From NCBI GenBank assembly GCA_030581615.1, contig JAKTTT010000002.1, positions 62,001 through 126,000 of the forward strand: 64,000 bases of DNA, given 5' to 3'. Below the pieces are notes generated by a model, which saw only the letters and a program-made list of their open reading frames with translations, had not been told where the DNA came from and made no database searches. The translations under genes were made by a program, and so were the position numbers. This DNA is from Alloascoidea africana. Its lineage: Eukaryota > Ascomycota > Alloascoideomycetes > Alloascoideales > Alloascoideaceae. Shown piece by piece: positions 1 through 64,000 of this stretch. Every line of letters starts with the position of its first letter. Position 1 is the stretch's first letter.

Positions 1-3000
1 AACATTTTGACGAGGACGATAAAGACCAAAAGGACCAACTTCTGTGCTAATCTCGGGTCTTGCAAGAAGATCGTAGGTGGTATTTCGTCTTGGGTTTGTT
101 GCGCTAGTTTCGCTACTGTTTAATGAACTCTCATCATCACCGCTCAATCTCTTCAGTTCTTCGTTTATTCTTTTTAGTTCTTCACTATAATTGGGGAACA
201 TAAACCTTTTTCCTTCTTCTCTGAAGAGGGGCGGCACATGGGTTTGTTCTTCCCCAGTGAAAGGTCGAGGCTCTGGTTCCTCCTCCTGTTGTCGCTGCTG
301 AGCTTGTTTCTTTCTATCTTCTATGCGACCTAGCTCACTAGCCAATGCCCTTCCTATCTCGCTGCTGGTCAATCTATCTCCTTGCTTACTGAAAAAGCTG
401 CTTCTACCATTTTCACCAATGTACCTTAGATCGGGCGTCAATTGTGCATAGGCATGGTTTATCAAAGCGGGCCGTAAACGATCGCTTCTGGTTGAGTTTG
501 CCATTTTGTTATTATCGTCATCTTTTCCACTAAAAGAAGGATGATCACGAAAGTTTCTGGATAATGACGCACTAGGAGAAGGTTCAGAATATGATGACTT
601 TACAAGAATTCCAGACTCATTTAAAGCTGGCAAAACTGGAGGTATAGTCATTGATGTAGGAGAATAGGATTGACTTGTAACTCGACTAAATTCACAGTCG
701 ATGTCATTTGCGTCCGCAATGCTTGTTTGGGATGGTGACTTCAAATTTAACTCACTAGATTCTCTGGAGAATGTCTCTATCGGAAGTTGGAAAAGCTCAG
801 ATCCTGTACTGGTTCTTGAGCTAGAATTAGAATGTTGAGAAGAACCTGACACACTGGCGTATTCGCCTCGATTTTGGTCAGAACGGCTCATTGCTCCAGA
901 GTCAGAGGACTGTAAAGAGTTATGATCTGAACCATGAACAGTTGATTGACTAGCAATAGATTCTTCATTAAGTTGAATAGAACCCTCTTCATGATTTTCG
1001 TTCTTGAAATCACAACTTTCTATTTTCTCATCGTTCAGGTTATTTGATTGCATACTTGCTAATTCATCACTATCCTCGTGATCTATCGTCTCTGTAGCCG
1101 TACATTCAGTTGATTCTGGTTCCGGTTCTCTCTGGCCTTCCGCAACCTCAGACATTCTACTATTCAAGGATGTAAAAGGGCCACGGGCCGAAAAATCAGA
1201 AGACGTTGGTTTGAAAAGAGAGCTTCCCCCATAACTGATGTAAAGAGAACGAAGCTGGAAATCATCTAAAACACTTCCACCAAGAGAAGCAGCGGCATCC
1301 TGCGAGTTTAGTGTATTCAAACCTCCCTTGCTGCTTCCCGCTGTGGTAGAAAAACGAGATTTGGCACTTTTGAATGACGACGATTTGCCACTAGACCCCA
1401 GCATTTCTGAGGTCCTTAACATAGAAGATGATACACTTTTCCCTGCTGGACCTCGCGTCACAACACTCGAGGTTGAAGACGTAAAGTCGATCTCTGGCTC
1501 TGACTCAATAGTAGATGGTACGTCATTGCCTGATTTACTGTTCATAAACTGAGAAACGGTGTTTTCACTCGCAATGGAAGCTGAACGTAGAGAATCTGAA
1601 CTTTTGCTACTCAACTTTGAGTTCGTATTTCGGTACTCCTCAGTATTATCCATTGATTTTGAAGCTGACCAATGTAAACTTTCCGTATGCTGAGAACCAG
1701 TGATACAAGAGCAGCAGGTGCTGCAACATGTTCCGCTGAATTCTGATTCTGTCAAGTCTTTTGCATAATAAGATTCAGAAGGTTTTGGTGACTTGTGAAC
1801 CGAGCAGTGCATAGAAGAGTCAGCCCCAGAAGCTGCCAAACCAGATTTGCGAAATTTTGAATTCGTGAATTGAGATAACTTTGAACTTTGAAATGGTGAG
1901 GACTTTGTGACTAATTTTGATCTGGAATTAGAATCTGATTTGGTTGAATAAATAGAATTTTTGATACTATTTTGAAAAGACGAATTCAACTGTCCCTTCG
2001 ATATAGTTGGTTCCTTTTTTTCTTCAAGACAAGGTGCTCCAGCATTTAATAGTTCTCCAACCACTTGGCCATCCTCATTCGGCCTTGAATCTGATTCTTC
2101 TGGTACTGCTGGGCTTTCTAAAATAGAGTTACTCACTTTCTCCTTTTCTGCGCCTGACACGAAAGATTGGCAACTATTGTATGATGATCTGTAATGTGGA
2201 GATAAAGGAGAAGGAGAGTGAGGTCGAAATTGAGATCCTGAATCGATTTGTGATGGAGATTTTGGCAGGGAGTAAAAAGATCCAGTTCCCAAACTAGAAG
2301 TGCTAGATTTAGGAGAATGGTGTTCATTTGAAGATTCGTTTTGTGGGGACGAAGTGGATGCCATAGTTAGCGATAGGGATGCTTCTCGTATAGTTTCTAA
2401 TTCAGGTTTTTCTTTTCCCTCCATGATTCCAAAACTGCCATTAGCCGAGTTCTTGCTTCGTTGCAGATCACCTCCTGTGGAGTTATCTGTTCTAAGAGTT
2501 TGAACCTTAGGGCGGAAAGATTGCATCAGTTTGTTTTTTCTTGTGAGCGTGTGTACATCAAGCCCGGGGGAATTCTCTCCAGTTCTATTTTGGAAAGATT
2601 TGTTGAAGATGTTGGGCACTTTGATAGAGCCACTTCTTCTGGCAGCATTTATGATAAAATCTTCACGAGATTTTGACATCCCGTTTGATTGCCCCCAAAG
2701 TTTATGAAACATTCTTTTATTGCTATTGTTCGCTCTCATCTTTCTTGCTATCGAGTTGGCCATAAGAAGGGTAGAGTGTCCTGGGGAAGAAGAAATCGAC
2801 TTTGGAGAATTGACAGATATTTTAGGCGAATAACCAGGGGTTGTGGAATCGCTTTTAACTGAGGAATTTCCCAAATTGCTCCCACTTCCATCAAAGAACT
2901 TTTTGAGATTTTCGAAGGTTGTAGGCTTGCCGCTAGAAGTGCTTTTCGTCAGTACAAGCGAAGCTTCTTTCTCATTTGCCGAAGATGTATCATCTGTAGC

Positions 3001-5842
3001 ACCCTCATCTGGGTTATTTGTTGAATTCAAATTGTCTGCGTTATCATTGTTTTGATCAACATTGTTTGTGAGTTGAAATGGGGGAGAAGAGGTTATGGGA
3101 GTAACGGGATAATTTTCAAAGTTATGAACCTCCGACTTATTCATTTTACCCTCTGACTCTATTTGGGAAACGCGTTGTCGGGAATTGGCACTATTGGTAG
3201 AAAAATTGGTTTCAACATTTTGCACTGGTTCTTCAATTTCGCTGTACATATTGGCATGCGAGGCTCTGCTACCGCTGTCCAACAAATCATCGACTAGTTT
3301 ATTTGCATCAAGATCATAAAGATACGAACTTGTGGATGCCGAGGATTTATCAGTTGAGGAGTTCTTGAGTTGGTTTTCACCATTCGGAACTAATTGTGCT
3401 GAGGGCAATAGACCCAACTTTGTAGGGAAAATAGAAACAGGATTTGAAGATTTCACCTTTTCAGTAAGTTTCAAGGTTCTTTCAATAGATTCAGTAAGCT
3501 CTTGTAGATCATCGTCCTCCTCCATAAGGCTAATGTCATCTATATTTTCCATTGTACAGATTGATTTTGACTTTCTGCTATGACTTTTCGCAAAACCACT
3601 CTTGTAATCATCCTCAAAGGAACCGATACATGAATCAGTAAAAGAACAATGATATTCGTCTTTGTAATCCTCATTATCGCTAAAGGAATACGGATTAGAT
3701 GGTTTTGAGATTTCAGTGCTGGACATGGCACTAACATCAGAATGATCAATGCTATTTTCGCCGACTTCAACATTTAATTGTCCTTCAGAATAGGATAGAG
3801 CAGGCTCTATGCTTGTCCTTTCATATAACTGGGTCGGCTCTTCAGATGTTATTTGATCGTCATCATTATCCTGTTCTGCAGATCTTTGTTTTTTCTTCTC
3901 GAAAACAGTCATGAGATCATCAATTCTCTGTTTTATCAGTTCCTCTATAATTGCCTTTTCAGTATCCTTGATTTTCTTCAGTTCCTCTTCAATAGCCTGC
4001 TTAGTCATTGCGATAAGAGCTTTATCCTCGGAAAATGAATCTTTCGAGTTCTCATCCTCGTCAGTAGAGTTTCCCTTTTCCAAAATTTCCTGGAATATAT
4101 CTGGTTCAGAAACGTGTGACTGCAGATTTACTGAGTGCAATTTATCATTGCTGATTTGGGCTAAGTAAATGCTGCCACTGGTTCCAATTCCTTTATCTAC
4201 AAAAGGGTCGGTGTAAACAATCGGAACTGTCTGTGTGGCGCTGTCGTGTCGTTCTGTATATTCCTCAACCGGAATACTGGTCCTATGTACAGGATTCAGA
4301 AAATCATTTGATCTAAAGTTGAAAGGATCCCTATCTTTATCACTGATGATGCACTTGGGATCGTGCTTTTGAGACTCATCCACTTTGTCGATCGGATTGA
4401 TTTCACTATCACTTGAGGAAGAACTTTCAAAATCCATTTGTGGACTTTTTTGCTCTCTCAGGAAAACTCCGGGCTTGTTATTTGTATCAGGAGAGAAATC
4501 ATCAAGCAACTTCCTGGCTTCAGGCGGAAGGGATTGTAAAGCTCCAAGGCCTTTTTTACCAGACTTTCTTTTGGAATCAGTACTATCGCATAAACATGAC
4601 TTGGGACTGCTGTCATTGGTTGATCTCTTTGGGCTTGGGCTTTTTCTTCTACCGTTGTAAAACTGTCTAGAGTTCCTAATAGAGGAAGGAAGCGAGTCGT
4701 ACATGTCAGTACTGCGACCAAAGCTACTTGACTCTTTATCTATTTCGCTAAAACCACTGTTGTTACTGGTAAAAGGTGTCAAAACCAAGGCATCATCGTC
4801 AAAATGATCATGCTGTGAATTTGACAATGACGGATACGAGGAGCTATACGGAGCTTTGCTAACTGGTTCTGGTACCGTCTTAGAGTCAGTTTTAATAGCC
4901 CGCTTTCTTTTTCCTCTTTTTCTGGTGGATTTGGGTGCTTTAGACCTTAACGTAATCTTATCATTTTCATTTTCAGAATGTAATAGTGTTGGTGACTTTT
5001 AAGACTGTTAGTGGCGGCAATTTTGGGGTCAAGATCGTCTATGCTGATTGCTTATTCATACTTACGTTTAACTCCTCAACTTTTTCTTTATGATCGTCTC
5101 TTTTGATTTCCGTTTTATTGAGCAAAGCGTTTTGCTTTGTCTGTCTTTCCTTCTCCAATTTTTCGTATGTTTTCAGCAAGGTAAGCAATAGGTTGTTTCT
5201 CATAGTTCGTAGCTCCTCATTCCTCAGGTTCACTAATTTTTGCAACTCCTTTTCATGTCGAGGAAGGAAAAGCCTTCCTGTGGTTTCTGTTTCTGTTTCT
5301 GTTTCGTTTTTGTGTTCCAGCTCTTGTCCTTGCACGTTGCTATCCTTAAGTTCAATATCTGATTGTGATTCGATTGCAAAATCCAAATCCTCTAGCTCTG
5401 AGTCGGAACTGGACAGAGATGAGGAATCGGAGACAATTGAACGCGTAGAAGTTCCAGTGGATATCAAAATCACTTTCACTTTAGGACCATTGCGTAATGT
5501 ATTGTTTGGATTGTCCTTGTCCTGGCTGTCAGGTTTGTTTACCTTTTGCCCATCTAGGAAGCATTTTTCTTCAGACGCCAGAACCAAGGCAAAAGAATCA
5601 TCATCTTGACGATATTTTGCTGGAGATAGCTCTGATTTTTCCTGTGCTTTGCAATCGTTATGAAAGTCCCTAGAATTAGTCCTGGGCGTGAAGTTTTGCC
5701 CTTTGTATTTTAGCTTTAGTTTTAACTTTGCTTGTGAGCTACTGGATTCGGGTTTAGGTTGCATTTTGTCTAGGGTTCGCCTCGCTTTGGGGCTTATACT
5801 GGATGTAGACTTGCGGTGGAACGACCTCTTCTTTGGTTTCAT
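1..5842 (-). CDS. Large serine-rich protein, spliced, C-terminus outside window
   Basis: Exon 1 is 5066-5842, starting at the ATG of MKPKKRSFHRK. A 70-nt intron (4996-5065) has donor GTAAGT, a CACTAAC branch site and acceptor AAG. Exon 2 stays open from 4995 to base 1, so at least about 1920 residues are encoded and the stop lies beyond the left edge. Without splicing the frame stops within 10 codons. The protein is low-complexity, rich in Ser, Asp, Glu and Asn, with basic patches near the N-terminus (KARRTLDK, KLKLKLKYKG), an ETETETET run, and a short helical stretch near the end of exon 1 (LRNEELRTMRNNLLLTLLKTYEKLEKER). I see no catalytic domain and do not recognise the family. A TACTAAC plus CATACAG just upstream (5877-5864) suggests another intron in the leader, so a small upstream exon or a 5'UTR intron is possible and the start is provisional. 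Confidence 0.75.
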
Positions 5843-6104
5843 TTCATCATATCCTCTCGCTTCCTGTATGGTTAGTAAGTTGGAGCTTGGAAAGCGATCA
5901 GTATGAAGTGATTTGTACAAGCAGTAGGTCAGGGGAGAAGAAACAAATCGAGATCGATTTGTTTGTTTTCCCGTTCTGCAGCATTATAGATATGATTGGG
6001 CGGTTTTGGGTGTATTCATTCCGATATTTTTACTTGATATTATATTCATGTTCAGCTACAGCTTTCTCTCCAATTTTTTTTTCAGATCATCATTTTCTAC
6101 GAAA
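5843..6104. other. Intergenic: promoter of the serine-rich gene and 3' end of the 2119-residue gene
   Basis: On the minus strand a TACTAAC branch motif (5871-5877) followed by a CATACAG acceptor (5864-5870) lies 22 nt upstream of the proposed ATG. The matching donor is not clear. A weak GTACAA about 50 nt upstream would join a short exon in frame, but it is a poor donor. Nothing else is recognised. Confidence 0.4.
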
Positions 6105-9100
6105 TCACTGGCCATATCGTCCCGCGTACGGCGCGCCAGACGGGGATTGCGATAGGGCAACCGTACCACCGCCGCCCCCCATGGTGTACCCTCCTCGCCC
6201 GCTGCCGCTCCTGGCTCTGGGCCGGGTTCTGGCGGAGGACGAGGACGAGAACGAAGACGAGCGCGAGGCCGAGCGATGGAGACCAGCCTGCCTCTGTTTG
6301 GGTCTTTCCTCTTTCGGACGGGACGCCTCCCGCGCAACGGTTGCCCGGGCGTCCGTTGCCCGGGCAGCGTTCACCGCGAGCAGGGCGCGGAAATTATAAG
6401 CCGCGCCGGCCAGGACCGCGCAGAGCCACAGCGCCAGCAGCTTGAGAAGCAGCCCGCCGAGCGAGAAATGGGGCCCGCGAGCGTAGGCGACGGCCCTGTT
6501 CTTCGCCCAGTTGAGCGCAAACGCGAGGACGACCCCGAGAATGGCATAGGCGTAGACCCTGGACAGAATGCCTGCGTGCGGACGGGCCGGCTTGGGCTGC
6601 GCTGAAGCTGTCGCTGAAGCTGTCGCTGAAGCTGTCGCTGAAGCTGTCGCTGAAGCTGTCGCTGAAGGGGTCCGCTGCATCGCTGAGGCTCCTGGATCCC
6701 GCGGACTATTGTAGATATGGAGCTCTTCTAGCCCAGAGTTCACCGGCTCAATTGTAGTCTCTGTCTGTTGAGGAGTTTGTCCAGTTGCCAATGCTCTGAA
6801 GAGTTCGTCCCCAACTCCTGGTGCCTCGCTAGTCGCAGACGCTGTGAACGAAATCTGATCAACAGGACGGTTATATTCAGCAAACTCCGGATGATGCAAT
6901 CTGTCGTCGCCTCTTGCTATAGGGATCTTTGGCGGCAGAGGTGGAGGAGTCGTGCTGACGTATTTCGCAAAAGTTTGCGAATGAAGAGAACTACTGCGAC
7001 TAGGCCTGCCTCCCATTCCAGGGGCTGGCTCTTCCATAGCGTGGAAAGAGGGCACAAACTCGGGGTGCTCTGGTGAAGCATTCATCCAACTAGCTTTATT
7101 GGAACTTGAATCTGACACCACCGAGTATGTTGCTGGATCCAGAGGTAAGCAAGTCTGTTCGTTAGAACTAGGCCGAATTGGCTTTGTGGAATTTCTCGGC
7201 GGTTGTTTCAAACCAGCCATGCCTGGGTACCTTTGGGCTGCTGGAGATGATCTCATATTCTTGGGAGTAACAAATTGACCACCGTGAGAATCTCCTGCAT
7301 AAAACGGATCCCCTGTAGAGAAAGACGTGGATCTTGATGTTGTCCGCGAGCCTACTGACTTTTGTGATTGTGGGGTTTGTAGAATGGTTTGCTCTGGCAA
7401 AAATGAAAAAGAACTGTCAACATTAGCAATTTTGGAAGAACTTGCATCTATTGAGCTTGTCCTGGATCCTCTCTTAGTCTTCTGCTTATGTCTTGGGTTT
7501 GAATAGCTTGCTTCAGAATCTTCGATCGCGAAAGAAGACTTCTTCGCAACTGGACTGTTATTTGTGGAACCTCGAGAAGCTCCATTCCCAGAGAAACTTG
7601 ACTTGGTGGGAGACGTTATGGCAGTCAGTTTCTCCAACAAGTCCTTTGGAACAAGATTGGTCTCAAATCGTTCACTGTTTTCCACTTCATGAAACATGTA
7701 TTCGCCATGGAATGTAAATCCATCTCGAAATAAGTTGTTCTTAAATCCTGATCCTGGAGCATAGTATTCACCATCTGCAATTGAAGTGTCATCATTCATC
7801 TTTCGAGGTGACCCACCCTCTTCAGCCGAGCCTGGAGTTGTCGGCACTACACCAGATGTCATATCGCTTTGGCCTTCTCTATACTGTTTGCTAGTATCCA
7901 CATAGCCTTGAATCTGTTCTTCTCTCTTAAAACTCTGTAAAAGACTTTCGCTCCTTAGTCCAGAATCCATGATCTCTTCTTCTGTATAATTGCTGAAATC
8001 CCCAGTGACCGGCCTAATGCTGTCATGTCTATCCAATTGATTAGTCTGAACAAACTCAAAACTGTTATGCCTGTTGTGAATAGTCAAAACATCAGGGAAA
8101 ATTCCAGAGAATGATTCTCCCTCTGATGTTGTTCTTTTAGCTTTGTCAGAGTCAAACAAATCATTATCTTTAACTTCATCTGTTGGCTCATAGTAATATG
8201 CGTCTTCTTGTAACAAACTCTGAGGTTTATGCCCTTCCGACCCAACCTGTGGGTCCGAATCCAACTCAAATGGGCGACGTCGGGGTTTGTGTGGTATTGC
8301 GCCTGCCTTTTTTTCTGTTTCTTTACCTGCTTTTTCCTTTCCTTTTCCTTTTCCTTTTCCCCTGCCTGTTCTATCTTTTTTGCTTTCATTTCCACTGGAA
8401 CGATTCACAGCAGGTTCGTTGGTAGATGGCCCAGAGGATGAAATTCGATTTCCACTTGATACAAGGTTTGGTGTGACTTCATCAATTTGAGGTGGAGCAG
8501 GTTTAGGTCTGCTCCTGTACAATACTTTAGGCGCAGGAACGGGTGAAGAAATAGAAAGTTGTGTTGGAGGCAAAGAAGAAGCTGGAAGACCAGTAGAATT
8601 TTTCATTGATCCATCAACAGGGTTGAAACTAGGAGAAGTTAAGCTTTCGTTATTTACCTTAGACTTTTCGTTTGTAGGCTCTTGCTTTGTAGAAGATAGG
8701 CTGGCATGTGCAGCATCATCTGTGGTCATAGCAGCCAAATAATCTCTTGTTCCAGGAGAAAGACCTAGCTTCACAACATCTCCCAATGACTCTATCCAAT
8801 TGTCTGTCCCGAGGTTAAAAAATTGTTGGTTAGAGGGAGGAGAAGGCGGTACTGGACGACGCTTAGGAGCAGCTTTTTTATTCCCCAGCTTTAATGCAAA
8901 TTCTGGGTCTGAACTGGGAGGACTCTTCAGTTGCTGGGAATTAGACTCAAACTTGGCTTCCAACGATTCACCTTCAGAGACATCTTCAAATACAAGATTG
9001 GAATCATCATCATCATCATTGTCATCAAGGTCTTCTAATTCACTCAAGTTTCGAAGTAAATCCTCTTGATCTTTGATACTTAAACCTTCTACCACATCCG

Positions 9101-12100
9101 ATGTGAGATTCATTTGTTGCAATAATTCCTCTTCTTTTTGTCTTTGCTCTTGTTCTTTTCTCAGTTGTTCTTCCTTCTTTCGTCTCTTCCCTGCTTCTTC
9201 CTTTTCAAATTCTTCTTCCAACCTTTTCTGTTCTTCAAGCATCATGCGTAGTTCTTCTTCTTTCTTTTTACGAGCCTCCTCTTCCTCCTTCTTCTTTCTT
9301 AGTTTTTCCTCTAATTTTTTCTTTTCTTGTTTCTTTTTCAATTCTTCCTCCTTCTTCCTCTGTAACTCTTCTTGTTTTCTTCTTAATTCTTCTTCCTTTT
9401 TCCTTTGTAACTCTTCTTGCTTCTTTCTCAGCTTCTCCTCTTTTCGTTTTGCTTCTTCTTGTTGCTTTCTCAATTCTTCTTCCTTTCTTCTCCTAATTTC
9501 TTGTTTTCTTCGAATCTCTTCTTCTTTTCTCCTCTGTGCTTCCTCTTCTTCTCTTCTTCGTCTCTCTTCTTCTAGTTTTCTTTGCTTCTCTTCTTCTCTT
9601 CTTCGTCTCTCTTCTTCTAGTTTTCTTTGCTTCTCTTCTTCTCTTCTTCTCCGAATCTCTTCTAGTTTTAGCTGTCTCTCTTCTTCTTGTTTTCGTCGCC
9701 TTTCCTCATCCTCTTTTCTTCTCGCCTCCTCTTCTTCCTTTCTTCTTTTCTCTTCTTCTTGTCTTTGCTTTTCGCGTTCGAGTCTAAGCTTCAGCTGATG
9801 CTCACGCTCTCTTCTCTCGTGTTCCTCTTCTAGCCTCTGTTGTTCTTGTTGAATAGCAAATGCTCTTGCGAGTTCTTGTTGCCTTTGCAACTGAAGTTCA
9901 TGTAATCGTTTTTCTTCTAGTTCCTTTCTTTTTTGCTCTTCAATTGCTTTTTGTTTTCTTATTTCTTCTTCTTCCTTTTTCTTTCTCAACCTTTCTTCCC
10001 TTTCATCCTCTCTAATTTTCTCAAGCCTTTCTCTCTCTGCCCACTCTCTAGCTCTCATTTCCTTCATTGCCTTAAGTCTAAGCGAATTTGCTTCTCTTCT
10101 TCTTTGCGCTTCTTCCTCTTCTTGCTGTTTCCTTTCCATTTCTTCTTGCTTCTTTTTTTCTTGTTTTAGTCTTTGATACTCCAACAGTTTCTCCTTTTTT
10201 TGCTTTTCTTTTTCAATATCTTCTGCCTCCGCCCTCTTCTTCGCTTCAATTTCTTTTTCTTTTAGTACCATTAGGTCTCTCCTTTTATCAGCTACTAGCT
10301 TTTGCCTTTCCTCTTCTGCTTCAAATTTTGCCGCAAGTTCCTTAGCTTTGGTTAGTTTTAAATAGCCCTTTGTCTGCTTAGCTTTCTCCTCCTCTCTCTC
10401 AGCTTTTGCTTTGGACTCAGCAACAGCCCTGGCTTTAGCCTGTGCTTCAGCTTCAGCTTGAGCCCTGGCCATTGCCTCTTCTGTTTTCAACTTTGCTGTT
10501 CTCTCTTCTTCTTTTCTTTCCCACTCTTCCCTTGCCAACCGTTCTTCTTCTGCAAGTTTTCTCTTTTGCTCCTCCTCCCTCTCTAACCTTTCCTGCCTTT
10601 CTTTTTCCTTTTCTTTACTGCTCCTAAACCAGCCAAAACCTTTAAAGATGTCTTTTGCAAACTGCCGATCATTTGAGCTTGGAGACGGAGAACCACGAGA
10701 ATTTCCAGTTTTATAGCTTCCATCCTCGTCGATATCCTCGTCCGTTGGGCTATCAATTTTAGGTTTATTGTCACTTTGCTTTATATCTTTGCTCGTTACA
10801 ATTTCACTAAGCATTTTCTCCTCATTCTCTATAACCTCGAACCCATCATCCCCAAAAGATTCTCCACCAGTTGAAGCCCCATCAGATTGATCGGTGTCTT
10901 GTTCTGCAATTGTCTCGCTTTTAGAAGTTTCACCCAAATTGAGTTTGAGTCTGATTCTGGTTCTATCTGGATCTTTCTGTTGCTTCTGTCGCTCTTGTTC
11001 AGCCTGCTCTCTGAAACTCATCTCCAAATCGTAAGTGCTAGGCTCGTCAAATTCGTTTGGATTAACAACACTTGGAATTTTACCAGAAATAGTTTTGCTC
11101 TTAGTATGGTTTCTCTGGAGCTCTGTTCCCTTTCCTAGGGCTGGATTGGCTGCACCAGCGGACTTGTGTAATAGCGGGTTCATTCCGCCAAGACCAACAA
11201 GTCCCCCAGGCTTTCTAAACACTCCAGGCATAAGAATTCCACCTGGACCATGTGGAAGGACATTTGAAGTAGATAGAGGAATCGAAGAATTATGGCCATG
11301 AGTTGTATTTGAAGACTTTATTGCGCTATCTGTCTCAGCTCTATGCTTTGAAGACATTGTAGGATTGTTATCTGCATCTTCAAAAAGCTTAGGGGAGACT
11401 ACCGTTTCCGGATTAAGGTTACCAGGAGCCGGGCCGTTTGCCTCACCACGACTATAGGAAGAGCCAGAGTGAATAGTTTTAGACCTTACCAGACGAATTC
11501 TTTGGGCTCCAAGTTCAACTTCGGGACTTTCGTGATTTCCATATCCTAGTTCGTCTTCACTTTTCTTATGCTGTGCGTCGCCTACATTTATGTTAGTCAA
11601 AGTGGTAGATGGTCTCGCACTGCTTGGAACATGAATAGGCAATCGCGATCTAGAGGCTGGCCTAGAAGTAGGTAGATCTCTTGTTCTGGAAGAAGCAGAG
11701 GGAGATGGTGAGTTGGCGGCTCTTTCTGTCTCCATTCCTCTTCTGGTAGACTGGGGTGATAAGCGTGCAGTATATGTTTGGGTCTGATCGCGCTTTGCAA
11801 GGGCAGATGCTTGAGCCTGAATTCTAGCGTCTTCCAATTCTTTGAACCTATTATGCTTTTGCTTTCTCAAAAGGGCTTCCTGATCGGCTTTTTGCCTTGC
11901 CTGTGCAATTTGTCTTGCCCTTTCCTCTGTTACGTATGCAGTGTGCATTGGTGGTCCTGTATGAACAGGGACAAGCTTTGGTTTAGAGTTGCTGGACACA
12001 CCAGGGTTTCTAGAATCGTTCTTTGGAATAGTATGAGTAACCGGATTCATAAACGAATTTATGGAAGAAGAAGGAGCAGACGCATTGTGTGACTGATCAT

Positions 12101-12464
12101 CCGACTTATGTGCCTGTAAGAGATCAAGAGGATCATCGTCCGATAAATCTGGGGAAGGCGACTTTGCGGTCAAATCCGCTGGCTCGAAAACAGACCCCTT
12201 TGGTGGAAGAGGAGGAGGAACGTTCTTAGCTGAGTTGCCAAAGGCATTGAAAGCATGTTTAGTGTCAACTGAGAGTTTGATGCCTTGTTCAAAAGCTGGA
12301 TCAGGCTCAGGATCAGCCCCCTTCAAGACCACCTCCGGATTAGGTTTGGACTCGGCTTGCTGGAGCACAGGAATCGCAGACAAAGGCGCTGACACAGCAG
12401 CCTTTCTTAATCTTTTTGCGCTCTTTGCAGCCTTTTTGCTTTTCCCCTTTCCTTTCGGTGGCAT
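6105..12464 (-). CDS. 2119-residue protein with long charged helix and C-terminal membrane region
   Basis: Single exon from the ATG at 12464 (MPPKGKGKSKK, very basic N-terminus). Order: a disordered N-terminal third with a PPPLPPK SH3-ligand motif (residues 83-89); about 490 residues (roughly 620-1110) of almost uninterrupted Glu/Lys/Arg/Gln, typical of a single alpha-helix or long coiled coil; an Asp-rich patch (DDNDDDDDS); a Ser/Thr-rich disordered section with a second PPPLPPK near residue 1840; an alternating Thr-Ala-Ser-Ala repeat encoded by a 12-bp minisatellite; two hydrophobic stretches (about 1968-1990 and 1998-2024); then a basic, Arg/Ser/Gly-rich tail. The architecture fits a membrane-anchored rod or tether with SH3 partners, but that is inference and I do not recognise an ortholog. 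The last ~500 bp are much more GC-rich than the rest. Similarity searches would be dominated by the charged helix. Confidence 0.8.
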   Translation of the reverse strand: MPPKGKGKSKKAAKSAKRLRKAAVSAPLSAIPVLQQAESKPNPEVVLKGADPEPDPAFEQGIKLSVDTKHAFNAFGNSAKNVPPPLPPKGSVFEPADLTAKSPSPDLSDDDPLDLLQAHKSDDQSHNASAPSSSINSFMNPVTHTIPKNDSRNPGVSSNSKPKLVPVHTGPPMHTAYVTEERARQIAQARQKADQEALLRKQKHNRFKELEDARIQAQASALAKRDQTQTYTARLSPQSTRRGMETERAANSPSPSASSRTRDLPTSRPASRSRLPIHVPSSARPSTTLTNINVGDAQHKKSEDELGYGNHESPEVELGAQRIRLVRSKTIHSGSSYSRGEANGPAPGNLNPETVVSPKLFEDADNNPTMSSKHRAETDSAIKSSNTTHGHNSSIPLSTSNVLPHGPGGILMPGVFRKPGGLVGLGGMNPLLHKSAGAANPALGKGTELQRNHTKSKTISGKIPSVVNPNEFDEPSTYDLEMSFREQAEQERQKQQKDPDRTRIRLKLNLGETSKSETIAEQDTDQSDGASTGGESFGDDGFEVIENEEKMLSEIVTSKDIKQSDNKPKIDSPTDEDIDEDGSYKTGNSRGSPSPSSNDRQFAKDIFKGFGWFRSSKEKEKERQERLEREEEQKRKLAEEERLAREEWERKEEERTAKLKTEEAMARAQAEAEAQAKARAVAESKAKAEREEEKAKQTKGYLKLTKAKELAAKFEAEEERQKLVADKRRDLMVLKEKEIEAKKRAEAEDIEKEKQKKEKLLEYQRLKQEKKKQEEMERKQQEEEEAQRRREANSLRLKAMKEMRAREWAERERLEKIREDEREERLRKKKEEEEIRKQKAIEEQKRKELEEKRLHELQLQRQQELARAFAIQQEQQRLEEEHERREREHQLKLRLEREKQRQEEEKRRKEEEEARRKEDEERRRKQEEERQLKLEEIRRRREEEKQRKLEEERRRREEEKQRKLEEERRRREEEEAQRRKEEEIRRKQEIRRRKEEELRKQQEEAKRKEEKLRKKQEELQRKKEEELRRKQEELQRKKEEELKKKQEKKKLEEKLRKKKEEEEARKKKEEELRMMLEEQKRLEEEFEKEEAGKRRKKEEQLRKEQEQRQKEEELLQQMNLTSDVVEGLSIKDQEDLLRNLSELEDLDDNDDDDDSNLVFEDVSEGESLEAKFESNSQQLKSPPSSDPEFALKLGNKKAAPKRRPVPPSPPSNQQFFNLGTDNWIESLGDVVKLGLSPGTRDYLAAMTTDDAAHASLSSTKQEPTNEKSKVNNESLTSPSFNPVDGSMKNSTGLPASSLPPTQLSISSPVPAPKVLYRSRPKPAPPQIDEVTPNLVSSGNRISSSGPSTNEPAVNRSSGNESKKDRTGRGKGKGKGKEKAGKETEKKAGAIPHKPRRRPFELDSDPQVGSEGHKPQSLLQEDAYYYEPTDEVKDNDLFDSDKAKRTTSEGESFSGIFPDVLTIHNRHNSFEFVQTNQLDRHDSIRPVTGDFSNYTEEEIMDSGLRSESLLQSFKREEQIQGYVDTSKQYREGQSDMTSGVVPTTPGSAEEGGSPRKMNDDTSIADGEYYAPGSGFKNNLFRDGFTFHGEYMFHEVENSERFETNLVPKDLLEKLTAITSPTKSSFSGNGASRGSTNNSPVAKKSSFAIEDSEASYSNPRHKQKTKRGSRTSSIDASSSKIANVDSSFSFLPEQTILQTPQSQKSVGSRTTSRSTSFSTGDPFYAGDSHGGQFVTPKNMRSSPAAQRYPGMAGLKQPPRNSTKPIRPSSNEQTCLPLDPATYSVVSDSSSNKASWMNASPEHPEFVPSFHAMEEPAPGMGGRPSRSSSLHSQTFAKYVSTTPPPLPPKIPIARGDDRLHHPEFAEYNRPVDQISFTASATSEAPGVGDELFRALATGQTPQQTETTIEPVNSGLEELHIYNSPRDPGASAMQRTPSATASATASATASATASATASAQPKPARPHAGILSRVYAYAILGVVLAFALNWAKNRAVAYARGPHFSLGGLLLKLLALWLCAVLAGAAYNFRALLAVNAARATDARATVAREASRPKEERPKQRQAGLHRSASRSSSFSSSSSARTRPRARSGSGRGGYTMGGGGGTVALSQSPSGAPYAGRYGQ
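6601..6667 (-). repeat. 12-bp coding minisatellite (GCTGAAGCTGTC x 5.6)
   Basis: Five perfect copies of GCTGAAGCTGTC fill 6601-6660, followed by a partial copy. It is read on the minus strand in frame as an alternating Ser/Ala/Thr/Ala spacer just before the membrane segments of the 2119-residue protein. Perfect copies imply recent expansion, so length may vary between strains. Confidence 0.95.
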
Positions 12465-12780
12465 TTCTGGTTTGGCCTAGTCTTTGGAGGAAAAGGGGCC
12501 GGTCCTAAACATTTCTTGCCATTTTAGGCCCTCACGCAGATGTGTGCACCCATACACCCACACCTCATTTGAGAACCTCTGAAAACGCAACGCTTCTCTC
12601 TCTTCCGACTTGTCTGGACATGAATGAATGCTCCTAGCCCAGATTCCCAAGGCTTCTATCCGTGCCAATAGCAACTACTTTTCTACTTTTAAAAAGACGC
12701 CTAAGTACCCCCAAAAAAGACGGCTTGCACGTTTTATTGGTGTGCTATTTAAGCTCCACCAGTTGAAAAAAGCCCGAAGA
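12465..12780. promoter_or_regulatory. Divergent promoter between the 2119-residue gene and APP1
   Basis: 316 bp separate the two divergent ATGs. An in-frame ATG at 12628 could extend APP1 by 51 residues, but that extension is basic and unlike the family N-terminus, whereas the ATG at 12781 gives RRQRLLGFVKTTVPSYI close to known App1 starts. No specific factor site is recognised. Confidence 0.4.
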
Positions 12781-14802
12781 ATGGACTTTCCGGCAAGCTC
12801 TCGTCGTCAGAGGCTCTTGGGTTTCGTCAAGACTACTGTCCCTTCCTATATTGAGGCTACAAAAGAGACTATAGCATCACAGTCGGCGAGTTACAGAGGC
12901 GGCGGTGCCTCATCTTCGCGTTCACTCACACAAACCAACATCTCTTCAAGCTCAACCATAGCCTCTGGCTATATCGATATCCCACATAATGCGCAGATAC
13001 TACTATACCCCTCATATTCCAGATTCAACGGTACAAGTTATGAATCAGAGATATCCGGCTTATTCTATGCCCCTGGAACCTATAGCAGGAAAAACAGGAT
13101 CATGTTGGCTCTACTCAAACAGTTCCTGGGGTCAGCCAGCAGTTTTACAAATGAGGAAGAGGACACATTAAGAGAGAGATTTGCACCGTTCATAACAAAA
13201 AACATCGCCAACGCCACCATTTCTGTTTGTGTGGCCTCTACAGTTCCTTCATTATCAGCATTACCTCAGAATCAAGAAACAGCTGTACAAACGCAGCTGA
13301 CAACTACAAATGCAAACGGCATTTTCTCATGTACGATCCACACGAAGCAAAAACCGTTACTGGCATATGCCGAAAGTAACGATGGTGGCGTTATTTCAAC
13401 AACTATTGACATTCCTACAGTCCATGTTGATTATGGCATATCTATAATATCAGATATTGACGATACGGTCAAAGATACAAAGATAACTGGCGAGAAAAGA
13501 ACAATACTGCGAAATGTGTTTTTACAAAAATTTGAAAACCTTCAGATTCAGGGGGTTCGCAATTGGTACAACTCTCTGTTGTCTTCAGCTCAGTCTGATT
13601 TGATTAGCTTTCACTACGTCAGCAATTCCCCTTTACAACTGTTTGAGCAGATTGTCGAGTTTCTGAAAACTGCAGGATTACCAAAAGGCTCATCGCTATC
13701 CTTGAAAAATTACTATAGCGCATCTGGCTCGATAACAAATTTCTTCGAGCCTAGTGTTGAAAGAAAAAGGCAAGGTCTCTATAGAATTCTCGAGAGCTGC
13801 CCTGGTAGGAAATTCATCTTATTTGGTGATTCCGGAGAGTATGATCTAGAAGCATATCTTGACCTGGCGCAAAAGTATCCCACACAAATACTGGCAATCT
13901 ATATACGGATTGTGAAAGTGCAACTGGAAGATGGGTCATGGACTGCCATAGATGGCTCCGAGCTGCCTTCGAGGAGGCCAACAAAACAGTTTACAGACTT
14001 TGATTTTAATAGTAATGTTACTGCAACGACATTGACGAGATTGCCACCACCAGCTCCCAACTCCAGGGTGGTTGTTTCTTCTCCTTCAAATGGATTGGAA
14101 AAAGATCTGATTGATTTGAGCAATGAAGCAGAAGAACTGTCACAGTCGAGTATGAGACTGCAACCCAAACCGACCAAACTCCCGCCAAAGGTCCCAGCGA
14201 AACCTCTAGCCTTTCGTTCAGAACCCGTTATGAATAGTGTTGGTAGTACTCTTTCACAACAAAAACAACGAGCCCCAATGCCTGTGCGTAGGAAACCCGT
14301 GTCTGATTACGTTCCGACTTCCTCTACAGACTTACATGGCGAATCATTATCGTTCTCGGAACAGCAAAATCCTAAATCAAGCGGCCCAGTTCCACCGCCA
14401 CTACCAGCAAGGAACAAAATAACCACAAATAGGGATCTAAACGAATTACCGCCACAATTACCACCAAGAAGGGTTGAAACATCTCCTAATCTATATCATG
14501 CAGGAACAAACAGACCCAATCCTCTCCAACATAGTAACACTTCAATATCTCCCGCCTCTTCTTCAATGTCATTACCAAACTCTGTGTTTTCCACTGAAAC
14601 AGGAACCACTGGATCTAGTAGCGCATCAGCCTCAGACATTATTTTGATTGATGGAAGAATTGAAAACTGGAAACAAAGAGTTCTATTAGCAAGGCAAGCC
14701 CTACCAGAAAACGTAAAGCTGATATTGTGGAAAGACGTGAACGAGGATCTCATAACAGATTCACAAGAATTGATTAAAAAGGAGCTCTTTTATAGGCGTT
14801 AA
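12781..14802 (+). CDS. APP1: App1-type Mg-dependent phosphatidate phosphatase
   Basis: 673 residues from the ATG at 12781. The catalytic DxDxT motif is DIDDT (about residues 225-229, in SIISDIDDTVKDT), followed by HAD-like blocks HYVSNSPLQLF and KFILFGDSGEYDLEAY, all matching the App1 domain that dephosphorylates phosphatidate to diacylglycerol at endocytic actin patches. The C-terminal ~250 residues are disordered and rich in SH3 ligands: PPKVPAKP, PPPLPARNK and PPQLPPRR. In S. cerevisiae App1 is recruited through SH3 proteins, so the same mode is likely here. The extreme C-terminus (WKQRVLLARQALPENVKLILWKDVNEDL) is a conserved App1 tail. The divergent neighbour also carries PPPLPPK motifs, so the two products could share SH3 partners; that is inference. 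Confidence 0.93.
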   Translation: MDFPASSRRQRLLGFVKTTVPSYIEATKETIASQSASYRGGGASSSRSLTQTNISSSSTIASGYIDIPHNAQILLYPSYSRFNGTSYESEISGLFYAPGTYSRKNRIMLALLKQFLGSASSFTNEEEDTLRERFAPFITKNIANATISVCVASTVPSLSALPQNQETAVQTQLTTTNANGIFSCTIHTKQKPLLAYAESNDGGVISTTIDIPTVHVDYGISIISDIDDTVKDTKITGEKRTILRNVFLQKFENLQIQGVRNWYNSLLSSAQSDLISFHYVSNSPLQLFEQIVEFLKTAGLPKGSSLSLKNYYSASGSITNFFEPSVERKRQGLYRILESCPGRKFILFGDSGEYDLEAYLDLAQKYPTQILAIYIRIVKVQLEDGSWTAIDGSELPSRRPTKQFTDFDFNSNVTATTLTRLPPPAPNSRVVVSSPSNGLEKDLIDLSNEAEELSQSSMRLQPKPTKLPPKVPAKPLAFRSEPVMNSVGSTLSQQKQRAPMPVRRKPVSDYVPTSSTDLHGESLSFSEQQNPKSSGPVPPPLPARNKITTNRDLNELPPQLPPRRVETSPNLYHAGTNRPNPLQHSNTSISPASSSMSLPNSVFSTETGTTGSSSASASDIILIDGRIENWKQRVLLARQALPENVKLILWKDVNEDLITDSQELIKKELFYRR

Positions 14803-15045
14803 CATTATTCGAAGTATTTATTACTCTATAACTTGTCAGATTTCGTTTTAGTTGATTTTTGATTTTGTGGGAGCTACTTTTGGAACCTGGGCACTGTACG
14901 TACATTTACCCGGCCAAGACCGAATTGTGAATTATAATCAAGCACAAGTTTTCTATTAAGAGAAGATTTAGGCGGTCTTCGTTAACATAAATTGCGCACA
15001 TCAATACTGGGTTAAAGTACTACTCCGATTTTAAAATAGCTAGTC

Positions 15046-16830
15046 ATGCTATCACCTTCCAGGAGATGCCAGTATTTGATACCAAGGTCAGCTCAGAGAA
15101 CAGCTTCTCGGATACTATCGAGTAGTGTACTACAGCGAAGCAGCACATTTTCAGCTAACGCACAGTTTTCAACTCTTCGATCTAAGAACCTGGCTGGAAG
15201 AAGGAGCGTGAGCAATGATCGAAGTTCATTAATGCCCAGGAGAGGCACTCGGTTGACCGATCTCTCACTTAAGAGGCTATTCCACCGCCGATTGGGAATA
15301 GATGAAACCCGACCACGGCTTTCAAAGAATGAAATAGACAAAATGTTAAGAGAAATGGAAGTAAGCTATAGGATTAACAGAAAGCAAAAAAGGGGAAAGG
15401 AACAAGGAGTAGGAGGAGCGATTGAAAATTCCGGGGACGCGAATGGCGGTGTGATGCGCTATGATATTGCACAGCTGCCAAGTAACAATCCATTTGAAGA
15501 CGCACGAGAAGAGAGAATATATGAGATTAATGAAGAATTGGACTGGATGTTTTGGGGGGTTTATGACGGGCATGCAGGGACTGAAACGGGCCAGAGGGTC
15601 CAGGAGGACCTGATCGAGTATGTTGTTGAAGAATTGCAAATCGCTGCTAAAGCAAAGCGCGGAAAGGAACTTTCAGATGAGCAAATTGATGATGCGATAA
15701 AGAAAGGGTTTCAAAATCTTGATTATGACTTACTTTATGGAAACATTCGGGCGTACCTTGAGTATAATGTTGATACGCTAGCAGATTTGTCCAAAGAGGA
15801 GCTGGAAAAACGGGAGGCATTAATAAAGCCTGCAATGTCTGGCGCATGTGCGCTTTTATCGTTTTACAACACGAAGACTAATGTTCTTAAGCTTGCACTT
15901 ACCGGAGATTGTCGTGCGGTTCTGGGATCACAGAGCTACTCGGAAGAAAAAGGACACTTCTGGACGGTGGAGGAATTGACTCAAGATCAATCGGCAGCAA
16001 ACAAAAAGGAAGTTGAAAGGCTTACAAAAGCACATCCAAAAGAGCCGCATGTTATCTGGAGAAATCGTCTTCTAGGATATTTACAACCGACACGAGTGTT
16101 TGGTGATGCCTTTGTTAAATGGCCATTAATTCTGCATGATATGGTGTTTGGAAAGCCAACCAAAAAGAATCAAAAATCGGTATGGTACAAAACTCCTCCA
16201 TATGGGACAGCAGAGCCAATTATAACGACAAGAAGCATAAAGCCAGAGAAAGGAGACTTTATAGTTCTTGCTTCAGATGGCCTTTTTGATATGCTTGCTG
16301 TAGACGATATTGCAGGATTAGTAGCACAATGGATAAGATATAAAAGAATCAAATTCACGCCAAATTATGAGTACAAGGACAATGATCTGTCAATTGAATT
16401 TCCAAAAGTTGAAAACACGACTCCTGAAGATTTTCAAAATTCAAAGTTTATATATCCTTTGAGCCAAACGACCTTCTTAACAGAAGCTATATTCGAAAAG
16501 AAGCAGGAAGAAGCGAAATTAGAAAAGCACAAGACGTTTACTGTAGTTGATGAGAATGTGGCGACGCATTTGATCCGCAATGCGCTTGGAGGTAAGAACT
16601 ATGAACAACTTAACGAGAGCTTGACCTGGCCCGAAGAATTGTCCCGTTCTTTTAGAGATGACATGACGGTTACTGTTATTTTCTTTGGTACCAGTTCTAG
16701 TGACTCCTCACATGCTGGAGAGGACAATAGTACAAGTGAAGGTATAGTGCTAAATGTAAAAGCAACGCTTAATGCTTCAAAAATGGAGAAGCAAAAAATC
16801 CTCAAACTGAAAGAGGAGAAGGAATTATGA
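15046..16830 (+). CDS. PTC5: Mitochondrial PP2C-type phosphatase (pyruvate dehydrogenase phosphatase)
   Basis: 594 residues, intronless. The N-terminus is rich in Arg/Ser with no acidic residues for about 50 residues (MLSPSRRCQYLIPRSAQRTA), a mitochondrial presequence. The family marker RYDIAQLPSNNP is followed by PP2C motifs GVYDGHAG (metal-binding Asp), SGACALLSFYNTKTNVL, LALTGDCRAVLG, LQPTRVFGDAF, FIVLASDGLFDML and FRDDMTVTVIFFG. The arrangement and length match Ptc5, which dephosphorylates and activates the E1-alpha subunit of pyruvate dehydrogenase in the matrix. Metal-binding aspartates are present, so it should be active. The acidic block after motif 1 and the last ~40 residues are divergent. 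APP1 ends 243 bp upstream on the same strand. Confidence 0.93.
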   Translation: MLSPSRRCQYLIPRSAQRTASRILSSSVLQRSSTFSANAQFSTLRSKNLAGRRSVSNDRSSLMPRRGTRLTDLSLKRLFHRRLGIDETRPRLSKNEIDKMLREMEVSYRINRKQKRGKEQGVGGAIENSGDANGGVMRYDIAQLPSNNPFEDAREERIYEINEELDWMFWGVYDGHAGTETGQRVQEDLIEYVVEELQIAAKAKRGKELSDEQIDDAIKKGFQNLDYDLLYGNIRAYLEYNVDTLADLSKEELEKREALIKPAMSGACALLSFYNTKTNVLKLALTGDCRAVLGSQSYSEEKGHFWTVEELTQDQSAANKKEVERLTKAHPKEPHVIWRNRLLGYLQPTRVFGDAFVKWPLILHDMVFGKPTKKNQKSVWYKTPPYGTAEPIITTRSIKPEKGDFIVLASDGLFDMLAVDDIAGLVAQWIRYKRIKFTPNYEYKDNDLSIEFPKVENTTPEDFQNSKFIYPLSQTTFLTEAIFEKKQEEAKLEKHKTFTVVDENVATHLIRNALGGKNYEQLNESLTWPEELSRSFRDDMTVTVIFFGTSSSDSSHAGEDNSTSEGIVLNVKATLNASKMEKQKILKLKEEKEL

Positions 16831-17286
16831 AAAACTATTGTGTATCTTTTGTAATAGAGAAACAATTTATATGGCCATTTCTTGTATGGTCATAATGATT
16901 TGAAAGATATTTCCCAGATAATTTGTGATCTTTTCTTCAAGATTATTTTCAAGTTCGAGGCTTACTGACGCCAAAGGTTGCTCCTTCTATTAATTTGATT
17001 CTCAAGAGAAGAACGATATAGCGGAAATAATAGACGAAAAAACACAATTGCATTGTAAAAAACTAACCAAGTCTCTTGATTCTCTAACACCTAATGTTAA
17101 TGCCACTCCCATGTGCTCTTGAAACTTCTTTAGATTTGAATAGCAACCCACAGATACAAAGTTTGCTAATTTTTTAAGACCAAGACTACATTGGAGAAAT
17201 ACATGTAGCATATCTTCTGTTCTAAAATATAGTAACTTTATGTGATACTGATATTAGTGATCATCTAAAAGTTCAAAGCATAAGGC

Positions 17287-17301
17287 GGGGGGGGGGGGGG
17301 G
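17287..17301. repeat. Poly(G) tract, 15 bp
   Basis: Uninterrupted run of 15 G, isolated in AT-rich DNA about 460 bp downstream of PTC5. Such runs can form G-quadruplexes and are prone to length error in assembly. Confidence 0.95.
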
Positions 17302-17589
17302 AAGCCAAAGCTCTTCTCTGATATTTGGAGCGAGACTGAAATCGTTGTGGTTGTAAAGGAAGTATTTACCACCAACTATCCCTAAAGTTAGCACTCAGAA
17401 ATTTCTCTTAGCGTTTGAGTCGGGTTTTCTCAATTCACCACTACAAGCTCCCGGTAGCAGATCTCAAGACAGCTCTTGACCTGGAACGTCTACGGGAAAT
17501 TGCAAAGTATGTTTGACCTGTCTGTTTTCCCATAAATTTGACAGTTCACGTAGTTTGAAAGCAATGTAGTAGTCACATGAAGCAATTGA

Positions 17590-17874
17590 TTATGATTTGT
17601 GATGGGATGTCAGAAAACAAAAAAATGTATAACGCAGATACTCGATACAGTTATTTGAAGATGATTTTGTATCTACATAGTTCTCTTCTTCAAGTTGCCT
17701 AATGCTAATTTTACGAACCAAAGCATTGTCCCAGGGTTCAGGCAAGGTTCTATTCTCACAAACTGCAAAAGAAGCTCCAAGGAAATCTTCCATGGGATTA
17801 TAGAAGGTTCCATGAGTGGCACCACCAAAATCTCTTGACTTGCTTTTTGTCTTCCTCCTATTTCTTTTTCTCAT
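17590..17874 (-). CDS. Doubtful 94-residue ORF in the gene desert
   Basis: ATG-started ORF of 94 codons: a very basic start (MRKRNRRKTKSKSRDFGG) followed by a mixed-composition body (PEPWDNALVRKISIRQLEEENY) and a hydrophobic end. Its composition is protein-like rather than low-complexity, but I recognise no family and the neighbourhood is otherwise non-coding. It may be a relic of a former gene or chance. Confidence 0.2.
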   Translation of the reverse strand: MRKRNRRKTKSKSRDFGGATHGTFYNPMEDFLGASFAVCENRTLPEPWDNALVRKISIRQLEEENYVDTKSSSNNCIEYLRYTFFCFLTSHHKS

Positions 17875-18337
17875 GTTATTTCGTCAGCTTTTTTTCTCAT
17901 TGATTCCGAAATACTCCATATCTTTGCTACTTTTGTTTTATGCAAAGCTATGCAAAGGATAATTCAATTTGTAGATAGATAGGGGGAGAGAGAAAAGAAA
18001 TGGGCATTAAGTAATAAATTTATTAGAACACTTTACTTGAATCTCTTTAGATCACAGCAGAACGTAAAACAGCAGGACCAGGTTTACGGGAGACATTCTG
18101 AAAGTCAACTTTACCAAGATTCCAAAGTAAAAAAATGTAAGAATTATGATTCTTATGAACAAAAGGCTCAGTATAATCAAGAATGGTGTAATAATGAGAC
18201 TGAAGCCAAATAGTATAAATAGAACTTTGTTTGTATATTTAGTTTTCTTCTTCTGAAGCTACTTAATGACAATCTTTTGAGCCATAAACTTGAGAGTTCA
18301 GAACAGAGGTTCTGTTCTCTCACAAAGTAAAAAAACT

Positions 18338-18424
18338 TCCCCTATAGCTCAGTTGGTAGAGCGTTCGGCTTTTAGGACCAAAAAGCCAACCGAAATGTCC
18401 AGGGTTCGAGCCCCTGTGGGGGAG
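18338..18424 (+). tRNA. tK(UUU): tRNA-Lys (anticodon UUU) with 14-nt intron
   Basis: All arms fold: acceptor TCCCCTA/TGGGGGA, D stem GCTC/GAGC, anticodon stem TTCGG/CCGAA, T stem CAGGG/CCCTG with loop TTCGAGC, discriminator G. The anticodon TTT is at 18371-18373. The intron 18375-18388 lies after position 37, as in yeast tRNA-Lys(UUU), and contains AAAAG, able to pair with the anticodon loop. The mature length is 73 nt. A T run (TTCTTTTT, 18428-18435) follows as the RNA polymerase III terminator. It is the only certain gene in a 6.3 kb stretch. Confidence 0.97.
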
Positions 18425-21400
18425 ATATTCTTTTTCACATTATTTCAAATTTTTGACGTAAATAATTGAATTTTAAATTTTTACTTCGAAAGGGATAGTT
18501 ATTTTTGCATCAATTTAGAAAACTGTGGCTATGCTGCTTCTCCAGAGGGAAATGAAAATGCTGAAAACTCAAGGTCATAGATTAGGCAAAAAACACTTGT
18601 TTGATTTATCAATCTTCCATTAAAGCCAAAAAGGTATAACTTAACTAATTATTTACTCTCATTGACGAGAAGAGCAAAACTATAGTAGGTCATTAGAAAC
18701 TACTAAAAATTAAGGGATAAACTTAATAGAACTCAAGGGAAAGGACATTAAAAAGTGATACCCTCAATAATCAAGTTGTGGTTTGTTCTTTGATACTTCC
18801 TTATTTTTGATTTTATCTAATTATATTAAAGATCATTTATTTGAATGACGACAGTCAGAGCATGCAAGTGAGTGAATTACGAATTCTTGAACTTAGGAAA
18901 AGCTTCGCTAATAATGAAGAAGCCTTGTGATTTAGAAAAATTGGCATAGTAATACTTAGAAGGGATGAAAGAAAATCTTATTCCCACGAGAAGCAATGAC
19001 AATGACTTTGAGACAGTACGGACGTCCTTTCCAACGTTGTGTTTCGTTGGATAGATTTCTAAGGCTCAAAAACATCTCCGAATAAATGAAACTGATTATA
19101 GTTTCGAGGGACATTTCTAGAGCTCTAGAAAGATGATACACTCTCCTATTTACGAAGCTTATGACGATATTTAAATTTTAAACTAAGAATTTCCAAAAAC
19201 CAAGCTTTAGAAGATGTTCTTTTTACTGCTCATTTCAAAATCATTCACAAATTTGTTCAAAACAGCAATACATTTAAATATTCTTGATGAAGAACCTGAA
19301 ATGGACCTACTTGACCCTTGAATTTTTAGTTCTTCTTTATATAGACGACAGTGCGATATCAAATTGAGCATTTATAAATAATAAAACTGCTTTATCAATT
19401 AAAACTCTACACACGCCGTCATATGGTAAACTTAAAAATTCAGCTTAAAAAGTTCATTAATATATTTCCAGCTCTGTGAAAACCAGCCTTCATGACTGAT
19501 TGACTAGTGGGTCACAACTAAATGTTAGTGCCCTAAGTCGTAGAAATAAAATTATTGTTACTATCGGGTGACATAGCTCCATGAGTCTCATTCTCAATGC
19601 CAATCATCTTTTAGGCATTTTAGTTCAGTCTAATATTTTGATAAGCTGAAATCGATACCAGCTAATGCTGGAAGTTGGTGAACGGATGGCTAATCAAAAC
19701 TAAGAAAAACATCTCGTTCAAAGCTTGACAAAGCTTCTAGAAGCATGCCCTGGCCCCCAAGAAACGACTATGCATCCCAATTCCCCGATTAGAGACTAAA
19801 GCGGTCTTAAATGATAGTAGGCAGCCCTATATGCCTCTTTGGAAGGGAAGCATTTAATCTGAATTGTGTAGATACTTCTTACTTGAATGAACAATTTTAG
19901 ACAGGAGATCGCAGCACGAACTTACTACGTGTGCAAAATGAAAACAGTTGGAATTTCATTTCGTATTTAAGTCCGTCTTCAAAAGCCCCAAAGCGTGACC
20001 TCAACAATGATATCCGGGGAGGTCAATTTTGTATTTTTTCGCCTGTATAAGGTTTAATCAAATCACTCAGAACAAAGCTCGTGAGATCCAGGGTCCTGAT
20101 AGAGATCCTTACTTTGTTTAAAAGCGACTGCGAAGAACATAAGAGAATTGCTTCAAGGCATAAAATAGATTAATCAAGTTTGAAGTACTGCCACTGGGAC
20201 TTTATGCTAAAACAAAAGGATAATGCTCAAATTTCCTGTTTAAGTGATTTGGGATCACAACAGCATAGCACAATATTTCATTATCTGAAAATAGACAAAT
20301 TCCGAAACCCAGACTGATTTAAAATCAAAATCTCAACTCAATTGTTCGTATAAACATGCTATTTGCGTAAATTTAGTGAAAAAGAACGCCAGAAAGATGG
20401 CCTAGGTCGATATATGGAGATAGCTGCTCTGAGTTTAAAAATAATGGGATGTCGATTCAACAATTCCATACCCTGATTGACAAAGAAAAGGAAATGGCTT
20501 AAAACTTTTTGTCCCCTATATATAGCACAATGAATACTACTACCTGGACTCCAATAGGATGATTGTAAGCTTGACTCCTTATGTGGCTAGTGCCACACTC
20601 TCAGCCTATACAGGCGTTTTCTCAAAAGTTTGGACAAAAACGGAACGCTTTATTGCTAGAGAATCTGGCGCAGGAATAAACTTACTGGAGATTTTTAAAA
20701 GGTATATGATGACGGCTTGAATATTTTCAATGTAGACAAGCTGACGTGAATAAGTAAGGATGGACTGCTAATTCTGCAGCTTCGGCCAACTTCATCAGTT
20801 CGACATCGCTGAACCTTGACACTTTGCTGTCCAGCCGGAAGATGGAAGACATTCTTAACTTGCATGAACCAGTATATTAAAAAATAAGAGGTGGAGTGTA
20901 ACAACTCAATTGTAAATTGAGTTTTTAAAGAAAAGAGGTTGCTCGTAAAGAACATAGGTGTTGTTTGTATAGAAGTAACGGCTCACACCAAAACTTCTGA
21001 AGTAAAGAGGGATTCTAGCCAAGGAAACTTTAACCAACACACTCAAGCTTCCCATAGGAAAGTAAAGCCTGGTGCCAATTTTCATGCCCTTTATTCGACG
21101 ACTTAATTATTAATGTTTCCGTAAAGCTTCCACAGATATCAACCTTGGCCCTGTGTATCGGTCATATCGAATGATGCTGGCTTTTATTCCCTTGTCCTTT
21201 ACATCTTTGGTTTTCAAAACTCTTAGAATGCAGGGCCGTGGTCCATTTTGGTTGGGGGAATATTTTTAAAGCTTTGAAGAAGAAAGATCATCCAAACCAA
21301 TATGAAGGTTTTTCTATTGAAGCCTAACGAGTTGAAGCCACATTTATTGCTGATTATATCGGTAAGATCTATATCTTATCAATCAGTAGTTACAGGTTGT

Positions 21401-22777
21401 CCTCCATATGCAGGCAACAGAAAACTGTGGAAGGATCACCTCTCCCTTGCTTACACGTGAAACGTCATTAATAATTGACTTTTATAAGAGTGTATAATCG
21501 TAGTGTCTCGCCACCACATCGGTTTCATAATCAATTATTTGTCAAAGCCGAAAGGTTTGTAAAATCGGAAACCGAGAGTTCTGAGTTTTGCTGGTTATTC
21601 TACATTTCAATCGGAATAGAGAGCAAGTATCCCGAGTACGAGTCTCGTTCTGCTACTGTGAACATCGGAATACATGGTAAATTATCGAACTAAAGGTGTG
21701 GCAAATACATTTTGGTCGGCTCATGCCAATACTCAAAAGGTTTGTACATTTCAACTGGAGGTAAAGGTTACTTAATATCTGTAGGAAACGGTCCAAATAG
21801 TTTGGGCCAGGTAAATTATGAACAGCAAAAGGAGGGAAAAAATATCTCAAAAATAGTTGATCGAGTAAACATTGATCAAAAAGGAGAATATCTCTAGATG
21901 AGCACAAGGCACAGGAAAAGATGAAAGATACTGTCTATTCACATACATACAAATGGCGTCGTTAAAAAAGAAGACCTTAAGAGGTTACTTGGTCTTGTTT
22001 CAGAGAAGAGAGTGCTTTTACTGAGTAGCAATCTGCAGCCATTAAACCAAGCTACTCCTATGGTGTTCATAGAAAAGTTCTCAAGTGACCATCATCTGCG
22101 AAGATGCATCATAATAATCCAGTGGGCTTGAGCTTGAATTTAGCCAGATAAATTTCGGGTTATGGGCTCATGTTTCAACGCTCTCCTTTTAGCCATTGAA
22201 AGAATACATCTCTTTGCATTCTAATACTTTTAAGTCCTTGTATGCTTTACCCTCAAGCTTTCATTTTGCTTTTAATTGAACCCCACAATACTCTCGAAAT
22301 CTAACATAAAACTGGCATGATGATACGCTTTTGTCGGCTAAAGGTGGAACATTGAAATCAACCTGTTCTGGCTTACTCATTATTACTGATACTTCTCGTT
22401 TAATTCATTCCATTCTTACCCTTGTTTCTTGGCTTGTCGGTAAAATAATCCTTTTCTAGTAATTTTCCAGTTGCAATCCCAGGCAGCGATTATCGCAGTT
22501 ACCATTAAACACATATTTTGTCACCATCAGAGCTCATGCTACATCGGCTCAACACTCACTCCGAATAGGTCCTTTATTTAAACGTATTAAAATTTTCGTC
22601 ATGCTCTTCAGGATTTCGAGACTGGTTTATGATGTTTCAAGTAAAGTCTGTTAGATAGAGCTGATTGTAAACGCGGAGTCTGAAGCGCTCGGTATATGGA
22701 AATTCATATTGTTATTTGAGATCGATTTGATGTCTGTAAATCTAGACTGCACAATCGCATAGATTCTAGATAATCTA
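18425..22777. other. Gene desert, possible centromeric or pericentromeric DNA
   Basis: About 4.4 kb of AT-rich DNA with no ORF above ~90 codons on either strand that has protein-like composition, no recognisable RNA gene beyond the tRNA at its left end, and no obvious transposon. With the part left of the tRNA the empty stretch is 6.3 kb between PTC5 and the GATA gene, far longer than the usual 0.3-1.4 kb spacers here. This is the size and look of a regional yeast centromere or a decayed element cluster. I could not establish long inverted or tandem repeats by eye. Confidence 0.45.
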
Positions 22778-22796
22778 CATCTGATAATATCAGATG
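22778..22796. promoter_or_regulatory. 19-bp palindrome with iron-type GATA sites
   Basis: CATCTGATAATATCAGATG is a perfect inverted repeat (9-bp arms around one A). It contains ATCTGATAA, the ATCWGATAA site known for Sfu1/Fep1/SREA iron repressors, and on the other strand ATCTGATAT, one base off. It lies about 300 bp upstream of the GATA factor's ATG. Further GATA cores sit nearby (TAGATAATC at 22768, GCGATAATC near 22850). Autoregulation is inferred. Confidence 0.6.
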
Positions 22797-23097
22797 AGGT
22801 GTCGGTATTGTGAATCCCAAGGCGGGTCTCAGTTATTCATAATATAGCGATAATCAGCTTACGCAAACCGCAGAGAACAATAATACGCAGAAAACGATAT
22901 CTTGAGCTTCATCGTCCACTAGAGGCATATCAGTTTGATCAATTCCTTGTCAGCCACTACCGGCTTTTCCTTTTTATTCTTTTTCTTTATTTCTGTCTTC
23001 TCTCTTCTCTTTCTTTTGCTTTTTCTCATTTTACAAAAAAGACGGTGAAATAAGAGGAAAAAGATAAAAGTATTTGGACGAGGCAGGAGCTTCAGGA

Positions 23098-24315
23098 ATG
23101 CCTTCTCAAGTCTGCTCAAATTGCCAAACAACTAGAACTCCACTCTGGAGGAGGACGCCGGAAGGCCAGTTAGTGTGCAATGCCTGCGGATTGTATCTAA
23201 AGGCAAACAAAATTCATCGTCCTATTCATTTAAAACGGCCACCGATTGTTGTTACAGACCCAACTTCAGTTTTAATTGATCAGGAGTCCGTCACGGCCTC
23301 CAAATCTACGATAAACATTCACAGTCAGCCAATGAGCTACAATGAGAGTTTGACCTCAACGAAATCGACTGATAAAAGCGAGATAAATTTATGGACTGGG
23401 ACGTACAAAGGTTATGATCTATCAGAAATAGAGAAAGATGGTCAAAAAGGGTGTTTCGGCCATACAAAGCATTCTGCTTACGAAAATTCAAGGAAAACTA
23501 AACCAGTCTCTGGCTTCAAACGCGTGGATAACCACAAACCCGGCATTTCCATTGCTTGCCAAAATTGTGGGACAACTGTGACGCCTTTATGGCGGCGAGA
23601 TGAACAAGGTCATACTATCTGTAACGCATGTGGCTTGTACTACAAACTGCACGGCTCTGATCGACCAATAGGGATGAGAAAGGCCACTATCAAAAGAAGA
23701 AAAGGGATTTATAGAACTTTTAGACAGCTAAGCTTATTGAAGAATGAAACCTCGAGCTCGCTCATATCGCCAAAGTCTACTTCGAATATTCCTTCAATAG
23801 GCAGATGCACGAGCCCCCTTTTGGCGCCACCTTTAATGCTTCCTCCGATATATCAAATCACGGCAGAGCGGGATAAGGAATGTTCAACCCCAGTAGCGAT
23901 TGATTTTACTGGTCTCTACTCCAAGTCTAAGACGACTCTGGATCAAAATGTTTCTTTACCCCAACTTCATGTTCCTAGCATATCTTCGTTAGAGCATTTC
24001 GCACAACAGTTGAAAGACAACAACAGTCTGGCGGTGTCTGAGCTTACAAATAGACCAAACCATCAAATCTCTGTTGAATCCATGTTAAATACTGCAGATT
24101 TGGCTGAACCAAATTGCTTGCCAAGTCCCGAACCCCACCAAAAGGATGCTTTGATTAAAAAGCGACTTGCATATGACCATGAAGTCACCAATTCAGAAAG
24201 CATCGCGTTAAATCCCACTCCTAGATACCAAGAAATGGAGAAAACCTTGGAGGAGTATCGAAAAAAGATCAAAGAATTAGAAGATGCGCTCGCTCTGAAA
24301 GGTCCCCATTCCTGA
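23098..24315 (+). CDS. Two-zinc-finger GATA transcription factor, Sfu1/Fep1-like
   Basis: 405 residues from the first ATG (23098). Finger 1 is C6-X2-C9-X17-C27-X2-C30 with TPLWRR and [15 protein letters not shown]; finger 2 is C154-X2-C157-X17-C175-X2-C178 followed by a basic tail [11 protein letters not shown]. The C-terminus is a short coiled coil ([18 protein letters not shown]). Two GATA fingers in this spacing are typical of the fungal iron repressors Sfu1, Fep1 and SREA, which silence iron-uptake genes when iron is ample. Those proteins carry a four-cysteine iron-binding block between the fingers; here the linker has a single Cys (C119), so iron sensing, if any, must differ. Finger 1 starts six residues from the N-terminus, so an upstream exon cannot be excluded. 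A nitrogen-type GATA role (Dal80/Gzf3-like, which also have a coiled coil) is the alternative. Confidence 0.85.
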
Positions 24316-24907
24316 CTTTTCTTTATAAGAAACGCTAATGTTGATGATTCTGAGGACTTTGCTGTAATTACTCTTGACACATTGAAGGCAAACGCATCAC
24401 CAACTATAATCATTCATTGGTTGACTATTTATTGATATCTGTTTTGATGTTGATGGCAAGGTAGGCTCTTTGGGTCTGCTTCTACAGCACCAGAGAGGCC
24501 ACAAAAGTTTACCTTCAATGCCATTGCTTATTTATTAGAACTCTTGTTTCTCTATTTCGGCTAAAGATTTTTTTAAGGATGATATCAACGATGAATTATA
24601 TTCTCTGATTGCATTTTGTTTCATTTATGTTCTGGCTTTATATGATATAAAATACATTTCTTTATGACTCCTCTCAGTCCGTTAGGCTGCAACAGTTCAT
24701 GGGCTTCTGCATAAAAATGCTCCATCAAATCTCTCTACAGCCCTGTTATAATGAAAATAATGAGAAGTTACAATAACTATGACAAGACACATTATTTGAG
24801 GGAAAAATAGATTGACTTCATTTTTTACTAGACCTGGAGCTTTGCATCCAAACTGTAACCGTTTCGAGAATCTATCTACTTTGCAGATCGAGATACTACA
24901 ATATTTT
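24316..24907. other. Convergent intergenic region, GATA factor / VPS68
   Basis: 592 bp between two convergent 3' ends, AT-rich with T runs suitable for 3'-end formation. No gene or RNA seen. Confidence 0.5.
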
Positions 24908-25678
24908 TCAAAGGGTGATAGAGTAGGCCCGCTCATCTCTAAAATCTTGTCCCACCCAAAGCACAATACAACTGAATGCAACACTGGCGTTGCAGATAAC
25001 ATTATTCAGTCCCATTAGTAGTGTTGGCATTTTTGTGTATCCTTTCTGAACAAATTCCAGTAGTAGAATCACTATGGAACCTGATAAGCCACACACCAGT
25101 AGTAACAGCCCTGTGAGCAAAACAAGGCGGGCATGCCAGGCAGTAAGGGGATCAGTTCCTAATGACTGTTCCACGATCTTCGATCGATCTAACAGATTGA
25201 TTCTATCTTGTTGTCCATTTTCACTCGTTAGTTAGCTGTTATGTTTGACCACTTTATGCCATCTACAGGTCCATCTTACTACCGTTACACCCAAACGAAT
25301 AGAAAGAAACAAGAAACGTCAAAGCTTCTACTTACGTCACCAATCCCAGCGACGAGAGAATAAATGGAATCCAGTCTTGAATCCCTATATGGACTTTGGA
25401 GGCATTTGCATATGTGGAAAACACAGCAGAATCGACAAGTATCCACAAACCAAAGGCATACTACAAAGCATTGTTGAAGACCAAATTATCAGGCGTCAAA
25501 TGTATTTTCGAGTCAGCTTTGGCTTATAGCTCTACATAGAATGAAAGGTGGGGGAAAAGTATAACGGACATACCAAACCGCCTGACATGTAAACACAGAT
25601 TGTTCTTATCGTGGTGGGGCCAATAAACCTTTGATAGGGGCTATCGACAGGTGAAGGATGAAGAAGAGGCTGATTCAT
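24908..25678 (-). CDS. VPS68: Vps68 (TMEM50/UPF0220 family), three exons
   Basis: Exons: 25574-25678, 25336-25460 and 24908-25223, giving 181 residues (yeast Vps68 has 184). Intron 1 has GTATGT, a CTGAC branch and TTTGTAG; intron 2 has GTAAGT, tandem CTAACTAAC and an unusual GAG acceptor, the only one that keeps the frame. The product has four hydrophobic segments and family blocks ICVYMSGGLYAFGLWIL, VHIGIQDWIPFILSSLG, TAWHARLVLLTG, GLSGSIVILL, LLMGLNNVICN and the C-terminus YSITL. Vps68 is an endosomal membrane protein that works with Vps55 in endosome-to-vacuole transport. Only the last exon forms a long ORF, so simple gene finding would report an 88-residue fragment. Confidence 0.95.
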
Positions 25679-25941
25679 TCCCGTTCGAGCCTACAGTGTA
25701 GAGAAGAACAAAGAGATGAAGAGTAAAAGTGAGTAAAATTAAATCATCAAAAATGATTAGACGATCTCTAGTCATTTGTACTTGAGTCTAGTCCTATTGA
25801 TTTACATAACAGCCTTGAACATAGCATTGCTCATTAATACCATTTGGTCCAATCCCTACTTTTAGCTTTTGACCATAGATCTTATGATCAATTTCATACC
25901 ATTCATGGCCTTCATCTGTGTACTTGAAGAATTCAAAAGAA

Positions 25942-27450
25942 CTAATAATATATTTCTTTGAAAAAATACTTTCCCCGAAACATATTCTTACAACCGACAG
26001 CAATACACTTTTTGGGAGTATCTTCACATTTTATTGAACTTTCCAAAGACTCATCCGGAACATCTAATCTCCGTCGTTTTGACTTGCCTTTCCCATTTCC
26101 CTTTTTTGCAGCTGGCCGCTTTTTCTTTTCCGAGTCTATTTCGCGAACGCATCGTCCACAGTAAACGTGGCCGCAAGTTGCGAAAAATGATCTTTTAGAT
26201 AGGTTTTGATCAATCTTTGAGAAGGGAATAAACGCCTGCCATGGACGTGGAACATCCATAACTTCAGACTCCTCATCCTCTTTTGCGTCTGTCTTATTGT
26301 CATTATCATTTCCATCCTCACCTTTCTGGAAATCGACTACTTCTGATTCCTTTAAAAACTTATCTTTTATTCCCAGACCGAGCTCTATTCCACAGAGCGT
26401 ACATATTAATGCCTTCTTACCGTCTATGGATCTTGAGTACCCTCTCCCAACAGGGAGGAGCACATCTTCCTTTGCCTTTTGAGTCTCCAAGACCTTTGAG
26501 GCTCTGGTTATAGAGCATAGAGAATCCCCATCCTCTCTGGGCCTTAAACGCCCAGAATTGGCGCTTACACTTCCTATTGTGTCTATCCGATTTGGAACAT
26601 CGACAACAGCCGGTAAAAAAGTCGGTCGATGGTCATCATAAAACTGGAAAACTGCATTTTGAAACGAGGTTCTTGGGGGAATTCTCGGCTGCTGATCGGC
26701 ATCCATTGGAATATGAAGAACTCTTCCAGGAAAATGCAGTGCGATTTGCCCATCATCTGGTTGTTGTAGTGTTTGCGGGTTCCTCGTTCTACTTTGATCT
26801 CGTGTCTGTGAAGTTTCTTCTCTCAGTCTTTGCCTTAAATTACCTTCTAGACGTCTAATAGAATCCAAAGTCACGGATAATTCAGTTAAATCTTCTTGAA
26901 TTTGTAGTCTTCTCTGTCTTGTCGCAGCATGAGAAAACATTCCTGGTTCTAATCTTCTCGCTTCTGCCTCAAGAATGAGCTGCTCGGTTTCGAGTCCCCT
27001 TCTCTCCTGCTCAAAAAAAACCAGGTTTCGTCTTAATTGATCTTCTATTTCAGGGTCTCTCCCGTCGGGTTCTGGTGCCGAAATCGGGTTTCGCTGTTGT
27101 CGTTGCTGTTGTTGTCGCTGTGGTTGTCGATCTCGGGATGCGAGCAGGTCTGCTTGATATGATCTGAAAGAGGTAGAGGGGTCTAGTGGGCCTATTATTC
27201 CTTGTTCGCGGACAAAAATGAGCTCATCGCCATGATCTCTTACTTGTGGTCGCCTTCTAACTCGCCGTCTGATTCCACCAACGTTAGAGCTTGACACTGG
27301 CGGTATTGTGGACCCATTATTGTGACCTGGTTGACTTTGATTTTGAGTATTTAGTAGTTGGGGCAGCTCATAAGCAGTTCCAAGCCAGAAAGGATTAGAG
27401 GTTCCTACAACCTCTATATCCTCATCTGACAAATCAAAATAATTCGACAT
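25942..27450 (-). CDS. RING-type protein with SUMO-interaction motifs, Slx5-like
   Basis: About 502 residues from the ATG at 27450 (MSNYFDLSDEDIEVVG). Acidic-hydrophobic motifs DEDIEVVG and ELIFVRE near the N-terminus look like SUMO-interacting motifs. A Gln/Arg-rich middle is followed by a bipartite Cys/His module at the C-terminus: ICTLCGIELG, then KRSFFATCGHVYCGRCVREI, then KCIAVGCKNMF, ending KEIYY. Spacing is that of a split RING interrupted by acidic and Lys-rich inserts. The combination suggests a SUMO-targeted ubiquitin ligase subunit such as Slx5/Rfp, acting with Slx8 in genome maintenance. The family match is by pattern only. The open frame continues 27 codons upstream without an ATG, so a spliced first exon is possible. 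Confidence 0.65.
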   Translation of the reverse strand: MSNYFDLSDEDIEVVGTSNPFWLGTAYELPQLLNTQNQSQPGHNNGSTIPPVSSSNVGGIRRRVRRRPQVRDHGDELIFVREQGIIGPLDPSTSFRSYQADLLASRDRQPQRQQQQRQQRNPISAPEPDGRDPEIEDQLRRNLVFFEQERRGLETEQLILEAEARRLEPGMFSHAATRQRRLQIQEDLTELSVTLDSIRRLEGNLRQRLREETSQTRDQSRTRNPQTLQQPDDGQIALHFPGRVLHIPMDADQQPRIPPRTSFQNAVFQFYDDHRPTFLPAVVDVPNRIDTIGSVSANSGRLRPREDGDSLCSITRASKVLETQKAKEDVLLPVGRGYSRSIDGKKALICTLCGIELGLGIKDKFLKESEVVDFQKGEDGNDNDNKTDAKEDEESEVMDVPRPWQAFIPFSKIDQNLSKRSFFATCGHVYCGRCVREIDSEKKKRPAAKKGNGKGKSKRRRLDVPDESLESSIKCEDTPKKCIAVGCKNMFRGKYFFKEIYY

Positions 27451-28081
27451 AGGTAGAGGGTTTGCAATTAGAGTGGGTGCTTGTAGTGCTTGACCAGAGC
27501 GTTGTTCAGCTTGATGGGAGTGTCTTTTCAAAAGAGTTTTGCTACTAATGAAGAGTTACCCGGACACACACTTCTGTTTGCAAAATTGGAATTGGCAGGA
27601 TGATTGTGAGGGTTGTCAGTCTATTTCTACCTTCAATGGTCGATCGTCCTCTTCCTCTAGTCAGAACCTCCCCTTTATATATCTCTCTCTAGACACTGCC
27701 ACTGCCACTGCCCACACACACACCACTAACTCTCAGCCTTCCGATGCTCTCCTCCTGGCCAGCCACCCAACCTAGGCGGCCTGTCGCTTCCAATGATCAT
27801 CTTTCTCAATAACCATTGGAAACAATTAGTTAACGGTAGAGGCTGGCCGTGAATCAGGGGCCTTTTTCTCTCATTTTTATACTATTCATAGCGACTACTG
27901 AGCCAAAGACTGACCAGTCCATGACGTCCTCTATCCTCGTCTACTCGTAGGCTGTCGAGTGCAATGAAATGTTAATGTATTTTTGATAGCATATGATTAT
28001 ACACCGATAATGCTAATAATTCGTTCCAGTAACAACAAAATGATGGATATATAAATGTCTAACATGAATACTTTCTAAGGT
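27451..28081. other. Intergenic: promoter of the RING gene, 3' end of the SNZ gene
   Basis: 631 bp. Contains a short CTGCCA/CACA-rich tract around 27695-27725. No gene or clear regulator site seen. Confidence 0.4.
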
Positions 28082-29289
28082 TTACCATCCTCTAGAAGCC
28101 ATCTTCTCCTCTTTCCTCAAGCTTTCAACGGTTCTTCCCACCATCGCAGGGCCCAAATCCGTAGAAACCTCGACCAGTATCTTGGGGTCTTTGTAGTGGG
28201 TGACAGCCTGTACAATGGCTTTTGCTCTCTTCTCGGGGTTTTCCCCCTTGAAAATTCCCGATCCGACAAAAACGCCATCGCAGCCCAACTGCATACAAAG
28301 AGCAGCATCAGCTGGCGTTGCTACTCCTCCAGCCGCAAAGTTGACCACTGGAAGTCTTCCTAGCTTGGCGGTTTGGGCCAACAGATCATAAGGGGCTCCA
28401 ATCTCTTTGGCGTAGTGGAAGAGTTCCGATGGGGTCTTTGTTCCTGCTACCTTGATTTCTTGAGCAATTGTCCTCATATGCTTGACTGCTTCGGTAACAT
28501 CTCCAGTACCTGCCTCACCTTTGGTCCTAATCATTGCGGCTCCTTCGTTGATACGCCGCAATGCTTCACCCAAATTTTTAGCACCGCAGACAAAAGGAAC
28601 TTTGAAATCTGCCTTTGCAATGTGGTTAACCTGATCAGCGGGAGTGAGAACCTCTATTTGGTTGTGTTAATTAGATGAATTTCCGCATTAGGAGAAGAAT
28701 ATACGAACCTGATTCATCAATGTAATCACAACCCAAGGCTTCGAGGATTTGTGCCTCTACAAAATGGCCAATTCTACATTTTGCCATAACTTGACAAAAA
28801 GAAAGGTTAATTTCCGTTTAAGCCTGTGATAAAACTTGTGGAATCGCTCTCCACACATACCAGGAATGGTGACACTAAATATTGGTGGTCAGCAACCTAA
28901 AAGTAACAAAAAGAAGGCTCACACAACATACGCATCCATTATTTCTTTAATCAGTTTGGGGTCGCTCATTCTAGCAACACCACCTTCGGCTCTAATATCG
29001 GCTGGAACCCGTTCAAGGGCCATGACAGCACAAGCGCCTGCTTTTTCGGCAACGATGGCTTGTTCAGCGTTGACGACACTATGATTTCATCCGTTAGCTT
29101 GATTCTGAAGCAGAAATCAATCAAGCTTTGGCAACAGGAGGGACTTACTCCATAATAACACCTCCTAAACAGACATGTTAGCCAATTGATCCTCAAAAGG
29201 GCCAAAAGAGAGTGGATTTAGTGTGTCAAACCTTTTAACATCTGGGCCAAACCGGCTTTTAGCTTGAAACTTCCCGTTGATGATGACAT
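28082..29289 (-). CDS. SNZ1: Pyridoxal 5'-phosphate synthase subunit (Snz/Pdx1), six exons
   Basis: Exons on the minus strand: 29232-29289, 29149-29164 (16 nt), 28932-29078, 28861-28874 (14 nt), 28709-28789 and 28082-28653; total 295 residues (yeast Snz1 297). All junctions restore the conserved sequence: [129 protein letters not shown]. The DVV/AK/GG catalytic-barrel signatures of PdxS are present. With a glutaminase partner (Sno/PdxT, not in the window) it makes vitamin B6 from ribose 5-phosphate, glyceraldehyde 3-phosphate and ammonia. Intron 1 has an odd donor (GTTTGA). Gcn4-type sites lie about 270 bp upstream. Confidence 0.96.
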
Positions 29290-30364
29290 GATGAATAACT
29301 GTTACCACTTTTTAGGCTATTTCTGTGAGATCTTGTAGCGTGGATGCCTGGAAACAAGCGGAAAAGGCTGACTTTATATAGATGGCCGTTTTTCTCGACG
29401 ACAAATCACATTGAAAGCAAGATCAATTGGCGTGAACCCGCCCCGGCAGTTATACAAACCCACGCCCCGACTGTGCCGAGCGCCAACTGCAATACAAAAA
29501 GAGGACCGTACCGAAAAAAGACCTCATTCCACCCGGCCAGCGTCGGTCCCTCCGAATGAGTCACCCACATGACTCAGGCTACCAGCAGCCGGGTAACTGC
29601 ATGCTGCTCTCTGGCGATTGGCTGATTGGGAAGGAGGGCCAGGTAGCCATGGACATGACTCGGAAAGCCAGAGCAGCCAGGAAAACTTTGTTCGCAAATC
29701 CCCTTGTATATGCGCTTACTCGGGAACCCCAAAACCCTCTGAAACATGTGTGTGTTTTGCAAGAGCTAGATGTCTGCCGATGGAGCAGAATCGATGGAGA
29801 GAACGTGGGGATGGCAGCTTATCGCGTTCTATTCCACTATTTAGTACCGACCGGCCTGGACATACCAAATCCAGCAATTAACACAATCCCCTTCATAGTT
29901 CCTGTACAGATTTTCCAGTAACGCGAGCAGAGTAGATACTGTTCTGTTGATGATTTGGCAGGCACCATGGTGGGATCATACTCACACGAGTCGATCCAAC
30001 TCGTTATCTCTCTTCCAGAGAGTGTCTGCTCCCCTGAAATCGCCCACAGTCTCGCTAGAGAACACAACACGGACCCCTTCCCGTTGCCAGGATCGCTCTT
30101 TTCAATAACAATCGAAAAAAGAAAGCTCGTCTCAAAGCGTGGCAAGCTCACACTTTAAACCGCCAAAAGTCTGCTCCTGTTTGATCTCTACATACTATTT
30201 GATCTCACTCGAACAGTCCATGAGCCCACCTCCCCCTTTTAAAATCCTACATCACAAAAAAAAATATAGGAAAGGAAAACTATTACTACTCTTCTTTTCC
30301 AGAAAAACAAGAGAATTTGCTTCGCCTAGGAGTATACTCCAAACGCCATATCTCTTCTATCGTC
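29290..30364. other. Divergent intergenic region SNZ / BUD14
   Basis: 1075 bp between divergent starts. ORFs of up to 121 codons here begin at non-conserved positions and have no protein-like signature. Besides the Gcn4-type pair I see a T/C-rich and A-rich stretch just before BUD14. No partner SNO gene is present. Confidence 0.4.
29557..29576. promoter_or_regulatory. Pair of Gcn4/AP-1 sites upstream of the SNZ gene
   Basis: TGAGTCA (29557-29563) and TGACTCA (29570-29576), both perfect TGASTCA cores, 13 bp apart, some 270-290 bp upstream of the SNZ start codon and about 790 bp from BUD14. SNZ1 in S. cerevisiae is induced under amino acid limitation through Gcn4, so control of the SNZ gene is the likely role. 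Confidence 0.65.
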
Positions 30365-32989
30365 ATGGACCTTAATGCTGAGGAGCAGCCCCTTGGTCTC
30401 GCTAGCTCTTATAACCACCACCCAGAGGACTCTGCCCAACGCGCTCTCCCCTTCCACAGCCCAAACAACAAAAATTCAGACAACTGTTACTTCACCACTG
30501 ATGACGATAACAGCAATATTTATGACCAGTATGCCGACACCCGTTTCGACATTCATACACGCGACTCCCAGCTAACCGCCGACACGCTCATGGACAATTT
30601 CGAAGACTTTGTGGATGAAGATCCCTTCGACTACGTTTCGTCCCCTCCTCCCGAGGACATAAAACCTCATTATTTGTACGCCCTTTACGACTTTATAGCT
30701 ACAGACCCTTCTCATGCCACAACTATAAAAGATGATGAACTTGTTCTTTTGGACGATTCGGATTCCTACTGGTGGCTGATAAACAACCTTCGAGATAACT
30801 CTATTGGGTTTGTCCCTGCAGAAGCCATAGAAATGCCCCAAGAGAGGCTGGCTAGACTCAACAGATGGAAAAATGAGCAAACTGAGAGACTCGGTAAAGA
30901 AAGCTCTGTCGATATTGACATGAGCCTTAGCCCTGGCGAAGACCATGGCGAAGACCATGGGGAGATAACCAGCGGTTCGGGCTCTCAGTTAAGTTCTGTG
31001 GGTACGCCGAAACGGACAAATGATAATTCTAGGTCGGTCCAGTTCTCCAGTCCCATTTATTTTTCGGCTTCCGATGACGAGCGGCATTACACAAGCGGAG
31101 ATGAGCTACATGGCTCAGATCTCTCTGATAGCGATGAAGAGGAAGATGGTGTGGATGATTTGGATGATGTTGAGCAGCAGCTACAGTATGAACATGTTGA
31201 GGAGGAAGACTTGAAACAAAACATCTCTAATGAGCCAGAAACTCCAATTGAGCCAACAACTTTTGACAGTGTTTCCCAGGAGAAAAACTTGTCCCCCAAT
31301 ATAGCCGATGACAGCTTATGTTCTCTTGAGGCGGACCTAGACAGACAACTCGATTTTATATCATGCCAACTGGAAAAGTTCAAAACATTTGAACAGCAAA
31401 AACCTTTGAAAACTTCAATTTCCAATTCAACAATCACAGCGCATAATGCCACCATTTTCCAATCTTCTCTGTCTGAGCCTCCATCAGGCCAACAGGGTCA
31501 AGAGGCCGCTGAGATGGAACCAGAATCTTCATTTCTCGGACTTGATGAACGTCCACATACACCAAGTGCGCAAATAGGAAGCGAACCCGATGGTACAGTC
31601 AAGTTATCAAATTCTACAGCAAACTCCAATTTTTCATTAACGAGGACATCTTTGGACTCCCAGTGTAGAGAAGATAATGACTTATTAATTTCCCCACCTA
31701 TTGACTACCCTAACAAAAATTTCTCACCTGAACGCCTAAAAGAGCTGTCTGGATCGAAGGAGTCGCCGACCCGGCCCGATTCAAATACGACACCTGTGGA
31801 ACGTTATGGCCCTGTCAATCCAAGATCAAGCGTTGTTGTAACCAGCGCAGCTCCTCTCATCCACTATGACATACCTGTTGTAAACTCTTTATCAAAATCT
31901 GAAAGAGGAGACGACGACACCGAGGTTGCGCTCCGACCATTATCCCTTCTCGGCCATTCGAGAGATATTTCATCCTCTTCAACATTTGGGGCTACAACCG
32001 GCCAAGCAATGAAAAGGAGCAGAACTCCTTCGCCACTTCAATTCCAGTCTCATGAAGAGACAAACGAATTGCTTTTGCGAACCATATTTCGAACACACTC
32101 CCAGACTCATAGAGCGGCGCTGCAAAAGGGAAACAGAAACTGGTCTTCCTCGTCAACGACTACAGACCAGCAATCTTTGGATCATGACGGCACTAAACAG
32201 GATGACTCTGCTGCAACACTCTCCAGCACTACCAAATGGGCGAATCTGCAAAAGGGATCAGGAGAGAGCAAACGATTTTTTCCAACCATTGTGGACGCCG
32301 ATTTGCCGCGCAGATCTTCTGCTCGAATTCTACCCAGATACATTGATGGAGAGGAAAGCATTCAGGGAGACGTCGAGTTGCAATCCCTGCCAAAGCCCGT
32401 TGAAGAGATAGAAGAGTATAGACAGACGAGCTTTCGAAACATGGCTTCTCCAAGCGAAGGCAGTTTCCGGCGAATGTCATGTACAAGTACGAGCATGACA
32501 AGGTCTCCTGATGTCATTAGCATTTGTGAGTTTTCCACGCCTATTTTACATAATTCCCCACTTTTGCACCAGCAGCGGAAATACGAGAAAGACAGTGGCA
32601 ATGTCTCATTGTTCATGACTGGTGCTGGGTCCAAGACCAATGCGAATAACAATGGCTCCAGAGATACGTACCAATGCGAAAGAAATAATGATAAATTACT
32701 GCCGGCTTCCTACCCACGAAGAACATTTTCACAACAGAGTAATCTCTCAAATGTGTCCTCAAGCACAACAATAGTCTCTAGTCAGACGTGTCTCATCGAC
32801 AAGTCGGACGACCAAAGCAGTATTGCCATGTTCACCGGAAAAGGTTATGCCCCTAATGGCTGTGACGCTTCACAAACAGAGCTCGATATCCATCCCTTGA
32901 TATCCAAAGGTTATAAACAACTTTTTGAAGCAATTAATATGCTAGACGAGTACATTGGCTCCTTACTTGAGAAAACACCAGTTCTTTAG
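30365..32989 (+). CDS. BUD14: Bud14/Tea4-type SH3 protein, Glc7 regulator
   Basis: 874 residues from the ATG at 30365; an in-frame TTG codon upstream is not a credible start. One SH3 domain at about residues 102-158 (YLYALYDF ... SYWWLINNL ... GFVPAEAIE) is followed by the family extension ERLARLNRWKNEQTERL. Shortly after comes RSVQF (223-227), fitting the RVxF type PP1-docking motif used by Bud14/Tea4 to bind Glc7. The rest is acidic and Ser-rich, ending in a short helical segment (GYKQLFEAINMLDEYIGSLLEK). Bud14 with Glc7 acts at polarity sites in bud-site selection, dynein control and formin (Bnr1) displacement. A tandem GEDHGEDHGE duplication precedes the docking motif. Confidence 0.85.
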   Translation: MDLNAEEQPLGLASSYNHHPEDSAQRALPFHSPNNKNSDNCYFTTDDDNSNIYDQYADTRFDIHTRDSQLTADTLMDNFEDFVDEDPFDYVSSPPPEDIKPHYLYALYDFIATDPSHATTIKDDELVLLDDSDSYWWLINNLRDNSIGFVPAEAIEMPQERLARLNRWKNEQTERLGKESSVDIDMSLSPGEDHGEDHGEITSGSGSQLSSVGTPKRTNDNSRSVQFSSPIYFSASDDERHYTSGDELHGSDLSDSDEEEDGVDDLDDVEQQLQYEHVEEEDLKQNISNEPETPIEPTTFDSVSQEKNLSPNIADDSLCSLEADLDRQLDFISCQLEKFKTFEQQKPLKTSISNSTITAHNATIFQSSLSEPPSGQQGQEAAEMEPESSFLGLDERPHTPSAQIGSEPDGTVKLSNSTANSNFSLTRTSLDSQCREDNDLLISPPIDYPNKNFSPERLKELSGSKESPTRPDSNTTPVERYGPVNPRSSVVVTSAAPLIHYDIPVVNSLSKSERGDDDTEVALRPLSLLGHSRDISSSSTFGATTGQAMKRSRTPSPLQFQSHEETNELLLRTIFRTHSQTHRAALQKGNRNWSSSSTTTDQQSLDHDGTKQDDSAATLSSTTKWANLQKGSGESKRFFPTIVDADLPRRSSARILPRYIDGEESIQGDVELQSLPKPVEEIEEYRQTSFRNMASPSEGSFRRMSCTSTSMTRSPDVISICEFSTPILHNSPLLHQQRKYEKDSGNVSLFMTGAGSKTNANNNGSRDTYQCERNNDKLLPASYPRRTFSQQSNLSNVSSSTTIVSSQTCLIDKSDDQSSIAMFTGKGYAPNGCDASQTELDIHPLISKGYKQLFEAINMLDEYIGSLLEKTPVL

Positions 32990-33543
32990 TTCCTTTTCTT
33001 GCATTTGCCTTTTTAGTTTTGTGTTTAAGCTCATACTGGTTTTGTTCTTATTTAACCATTTTATGTCCTTTCCCAAATGGATATCTCCTTTTTGATATTC
33101 CATCTTGTAACGCTTTTTATTTTATGTACTACCCTATATATTTCCTCCATTCAACGATCAAGTTCCCATTCTCCTAAATTTTGCTTCTTCAAATCGCATC
33201 GAGTAAACACCCATACGTCTCTTTGGGCTTCTCCTTAAGTAAGCAGGGTAACACATTTTTGCTGTTCGCCGTAAATGATTTCAAAATGGTGGATGAAAAA
33301 AAAAAAAATCTTTTGGCAGGAGTTGTTCACTAAGGCCTGGTACTGAACCATAATCAAGGAACACAAAAGAAATATTTTGGTTCCAGACCTCGAAACTGTA
33401 GGAAAAGCATTGTGTTTTCTTGACTATTGTTTGTTTGGTTTGGTATTCAAAGAATTGAACACGACAGATCAGCAATAACTGGATCAGACATCAGGAATCA
33501 TCAAGGACAGACAAAACAACAGATAAAAACAAATCTACTCACA
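32990..33543. other. Intergenic: BUD14 3' end and KAP104 promoter
   Basis: 554 bp, pyrimidine-rich after BUD14, with a 10-12 bp A run near 33298. No gene seen. Confidence 0.4.
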
Positions 33544-36500
33544 ATGTCAGCCACATGGAGCCCTCAACCTGAATCTTTAGCACAGCTAAAAGCCGTCATT
33601 TCAAGCTCTCTTTCTCAGAATGCTCTTGATCGTCGACAGGCCCTAGATGTAGGTGTTTGTGTTATTCTTGTTTCTCATCTCCATCTTCATTACAAGGGCT
33701 TGAGCTCTTTGATCCCTGGCACATATTCAAATCTAGTTTTGATTCGCATTCACATTGAGATATACATGATACTAACCATAATGGGCATTTTGTTTTCCAT
33801 GATGTAGGCACTGGAGCAAGCAAAGAGTCAACCTGATTTTGACAACTATCTGTTGTACATGCTCGTCTTTGCAACCGATTCTGAGCTGCAACTTCGAGCC
33901 TCAGCAGGACTTTTGCTGAAGAACAAGGTGCATTCCCTTTCATTTGAACAATCTTTGGAACAGGTTCAGGAATATTTGAAGAGTCAAATCCTAAATGGTT
34001 TAACCGATTCAAACAACCTAATCAGAAACATCACAGGAACAGTCATAACCACCTTGTTTACCCATTATGGTGTTCAAGGATGGCCACAAATTTTGCCACA
34101 GCTTATGAGTCTGGTCGACTCTCCACAACAACAGCAGAACCAAGAAGCTTCGAGAGAAGGAGCTTTGTCTGCATTGGCCAAAATATGTGAAGATAGCAGT
34201 GCTATTCTCGATTCAGAGTACAATGGAGAGCGCCCTCTTGAGTTTATGATCCCCAAATTTCTCCAATTCACGGGTGCAGAGGATGCTAAAATCAGGGCTC
34301 TTAGCTTACAATGTTTGAACCAGTTCATCTTGTTGAAAACCCAAAGCCTCTTTGTACATCTTGATGTTTTTCTAAATCGGCTGTTTGAGTTGGCAACAGA
34401 TTCGAATGTAGAGGTTAAGCAACACGTTTGTATTGCATTGGCCCAACTCTTGGATGTGCGAGCAGACAAAATCTTACCCCATTTGGAAGGAGTCATAAGC
34501 TATTCTCTACACACTGTGAAGGATACAAACGAGGAGTTGGCTCTTGAAGCATGTAAAATTTTGTTGGCCCTAAGCGAATCAAAAATTCCAAAAGAGACTA
34601 TAGAACCACACTTGGCCAAGATTGTCCCCACGCTTCTGAAAACTATGGTATACTCGGAGATGGAGATTTTCCAGATGAAGGCTTTGGAAGAGGACGATGC
34701 AGAGAAGGAAGATCGGATTGAAGATATCAGACCCACAAATGCCAGGGCCAAAAATGCACATGGAACTCAACAGAACCAGTTTGAGAACAACGGATCAAAC
34801 TCTACAGATGAATCAAGACTGAGCAGTTTAGAAGATGAAGATGATGATGATGATGACGATGATGATGACTTTGATGATGACCTTTCACAGTGGAATCTAC
34901 GAAAATGCTCAGCTGCTTCGCTTGACGTATTTTCTTCAATTCTACCAACTTCAGTTTTGGAGATTTCACTACCACACTTGAAAGAGAAATTCGTCAGTGA
35001 TGAGTGGCCTGTAAGAGAGGCTGCGATCTTAGCATTTGGTGCAATTGCTGAAGGCTGCGTGGATCTTGCTGCTCCACAGTTGCCCGCCATGATCCCGTAC
35101 CTCGTGAACGCATTGGACGACTCAGAAGCCGCCGTCCGACAAATTGCTTGCTGGACCTTGTCAAGATATGCTCAATGGTTATGCAATCAGGTAGTTGAAC
35201 AAGGTGAGCATTCAAATTACTTTGTTCCTGTGCTCCAAGCGTTAATGAAATCGGGTTTGGACAGAAATAAAAAAGTCCAAGAGTCTGCTTGTAGCGGACT
35301 TGCTGGATTAATTGAGCTTGCTGGAGAGCTATTGAAAGGTTACATTGAACCTCTTTTACAGCACTTTGTCGTTTGCTTTCAACGCTACAAAACCAAGAAT
35401 TTGATTATTCTTTACGATGCAGTGCAAACATTTGTCGAAAGAGTTGGCAGCTCTTTGTCAGAAAAAGATGAGTATGTAAACCTTTTATTGCCCCCATTGA
35501 TTGATAAATGGGGGAAATTACATGACGATGATAGAGATTTATGGCCTTTGCTCGAATGTTTGTCCTCGGTTGCCGCTGCTCTTGGACAAAAGTTTGCTCC
35601 ATATGCTGTGCCCGTTTACCAAAGAGCAATTACCATTCTTGCAAACTGCATTATTCAGGATCAACAATGCGATACGAGCCCCGAGATTGAGCCTCCAGAG
35701 AAGGACTTTATCATTACAACTGTAGACTTGATCGATGGTCTTGTTCAAGGACTAGGAGAGATTTCAAGTGATTTGATAAGATCTACAGAACAGACTCTGA
35801 GCTCGCCAATTCCCATAACGATTCAGGACAAGGCTGCTGGAACAACGCTTATGGAGTTACTACTGTTTTGCTTCCGAGACTCTGTTGAGGAAGTGAGACA
35901 GTCTGCCTATGCGCTCATGGGAGACTTGACTATCAACGTCTTTGGCACAATAGTTGCACCATATGTAAACGAGGTTATTTATGCAATTACAAACGAGCCA
36001 GACTTAAGGAGTAGAAACCTCAGTCCTGTTTGCAACAATGCCATATGGGTTCTTGGGGAACTGAGCCTGAAGTTGGATACCTCTATGGAACCATATTTGG
36101 GCTCTCTGATAGGCTTTCTTCTTCCCGTTTTACAAGAAGAAGGCAACGGACAAGAAACTGTTCTTGAAAATGCAGCAATTACAATTGGACGACTTGGCAT
36201 CTCGTGTCCCAATACAATGTCTCAACACTTGGCACAGTTTGCAGAAAAATGGTGTATAAGGATAAGAGACATTGAAGAAAACTCTGAAAAAGACACTGCA
36301 TTCCAGGGAATGTGCAACATGCTCATGACAAATCCTCCGGCGATAACCGCAAATAACACAAAATACACCACCTTGGCGTTGTTTATCGATTGTGTTGGAA
36401 GATATGAACATCCAAGTGCAGAGTTAAAAGAGATGCTTCACAAAGTTTTGGTTGGGTTTAAAGAATACCTTGGCTCTAACTTTGAAGCTCGTGTTCTGGG

Positions 36501-36552
36501 ACTTTTGGATCCACAAGTTTCAGGGAGAGTCAGGATGGAGTACGGGATATAA
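33544..36552 (+). CDS. KAP104: Karyopherin Kap104 (transportin), two exons
   Basis: Exon 1 33544-33648 (35 codons, MSATWSPQPESLAQL); intron 33649-33807 with donor GTAGGT, a perfect TACTAAC branch (33773) and acceptor GTAG; exon 2 33808-36552; total 949 residues. HEAT repeats run throughout. The acidic loop of transportins is at 34830-34890 (a run of about 15 Asp/Glu) followed by the family signature SQWNLRKCSAASLDV. The C-terminus GLLDPQVSGRVRMEYGI is also family-like. Kap104 imports PY-NLS cargoes such as the mRNA-binding proteins Nab2 and Hrp1; the acidic loop releases cargo on RanGTP binding. An early intron close to the start codon is common in yeast genes. Confidence 0.95.
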
Positions 36553-37645
36553 TTGCACACATGGGTTCGTATCCATTAAATCTCTGGCAGTTGAATGGAT
36601 ATCATCAGAAATTGAATTCGGAGAATCCAAGAAGTTATACATAGAGTCTTTTTTAAACCCCACTAAAGATTTAATCTGTTGTGAAGCCCAAAGTCTTACT
36701 TTACAATACTAGCTTATATCTTTTTCCTTGTTTTTTTTTTATCCTTCTGTTTTGTTACATAGTATAGTGAGGTACATTTTATATAGCATACATAGTTGGT
36801 TTCTGTTGATCTAATACTTTTTTCGCGATTCCTATATATGCGCTCTTACTACCTACCGGTTTTGTACAAAGTTGTGTAAAGTCCATGCCTGGCGAATCAC
36901 GATGAAAACCTGCTACAGGCGAGCTCAACGCAAGCTTGGACCTAATAATGGTTTGAAATAGAAATATTCTGTGGCATCCAAAGCAAAGTACATGGTTTTG
37001 TTTTTTGAACAGCCATCATTCTATTATTTAGCCACGCATTTACATTTTGCCGAGTTGAAAAGTTTCTGATCTTTAGGTTGGTATTTGTTCTTTCCTTTAG
37101 CATTGCAAGGAAGCCCACAATGACACAGGTCAACCCCGTTATTTGTGCTGAAGGATGAGAAATACCAACTTTTGAAGCCACTTTTTTTGGTCAATCATTT
37201 CACAAGATCATGGCATATGATGAAAAGCCAAATTAGTTCCCTTTTGATAAAATATTCAAGTAATTGCGTGGGTAAATCGATGCTTAATAAAAAGAAAAAA
37301 AAAAAAAAAATAGGAGACATAAATTGCTGGTTTATATTATGTGCTTTAACCGGCACCCAAACGGAGCATAATATTCGCAGTATTTACCAAAACTCTTTCT
37401 TGGTTCCATATACACACTAAATTAAAGACACTAAACTTTTCAATCCAGAAAAAAACGCTAAATATATAGAATCGCGGTTGCTTTGACTCAGTTTTGGAAA
37501 GCATTGTAGATGATACGTTGAAAATATATTCAGAGCTAGGGACATGATTTTTGGATTTCATTTTAAACCTTCTTTTTTTTTTTGTTCGTTTTATTAATAT
37601 TACTATTATTTGTCATCATCATTATCTTGTTACAATTGTTCCCAC
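36553..37645. other. Convergent intergenic region KAP104 / p24 gene
   Basis: 1.09 kb between convergent 3' ends with T runs and an A run of about 16 (37295-37311). A minus-strand frame around 36942-37181 lacks an ATG or a usable acceptor, so it is not called. Nothing else seen. Confidence 0.4.
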
Positions 37646-38302
37646 TTAAACTACTTGTTTTCGAGATCCAGTGAAAAACAGTTGAACAATAGTTACTTGC
37701 AAGGCGCTCATGCTAACCATCAAGATCACCTCAAATATTGAAAAATAATAGATTCTAGATTCTGTTGACTGAACAGTGGACTGATTTCTATTGTTTCGTG
37801 TCTTGTAGTGTTGTAAATGCCTCAAAAGATTAAGCACTTTTTCTTTCAGAGAATCAATGCTGGTCTCCATAGAATCAACCTCTTTCTTCACAGCATCCGA
37901 TGCCTGTGTAGGCAACTCAGCCTTGACATCGCTCATTGAGCTTTCAAAGTTGAGTTCAAAATCGACAACTTTGGTTGCAAACGTTGAGAGGTCATTGTTG
38001 AAACAAAACTCGTATTCGCCGGGTTGGTTCCCTGTAAAGACAAACTCGCTCTGTTGTTGCTTCTCGCCAACATCAATCATGCTCCCATCAGGACCTCTAA
38101 TGTGATAGTTGATATCAAACGATCCACCGGACTGCACTGAAAAATAGAACCCGACCTTTGTTCCTGGCTTATAAACAAGGCCGTAGTAGCATTGCTTCTC
38201 CTGTGGTTCAAGTACGATCGTGAGCGCGGTTGCGTTGACATAAACCGCCACAAAAGCGAGAACCGCCATAATTGACGATAAAATGTGTGATCTCGGTAGC
38301 AT
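37646..38302 (-). CDS. p24 family ER-Golgi cargo receptor, gamma type (Erp)
   Basis: 218 residues from the ATG at 38302 (MLPRSHILSSIMAVLAFVAVYVNATALT), which places a signal peptide at the N-terminus; the longer open frame has no upstream ATG. The GOLD domain begins ALTIVLEPQEKQCYYGLVYKPG with the paired cysteine later in GEYEFCFNN, then DFELNF, a coiled-coil (DAVKKEVDSMETSIDSLKEKVLNLL) and one transmembrane helix (IFEVILMVSMSALQVTIVQLFF) with cytosolic tail TGSRKQVV. The order and FDINYHIRGPDG block fit the gamma (Erp2/3/4) branch. p24 proteins form hetero-oligomers in COPII/COPI vesicles and help sort GPI-anchored cargo. The tail lacks a KKXX signal. Confidence 0.88.
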   Translation of the reverse strand: MLPRSHILSSIMAVLAFVAVYVNATALTIVLEPQEKQCYYGLVYKPGTKVGFYFSVQSGGSFDINYHIRGPDGSMIDVGEKQQQSEFVFTGNQPGEYEFCFNNDLSTFATKVVDFELNFESSMSDVKAELPTQASDAVKKEVDSMETSIDSLKEKVLNLLRHLQHYKTRNNRNQSTVQSTESRIYYFSIFEVILMVSMSALQVTIVQLFFTGSRKQVV

Positions 38303-38407
38303 CTTGATATTCTGACCCCTCACTATGCTATACTGTCGGATATTCTTCTCTCCGTATTCGGGAAACAAGGCTCGGATCAAGTCTTTGAAGGCCACGTCGT
38401 TAGCGAG

Positions 38408-38659
38408 CTAAAAGAACAACCCAACCGCGTTCACAACTGAATCGGTTGTGCACGTGATACTCGTCAGAGTGGTTAGCGTGAGGAGGGTAACTGGCTCCAC
38501 TAGTACAAGGACAGCTAGCTCTGTGAAGAGCATAATCAGAAAAAGAATGATTAGATAGAACAGAAAGTTTAGTGTAAATAGACCAGGCGCTGTAATACAA
38601 ACGGTAAAAAATAACAATAAAGATGGAACAGAAATGTGAGGTTCAAAACTAGTTGTCAT
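38408..38659 (-). CDS. Possible 83-residue membrane protein
   Basis: ATG-started ORF (MTTSFEPHISVPSLLLFF) on the same strand as the p24 gene and 105 bp upstream of its start. The first ~55 residues form one or two strongly hydrophobic helices; the rest is Thr/Leu-rich. I recognise no family. It lies in the p24 promoter, so it may be chance. Confidence 0.3.
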   Translation of the reverse strand: MTTSFEPHISVPSLLLFFTVCITAPGLFTLNFLFYLIILFLIMLFTELAVLVLVEPVTLLTLTTLTSITCTTDSVVNAVGLFF

Positions 38660-39112
38660 TTGAAAGTGATTTGTGATTGGTTATGCTGCGTAATTATTGA
38701 GCGTTTTGGATGGGATAATTAAGACAATGTATCTCATCAATACTTTGTAAAGGGCTTATCAAATGAAGCAGTGTGTGTTGTGTGGTTTCCAATTCTAGAG
38801 TAACATTTTAAATATTGGGACGAGCTTTTGTTGATTGAATCCTTTAAAAGGATTTCATTGGTGAAACTTTTTGGATACTTCAGGATCCACCAGAAGAGAG
38901 ATTTCTATAGAAGCGATGAGAACAATTGGTCTTCTTTTCCAAAACAGATTTTTGACTTTGCTTTTATCTTTAATATGTCATTTGCTATTGCTCAGATGAC
39001 ACCAAAATTCATTTTTTCCCGCTTTAGATGGAGTAGATCTTGATCAGTAAATCGCTTGTGGACGTCCAAGAAGGTCAAAGAAACTGTTATCAATCTTGGG
39101 CAAGGCAATTTC

Positions 39113-39250
39113 TTAGATTCCAGTTCTGTAATGCTGTTCTAGTCTGAGCCGTTTTGAAAGTTTATAGGGTCTCTTGCTTTTCGAAGCTGTCATGAGATGA
39201 GGCTCATCTTCAGGAACGGCCTTTTTTTTACGATCCTGTTTGTTACTCAT
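39113..39250 (-). CDS. Possible 45-residue basic micro-protein
   Basis: ATG ORF too short for standard tracks: MSNKQDRKKKAVPEDEP, then a Lys/Arg-rich half ending KLSKRLRLEQHYRTGI. The composition looks like a real small basic protein, such as a ribosome- or nucleus-associated factor, but no family is recognised and it could be one exon of a spliced gene. Confidence 0.3.
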   Translation of the reverse strand: MSNKQDRKKKAVPEDEPHLMTASKSKRPYKLSKRLRLEQHYRTGI

Positions 39251-39878
39251 CTTGCATCAAAATGAACAAGGATATTGAAAACAATTAGAGAATCCCAGCA
39301 GGCAAACAATTCCAGATAGAAATCTAAACTTTTTCTTTTTTTGGTCTTTTGACCTTGACAAGTCGTAACTTTAAGAATACGAATTAGACCCTTCAAAAGA
39401 CATTGAGATGAGGTTTAAATCAGAAAGATCAATGGTGCTTATGAGAAAAAGCGTGGCTTTGTGTCGATTGAGAGCTTGGCAGTTGCCTTTGCCAGAAAAG
39501 TAACAGATAAATATTTGAAGTAGATTGTGTAGCACGTTTAAAGTTTTCATTATCATATAATAAATCGGTTCTAAAATCCCCATTCACCTGTGTTATATAG
39601 TCATGATTAGTATGTACAGTTCCCACTATTCTAACGTTAAGTAGCCTAGTTGATACTAACAAGAAGACTTCATTAAACTATGCTGTTAAGTTATGTTGTT
39701 ATTCATATCTAGAGAAACATATAGACACCTCCCAGCTTTCAATATGTACGATACATCATACAAACAAGCTATATCAAACGATCCAATCGGTCATATATCT
39801 TATTTGCAATTATGGTTCATGGTGAAACGAATAGTAACGTTTTTTTGGCTTAGCTCTGGTTACTATCGTATATCAACT
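39251..39878. other. AT-rich spacer downstream of the DHA1 transporter
   Basis: Short ORFs only, with no ATG-supported protein-like frame. A TACTAAT...ACACAG string near 39590-39615 on the minus strand resembles an intron end but has no clear flanking exons. Confidence 0.35.
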
Positions 39879-41975
39879 TTAACTCGACGATCTGATTGTG
39901 CTCAATTTTGATTTTAAAGAAGCGACACCTTTACGATTCAACTTTGTCTCTAGCAATCTCGCTTCTTTCTCTCTTTGTTGCTGTAACCTTGCCAAATTCT
40001 TTTGATCCCTTTTCGCCTGTTCTTTTTCCATTCGTCGGTTTGCCCAAAGTCGCAATCTTTCACCATAAAAATACACAAAAACAGGGAAGGGGAAGCCAAG
40101 TAAAAGACTGATAAATGCACACATGGTATTCCCCCATCCGTAACCCATTTTATCATACATGAGGTTCCCAAAAAGTGGGAAGGCAAATCCAAAGAGAGAT
40201 CTAAAAACGGCTGCGGAAGCCACTGAAGAAGCGCTGAATCTGTTGTTCATATCTATAAGGTAGTTCTGGATTGTTTGGAAAACAGCAACCAAGGAAATCG
40301 CAAATATGGCCGAACCTATAGAAGGCATGATCCAGTGTAGATGCTTCTCAGCCGACCATCCAAACCAAATAAGCCCCACTGGTGTTAAAATACCGGAGGA
40401 AATAAGACATGGGATTCGGTACTCGGGCTTTGGAACCCCACCGTTTTTCGCAGTCAATGTGTCATAGACGTAACCAACAGCCCAAGTCCAGAAAACGATT
40501 CCTATTGCATAGCCAATTCCCATAGGTATAAACATGAGTCCGCTTATTCCCGTACTAAAGCCATAAACAACACCAAAAATTCCAGGGAAAGTTGTAATCA
40601 TCAGGTACATAAACCCATAAACAAAGGCCATGAAAGATCCCAATCCAATGATCATAGGATGAGTACATAGCAGAATGATAGGTCTTGTCATGTTTAACCA
40701 AAACAGTGAAAGGGCAGTTTCACCATTTGCAATTTCGTAAACCGATTTTAGATGAGGGTTCCCTGTTTTCTTACGGAGTGTTTCAGCTTTCATCTTCAAC
40801 AATGTTGGAGCATAGGTTTCTTCATAAAACAATACTCCGACAATTGCAACAACACCGCTCATGATGACAAGCACCCAAAAGCACCATCTCCAACCGCATT
40901 CCTGTGCAACAAATCCAGCAATAACGGGGGCCAGTATTGGTCCAAAAGTGGGTCCGAGACTGAAAAAGGCCATTGCGACGTTTCTCTGCTGGTCGGTGAA
41001 CAGATCTGCCAGGACTCCAGCACCAATTGAAAGAGGCGGCGCCCCTGCCATTCCACCAAGAAATCTGAATATTATCAGCTGGGCCAAAGTCTGAGACAGA
41101 GCACAACCCACGCTGAACCCAACCATTGTGACAATAGAGACGTTAAGGACGATTTTGCGTCCGTACATTTCTGACAGGGGAGCGGCAAACAGAGGACATA
41201 TGGCCCATGCAAGGACAAAGATGGAGACGACCAAGGACGACACCACAGTGCTGGTAATATTGAAGTGCTCACTAATTTCGGCCATTGCAGGAGACAGAAT
41301 AGAAGAAGCCACCGGTGAGATTCCCGTATAGATTGTTACAATTGCAGTTGCCAACACTTTTCTTTTAAAAGGCCAGTTGCGTGGATTGTTGGGGTCATCG
41401 GGTCCATCCCATGTCACCAGTTCATGATCCAAATCCCTAAATTCCAATCCATCGTCTTTGCTTGGTAAACCGGCCTCTCCCAAATCTTTCGAGTAGCTTT
41501 TAGTAGAACTTTCTGCTTTTTCAAAGTTCTTGCCATTTAGGTTTTCCTCGTCTTCTAGTCCCTCATTTTCAATCGCGGCTGCTCTTGTGGAGTAAACAGA
41601 TAGAATGGTTTGTCTCGTTGCACTTCTCCGGAGTTGCATTTCATCCTTTGACAAATCCCCATGAAGATCATACTCGGTTAGTCCGGTGGGATCCGCATCG
41701 TCGAAAGTCGCTCTACTTATTATCCTGTCTAGCAGTTTATGATGGTTATGTAGAGAAGAGCCGGCGCTTAGGCTTGTATCGTCGATATATTCATGGGAAG
41801 GCACGTACGAAAGAGGTTTTTCTTCTTCTTCTTCTTCTTCCTCCTCTGTGCTTGTGCTTGCGCTTCCATTCTCCTCCCGTTGGTCTTTCTCTAGGGTCTC
41901 AGAATTTCTCGAGCTATTATTATTGTATTCGTTATTATTATTATCATTGTGGTTAGGATGGTTTTGTACGGTCAT
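39879..41975 (-). CDS. MFS drug:H+ antiporter, DHA1 family (Tpo/Yhk8-like)
   Basis: 698 residues. A ~190-residue cytosolic N-terminus is hydrophilic (Asn-rich start, a run of nine Glu) and ends in VTWDGPDDPNNPRNWPFKRK, the DHA1 signature just before TM1. Twelve hydrophobic segments follow; motif A is PLSEMYGRK between TM2 and TM3, and GPTFGPILAPVIAGFV marks TM5 (antiporter motif C). The loop after TM6 is basic. The C-terminus is a Lys/Arg/Glu-rich helix. Such proteins export polyamines or drugs at the plasma membrane. Substrate cannot be told from sequence. The long acidic N-terminus is typical of regulated Tpo-type transporters. Confidence 0.88.
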   Translation of the reverse strand: MTVQNHPNHNDNNNNEYNNNSSRNSETLEKDQREENGSASTSTEEEEEEEEEKPLSYVPSHEYIDDTSLSAGSSLHNHHKLLDRIISRATFDDADPTGLTEYDLHGDLSKDEMQLRRSATRQTILSVYSTRAAAIENEGLEDEENLNGKNFEKAESSTKSYSKDLGEAGLPSKDDGLEFRDLDHELVTWDGPDDPNNPRNWPFKRKVLATAIVTIYTGISPVASSILSPAMAEISEHFNITSTVVSSLVVSIFVLAWAICPLFAAPLSEMYGRKIVLNVSIVTMVGFSVGCALSQTLAQLIIFRFLGGMAGAPPLSIGAGVLADLFTDQQRNVAMAFFSLGPTFGPILAPVIAGFVAQECGWRWCFWVLVIMSGVVAIVGVLFYEETYAPTLLKMKAETLRKKTGNPHLKSVYEIANGETALSLFWLNMTRPIILLCTHPMIIGLGSFMAFVYGFMYLMITTFPGIFGVVYGFSTGISGLMFIPMGIGYAIGIVFWTWAVGYVYDTLTAKNGGVPKPEYRIPCLISSGILTPVGLIWFGWSAEKHLHWIMPSIGSAIFAISLVAVFQTIQNYLIDMNNRFSASSVASAAVFRSLFGFAFPLFGNLMYDKMGYGWGNTMCAFISLLLGFPFPVFVYFYGERLRLWANRRMEKEQAKRDQKNLARLQQQREKEARLLETKLNRKGVASLKSKLSTIRSSS

Positions 41976-43394
41976 TACTAATAAGATGGGCGCAACTAAG
42001 CTTTCGTGTAAGCACAGAGCAAGTTAGAAATCAGCAGAATTCGAGCACTAGGAATTTTGGGGGGGAATCATACTCGTGATGAAAAGAGTCTCTTGTGTTA
42101 TAGATAAATAAAGGAAAATGGGCGTCTGCACTGAAAAGAAGCGAAAAGAGGTTCGATTTAAATACCTTGTAGTATGAAAATGATGCCATCGGGGGCTAGT
42201 TAGGCGGGTTTTGAAAATGCCTTTGCCAAAGAGAGAGAGCAATTCCCGCACAATGGCTACAAAACTCACTTTCCACTGCCCACGCTTTCTCTCTCCAGGG
42301 CGTTTTTTTTTCTTCAGGAAAACAACCACTTGGGGGGACTTCAAAGCCCGGACATTGTTAGGACGATAATGCCGATGCCGATAGAGAGGTCATAGGCATG
42401 GGGGAGGGAGATTTCGGTGGTAACTGGCACGCTAACTTAGATCTTCTCTAAACAACTTTCTTTAGAACCCAGAAGGTACCGGCACATAGTAAGTGGGGTG
42501 GGTATAGTTTTTTAAATTTATTTCAAAGATACTGTTGAGTATTACCAAAGGTCTTAGTTTTTGCCAATTGGTAAGCGAGATTCAATCCAGTGTTCAGAAA
42601 TGTAGCACTCGGTAGTTGTGTGTTCAGCCTTGCTTGCCGGAGACCACCGATATGAGCAGGAGAGCCGTTCCATTCTGTTTAGTCATTCTTTTTGTAACTC
42701 TCCGAGATTTAAGAGACCGAGGCATCATGCTTTATTTTCAAAGACAAGGAGATAAACGGATTTACCGATTCGTCATACCAGATTATCTCATCTTGATACT
42801 TGTTCTTTACAGTGGGGGATTCTATTAGAATCAAACCGCTTAATCAAGTCAGAGAGTCAACTCAACGTCTAATAACTTTACGTTAACGTTTTAGGACACC
42901 CCCACGCTAGTTTAAATTATTATCTTGAGCCCTTTTCTTTCTTGGATCTTGTCTCTCAAAGAATAAAACTGCCTATAACGGTTAGATCATAAATCTTGCA
43001 TTTAAAAATGTAAAGTATGGTAACTATGGTATGGGGGGTTGGAATATATAAAAGTGAAAAAAAAAATCAACAAACTATTTCATGAATATTCTAAAATAAT
43101 GATTTATTTTATTTTTATTTTTTTTTTCTCTTGCAAAAGAGATATTTGCTTGCAAATTTCACATCTCATCCATGCTCGTAAACTCATTCCTAAAAATAAA
43201 AATAAAAAAATCGAAAGATGTACATTTCAACAAAGAGGAGGAGGGGGAAAGAAAGAGAAGGAAGACATGCTGCATTTTTATAGGAGTTTTTTTCGCAATC
43301 TTTTGTAATTGTTACCGTTCTTCCAAGCGCTCATAAAAGAATTCAAAAGTGATTTGACTTCATGATAAACTGGTATAGTAATAATGATCTAAAC
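41976..43394. other. Promoter of the DHA1 transporter and 3' flank of FTH1
   Basis: 1.4 kb. A 213-bp plus-strand ORF (42616-42828) has no supporting features. AT-rich microsatellite-like tracts lie at 43040-43215. No gene or drug-response element recognised. Confidence 0.4.
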
Positions 43395-44816
43395 TTAAGC
43401 AGATATTGGTGGTGGTGCATTGTTGAAAGTACTGGAAGACCCATAATCCTGAACACGTTCATTATCATTTCCATTTCCATTTTCATTCTCATTCTCATTT
43501 TCTTCGTTCCCAAGTACAGTTTGGGTAGCACTTGCCGAAGGTCGGCTTAGTAAACCGGTCAAGGAACGGTTTTTTAGCTTCACCTTCATAGCTTTCAATT
43601 TTGCAATTTTTGCAAGTCTTTTCTTTTGCCAAGCAAGAGGAATAAGAGGCAATTTCCCCGTTTTCTCTTCTTTATAAATACACCAAATGACAAAAATGAC
43701 AGAATACCAATAAATGTTGTAAGATATGACGGAGCCATATGTTCCTGTATTGTTCCAACCAAGCAATGCGTTGAAGATCATCCAACCACCGTCGGTCTGT
43801 CCATTACAACAATTTACATGCCAAAGTGCTTTTGAAATATCGTAGCTGCCATTTCCAGATCCGGTTTCGCTGGTATCCTGTCCACATTTCTGGACAAACA
43901 GTTCCAATTCATAGAACCAAACTCCTTTGGAGAAAAGACCCGCTGCAACCAGGTAGAGGAAAGAGGTGGATGCAACGAGGAAAATACGCAACGACATGTT
44001 GTTCCCACCTTTGTAAAGACTGTAACCTATGGCGACACCAATGGCGACACCGGCAAGGATGGCAAGGGGGAAAGAAGAAAAAGGTTGGTTAACACCAATG
44101 CCACCGACAAAGACAACGGCTTCCATGCCTTCTCTCAAAGTGGTGAAAAAGGGGAGTAGGCCCATTGCGTATTTGCGGCTATTCAATTTGAACCAATGAC
44201 CGATTCTGTTCCAAACGGATTTGGGATGCCAAAAGTGGCGCGAGGTGTCGCCGGCGGAGGTGGTCGTGTCGAGGTGGAGGCCGTTTGTTTCGAGATCGTG
44301 CGCTTCCAATAGTGCATGAGCGAGTTTGACTCTCCATTTTTCCTTCATTTTGTTGATACGGAGGAGAGCGAGACCCATGACTGAGATTATTAGGGATGAG
44401 ATGATTGAAAAAACGGACTCCCAGATTCTCTCAGTTTTGGACCACAGATCGCTGCCTATAAAGTAGAAAATGGCAATGAATATGCCTCCAATGACGAGAC
44501 AGATGAGCAGACCCAGGACACCTCCGACCCAGACTTGGAGTCTCAGCTTGTTGTAGAGGACTTTATCGTCGACAAAGACGTTCCCGTGGTCGATACCGGA
44601 TTGCTGGAGCAAGGCACGCTGGGATTCATGTGAAGATCTGGTAGTGTTTCTGTTTCTGTTTCTGTTTCCGTGTGCGTGATTCTGGGAGTTGCGTGGAGAG
44701 TCGGTCAGGCCCTGTTTAAGGAAAGAGAGCAGGACGGAGATGATGATGGCGCTCTCGATGGTCTCTCTAAGGATGATGAAGAAGATCTGGACCGAAAAGT
44801 AATCCTCCCATGCCAT
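43395..44816 (-). CDS. FTH1: Fth1 vacuolar iron permease
   Basis: 473 residues, seven transmembrane segments. The N-terminus MAWEDYFSVQIFFIILRE and blocks GGIGVNQPFSSFPL, KGVWFYELELFVQKCGQD, NGSYDISKALWHVNCCN, DGGWMIFNALLGW, YGSVISYNIYW and PLAWQKKRL match Fth1 rather than plasma-membrane Ftr1. The first iron motif is RETIE (residues 17-21), where Ftr1 has REGLE-type sequence; the second, LREGME, is close to canonical. Fth1 partners the ferroxidase Fet5 (not in the window) to move iron from vacuole to cytosol. A GNRNRNRN tract in the loop after TM1 comes from a hexanucleotide repeat. The cytosolic tail is acidic/Asn-rich (ENENENENGNGNDNE). Linked in theme, not in strand, to the GATA factor 20 kb away. 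Confidence 0.94.
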   Translation of the reverse strand: MAWEDYFSVQIFFIILRETIESAIIISVLLSFLKQGLTDSPRNSQNHAHGNRNRNRNTTRSSHESQRALLQQSGIDHGNVFVDDKVLYNKLRLQVWVGGVLGLLICLVIGGIFIAIFYFIGSDLWSKTERIWESVFSIISSLIISVMGLALLRINKMKEKWRVKLAHALLEAHDLETNGLHLDTTTSAGDTSRHFWHPKSVWNRIGHWFKLNSRKYAMGLLPFFTTLREGMEAVVFVGGIGVNQPFSSFPLAILAGVAIGVAIGYSLYKGGNNMSLRIFLVASTSFLYLVAAGLFSKGVWFYELELFVQKCGQDTSETGSGNGSYDISKALWHVNCCNGQTDGGWMIFNALLGWNNTGTYGSVISYNIYWYSVIFVIWCIYKEEKTGKLPLIPLAWQKKRLAKIAKLKAMKVKLKNRSLTGLLSRPSASATQTVLGNEENENENENGNGNDNERVQDYGSSSTFNNAPPPISA

Positions 44817-45379
44817 TTTTTCTGATTTCTAGCTTATACCTATTTGGTGAAAAGTGATACCGTGTAGTTGGAGATGTTGTGGGAACCGATCTTTTTCTGA
44901 TCTGGTTCCACGGGTATTTTGGGAGATCTCGGTCTTACAGAAAGAGCGCGAGTAGAGAACAACAGGGGGAGGAAGAGTTGCTAAGAACTCAAACACCGAG
45001 TGTGAAGGTAAAGTAAAGTAAGGAGAAAGGACAAGAAGAAGAAGAAGAAGAAGAAAGCGGAAAATGGTTGCAACGGGCTTTTTTCCTGGGCACAGACCGG
45101 GGCGCGGGTGCGGTGTCCGTGTCCGTGTGCGTGAGTTTCGGGTGTGTCCGTGTCGCGTGACACGGTACACGAGAAAGGGCCTGTGATTGGCCAATTGCGG
45201 CGTGCTGGGCGTTGGAATCAAAGAGAAGAAGCTGCGAATTTTGCAAAGAAAAAGAGGAAGATGGAAGCAGCTTTCTGTTTGGGAATGCACTGGTGTTACT
45301 TTTAGATATACTTTGACTTTTGACTTATACTTATAACTTAGTTAAACTTGGAAGCAGAAGACGGCACCTGTATCAGGGC
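44817..45379. promoter_or_regulatory. FTH1 promoter with CACCC boxes and a palindrome
   Basis: About 560 bp between FTH1 and the ETR1 3' end. A GC-rich block (45095-45180) holds CGCACCC (minus, 45106-45112) and CACACCC (minus, 45140-45146), which fit the YRCACCC core of Aft-type iron regulators, and a perfect 7-bp-arm hairpin (45148-45165). A 153-codon ORF across it is Pro/Leu/Phe-rich and not credible. Whether an Aft factor exists in this lineage is unknown. Confidence 0.4.
45148..45165. repeat. Short hairpin palindrome in the FTH1 promoter
   Basis: CCGTGTC-GCGT-GACACGG: perfect 7-bp arms and a 4-nt loop, preceded by GTGTCCGTGTCCGTGTG imperfect repeats. Could be a dimeric factor site. Confidence 0.7.
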
Positions 45380-46718
45380 CTACTCGTGCTTGACAATCTG
45401 TTTTTTGCCCGAGCCTCCTTTGATGGCGGCCTCGAGGGCCTGGAGGAACGCAGAGAACTTGTCATTTGGGCCGCCTGCGCCCGTGGACCTCAGCTCTGCG
45501 GGCGAGGACTGGAGGGCGCCCTGGCGGTACAGGTCCAGGACGGCGTCGATGGTGTCAGCCTTGGCCTGGGGGTCTCTGTTGGAGACCTCTGTCATCCAGA
45601 AGCCGTGGCAGTGGATGTTTTTGAAGATGAACAGCGAGGTCGGCAGCACGATGGGCTGCTTGGACATGCCGCCGTAGGTCACGAGATGCCCGCCCGGAGC
45701 CAGCTTGCGGGCGAGATTCGTGCTCGACCGCCCGCCCACGCAGTTCAGCGCCAGCTGCAGCCCGGCCGGGCTGCCCCCGGCCGGGTTAGCCGCCAACCAC
45801 GTGCGGATCTCGCCCGCGAAGCCGCGGTCGCCCGCCTGCTCCTCCGTGATCACGTGGTCCGCGCCGAGGGCCCGCAGCTCTGCCGCGAGACCCGCGAAGT
45901 CGGCCCGGTCGCGGACCACGTTGATAGACCGCACGCCCCAGGCCCGGGCCAGCTGGATCGCCGCGCGCCCGACCGCCGAGTTGGCGCCGTTCTGGATGAA
46001 CCAGTCGCCGGGCGCGAGCGTCGCGAAGCTCTTGAGCATCAGGTACGCCGTGGACGGGTTCACCGTGACCGTGGCGGCCTGTTCCGCCGTGATGCCCTCG
46101 CGCCGGACCCGGATCAGCTCGTGGGGCTCCGCGAGCGCGTGGCTGCGCCAGGTCCCGAAATTGGGCAGCGCGGGCACCACCCAGTCGCCGACCTGGAGCT
46201 GCTGAGCAGTCTCAGGCCCCAGGCCAACGACCTCAAACAGACCCTCGTTGCCGCCGACCGCACTGGGCTCCGCGGTGCCCAGCTCGGTCGTCAGCTCCGG
46301 CCTGGAAGGGTACACGCCCTCCAGCTGGTTGATGTCGGCCGGATTGATGGGAGATGCGATGTTTCGGATTAGGATTTGGGTGTCCTTGGGATCCGCCAGC
46401 TCGTAGGAATGAAGTCTAATTGTCTCTTGCTCGAGTTAGTGCCGAAATCTTGAAATCTTTCACATGCTCATGCTCATGCACAATCTCACTGTGTTTGCCG
46501 AGCTCTTAGACTCAAAGCTGTTAAGTACAAGTAAGAGAAGAGCAAAAGATTAAGGGTTCGTACCTCACCACCTCCAGGGGATTGCCGGGCTTGGAGTACA
46601 CAATCGCATGTGCACTGACCACAGTCCGATATTGATATTGCAATTGCGAAATGCCACTTCTCAAACCACTGCGGACGGCTGACCGCACAGAATTCTGATT
46701 CAAAGCTCGGGAGATCAT
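45380..46718 (-). CDS. ETR1: Mitochondrial 2-enoyl thioester reductase Etr1, two exons
   Basis: Exon 1 46564-46718 (MISRALNQNSVRSAVRSGLRSG, an Arg/Ser-rich presequence); intron 46416-46563 with donor GTACGA, a CACTAAC branch and acceptor TTAG; exon 2 45380-46415; 396 residues. The junction restores VVRLHSYELADP. Key blocks: SPINPADINQLEGVYPSRPE (catalytic Tyr of the family in GVYPSRP), GNEGLFEVVG, FIQNGANSAVGRAAIQLA (Rossmann fold NADPH site), NVVRDR, LNCVGGRSSTNLARKL and TYGGMSKQP. Etr1 catalyses the last step of mitochondrial fatty acid synthesis and is needed for lipoate and respiration. Exon 2 is strikingly GC-rich compared with its flanks, but its sequence is yeast-like, so transfer is not needed as an explanation. 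Confidence 0.95.
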
Positions 46719-47207
46719 GTTCTTGCTGATGATGGTGGAACTGAACTGGGTTTTCCACCTTTCGCTTTTGCTTTTGTGTGGGGCCGAAAATGCTGGAGAG
46801 AGATTCCCCCCCACCCACCAAGTAAAATGTTACCCGGATACACACATAAATCGTAACCGAAACACCCATGCACCCTTGACGACGAATACGATTGCTGGAA
46901 CAGGAAATAATCCTGCAAACTTCCATCGCCATTTGTGTCTATTCACTTTCCGTTTTGGCTCCAATTGCAAACCCACTTTCCATTTTGTAACCTGATAATG
47001 ATCATGATGATCCAAAGAGTTTAACTGTAAACCGTAAAACTAACTTTGAGTTGAAGTTGAAATTGAAATTAGAAATGATTTTCGCTTGATTAATCGCATT
47101 GTTGTCTTGTCCATCTCCAAAAGCAAGAGCAAGGGACATGGAATGTTTCCAACAACAATATCAACCAGGGACGTAAAATAAAAGTACGAATATTTAAAAA
47201 AATAAAA

Positions 47208-47231
47208 CCAAAACCAAAACCAAAACCAAAA
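47208..47231. repeat. CAAAAC hexanucleotide repeat
   Basis: Four tandem CCAAAA units, perfect, in the divergent promoter region. Confidence 0.9.
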
Positions 47232-47542
47232 TATAATTGCAATTACAAGTGAATGCTCTTTCCACACCGATATTAGATAATAATATCAAAATAATTTTTC
47301 AAATCTTGTATTGTTCAACACATTATTGTCTTGCCTCTTATTATCATCATTTCAACCATTCTTTTTTTTCTGCATCAGCCTTCATCTTCACCTTTCACCT
47401 TTCATCTTTCATCATGATCTTCACATTTTAAACTTTTAACCTTTTTTTGTTTTTTTGGTTTATTCGGGAGAAACCCTTCCAATAACTTTAAACCGTGTAT
47501 CTGTCTGTGTGTCTGTGTGTCTATGACATTACACAAACTAAT

Positions 47543-47568
47543 TCTTTTTCTTTTTCTTTTTCTTTTTT
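47543..47568. repeat. TTTTTC repeat tract
   Basis: Four CTTTTT units ending in a T6 run, upstream of the SANT-domain gene. Confidence 0.85.
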
Positions 47569-47753
47569 CGATTCTTGTTATTTCTTACTTTCATCATAAT
47601 ACATCTACATTACATATATATATATATAAAACCATTTTGTCAATGTCTTGCTTGTACTTGAATTGAAACCATCCCAACTAACATCTTTCATCCTCTGTGT
47701 TGTTCCGTTTCCTGACGACAAAGGCAAAAAACCGTAACCGTTGATTGATTTAC

Positions 47754-47774
47754 TGATTGATTGATTGATTGATT
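47754..47774. repeat. GATT tetranucleotide repeat
   Basis: Five tandem TGAT units, preceded at 47741-47750 by two more separated by TAC. Confidence 0.9.
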
Positions 47775-48083
47775 ACCATCTGTCGTGCTCCCCGTTGTTA
47801 AAACCCTTTATACTATTCTCGATTGAAACACAACAACAGAAAGAAAGAACTAAAGAAAACAAAAAAAATATAGCACACAAAACTCTATTTGAATTTTCTC
47901 ATTGCGGTGCTCACTACAAACATCCTGATATTATTGCAAAGATCCAGAATAAGACAACATCTTTTTGCTTTTTTTCTTATATAATTGTTAGTTTTTGACA
48001 CCTGCATCTGCTTTTTTTCATACCTTCTTCTATTTTATTATATTCTATTCATATTCAACAAAACAATTTTGGAAAAAAACAAA

Positions 48084-49622
48084 ATGAACTTGGTCAATTT
48101 ACTCAACGATAAATTAACAACCCCATCAGGAGGATCCCAGCAAGAAAGCCAGAATTTCCCCCAAGATAACGTCCAAACTCATAAAGACACAAAACCAACA
48201 TCCCCAGTGATTCCTCATCCTTCTGCTACCGCTGCCAATTCCAATTCCACTGCAATTGCCATTTGCACTGGTACTTCAGCTTCCGCATCTCCAAGAACGG
48301 CTTTGGCGCCCACAATTCCTGCTCCTCTGCTCCCGGGAATCCTGTCCTCGTCAAACTTGAAATCCCCAATGTCCGGAGACCATTTGCACTTTGACTCCTC
48401 GGCTGAGACCCCGTCCTCCAGATCCTCTGTCTCCATGACCAGAGCTTACTCTCCCATGATGTTCCCCCCATCGGCTCCAGTCCCAATTCTATATCCCAAT
48501 TCCCGTCCATACGCGGAAACCACAACCACGAGCCCTCGCGCCCACATATATTCCCAAATTCAAGCGCCCAGAGAACCTTTTCCAAACCATCAGTTACCAA
48601 ACAGAGAACTGGTCCCACAGGGTAGATCCATCTCTTTTTCCAGCGTGACTCTGCCAAGCTCTCAGCCGCCCCCGACTTTTCCCAATGACATAGACCATCA
48701 GAGAAGAACTACCCACCCATCTCTTTTCCCTCCCCAGTATAGCCTAGCTGGACCCCCAGCTGGACCTTGGGCCGTGCCTCCTTCTCATCCAGACCAATTT
48801 CCTCCTGCCTCATCGGTGTCTGGCGTTCCGATTGTTTATCCTTTTCCGACTCAGAATGGCAGGGTTGTAGACGCCCATCTGCAACATCATCCCCAGCAAT
48901 TCACTAACAATACGGCACATGGATCTCATCATCCTCCTCCTCCTCATCCTCCTCCCCGGCCCCATCCCCATCCCCAGCCTCATCCACAGAATCAAAACCA
49001 GCAGACTCAAGGTGTCGAGGTTATTTCGGAACCTCCCATCAGAAGCAAAAGATCAAGCACAAAACGCATAAAGGCTGCAAACACCAGTTGGACCCACGAA
49101 GAAGACTGCAGGCTGGTGGATATGGTTCTTTCCACTCTACCTAGACAAAACTTTACCTCTTACGCTATAAAGTTGAACAAAAGAGATAGTCAATCTGTAA
49201 GATACAGATGGAAAAAACTGGCAAAAAAGTTTAGACACGAATGTTAGCATCACTCCTTTTCTTTTCTTTTCTTTTTTTTTTTTTTGTTTGAATGTTTAAG
49301 AGAAAAATGTACTAACACAATTGTTACAGGCTTCTCATTAGACGGGGAAATGAAAAAATGCTCAACTTCGAAAGATGCTGAAAATGATTCGGATTCAGAT
49401 ACAATGCCCGAAAATAAAGAAGATATAAAAGACCAAAGAGCAAAACAGGATACTTTCCTTCAAACGTATCACCCAACTTCCGCATTAAGATCTGATGGTA
49501 CCCTAAACCAGAAAGAACCTTTGGACCAAGGTGGTAGTAATGCAGACCACGACGATGGTGAATCCCCTAGAGTCAAACGTAAACATCATAGCTCTTCGTC
49601 TTCATCGGAAAATCAAAATTAA
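48084..49622 (+). CDS. SANT/Myb-like regulator with an intron near the DNA-binding end
   Basis: Exon 1 48084-49242, intron 49243-49329 (donor GTTAGC, perfect TACTAAC branch at 49309, acceptor TTACAG), exon 2 49330-49622; 483 residues. If the intron is kept, translation stops one codon after the donor, giving 387 residues. The N-terminus is MNLVNLLNDKL; then ~300 residues of Pro/Ser/Thr/His-rich disorder with a His-Pro block (HHPPPPHPPPRPHPHPQPHP); a basic patch (RSKRSSTKRIKA); and a SANT-like helix set (TSWTHEEDCRLVDMVLSTL ... SYAIKLNKRDSQSVRYRWKKLAKKF). Exon 2 encodes an acidic, Ser-rich tail with a final basic RVKRKHH. I do not recognise an ortholog. The role as a DNA-binding regulator is inferred from the SANT fold and the low-complexity activation-like region. 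Confidence 0.75.
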
Positions 49623-49927
49623 ACACGTTCTAACGGGGGGGGAAGAAAACTCAAATATGAAACATGAAACGGATCAAATTCGAGATAAGCAAATACATTC
49701 GACTCGATTGGTTCACTATGATATGAAAAAGAAGATGAAGAATTAAACACACGATAGAAAAACAAGATCTTTTTTTTATTATTATTTATTATGATTGGTG
49801 TTTTTTTTTTATTATTGATTTTTTTCTTATGAACGTACAAATTTGTTGATCTATAAAGGATGACTCGAAATGATGAAAAGAAGTGATGAAAAACATAGAA
49901 AATGAACGAAATAAAGCAATGTAGTCC

Positions 49928-49960
49928 AAAAAAAATGAAAAAAATGAAAAAAATGAAAAA
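49928..49960. repeat. ATGAAAAAA tandem repeat
   Basis: Three tandem units of ATGAAAAAA (last slightly shorter) downstream of the SANT gene. Confidence 0.8.
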
Positions 49961-50262
49961 GGTGAATATATACTAGCTACACATTTGGATCAAAAGTTTT
50001 AAATTTGTCAATGATCTTGGATTTTATCTTATTTATGCAGGTGCACACTCGAGCAGAAATGAATTAGGTAGGTTTTTCTGTCTATGAAAAACAAACAACA
50101 GCTGATTCAGGTTTGATGAATGCATTGATACCCAAATAGAAGAGAATATCAAATTGGAAGCATCAATTCATACAAAAAACATTAAAAAAAGGGACACGAA
50201 GGAGAGATCTACAGAGACCACCAAGAAAATGAGTAAAAAAAGGAGTTACCTAAAGTTTTTAA

Positions 50263-50345
50263 AAAATTTAGGATCGAACTAGGATCTTTATGAAGATGTA
50301 AAAAAAGATGTGTGTTTATTATCCTCCCCATTGTGCCAAAAAAAA
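50263..50345 (-). pseudogene. tRNA-like relic with A-box and B-box
   Basis: On the minus strand TGGCACAATGGGGAGG (50323-50338) fits an RNA polymerase III A-box and AGTTCGATCC (50271-50280) a B-box, about 50 nt apart, followed by T6. The acceptor stem is replaced by a T run and the T stem pairs only partly, so it is not a working tRNA. A decayed tRNA or chance; a small Pol III RNA is the alternative. Confidence 0.25.
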
Positions 50346-51464
50346 ATAAAAGATGCAGGGTATTGGAGTGAGAAGAACAAAAAAAAAAGCGTGTGTACCT
50401 TTTGCCCAAACGCAGGATTTCTCTCTCGTTCTCGTTACGGCAAGTATATACAGTTGATCTTTCGCTTGATCAATTAATCAATACAGAACAAAACTCGTAT
50501 GTACAACGCGATGATGGCATCTGCGTATCACCGCGATTTTTGATTATCCAAAAATCAAGAATCAATCTATGAAAATGTGTATAAATAAAATGAAATGTAT
50601 AGTAAGAAGAAAGAACAACAAGAAAAAAAAATAATTTTGGTTTACGAGATCTGAATCTCCTGGTTTTTCTCCCAAACACTTTTTCACTTGTGTATATTTT
50701 ACTCCACATTTTCAAAAAGGTGGAAACACATACCACCACGTCATTTATTATTATTTTTTTCCCCGGATTGCACTTAATCAAGGAACAACACCGAGCAACA
50801 ACAAACCAACAATAAAAAAAAAAGAAAAAAAAAAAAAAGAAAACGCCACACTTTTCAATCAAAACTTTGAAATATTAATCTAATCTGGTCTACAGCTAGG
50901 AAATGAGACAGGCATAAAACCAAAAGTTAAAGAGCAATAAATTGAAAAAGCTCTTTGCATGAAGACGGAAAAATCTATATTGTTAAAAGCTTAGTTACCT
51001 ATTTTTATGTCTTTTTTTTTCAGAAATTGGATAACTAGTATAAAGTTTTTTTTTACTAGTGGTTGCCAATTGGACATTCACTCGATAACTAACATTTTCA
51101 ATAAACATGAACAACTCCCAATTCTTCATTATGCTTTTTTTTGTTTTGTTCTCCATGATTCACAAAATAATACAGGGAATGAAAATTTTCAAAACCAGAA
51201 TCCAAGATTTTTGCAAATCAGGGAGATTTCCTTCTCTCTCAAATATGGAAACTTTGACCTGGAATAGACACACATACACACACAAAAGTTAAATAATTGT
51301 ATTAAACACTCAAGAAATAGGAGGTATTCTCAAGTTGGATAGAATTCCCAAGTTTTTGTGTTTTTTTTCCTTTCTGTCATTATGGTTAATTCAACTCAAA
51401 ATCAGAAATACACTTGCCAGATTAATTCATAACAATAGGTGAAAAAAAAAAAAAAGCCACACTT

Positions 51465-51704
51465 TTAAGACTGGGTTATTTGCTTCTTTGCATCTTCTTT
51501 GACTGCTTCTAGAAACATAATTGACAATAGATTGTTAACAGATTCGTACAACTTTATTCCCATATTCACGAGTCCGACGGAGCGGACGGATCTCGGTGTC
51601 CTCCTATATACACAAATGTATTATGCCTAAATCATGCTTAAAAAAACGTACAGAATGTCCCAAACATTAAGAGTCGAAAAAGTTTTCTCTTGTTTCTGTT
51701 CCAT
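51465..51704 (-). CDS. Hidden 63-residue protein split by a 48-nt intron
   Basis: Exon 1 51652-51704 begins ATG and reads MEQKQEKTFSTLNVWDI; intron 51604-51651 has donor GTACGT and acceptor ATATAG; exon 2 51465-51603 reads RTPRSVRSVGLVNMGIKLYE and on to a TAA. Joined, the frame is open for 63 codons with balanced composition: an amphipathic Arg/Ser centre then a helical, partly hydrophobic end (SVNNLLSIMFLEAVKEDAKKQ). No CTAAC branch is visible in the short intron, which lowers confidence. It follows UGA1 on the same strand, 160 bp beyond its stop. I recognise no family; a small mitochondrial or membrane-associated subunit would fit the composition, but that is a guess. Confidence 0.45.
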
Positions 51705-51863
51705 TAACAAATAGTAATCAGCTCATACGATACCATTTTGTAATCGACTATCCATTCTGGAAGGAATACTATGCGTTTACAATGCAATTGGAAAAGGAAA
51801 GATATCTCATCATCATTACAAAAATCATACTATATCAAATCAACAATCAATCAAGTAAGTTCA

Positions 51864-53321
51864 CTAGTTCATGCTCAAAATAGTCTTCTCGACCAATCCC
51901 ACAAACAAGTCAGCATGCCTCTTACCGAAAGTGAGCCCCGGTCGAAGACGAATGGCTCGAATCCCACAACCGCCCACGTTGAGACCCTGGGATTTTGCAA
52001 CCGAGAGAAAACGGTCGCGATCGGGGCCACTGGTCTCATCCCAAGCAATCAAGGTCCCCCATCCTTTGCCCCTGAGATTCTGCAAATGCAAAGGATATCG
52101 CTCTTGCAACCGCTCCAGCTTCTCATACAGGTACTCACCAACCTCTGCAGTCTTCTTGACCAGATCATGCATGTGGATCTCTTTCACAATAGCCTTTGCA
52201 ATAATCGCTTTGGACGGATCGCCGCACCACGTGTTGAATTGTCGAAAGGGCAGATTCGGTTGTAAAGCCGGATTTGAAAAATAAAAGCCTGCAGCTTGGA
52301 ACTTTTTGGAAAAAGTCACAATGTCCGGTGGAGGAGAGAGATTAAAGTGCTCATGGGCCCAAAACTTGCCCGTTGCGGCAACACCAGTCTGCACTTCGTC
52401 AATTATTAGGAGAGAATCGTATTTCAGTGTAATATCTCTGATCCCTTGGTAGAAAAACGCAGAGGCATGGTTATCTCCACCTTCGGCCTGGACAGGCTCC
52501 ACGATAGTGGCTACAATGGGAGAAGGCCAGCTTTGGAAGACCCCGTCTAGGGCTTGCAAACAACGCATTTCCTCTTCTCTATTCTCTTCTTCGTGCTCCT
52601 GGAGTGGATACTTGAGGCCAGGATAAGGGGCCTTGGGCCACTTGAACTGTGGGATATCCATCTTGTGTATGGGCTTGGAGCGGGTAGTTGATAGAGACCC
52701 AAAAAGTCTACCGTGGAACCCTTTCTCGAACGATAGGATCGCCAACTCGGGAGCACCTGGGGCCATGTTCTCCATAACGGAATTCTCTTCTTCTGCCGTG
52801 AAGCCCTTCACTCCAAGTTGTTCTCTTTTCTTCTGCTGGTGGTACATAAATGCAGCTTTGAAAGCCGTTTCGTTCGCATCGCTGCCCGACAATGCAGTCC
52901 ACACCTTGTCCTGTCCTGGCGGAGCCGCCGCCAGAATTCCATCCCTGAGCAATTGGCTATAATCCGAGGAAGGAAAGTTCCCCAGAGCGGGCCGGTTCGC
53001 AAGGGCGTTCAAGGCCTCTGGCGAAGCGGCCGCTTTCAAGAGCACAGGGTTGTTATACCCCAGCGGGATGGACGAGATCTGAGCATACACATCCAGATAC
53101 ATGTTGCCATCAACGTCTGCAATGTAGTTGCCGATGGACTTGTAGTAGTCTGCTACAAAATACGCGGCCCTGTTGTCGAAAACTTGGCCGAGATCTTCAA
53201 GTGCGGCTTTAACTTTGGGACCGGGGATGGAGTCCGTTTTGATGACCGGCTCGCTGGGCTCGCTGGGGAAGTACTCGGCCGCAACGTCGGCAGAGTCGGG
53301 CTTGGGGTCCAAAGCAGTCAT
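51864..53321 (-). CDS. UGA1: 4-aminobutyrate aminotransferase (GABA transaminase)
   Basis: 485 residues, intronless. Class III PLP aminotransferase: SGSDANETAFKAAFMYH (cofactor phosphate region), FEKGFHGRLFGSLSTTRSK, VEPVQAEGGDNHAS, IIDEVQTGVAATGKFWAHEHF (Asp that contacts the pyridine nitrogen), and the Schiff-base lysine in TFSKKFQAAG (about residues 337-340). The ending RAIRLRPGLTFGKRHADLFV is conserved. The length is close to yeast Uga1 (471). It converts GABA plus 2-oxoglutarate to succinate semialdehyde and glutamate in nitrogen use and stress. The short N-terminus lacks a clear mitochondrial presequence, consistent with a cytosolic fungal enzyme. GATA cores lie in the promoter (ATGGATAACGGATC overlapping the start), but the Uga3 element is not evident. 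Confidence 0.96.
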   Translation of the reverse strand: MTALDPKPDSADVAAEYFPSEPSEPVIKTDSIPGPKVKAALEDLGQVFDNRAAYFVADYYKSIGNYIADVDGNMYLDVYAQISSIPLGYNNPVLLKAAASPEALNALANRPALGNFPSSDYSQLLRDGILAAAPPGQDKVWTALSGSDANETAFKAAFMYHQQKKREQLGVKGFTAEEENSVMENMAPGAPELAILSFEKGFHGRLFGSLSTTRSKPIHKMDIPQFKWPKAPYPGLKYPLQEHEEENREEEMRCLQALDGVFQSWPSPIVATIVEPVQAEGGDNHASAFFYQGIRDITLKYDSLLIIDEVQTGVAATGKFWAHEHFNLSPPPDIVTFSKKFQAAGFYFSNPALQPNLPFRQFNTWCGDPSKAIIAKAIVKEIHMHDLVKKTAEVGEYLYEKLERLQERYPLHLQNLRGKGWGTLIAWDETSGPDRDRFLSVAKSQGLNVGGCGIRAIRLRPGLTFGKRHADLFVGLVEKTILSMN

Positions 53322-53588
53322 GGATAACGGATCAGAGATGGTAGAGAATGAGAGGTTTGGGGGAGAGACACTGGTCTTTATATATACGCTTGTCTGGTGG
53401 GCATGTATCGTTTATCTCCACTGATTACAATGCTCAATCGGGAAGGTGAAAACGGGGCCACGGGCGACTTAAACGAAAAGACATTTTCTTTATTTTTGAA
53501 GTAAAGTAAAGTAAAGTACACGGGAAGAAAGACTAAATACAGCAGAGAAAACTAACACGTTCATTAAATAGTAATATCACGATTATTA
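53322..53588. other. Spacer UGA1 promoter / SET2 3' end with AAAGT repeat
   Basis: 267 bp. Contains four tandem AAGTA-type units (53499-53519). No gene. Confidence 0.5.
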
Positions 53589-56500
53589 TCACGCCGACGG
53601 TGAGACGGTCGCTTTTTTCGAAATTGGCTTCTCATCGAGATCATCATAGCTCCCAAATCGCTTCCCGTTCTGATTCAGAGGTGAAGACACTTTCTCTTGT
53701 GGGATCCTGTTTATCGTACCGCTTTGATGACGATTATGATATTCACGCTCATGGCGGGCTCGCTTTGCCTTGTACTTCTCCATAAACTTTCTCATGTAGC
53801 CAGACACAAATGTCTTGATTTTGGCCTTTTTCGAATCGCCAAGTTCTCTGGGTGGATCATTACTAACAGAACTTCCCTCATTCCGCCTAATCTCTTTTTC
53901 CACAAGCAGATGGACTATGTCCCGGGCACAATTCTTCATGGTCTCATGCCCAATAGTCTTTTCATATTTAGCAAGCATATTAGGAACGTACCTGGCAAAC
54001 TAAATTTTTGAGTCTTGTTAGATCAAAGGGTTAAAAAAAAACAAAAAAGTGCCATAAAAATGTCCAAACTTACGAGCTTTGTCCACTTCTTATCAATGGG
54101 AACCTGCAGAAGCTTCATCTCCATAGTGCGCTTCTTTTCCTCTAATTTCTTCTTCTTTTCAAGCTCTTTCTCCTTCTTCTTTTGTTTCTCCTTTATCCAT
54201 TCGAGCTTTTTCAACTCTTTCTTTTTCTCCTCCTCCTTTCGCGCTTCTATCTGTGCATCCCTTTGCTGTTTCCTTTCTTCCATTGCTTTACTAGCATTAT
54301 CAATGATATCTTGAATCCGCCTTTGCTGTTCATCTACAGTTTCTGCTTCCTCAATACCGTTTTTCTCTTCTTGCCATTCCGTATTTGGTTCTTCAAAACT
54401 TTGCTCACGTTGAAAATCTGCTCTACGTGGATCTCGCGGGTGCGGTTGGGGTTTTTTCCTTTCTCGTCTTCCTGTTCCGGCGGCTCCTTCATAATGAATT
54501 TTTGGCCTCTCCCACTGTTGGATACCAAGACTTCTGTTGTAATAATAAATTTTACCACCAGAAGCAGTTGCAGATTCCCACCCTTCGGGTATTTCATTCA
54601 ACGGCTTTTTGCCAAACCTTTCAGAAGACGGGAAAGACGGCCTTTGACCGTTCCCATTCCGATAAGGGCTTTTCCAATTGGAATGAGAATTATGACCATG
54701 GCTATTTTTCGGTTTTATCCCATTAGAATTGATGTGATCGCCTGTAGAATGTTCCGAAAATGGAGTAGAAGGGGTGCTTCCTCCTTGCCCGGGTGTTGGC
54801 ATTGATGCCAAAGAATTTTGTGATCTTTTGGGTATTCTATAACCCATTTTTAGCTTTCCCCATTCTTCTAAAAGCGCTTGTCCCAATGTATGGATCTCTT
54901 CATTTACATTATGTTCTTTGTTTTCAACACTCTGAAGAGCGTTTTGTTCCATCAATAGCTTTATCGTCAACTCAATTTTCGACGATTCGATCTTATTCCG
55001 CGTAAGTTTGGGCCAACTTGTTAGCACTTTCAAAATAAGAATGACAATTTCTTCGTTCAGTTTCTTGTCTTTCTCCGATATCGTTGGATCTGCGTTTTCT
55101 TCCGATTCAGGATCGGATTCCGGCGTCTCCTTTTTGACATTAGTGTCCACTTCGTCTTTTTCCTCTTCCTCGCTTTGGTTTATAGTTTTAGAACCTTTTA
55201 TTATCGCGGAATCGCGGAGAATAGTATTAAATATCTGATAGCCATGCATTCGTATTACTCGGTTTTGCAATGTAGAATCTTCAGTTTTGTGAATTCTTTG
55301 AATTAGCTTCTTTGTGATCCATTTTTCCTGGCTCGTTAGCAAGCCTCCCATAATCTTGGAGACTTCTTCGTCCGTGTTTATAGCTCTTGTAGCCAACTTG
55401 CTGATAAACTCTTCCGAGTCCACATAATCTTCATCATCTTCACCCGACCTCTTCTTCTTTCTCTTTTTCTTGTTCCCGCCCACTGTTATCCACGATAGTT
55501 GCTCATCCAGTTCATCATCTTCAATACCAAGAGCGTCATAAAGCGCGTTTGATAGCTTGGAAACCGATTCCGTTTGCGTTTTACCGCCGATGATACCAAT
55601 ACAGTTATCTTCACCGCAGTAGCACGTTTGTGCCTGGGCTCCATATCTGTCTACGTTGTAGTCGAAAGTGATTTCTTCGCCTTTTAGAATATCCCTTTTC
55701 GCAAAGATACCCATCCGGAGTTTATCCTTCACGACCCATTTTTCAACATAACTGTTTGGATTACACGAATGATTGCAGAATCTACCCAGCCCTCCTTTTT
55801 CGGTAGCATCGATGTATTCACTTTTCTGTAACATCATAAAGTAGAAATGTTTGTATCCTCTCTCATCGTAATGCACCATTCGCTTTCGAAACTTTTTCTC
55901 ATCTATCACCTCGCCGATGTACTCGTAGATAAAGGTATCTTGTAATATGTCTTCCTCGGCCCGTAGTCCGTATCCTTTTTGGTCTGTTTGTATAACTGCC
56001 ACTTTCGCGTACTCTTTACGTTGAAATCGCTGGTTTCGACAATGAGGACCACAGTTACAATGGCCAGGAACACATTCCACGGAAGTGAGCCTATTTATAC
56101 AATCCGAAGACTCTCCACAGGCGTAGTTGACTCCATTTGCTATTTACGTGTTTTTGTTAGCGAGGAAAGCACACAGAAAGAAAAAAAAAAATGAAAAGGC
56201 GCTTCAGCTTTTTAACCTACTAAACATTGGGCGACAGTCACACGTCATCATTTCATCGAGGCCTGAATCAGCAATATATCGGTTGCTATAACTGCATTCA
56301 TCTAGCTGATGGAAGGTTCCTAGCGCCTCTTCTGTTTTGTCGTCATGTTCATGGAAGAACTGGTATTTTACGGGCATCGTAGATCTGATATTGCTTTTCT
56401 TGTTCTTTGGCGGCGGGAGAGGTTCCAGTGGAGTTGTAATCACGTCGATATGCCCAGCTGGTTCTTCTATATGCCTGTATCCGTTCGGTCTCTCAAGCGA

Positions 56501-56821
56501 TTTGTTTTTTGCCTCGTGGTTGTTGTTTTTGTTGCTGTTTGTCCCATCATGACCATTCAGGTCTTGGTCCAGTGGTTGTTCGTGTTTCTTACCGTTAATA
56601 TACCCATCAGGACGATTATCTAGCATTCCACTACTCTTTGCCATCTCTGACGGCGAGGTAGCAGGAGACTGTGTAACAAGCGTGGTGGTTGTGGCTCCCG
56701 AGCTTTTAATCTTTCCATCGTCGTCCACAAGGTCAGAATCGTAGTCCAAGGGCTCCTCCTCCTCGTCTTCGTCCTCTTCGTGATACGGTTTTTCAGTGCC
56801 AGCGATAGGATCCGGTTTCAT
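53589..56821 (-). CDS. SET2: Set2 histone H3 lysine-36 methyltransferase, three exons
   Basis: Exons 56221-56821, 54074-56139 and 53589-53999; 1025 residues. Intron 1 (donor GTAGGT, CTAAC branch, acceptor AATAG) interrupts the AWS domain and splicing restores CDCRPMFTNGVNYACGESSDC. Intron 2 (GTAAGT, CTAAC, TTTAG) interrupts the SRI domain, restoring KWTKLFARYVPNMLAKYEK. Order: acidic N-terminal 180 residues; AWS Cys cluster; SET domain with GYGLRAEEDI, GRFCNHSCNPNSYVEKW and EEITFDYNVDRYG; post-SET CYCGEDNCIG; a Lys/acidic middle; a WW domain (PEGWESATASGGKIYYYNR, about 716-745); a Glu/Lys coiled coil; and the C-terminal SRI domain that binds the Ser2/Ser5-phosphorylated CTD of RNA polymerase II. 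It methylates H3K36 during elongation. Longer than S. cerevisiae Set2 (733) because of the N-terminus and middle. Confidence 0.97.
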
Positions 56822-57366
56822 AGTGCTGCAATGTGCTTAGCGATCTTGTGTTGCGGTGGTGTCATAAAGAGAGAAAAGGAGCACTGCTTCTTCCTTTCTG
56901 TGGTTTGGGCTGTGAGAGTGTGAGAGGGAAAAAGTGGTGATGGTTTTGTTTTGTGTCCAGAGTGGTGCGAATCGAGAGACGAAAACAGGATATTCCCCAG
57001 AAAAGTCCCACCACGGCGAGCACATTCTACTCGCAACCTTTAGTATGTGTGAAAGCAGTCTGACGAAACTCAAGTCAGGTTGGTCTAAGCGACTGGTCTA
57101 GGCGACTGGTCGAGGCGACTGGGCGGAGGATGGTGCTCGGAGTTGCCAACTTTGAGCTTCAGTCAGTCAGTAGCAAAAGAAAAGATTCCAGGACCGAAAC
57201 AGGGATTCGGAATTTGGTATGACAGTTTATAAAAGCTTTATAAAAGATGATACAAATAATTATATATATATATCGATGCAGTTAGGTAAGAAGCAGACAA
57301 CCCAAGAACTCAGGACCAGAAATTATGAGGCAGAAGAACCAAAGAAAAAAAGAAAACAGCATAGCG
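56822..57366. other. SET2 promoter and HOC1 3' flank
   Basis: 545 bp. Contains three tandem 13-bp units (57082-57120). No other gene. Confidence 0.45.
57082..57120. repeat. 13-bp tandem repeat (3 copies) in the SET2 promoter
   Basis: Three units of GGTCTAAGCGACT / GGTCTAGGCGACT / GGTCGAGGCGACT, then GGGCGG. Differences are limited to two positions. Confidence 0.9.
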
Positions 57367-58545
57367 TTATCCACTTTCAGCATTCCAAAGACCGTCAAAG
57401 TAATGCTTTACAAACGCCAGTGGGTGGTCCTCTTCTTTTGCTCCCATCATACCGATTCCAGGGCTGAAGCTCGTGATGGGAAGAACCAGCACGTCCGAGA
57501 CTAGTCTTGGAAGTTCCAGTCCTGCAAAATCCCTCCACGAAACTTGGGTATAAACACTGCTCTGGACATAGTCGTTGAAATAGGTGAAGATAACGTCGGT
57601 CCAGACACCAGCTCCAGTCCAGTTCAGAATCTCCATCTTCTTCTTTGCCTTGTTTTCAGAGAGTGCGAGCCTCTTCAGTTGCTTTCTTTCCAACGTAATT
57701 TCTGTGATCTTGGCAACAACCTCACGAATAATAGGATGACCTGGCTTTGCCTGGATAACCCAGTTTCCAAACTGGATACGCCGAGCGTACTGTGACTTCC
57801 AGTCTGGTGACTCTGGGTCCGCTTCTATCCCAATGATCATTCCAATCTCGTTCGCGGCCACGTTCTCGGGAATCCAGTTGGGGACAGGCTGCAAAGGCAT
57901 TGTGTCAATATCCGCGTAGACACCTCCGCGGGCGAAAAGAATGAGGTACTTGAAAAAATCCATCTTCAAAATGGTCGTCGGCAGTGCCTCGAAGGCCTCT
58001 ATGACTTCTGGCAAGTGGATGTACAAATGGCGAATAACAGCCGTTGCGGTGTCATCGTTGAACAGTTCTTTCACAAAACCCGGATTCTTGCCTGTCCATG
58101 TCCGCTCTCCTTCCACAAGCAGCTCTCCGAACCGCTGGTCGTTGAGACCGTACTTCCAGGTCTGCCAGATGTATGCCGGGAATCGCTTGTTCTGGTCGTA
58201 TGGGAACATGTAGGCCAATTGCTCGCGGAGGTTGGCATTGGGCGGAGGCCTGCGTAGCTCCCGAAGTTGCTTCTCAATGCTCTTGCGCTGCTCCTCGAGT
58301 GCCAGAATTCGCTTGGACTGCTCTTCCAGCAGCTTCGAGGCCGTCTCCTCGAACTTCTTCAATATGGCCTGGGCTTCCTCCGAGAGCTGCTCGTTCTGGG
58401 ACTGGGTCGTCAACCCCGAGATGACCTCATCGATTCTCAGATCCTTCGCCGTGATGTGCTTAGTGTCTGTCAGGAAGAAGAACAGGGCCAGTACCACGGC
58501 CGCACTGACTGCCAGCGCGATCTGTCTCCGTCTACTAGCTTTCAT
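57367..58545 (-). CDS. HOC1: Hoc1 alpha-1,6-mannosyltransferase (GT32), Golgi
   Basis: 392 residues (S. cerevisiae Hoc1 396). Type II membrane protein: a short basic tail (MKASRRRQ), one transmembrane helix (residues 9-26), a coiled-coil stem (ILALEEQRKSIEKQLREL), then the catalytic domain starting ANLREQLAYMFPYDQNKRFPAYIWQTW. The donor-binding DxD is GGVYADIDTMPLQP (Asp-Ile-Asp near residue 210). Blocks QFGNWVIQAKPGHPIIREV and NWTGAGVWTDVIFTYFND favour Hoc1 over Och1. It is a subunit of the M-Pol II mannan polymerase complex that builds the N-glycan outer chain. The 5' two fifths of the gene are GC-rich. It lies 135 bp downstream of PRP16 on the same strand. Confidence 0.93.
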   Translation of the reverse strand: MKASRRRQIALAVSAAVVLALFFFLTDTKHITAKDLRIDEVISGLTTQSQNEQLSEEAQAILKKFEETASKLLEEQSKRILALEEQRKSIEKQLRELRRPPPNANLREQLAYMFPYDQNKRFPAYIWQTWKYGLNDQRFGELLVEGERTWTGKNPGFVKELFNDDTATAVIRHLYIHLPEVIEAFEALPTTILKMDFFKYLILFARGGVYADIDTMPLQPVPNWIPENVAANEIGMIIGIEADPESPDWKSQYARRIQFGNWVIQAKPGHPIIREVVAKITEITLERKQLKRLALSENKAKKKMEILNWTGAGVWTDVIFTYFNDYVQSSVYTQVSWRDFAGLELPRLVSDVLVLPITSFSPGIGMMGAKEEDHPLAFVKHYFDGLWNAESG

Positions 58546-58680
58546 TGTGGCTGTGCTGACTGCTACCTAGCCTTTTCTTCGAAACAGTACCTAATGCCAC
58601 TGTTTCCGGCTGGAGGAGAGAGAGAGTCCTTTTAAAAACCAGAGTGTTATCTTATACACCCACACACCCGCACTCGGTAC

Positions 58681-61542
58681 CTAGAACCCGCGCCGGTTGC
58701 GGAAGACCCGGGACCGGGACCCGAGACTCACGACCGCGCCGGTCTTGCGTCTCTTCACAGCGTTACCCTGCCCCGCCCGCCGCATCTCTGCGGGGTTACC
58801 CTGCCCCCGGCGGTCCTCCTCCAGCTCACGGCGGTCTTTTTCGATTTGCGACTCCAGCTGCTTTCTGGTCGAAAACTCCTTGACCGTGAGCCGCCGGTCC
58901 GCGCCCACGTACTCCTTCTCCTTGACGCTGTAGAACACGCCGCCGTACTCGGCCAGCCACCGCGGCTCCACCGCCGTCACCGTCGACATGTATTCCTTCG
59001 CGGTGAGAATCAGCTCATGGTAAACCACAAAGTCCGGGATGTATCCCAGTCCATACAGCGCCGATGTTGGGTGCAAGTGCATCGAGAGAGATGTTCTTAA
59101 GTTCTGATACTCTCCAAAGCCCTTCACTTTAGCGGCCTGGTGGAAGAACCCTGAGCAGATGCATCGCCGGATAATGTCCCAGTCCGTACCACACGACTTG
59201 GTGGGCATGTTGTTCTTGGTCATGATGGCCAGTATCTGTTCTCGCACATCGCGAGCTCGCCGTAGCGACTTGACGTGTAGAAAGTATTTCTGGCACCACC
59301 GGTCCGAGTAGTTGTTTGCGCGCCATTGGTTGTACACATGTAGCAGAGTCAGATGATCGGACTCAGGAACGAAAAATCGTTCTCTAGCCTGGTCGGATTC
59401 TTCTTGTCTCTCCTTGGGCCGATAAAAAACATTCGGAACCGAGAGCATAGATACAATTGTGATCATCTCCTCTGCGCATGCATTTTCCGAAGCCATAATT
59501 AGCAATTTAGAGAGTGATGGTTCCATCGGGAAAAGCGACATTTTCTTGCCAAGTTCTGTTAATTTGCCTGTGTTTGTTAACGCGCCAAGAGCCCACAGAT
59601 CGTATAAACTGGAACTCATAGTATCCTCTGGAGGAGCATCCATGAAATCAAACCGTAACAAATCGTCTACACCTAGTGACTTCAAGAGCAACAATGTGTT
59701 AGACAAATTCGTACGCTGTATCTCTGGAATCGTTTGCAAGTACATGTCCTCTTTTGTGGCTCTGAACGGATACATGTGATAGGCTGTTCCTGGTCCTGTT
59801 CTCCCTGCTCTGCCTGCTCTCTGGCTCGAGTTTGCTACTGAAATTGGTACAATCTGCAACGCGTCCATCTTCATTCGTGGGTTGTAAACCTTTAGTTTCG
59901 TATAACCAGAATCAACCACAAACCCAATGCCATCAACAGTAAGCGATGTCTCTGCGATATTTGTCGCAACAATAACCTTTCTTACGCCAGGTTTCGGCTT
60001 ATCAAAAATCTTGGACTGCAAATCTGCAGGCATTTGTGAATAAATGGGTAGGATTTCAATAGGCGGTGCATCTTCCTGTAGTTCTTGAATCCTTTCCGTC
60101 AAAACTTCACAGGTAACCTCAATATCCTCCTGACCCGTCATAAACACCAGTATATCTCCTTTTTTCCCCTGCATGTGAATAGACAATACTTGTTTTATAC
60201 ATGCTTCCACATAGTCCTCGCAGGGAGAGTTTGTATATACATGTTCAACTGGAAATGTTCGACCAGGAATAACGTACTGTGGTGCGCCACCATAAAACTT
60301 TGAAAACCTATCCGCATTCATCGTCGCTGATGTTACTATCAGCTTCAAATCCCTCCTTTTGGAAAGAATGTTCTTGAATAATCCTAACAAAATGTCCGTA
60401 TTCAATGATCGCTCATGAGCCTCATCCATAATTATACAAGAGTATTTCTCAAGTTCCCGTTGTTGTAAAGACTCTCTTAACAGAATACCGTCTGTCATGT
60501 ATTTGATAACTGTTGACTCATTAGTACAATCCTCGAATCTGATCGCATAGCCTACCTCTTCTCCCAGTCTGACCCCCATCTCTTCGCTAACTCTCTGTGC
60601 AACGCTCATCGCAGCTACTCGTCTTGGCTGAGTACAGCCAATCATTCCTCGTTTCCCGTATCCATCCTCGTACAGAAACTGTGTAAGTTGTGTCGTTTTA
60701 CCAGACCCTGTTTCTCCGATGATGATTGTAACCTGGTTATCCCGAATCACTTTGAGCAGTTCCTCTCGCACAGCAAAGGCCGGGAGCGATTGCCTCTGAT
60801 GCCGCAGCTCTTCTCCATTGCTCACTTTACTCTTCGTATCGTTTCCATTCTTCCCTCTCCAGTATTTGTTGCTGCCATCCCCATTTTGGTCATCTTCGTC
60901 CTCCTCTTCTTTCACTTGAAGTACATTTCCCAAGGTTGTTCCTACCAAGCTAGCGGCTTGCTGAGCCTGTTTAGCCCGCTCCTTTTTAGATCTTCTCTCT
61001 TTGACCAAAAAGCTTCCTTTTCTAGAAATTACTGCCATGTCGCTGTTTGGATCCAGCACCGAGGATATTGGATCCTTTTGCCTCGTCAGAATATGCCGTC
61101 CGTCTAAAAATGGTGGCTCCAAGTGGTGGACGCTTAGAGACTCTCTTGTTTCTCTGTTTTCATCTCGGGTCTGCAAAACAGGTTGTGATGAACTCATCGT
61201 GCCTGATGTTATCATTCGATTCTGCTCCCATAATTCATTATCTCTTTGCGCTTCCTGTCGATGAAACCTTTGCTTTTTGGACAGTTTCTCTTCTAATTCA
61301 GCCTCTCTATCCAAGTCATACAGACTTTCATCACCAAAAGGGTTATGCGTTTCTTCACCCGCGACTTGTCCAAACTCATCTCCCAAGTACCAACCCCGGT
61401 CTTGTGCTATCGATGACTCTGCATCATAGTATCCGCCATTATCTTCATGCTCACTTTCGCGGTTAAGCCGGCTTGTGGATCGTTTATTCTGCGCAATTTT
61501 TTTGTTTGAGTCTAGCTTTTTAATCATCGTCATCTCCGTCAT
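58681..61542 (-). CDS. PRP16: Prp16 DEAH-box splicing ATPase
   Basis: 953 residues. The N-terminal ~265 residues are disordered and charged with the family marker [19 protein letters not shown]. The helicase core has motif [11 protein letters not shown] (about 277-284), Ia [21 protein letters not shown] (near 371), III SAT (near 402), [13 protein letters not shown] and [10 protein letters not shown]. Winged-helix, ratchet and OB-fold regions follow ([41 protein letters not shown]). It remodels the spliceosome after the first transesterification step. The C-terminal tail is Arg-rich with a [19 protein letters not shown] duplication encoded by GC-rich DNA. The first ~25 codons and the promoter form one arm of an inverted duplication shared with MRPL20. 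Confidence 0.94.
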
Positions 61543-61622
61543 ATCTTTACTGTTTTGGTTGGAGTTTGTTTGTATGCGAAATTGTTCAGTTTCAGAATTA
61601 CTCTCCAGTACAGTATTTACAC
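61464..61622 (-). repeat. Left arm of inverted duplication at PRP16 start
   Basis: Minus-strand sequence from GTGTAAATACTG (61622) through ACTGAACAATTTCGCA (61590-61575) to AAGCCGG (61473-61467) matches the plus strand at 61938-62103. Coding parts align without gaps over 24 codons (about 52 of 72 bases identical, starting ATGACGATGAT). Confidence 0.85.
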
Positions 61623-62033
61623 TTAGTGATGATCATTATCTTCATCTATAAACTAAACATCTATAAAACAATGAAAATGTCTATTTGACAATTTAATTAA
61701 AAGAGTTATAAATGAAAAATTAAGAAGTGAAAAGTGACAATCTGTATTTTAGTCGCTCTGTATCAGAAGATATTTGCTATAAGTGGAATTGACCCTTCTC
61801 AAAACTCAGCATCATGTTCACTGTAATTCAGCTTGAAAGCTTTTCATTTTCCTTTTCCTATCTTTTATATCCATTGATAGGCAATTGTTTATCTTCCAAA
61901 AAAACTTCTATGACATTGAAATTGCTGAAACCTCTCTGTGTAAATCAAATACTGATATGGTAATTATGAGACTGAACAATTTCGCACACAAACTCAAGAC
62001 TCCAGCAACTAAAGCATCCAACATTTGGTGAGG
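61543..62033. promoter_or_regulatory. Divergent promoter PRP16 / MRPL20, mirror-symmetric
   Basis: 491 bp between the two ATGs. Both outer ends are near-copies of each other in inverted orientation (61543-61622 and 61938-62033), so both genes may be driven by duplicated promoter-proximal elements. Confidence 0.6.
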
Positions 62034-62103
62034 ATGACGATGATAAAAAAGATAGGCTCAAATCAAAAATTGGCCTTGAGTAAACTGGTTTTAAGCCGGT
62101 TTA
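61938..62103 (+). repeat. Right arm of inverted duplication at MRPL20 start
   Basis: Counterpart of 61464-61622. ACTGAACAATTTCGCA is at 61971-61986, ATGACGATGAT at 62034-62044 and AAGCCGG at 62093-62099. The arms are separated by 315 bp of unrelated sequence. A few small gaps occur in the non-coding part. Confidence 0.85.
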
Positions 62104-62621
62104 AGTCAACCGCTTCAGAAGCAGTTCCCTCTTTCACACAAATTCCAAACAAGTACAACGAGAAGCGATCCCGTTCAAACATTCGACCAAAATTGCCCAG
62201 TGGGTTGATTTATGCTCCAGCCCCCTCCGCGCCTACACCTTCACAGACTCCAAATGCTTTCCTTCCTGCCTCAGATGCCAGGAAGCAAACGATTGCCGCT
62301 GGCGAGTATGGATATGACATAGCTAATATGCCATCGCTTGTGGGCGAGGGAAAAGCGAAGAAGTATCACCTTGGAGAAGCGGAGGTTGAAGAGATCCAGA
62401 GATTAAGACATGAGGATCCCGAGAAATGGAACGTTAAAGCGCTTGCTGAAAAGTTTGGTTGCAGTACAGGCTTTATATCGATGGCCTCTTCTCCACATCC
62501 AGAAAGAACCAAAGAGATGGACCGAAGACTGGAAACCATCAAAGGGCAGTGGAGTGCAGGCCGTAAAGTTGCAAGAGAGGACAGAAAGAAGAAGAGATTG
62601 GTCTGGAATCGGGATGAATAG
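62034..62621 (+). CDS. MRPL20: Mitochondrial large-subunit ribosomal protein mL58 (MRPL20)
   Basis: 195 residues from the ATG at 62034, the same length as yeast Mrpl20. The N-terminus MTMIKKIGSNQKLALSKLVL has no acidic residue and is followed by SRFKSTASEA, a typical matrix presequence with a cleavage site. Family blocks: LPSGLIYAPAPSAPTPSQTP, EEIQRLRHEDPEKWNVKALAEKFGCSTGFISMASSP, and the basic end AREDRKKKRLVWNRDE. It is a yeast-specific constituent of the mitochondrial 54S subunit. The presequence-coding region is homologous, in inverted orientation, to the first codons of PRP16. Confidence 0.92.
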   Translation: MTMIKKIGSNQKLALSKLVLSRFKSTASEAVPSFTQIPNKYNEKRSRSNIRPKLPSGLIYAPAPSAPTPSQTPNAFLPASDARKQTIAAGEYGYDIANMPSLVGEGKAKKYHLGEAEVEEIQRLRHEDPEKWNVKALAEKFGCSTGFISMASSPHPERTKEMDRRLETIKGQWSAGRKVAREDRKKKRLVWNRDE

Positions 62622-62875
62622 GTAAAGCAAAAGGGAGGAAAGTAATAGGGTTAATGGCAGTATTTTCTCTGTTGTTGATAAGTTTTACACTGTATATAAA
62701 AGTTGGCAACTCAAGAATGATATAAACATGTCTCATTACCAAATTCTTCGCTTCCGAATCTGCCCATTAAAAGGAATTCCAAGCTCTGACTGTGTCTGTA
62801 ATTTCTATGTGCTTGCTTTAAATGCACTTTCTAGTCTTATATCAGTCTCCAAATACAAAACAATAATTGCAGTAA
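62622..62875. other. Convergent spacer MRPL20 / UFE1
   Basis: 254 bp between two 3' ends, AT-rich. No gene seen. Confidence 0.5.
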
Positions 62876-64000
62876 TTAAAACTTCACCGTGTCGTAAAAC
62901 AATATTAGAAAAGCAAGAACAACGCTAATGAAAACAATCATCCTTGATTGGAGCCTTTTCCTTTCGTCAGCTTTTTTCAGCTGTTTGTTACCCATTTTTA
63001 ACTCGATTTGTACGTTTGTTGCATCCTCTGTTAATGTCTCAATCATCGATGTCTGCGATTCCAAATGTGAAGCCAGCTCTGTTTGAAGGTGTGATATTTC
63101 TAAAAGAGATTTTTCGGCTTTTCTATCTCACCAAAATCGGTTAAATCACAAAGTCAAATGAGAAAAAGTTAAACACCTGGACTTACTTTGCCTTGTCTAA
63201 CGTCAATTCCAGCTCTTCCAAAAGCTCACTATTTTCCTGCTCCAAAAGCTGTAGTTGATCACTAGTCAAGTTTGTGCTTGCTTCTTCTTGTTGTCTCGAA
63301 TGCTCAGGTTGTGATGATGAAAGAGTTATTGAAACCGGTACAGAGTCGGACAACTTGTTGAGCATACTTTTCAATCCCAGAAATGTTAGAAAAACAGTTC
63401 AAATGTATTGGAAAGGAAAGGAAAAGTGCATACCTCCTATCTCTATCAAGTTGCCGTCGCAGTCTAACTTCTTGCTGTTCAGATTGGATGTCCGAAGCCT
63501 GTTTCAAGGAACTGTTGAGATAATATATCATTCCTGACCTATGCTTTGATATTGTTGAGTCTATTCCATTCTTAACAGCTCCTTTAGAGAAGAAAAACCC
63601 CGATTCTGTTTGTTTCTTCTTCCGGTCTTTGTCAAACATCTCGTTAGAACGCATTGTTTTTCTTTTAATGGTAAATCCACACTGTCACATACCTTCCTCG
63701 TACTTTTCCAATTGCTTCAGTTTCCTCATACAGTCCTGGATTATTAACTTCGTCTCGTAGTCTATTTCATCCTTCTCCTTTTCAGTCAGCTCGCGTTGTT
63801 TGGACTTTGCTCCTAATCGCTGTCTTCGGGTATCACTTGTTGAAACATAGCTTGGCCTGAGTTCTAACAGATGTGCTTTTAAATCTTGTATATGTGAATT
63901 CTAGAAATCAATCCATATTAGTATTGAGCTGTTATTTTGTGCTTGATTCCCATTATAACGCACCAAATCTTTGCACTCCTCCGTAAACCTGTCCTTTACA
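62876..64000 (-). CDS. UFE1: Ufe1 (syntaxin 18) ER SNARE, multi-exon, N-terminus outside window
   Basis: Five visible exons on the minus strand: 63964-64000 (continues right), 63693-63900, 63434-63626, 63187-63366 and 62876-63122. Donors are GTGCGT, GTATGT, GTATGC and GTAAGT; branch sites CTAAT, CTAAC and CTAAC are seen, and the last intron's acceptor is GATAG. Joined blocks: RFTEECKDL, EKEKDEIDYETKLIIQDC, KQLEKYEEDRKKK, LTSDQLQLLEQENSELLEEL, KKAEKSLLEISHLQTELASH, MIETLTEDATNVQIELKMGN KQL and a C-terminal anchor MIVFISVVLAFLILFYDTVKF. This matches Ufe1, the Qa-SNARE for retrograde Golgi-to-ER fusion and ER homotypic fusion, acting with Sec20, Use1 and Sec22. No ORF in this gene exceeds 120 codons, so it would be missed without intron modelling. 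Confidence 0.92.

Follow-up and report, generated by a model that had tools for sequence, protein, structure and literature searches.

Results

The PRP16 and MRPL20 Genes Are Divergent Neighbours

The DNA considered here, in what follows called the window, is a stretch of 64,000 nucleotides from the yeast Alloascoidea africana. Near its right end it holds two genes that are read away from each other:

58681..61542, minus strand: PRP16 (DEAH-box splicing helicase), 953 amino acids in one open frame, ATG at 61542
62034..62621, plus strand: MRPL20 (mL58), 195 amino acids in a single open reading frame, ATG at 62034

The identities that a first-pass annotation of this DNA had given to the two genes are confirmed by Pfam and PDB matches. 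PRP16 has the Pfam domains DEAD, Helicase_C, HA2 and OB (OB_NTP_bind), and the five distinct sequences that it matches in the PDB with E values up to 1e-250 all carry the name PRP16 or prp16-like, so that by domain set and best PDB names it is a Prp16/DHX38 DEAH-box splicing helicase. MRPL20 matches PF12824 (MRP-L20) over residues 36-191 with an E value of 5.8e-50 and 170.1 bits at a cut-off of 30.4, and its best relative, from Trichomonascus ciferrii, is 54% identical at 82% query coverage. When the genome (23.18 Mb in 138 contigs) is searched, MRPL20 gives a single match and no second PRP16 is found; the ten other matches to PRP16, at 34-48% identity, are taken as other DEAH helicases.

The same pair of genes lies head to head in Saccharomyces cerevisiae, as judged from systematic names. 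MRPL20 is YKR085C in database names, and PRP16 is YKR086W, which is consistent with published text in which both names occur. Since the suffixes C and W denote opposite strands, it follows that MRPL20 and PRP16 are divergent neighbours also in that yeast. In a published account, the PCR tags YKR084C to YKR086W, like the genes MRPL20 and PRP16, belong to one repaired HBS1-OMA1 region. In two yeasts, furthermore, the PRP16 and MRPL20 records come from contigs of equal size, 37,429 bases in one case (P0008 and P0049) and 14,657 bases in the other (P0010 and P0060). Contig sizes and gene names lead us to regard the head-to-head arrangement as ancestral and to place the origin of the inverted duplication described below within it.

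Three other places in the window deserve mention in their own right. ARAGORN reports a tRNA with anticodon TTA (stop) at 18337-18425 on the plus strand, and this stretch, ...TTCGGCTTTTAGGACCAAAAAGCCAACCGAA..., resembles what we would take to be an intron-containing tRNA-Lys(UUU) rather than a suppressor. The reading frame at 45380-46372, presumably a mitochondrial 2-enoyl thioester reductase by resemblance, has a long frame open on the opposite strand too, and the half-kilobases starting at 45.5 and 46.0 kb have GC contents of 70% and 63%, to be compared with 42% for the window. A gene at 54023-56821 on the minus strand, which we assume to be SET2-like, appears as two frames, as if split by an intron.

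The Two Gene Starts Share an Inverted Duplication

The starts of the two genes, with the DNA in front of them, are organized as follows:

61462..61622, minus strand: block on the PRP16 side, read as an inverted copy and probably captured; 80 bp of leader and 27 codons, 24 of which align with MRPL20 codons 1-24
61938..62105, plus strand: block on the MRPL20 side, the probable source; 96 bp of leader and codons 1-24
61575..61590, minus strand: identical 16-base leader word ACTGAACAATTTCGCA, PRP16 copy
61971..61986, plus strand: identical 16-base leader word ACTGAACAATTTCGCA, MRPL20 copy
61623..61937, no strand: spacer between the arms, 315 bp, without significant arm-to-arm similarity

The first-pass annotation had proposed that about 160 bp at the starts of PRP16 and MRPL20 are an inverted duplication, and this is real. 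The two segments that it had named align with a score of 398, and dinucleotide-shuffled sequences give a mean of 138, a standard deviation of 15 and a maximum of 200, so that the score is reached by none of 2000 shuffles. Aligned globally, 61462-61622 (minus) and 61938-62105 (plus) agree at 122 of 158 aligned bases, with 13 gap columns, which corresponds to an arm identity of 77%. The leader and the coding part each reach significance alone, with scores of 215 and 183 and shuffle maxima of 140 and 116, respectively (0/2000 in both cases), and the two matches are colinear and in the same frame. As had been noted, 13 of the first 24 residues are identical without gaps and in frame, and at the DNA level 52 of the 72 bases agree. 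The 16-mer ACTGAACAATTTCGCA occurs in both leaders, and its exact matches in the whole genome are these two. A third copy of the block was not found in the 23.2-Mb genome, either by DNA search or with the exact 16-mer. Two inverted copies thus surround a single-copy spacer, as in a fold-back inverted duplication, and the spacer itself presumably holds regulatory DNA. That the two starts descend from one sequence through a local inverted duplication is well supported.

The edges of the block can be placed approximately. On the coding side, the match stops at 61499/62069 under stricter scoring, and a gapped, anchored extension beyond this point lacks significance, being reached by 24 of 150 shuffles. 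Compared without gaps and in frame, codons 13-24 are identical at 21 of 36 bases (binomial P 6.8e-6), while among the 937 in-frame registers of PRP16 no other exceeds 18, and codons 25-36 are identical at 7 of 36 bases (P 0.77). Since the former stretch is significant and the latter is not, the end of the block is set at about codon 24, and this is the less certain of its two edges. Upstream of 61622/61938, similarity is not significant in free local alignment (158 of 2000 shuffles) or in anchored extension (20 of 150). The sharing of promoter-proximal DNA that had been claimed therefore applies to the stretch of 80-96 bp in front of the ATGs and not further out; promoter sharing beyond about 96 bp, which came from an initial alignment of about 250 bp, was dropped as unsupported by the local and anchored extension tests. 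Because the arms are 77% identical, the boundary of the spacer is not resolvable to the base and microhomology at the junction is not readable.

PRP16 Lacks the N-Terminus That Its Closest Relative Retains

The closest of 37 PRP16 relatives, P0005, has 1157 amino acids and is 73% identical to the window protein. P0005, P0006-P0008, P0010, P0011, P0013 and P0017 are extended at the N-terminus by a long stretch in which they share a domain of about 75 amino acids. A profile made from seven of these eight carriers finds the domain in 8 of the 37 relatives and gives no match to window PRP16. The other 29 relatives, many of the named ones from filamentous fungi, are also without it; the domain is no defining feature of the Prp16/DHX38 family. 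Its pattern is LAxxIAxQLNR...AFGKF, there is no Pfam match at this place in P0005, and searched against the PDB the N-terminal domain profile gives chance-level matches (best E 0.11).

Compared with P0005, window PRP16 is without about 240 N-terminal residues. When residues 1-289 of P0005 are used as query against the genome, residues 226-289 alone find a match, at the PRP16 locus, and a counterpart of residues 1-225 is not found. Residues 1-80 of P0005 give no match, an empty result that proves nothing when taken alone, and residues 1-217 of P0010 give one match, on another contig, with an E value of 0.015. As a control of sensitivity with a different query, the tail of P0005, 71 residues of poor conservation, was recovered with an identity of 42% and an E value of 1.1e-6. 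In the window and the next 6 kb, no convincing remnant of the old N-terminus is seen (the lowest E values are 0.37 with the profile and 0.023 with tblastn). That no counterpart of P0005 residues 1-225 was found agrees with fold-back duplications, in which sequence is lost from the end that is joined, and the N-terminal loss probably occurred in the same event as the duplication.

Where the native protein begins was approached by aligning parts of window PRP16 with seven of the eight extension-carrying relatives, with 500 shuffles for each. Residues 27-56 score above all 500 shuffles in seven of seven cases. Residues 1-26 are not significant against the same seven relatives (65 to 399 of 500 shuffles reach the score), and neither is the leader when read in frame (74 to 487 of 500); leader and residues 1-26 taken together fall in the low tail for two of the seven (28/500 and 22/500). 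The best local alignment to P0005 begins at window residue 27, corresponding to P0005 residue 240. Residues 24-40 alone are for most relatives not above the shuffles (matched in score by 23 to 395 of 500), and the genome match of P0005 residues 1-289 extends back to PRP16 residue 10, which is inside the block. Judged from these alignments, it is clear that similarity to the PRP16 family is demonstrable downstream of the block and not detectable inside the block alone. The hand-over from block to native PRP16 is not sharp, and the native part would begin somewhere within residues 27-40.

The PRP16 frame is open for 30 codons upstream of the ATG, which is what a leader with a coding past would show, although 10% of shuffled sequences are open as well. 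As annotated, the PRP16 of Trichomonascus vanleenenianus (P0009) starts 18 residues before a conserved WY motif that has 48 residues in front of it in window PRP16, and it is without the N-terminal domain of the eight relatives. From this short start it follows that N-terminal loss may be recurrent or may precede the capture, or that a missed start or the annotation is responsible.

PRP16 is an essential gene in other fungi. The S. cerevisiae protein has 1071 amino acids in its PDB record, as compared to 953 for window PRP16, and its residues 146-187 correspond to window residues 24-63 in a weak alignment (-2.9 bits). This alignment places the cut near S. cerevisiae residue 149, so that the lost part is roughly equivalent to the first 150 residues. 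For deletion of S. cerevisiae Prp16 residues 1-150, no defect is reported (PMC9960301).

The Coding Part of the Block Falls Within the Putative Presequence of MRPL20

One further feature of MRPL20 takes in all 24 codons of the block:

62034..62114, plus strand: putative presequence for import of MRPL20 into mitochondria, approximately residues 1-27

Similarity to the MRPL20 family begins at residues 35-36. The chains 3j6b_a (195 amino acids) and 5mrc_a (177 amino acids) are, we assume, both S. cerevisiae mL58, with the shorter chain as the mature form. Chain 5mrc_a equals 3j6b_a minus its first 18 residues, and it starts seven residues before the residue that is aligned with residue 35 of window MRPL20. 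From this start follows that the N-terminal end of mature MRPL20 would lie near window residue 28, and that the 24 codons of the block would belong to the presequence, so that the block in MRPL20 is probably a cleavable presequence. The first 25 residues of MRPL20 have a net charge of +6 and no acidic residues. Among 120 MRPL20 homologues listed, none has a comparable presequence like MTMIKK..., with a short local match at most (best score 27), and for this reason the source of the MRPL20 presequence is undatable. A loose arginine cleavage motif, considered as a marker of polarity, occurs in 39 of 90 anchored homologues (of the 120) and was discarded as too loose.

The PRP16 copy is rich in lysine and arginine, with a net charge of +7 over 25 residues counted from its second methionine. 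At the positions where MRPL20 has L15, L18, V19 and L20, the PRP16 copy has Q, R, S and T, and over the best 18-residue stretch hydrophobicity averages -0.76 in PRP16 (from the second methionine) versus 0.04 in MRPL20. The helical moment is 0.46 in PRP16 versus 0.36 in MRPL20, with a median of 0.44 for MRPL20 homologues, and since it is not lower in PRP16, loss of targeting is not established despite the lower hydrophobicity. That mitochondrial targeting was lost and a basic nuclear signal gained in the PRP16 copy are possibilities that its composition would allow. In simulated sets of 20 random changes, the PRP16 value was reached from MRPL20 in 39 of 2000 sets and the hydrophobicity of MRPL20 from PRP16 in 212 of 2000, but neither copy still has the ancestral sequence, and this simulation therefore does not decide the direction of copying.

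Direction of Copying

The first-pass annotation had left two directions open, and it is the gain of a new PRP16 start from MRPL20 that agrees better with the data, in that about 240 residues are missing from PRP16 and the block alone is without detectable similarity to the PRP16 family. We regard it as probable, with good though far from complete confidence, that the leader and presequence of MRPL20 were copied, inverted and joined in frame to a truncated PRP16.

The principal alternative is that the start of an already truncated PRP16 was copied and inverted upstream of MRPL20, where it gave birth to a leader and a presequence. MRPL20 presequences show no conservation from one species to another, and a replacement would hence leave no scar, the PRP16 frame is open through the block, the P0005 match reaches PRP16 residue 10, and with 212 of 2000 sets of changes arriving at the hydrophobicity of MRPL20, the gain of a presequence is not improbable. 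However, the block alone has no significant similarity to the seven PRP16 relatives, unlike residues 27-56, and the birth of an MRPL20 targeting signal from a PRP16 start, as the first-pass annotation had suggested, has found no positive support. As a matter of argument, furthermore, copying from MRPL20 leaves two working starts, whereas copying from PRP16 requires a separate, earlier loss of its N-terminus together with the creation of a new start, and a start codon at the same place in both copies is what one expects when the source is the start of a gene. Given the undatable presequence, the short start of P0009, the open leader frame and the two low tails, we keep this reverse direction as an unlikely but still serious contender.

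It is considerably less probable that an upstream exon supplies the old N-terminus of PRP16, so that the ATG at 61542 is not the true start and the block is partly intron or leader. The frames of P0006-P0008 stop after VIRDNQ in an intron-like manner, and some genes in the window look split, but three queries and the profile search nearby did not find the old N-terminus, whereas a control at 42% identity was detected, and the frame of P0005, the closest of the 37 relatives, is not interrupted by an intron. Independent donation of the block to both starts by some third source, for instance a mobile element or a different mitochondrial gene, is very improbable, since nothing in the data speaks for it and two copies only were found in the genome by DNA search and exact word, in genes that are head-to-head neighbours. 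Nothing speaks for mere chance, for regulatory words common to both starts or for an artefact of assembly, and these can hardly be credited at all, with no shuffle in 2000 reaching the score, with leader and coding parts significant each on its own, colinear and in the same frame, and with copies that at 77% identity look too diverged for an artefact.

A Proposed Course of Events

If MRPL20 was the source, the likeliest route is a single repair event. PRP16 and MRPL20 would have been head to head before it. Along the line leading to this yeast, a deletion would have removed the front of PRP16, comprising about 239 codons, the start and probably the gene's own leader, and a broken end upstream of MRPL20 would have folded back or switched template and copied the MRPL20 start. 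The copy, with leader, start codon and presequence codons 1-24, would then have been joined by its end, inverted, to the broken PRP16 gene near codon 240, with the reading frame preserved, and the 315-bp spacer would be the left-over loop of the fold-back. PRP16 would now be translated from the captured start, in which basic residues were kept and several hydrophobic ones lost. Arms of about 160 bp, a single-copy spacer of 315 bp and the loss of the 5' part of PRP16 are together what is expected from fold-back priming followed by end joining. The fold-back route itself has about an even chance of being correct, since another template switch would leave the same picture.

Discussion

Templated foldback inversions at DNA breaks are described for yeast (PMC11724301), and in human inverted duplications a single-copy spacer is described as marking a fold-back (PMC3907307). 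The PRP16-MRPL20 duplication is like these in being an inverted copy of nearby DNA, with a single-copy spacer as in the human case (PMC3907307) and with the other end captured by end joining as in yeast (PMC11724301). It differs from them in that the product is a retained, in-frame start of a gene, whereas the products described are mostly of about 5-34 bp in yeast and large in human. In rice, rpl6, a transferred gene for a mitochondrial ribosomal protein, acquired a 5' leader (PMC2631504). The present case is like rice rpl6 in that a 5' untranslated region would have been gained from unrelated DNA, but in rice the recipient is the gene of a mitochondrial protein and the donor a transposable element (PMC2631504), whereas here the recipient would be a nuclear gene of the spliceosome and the donor the leader and presequence of a mitochondrial protein. 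The event is a variant of known processes, fold-back duplication and chimeric gene starts, in which donor and recipient are both unusual. In a search of the literature at the level of abstracts we found no report of such a capture between PRP16 and MRPL20, which does not prove that none exists.

The duplication is real, old and local, and most likely it replaced the front of a helicase gene by the start of its neighbour, so that a targeting signal seems to have become the start of a nuclear protein. PRP16 may be expressed from a captured leader with a decayed presequence, with a coupling of its expression to mitochondrial ribosome synthesis through the shared leader, takeover by the captured basic stretch of the part that the lost N-terminus played in nuclear import, or residual mitochondrial targeting as conceivable consequences, but this we put forward as a speculation that is more likely to be wrong than right by a wide measure. 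The locus is a single case in which start, leader and N-terminus would all have been changed by one local rearrangement. With a mitochondrial targeting sequence as donor and a nuclear splicing factor as recipient, it would be the reverse of the usual story. The truncation lies near a part of Prp16 that is reported as dispensable in S. cerevisiae, and from this follows that both the survivability of such an event and a retargeting of the protein are directly testable.
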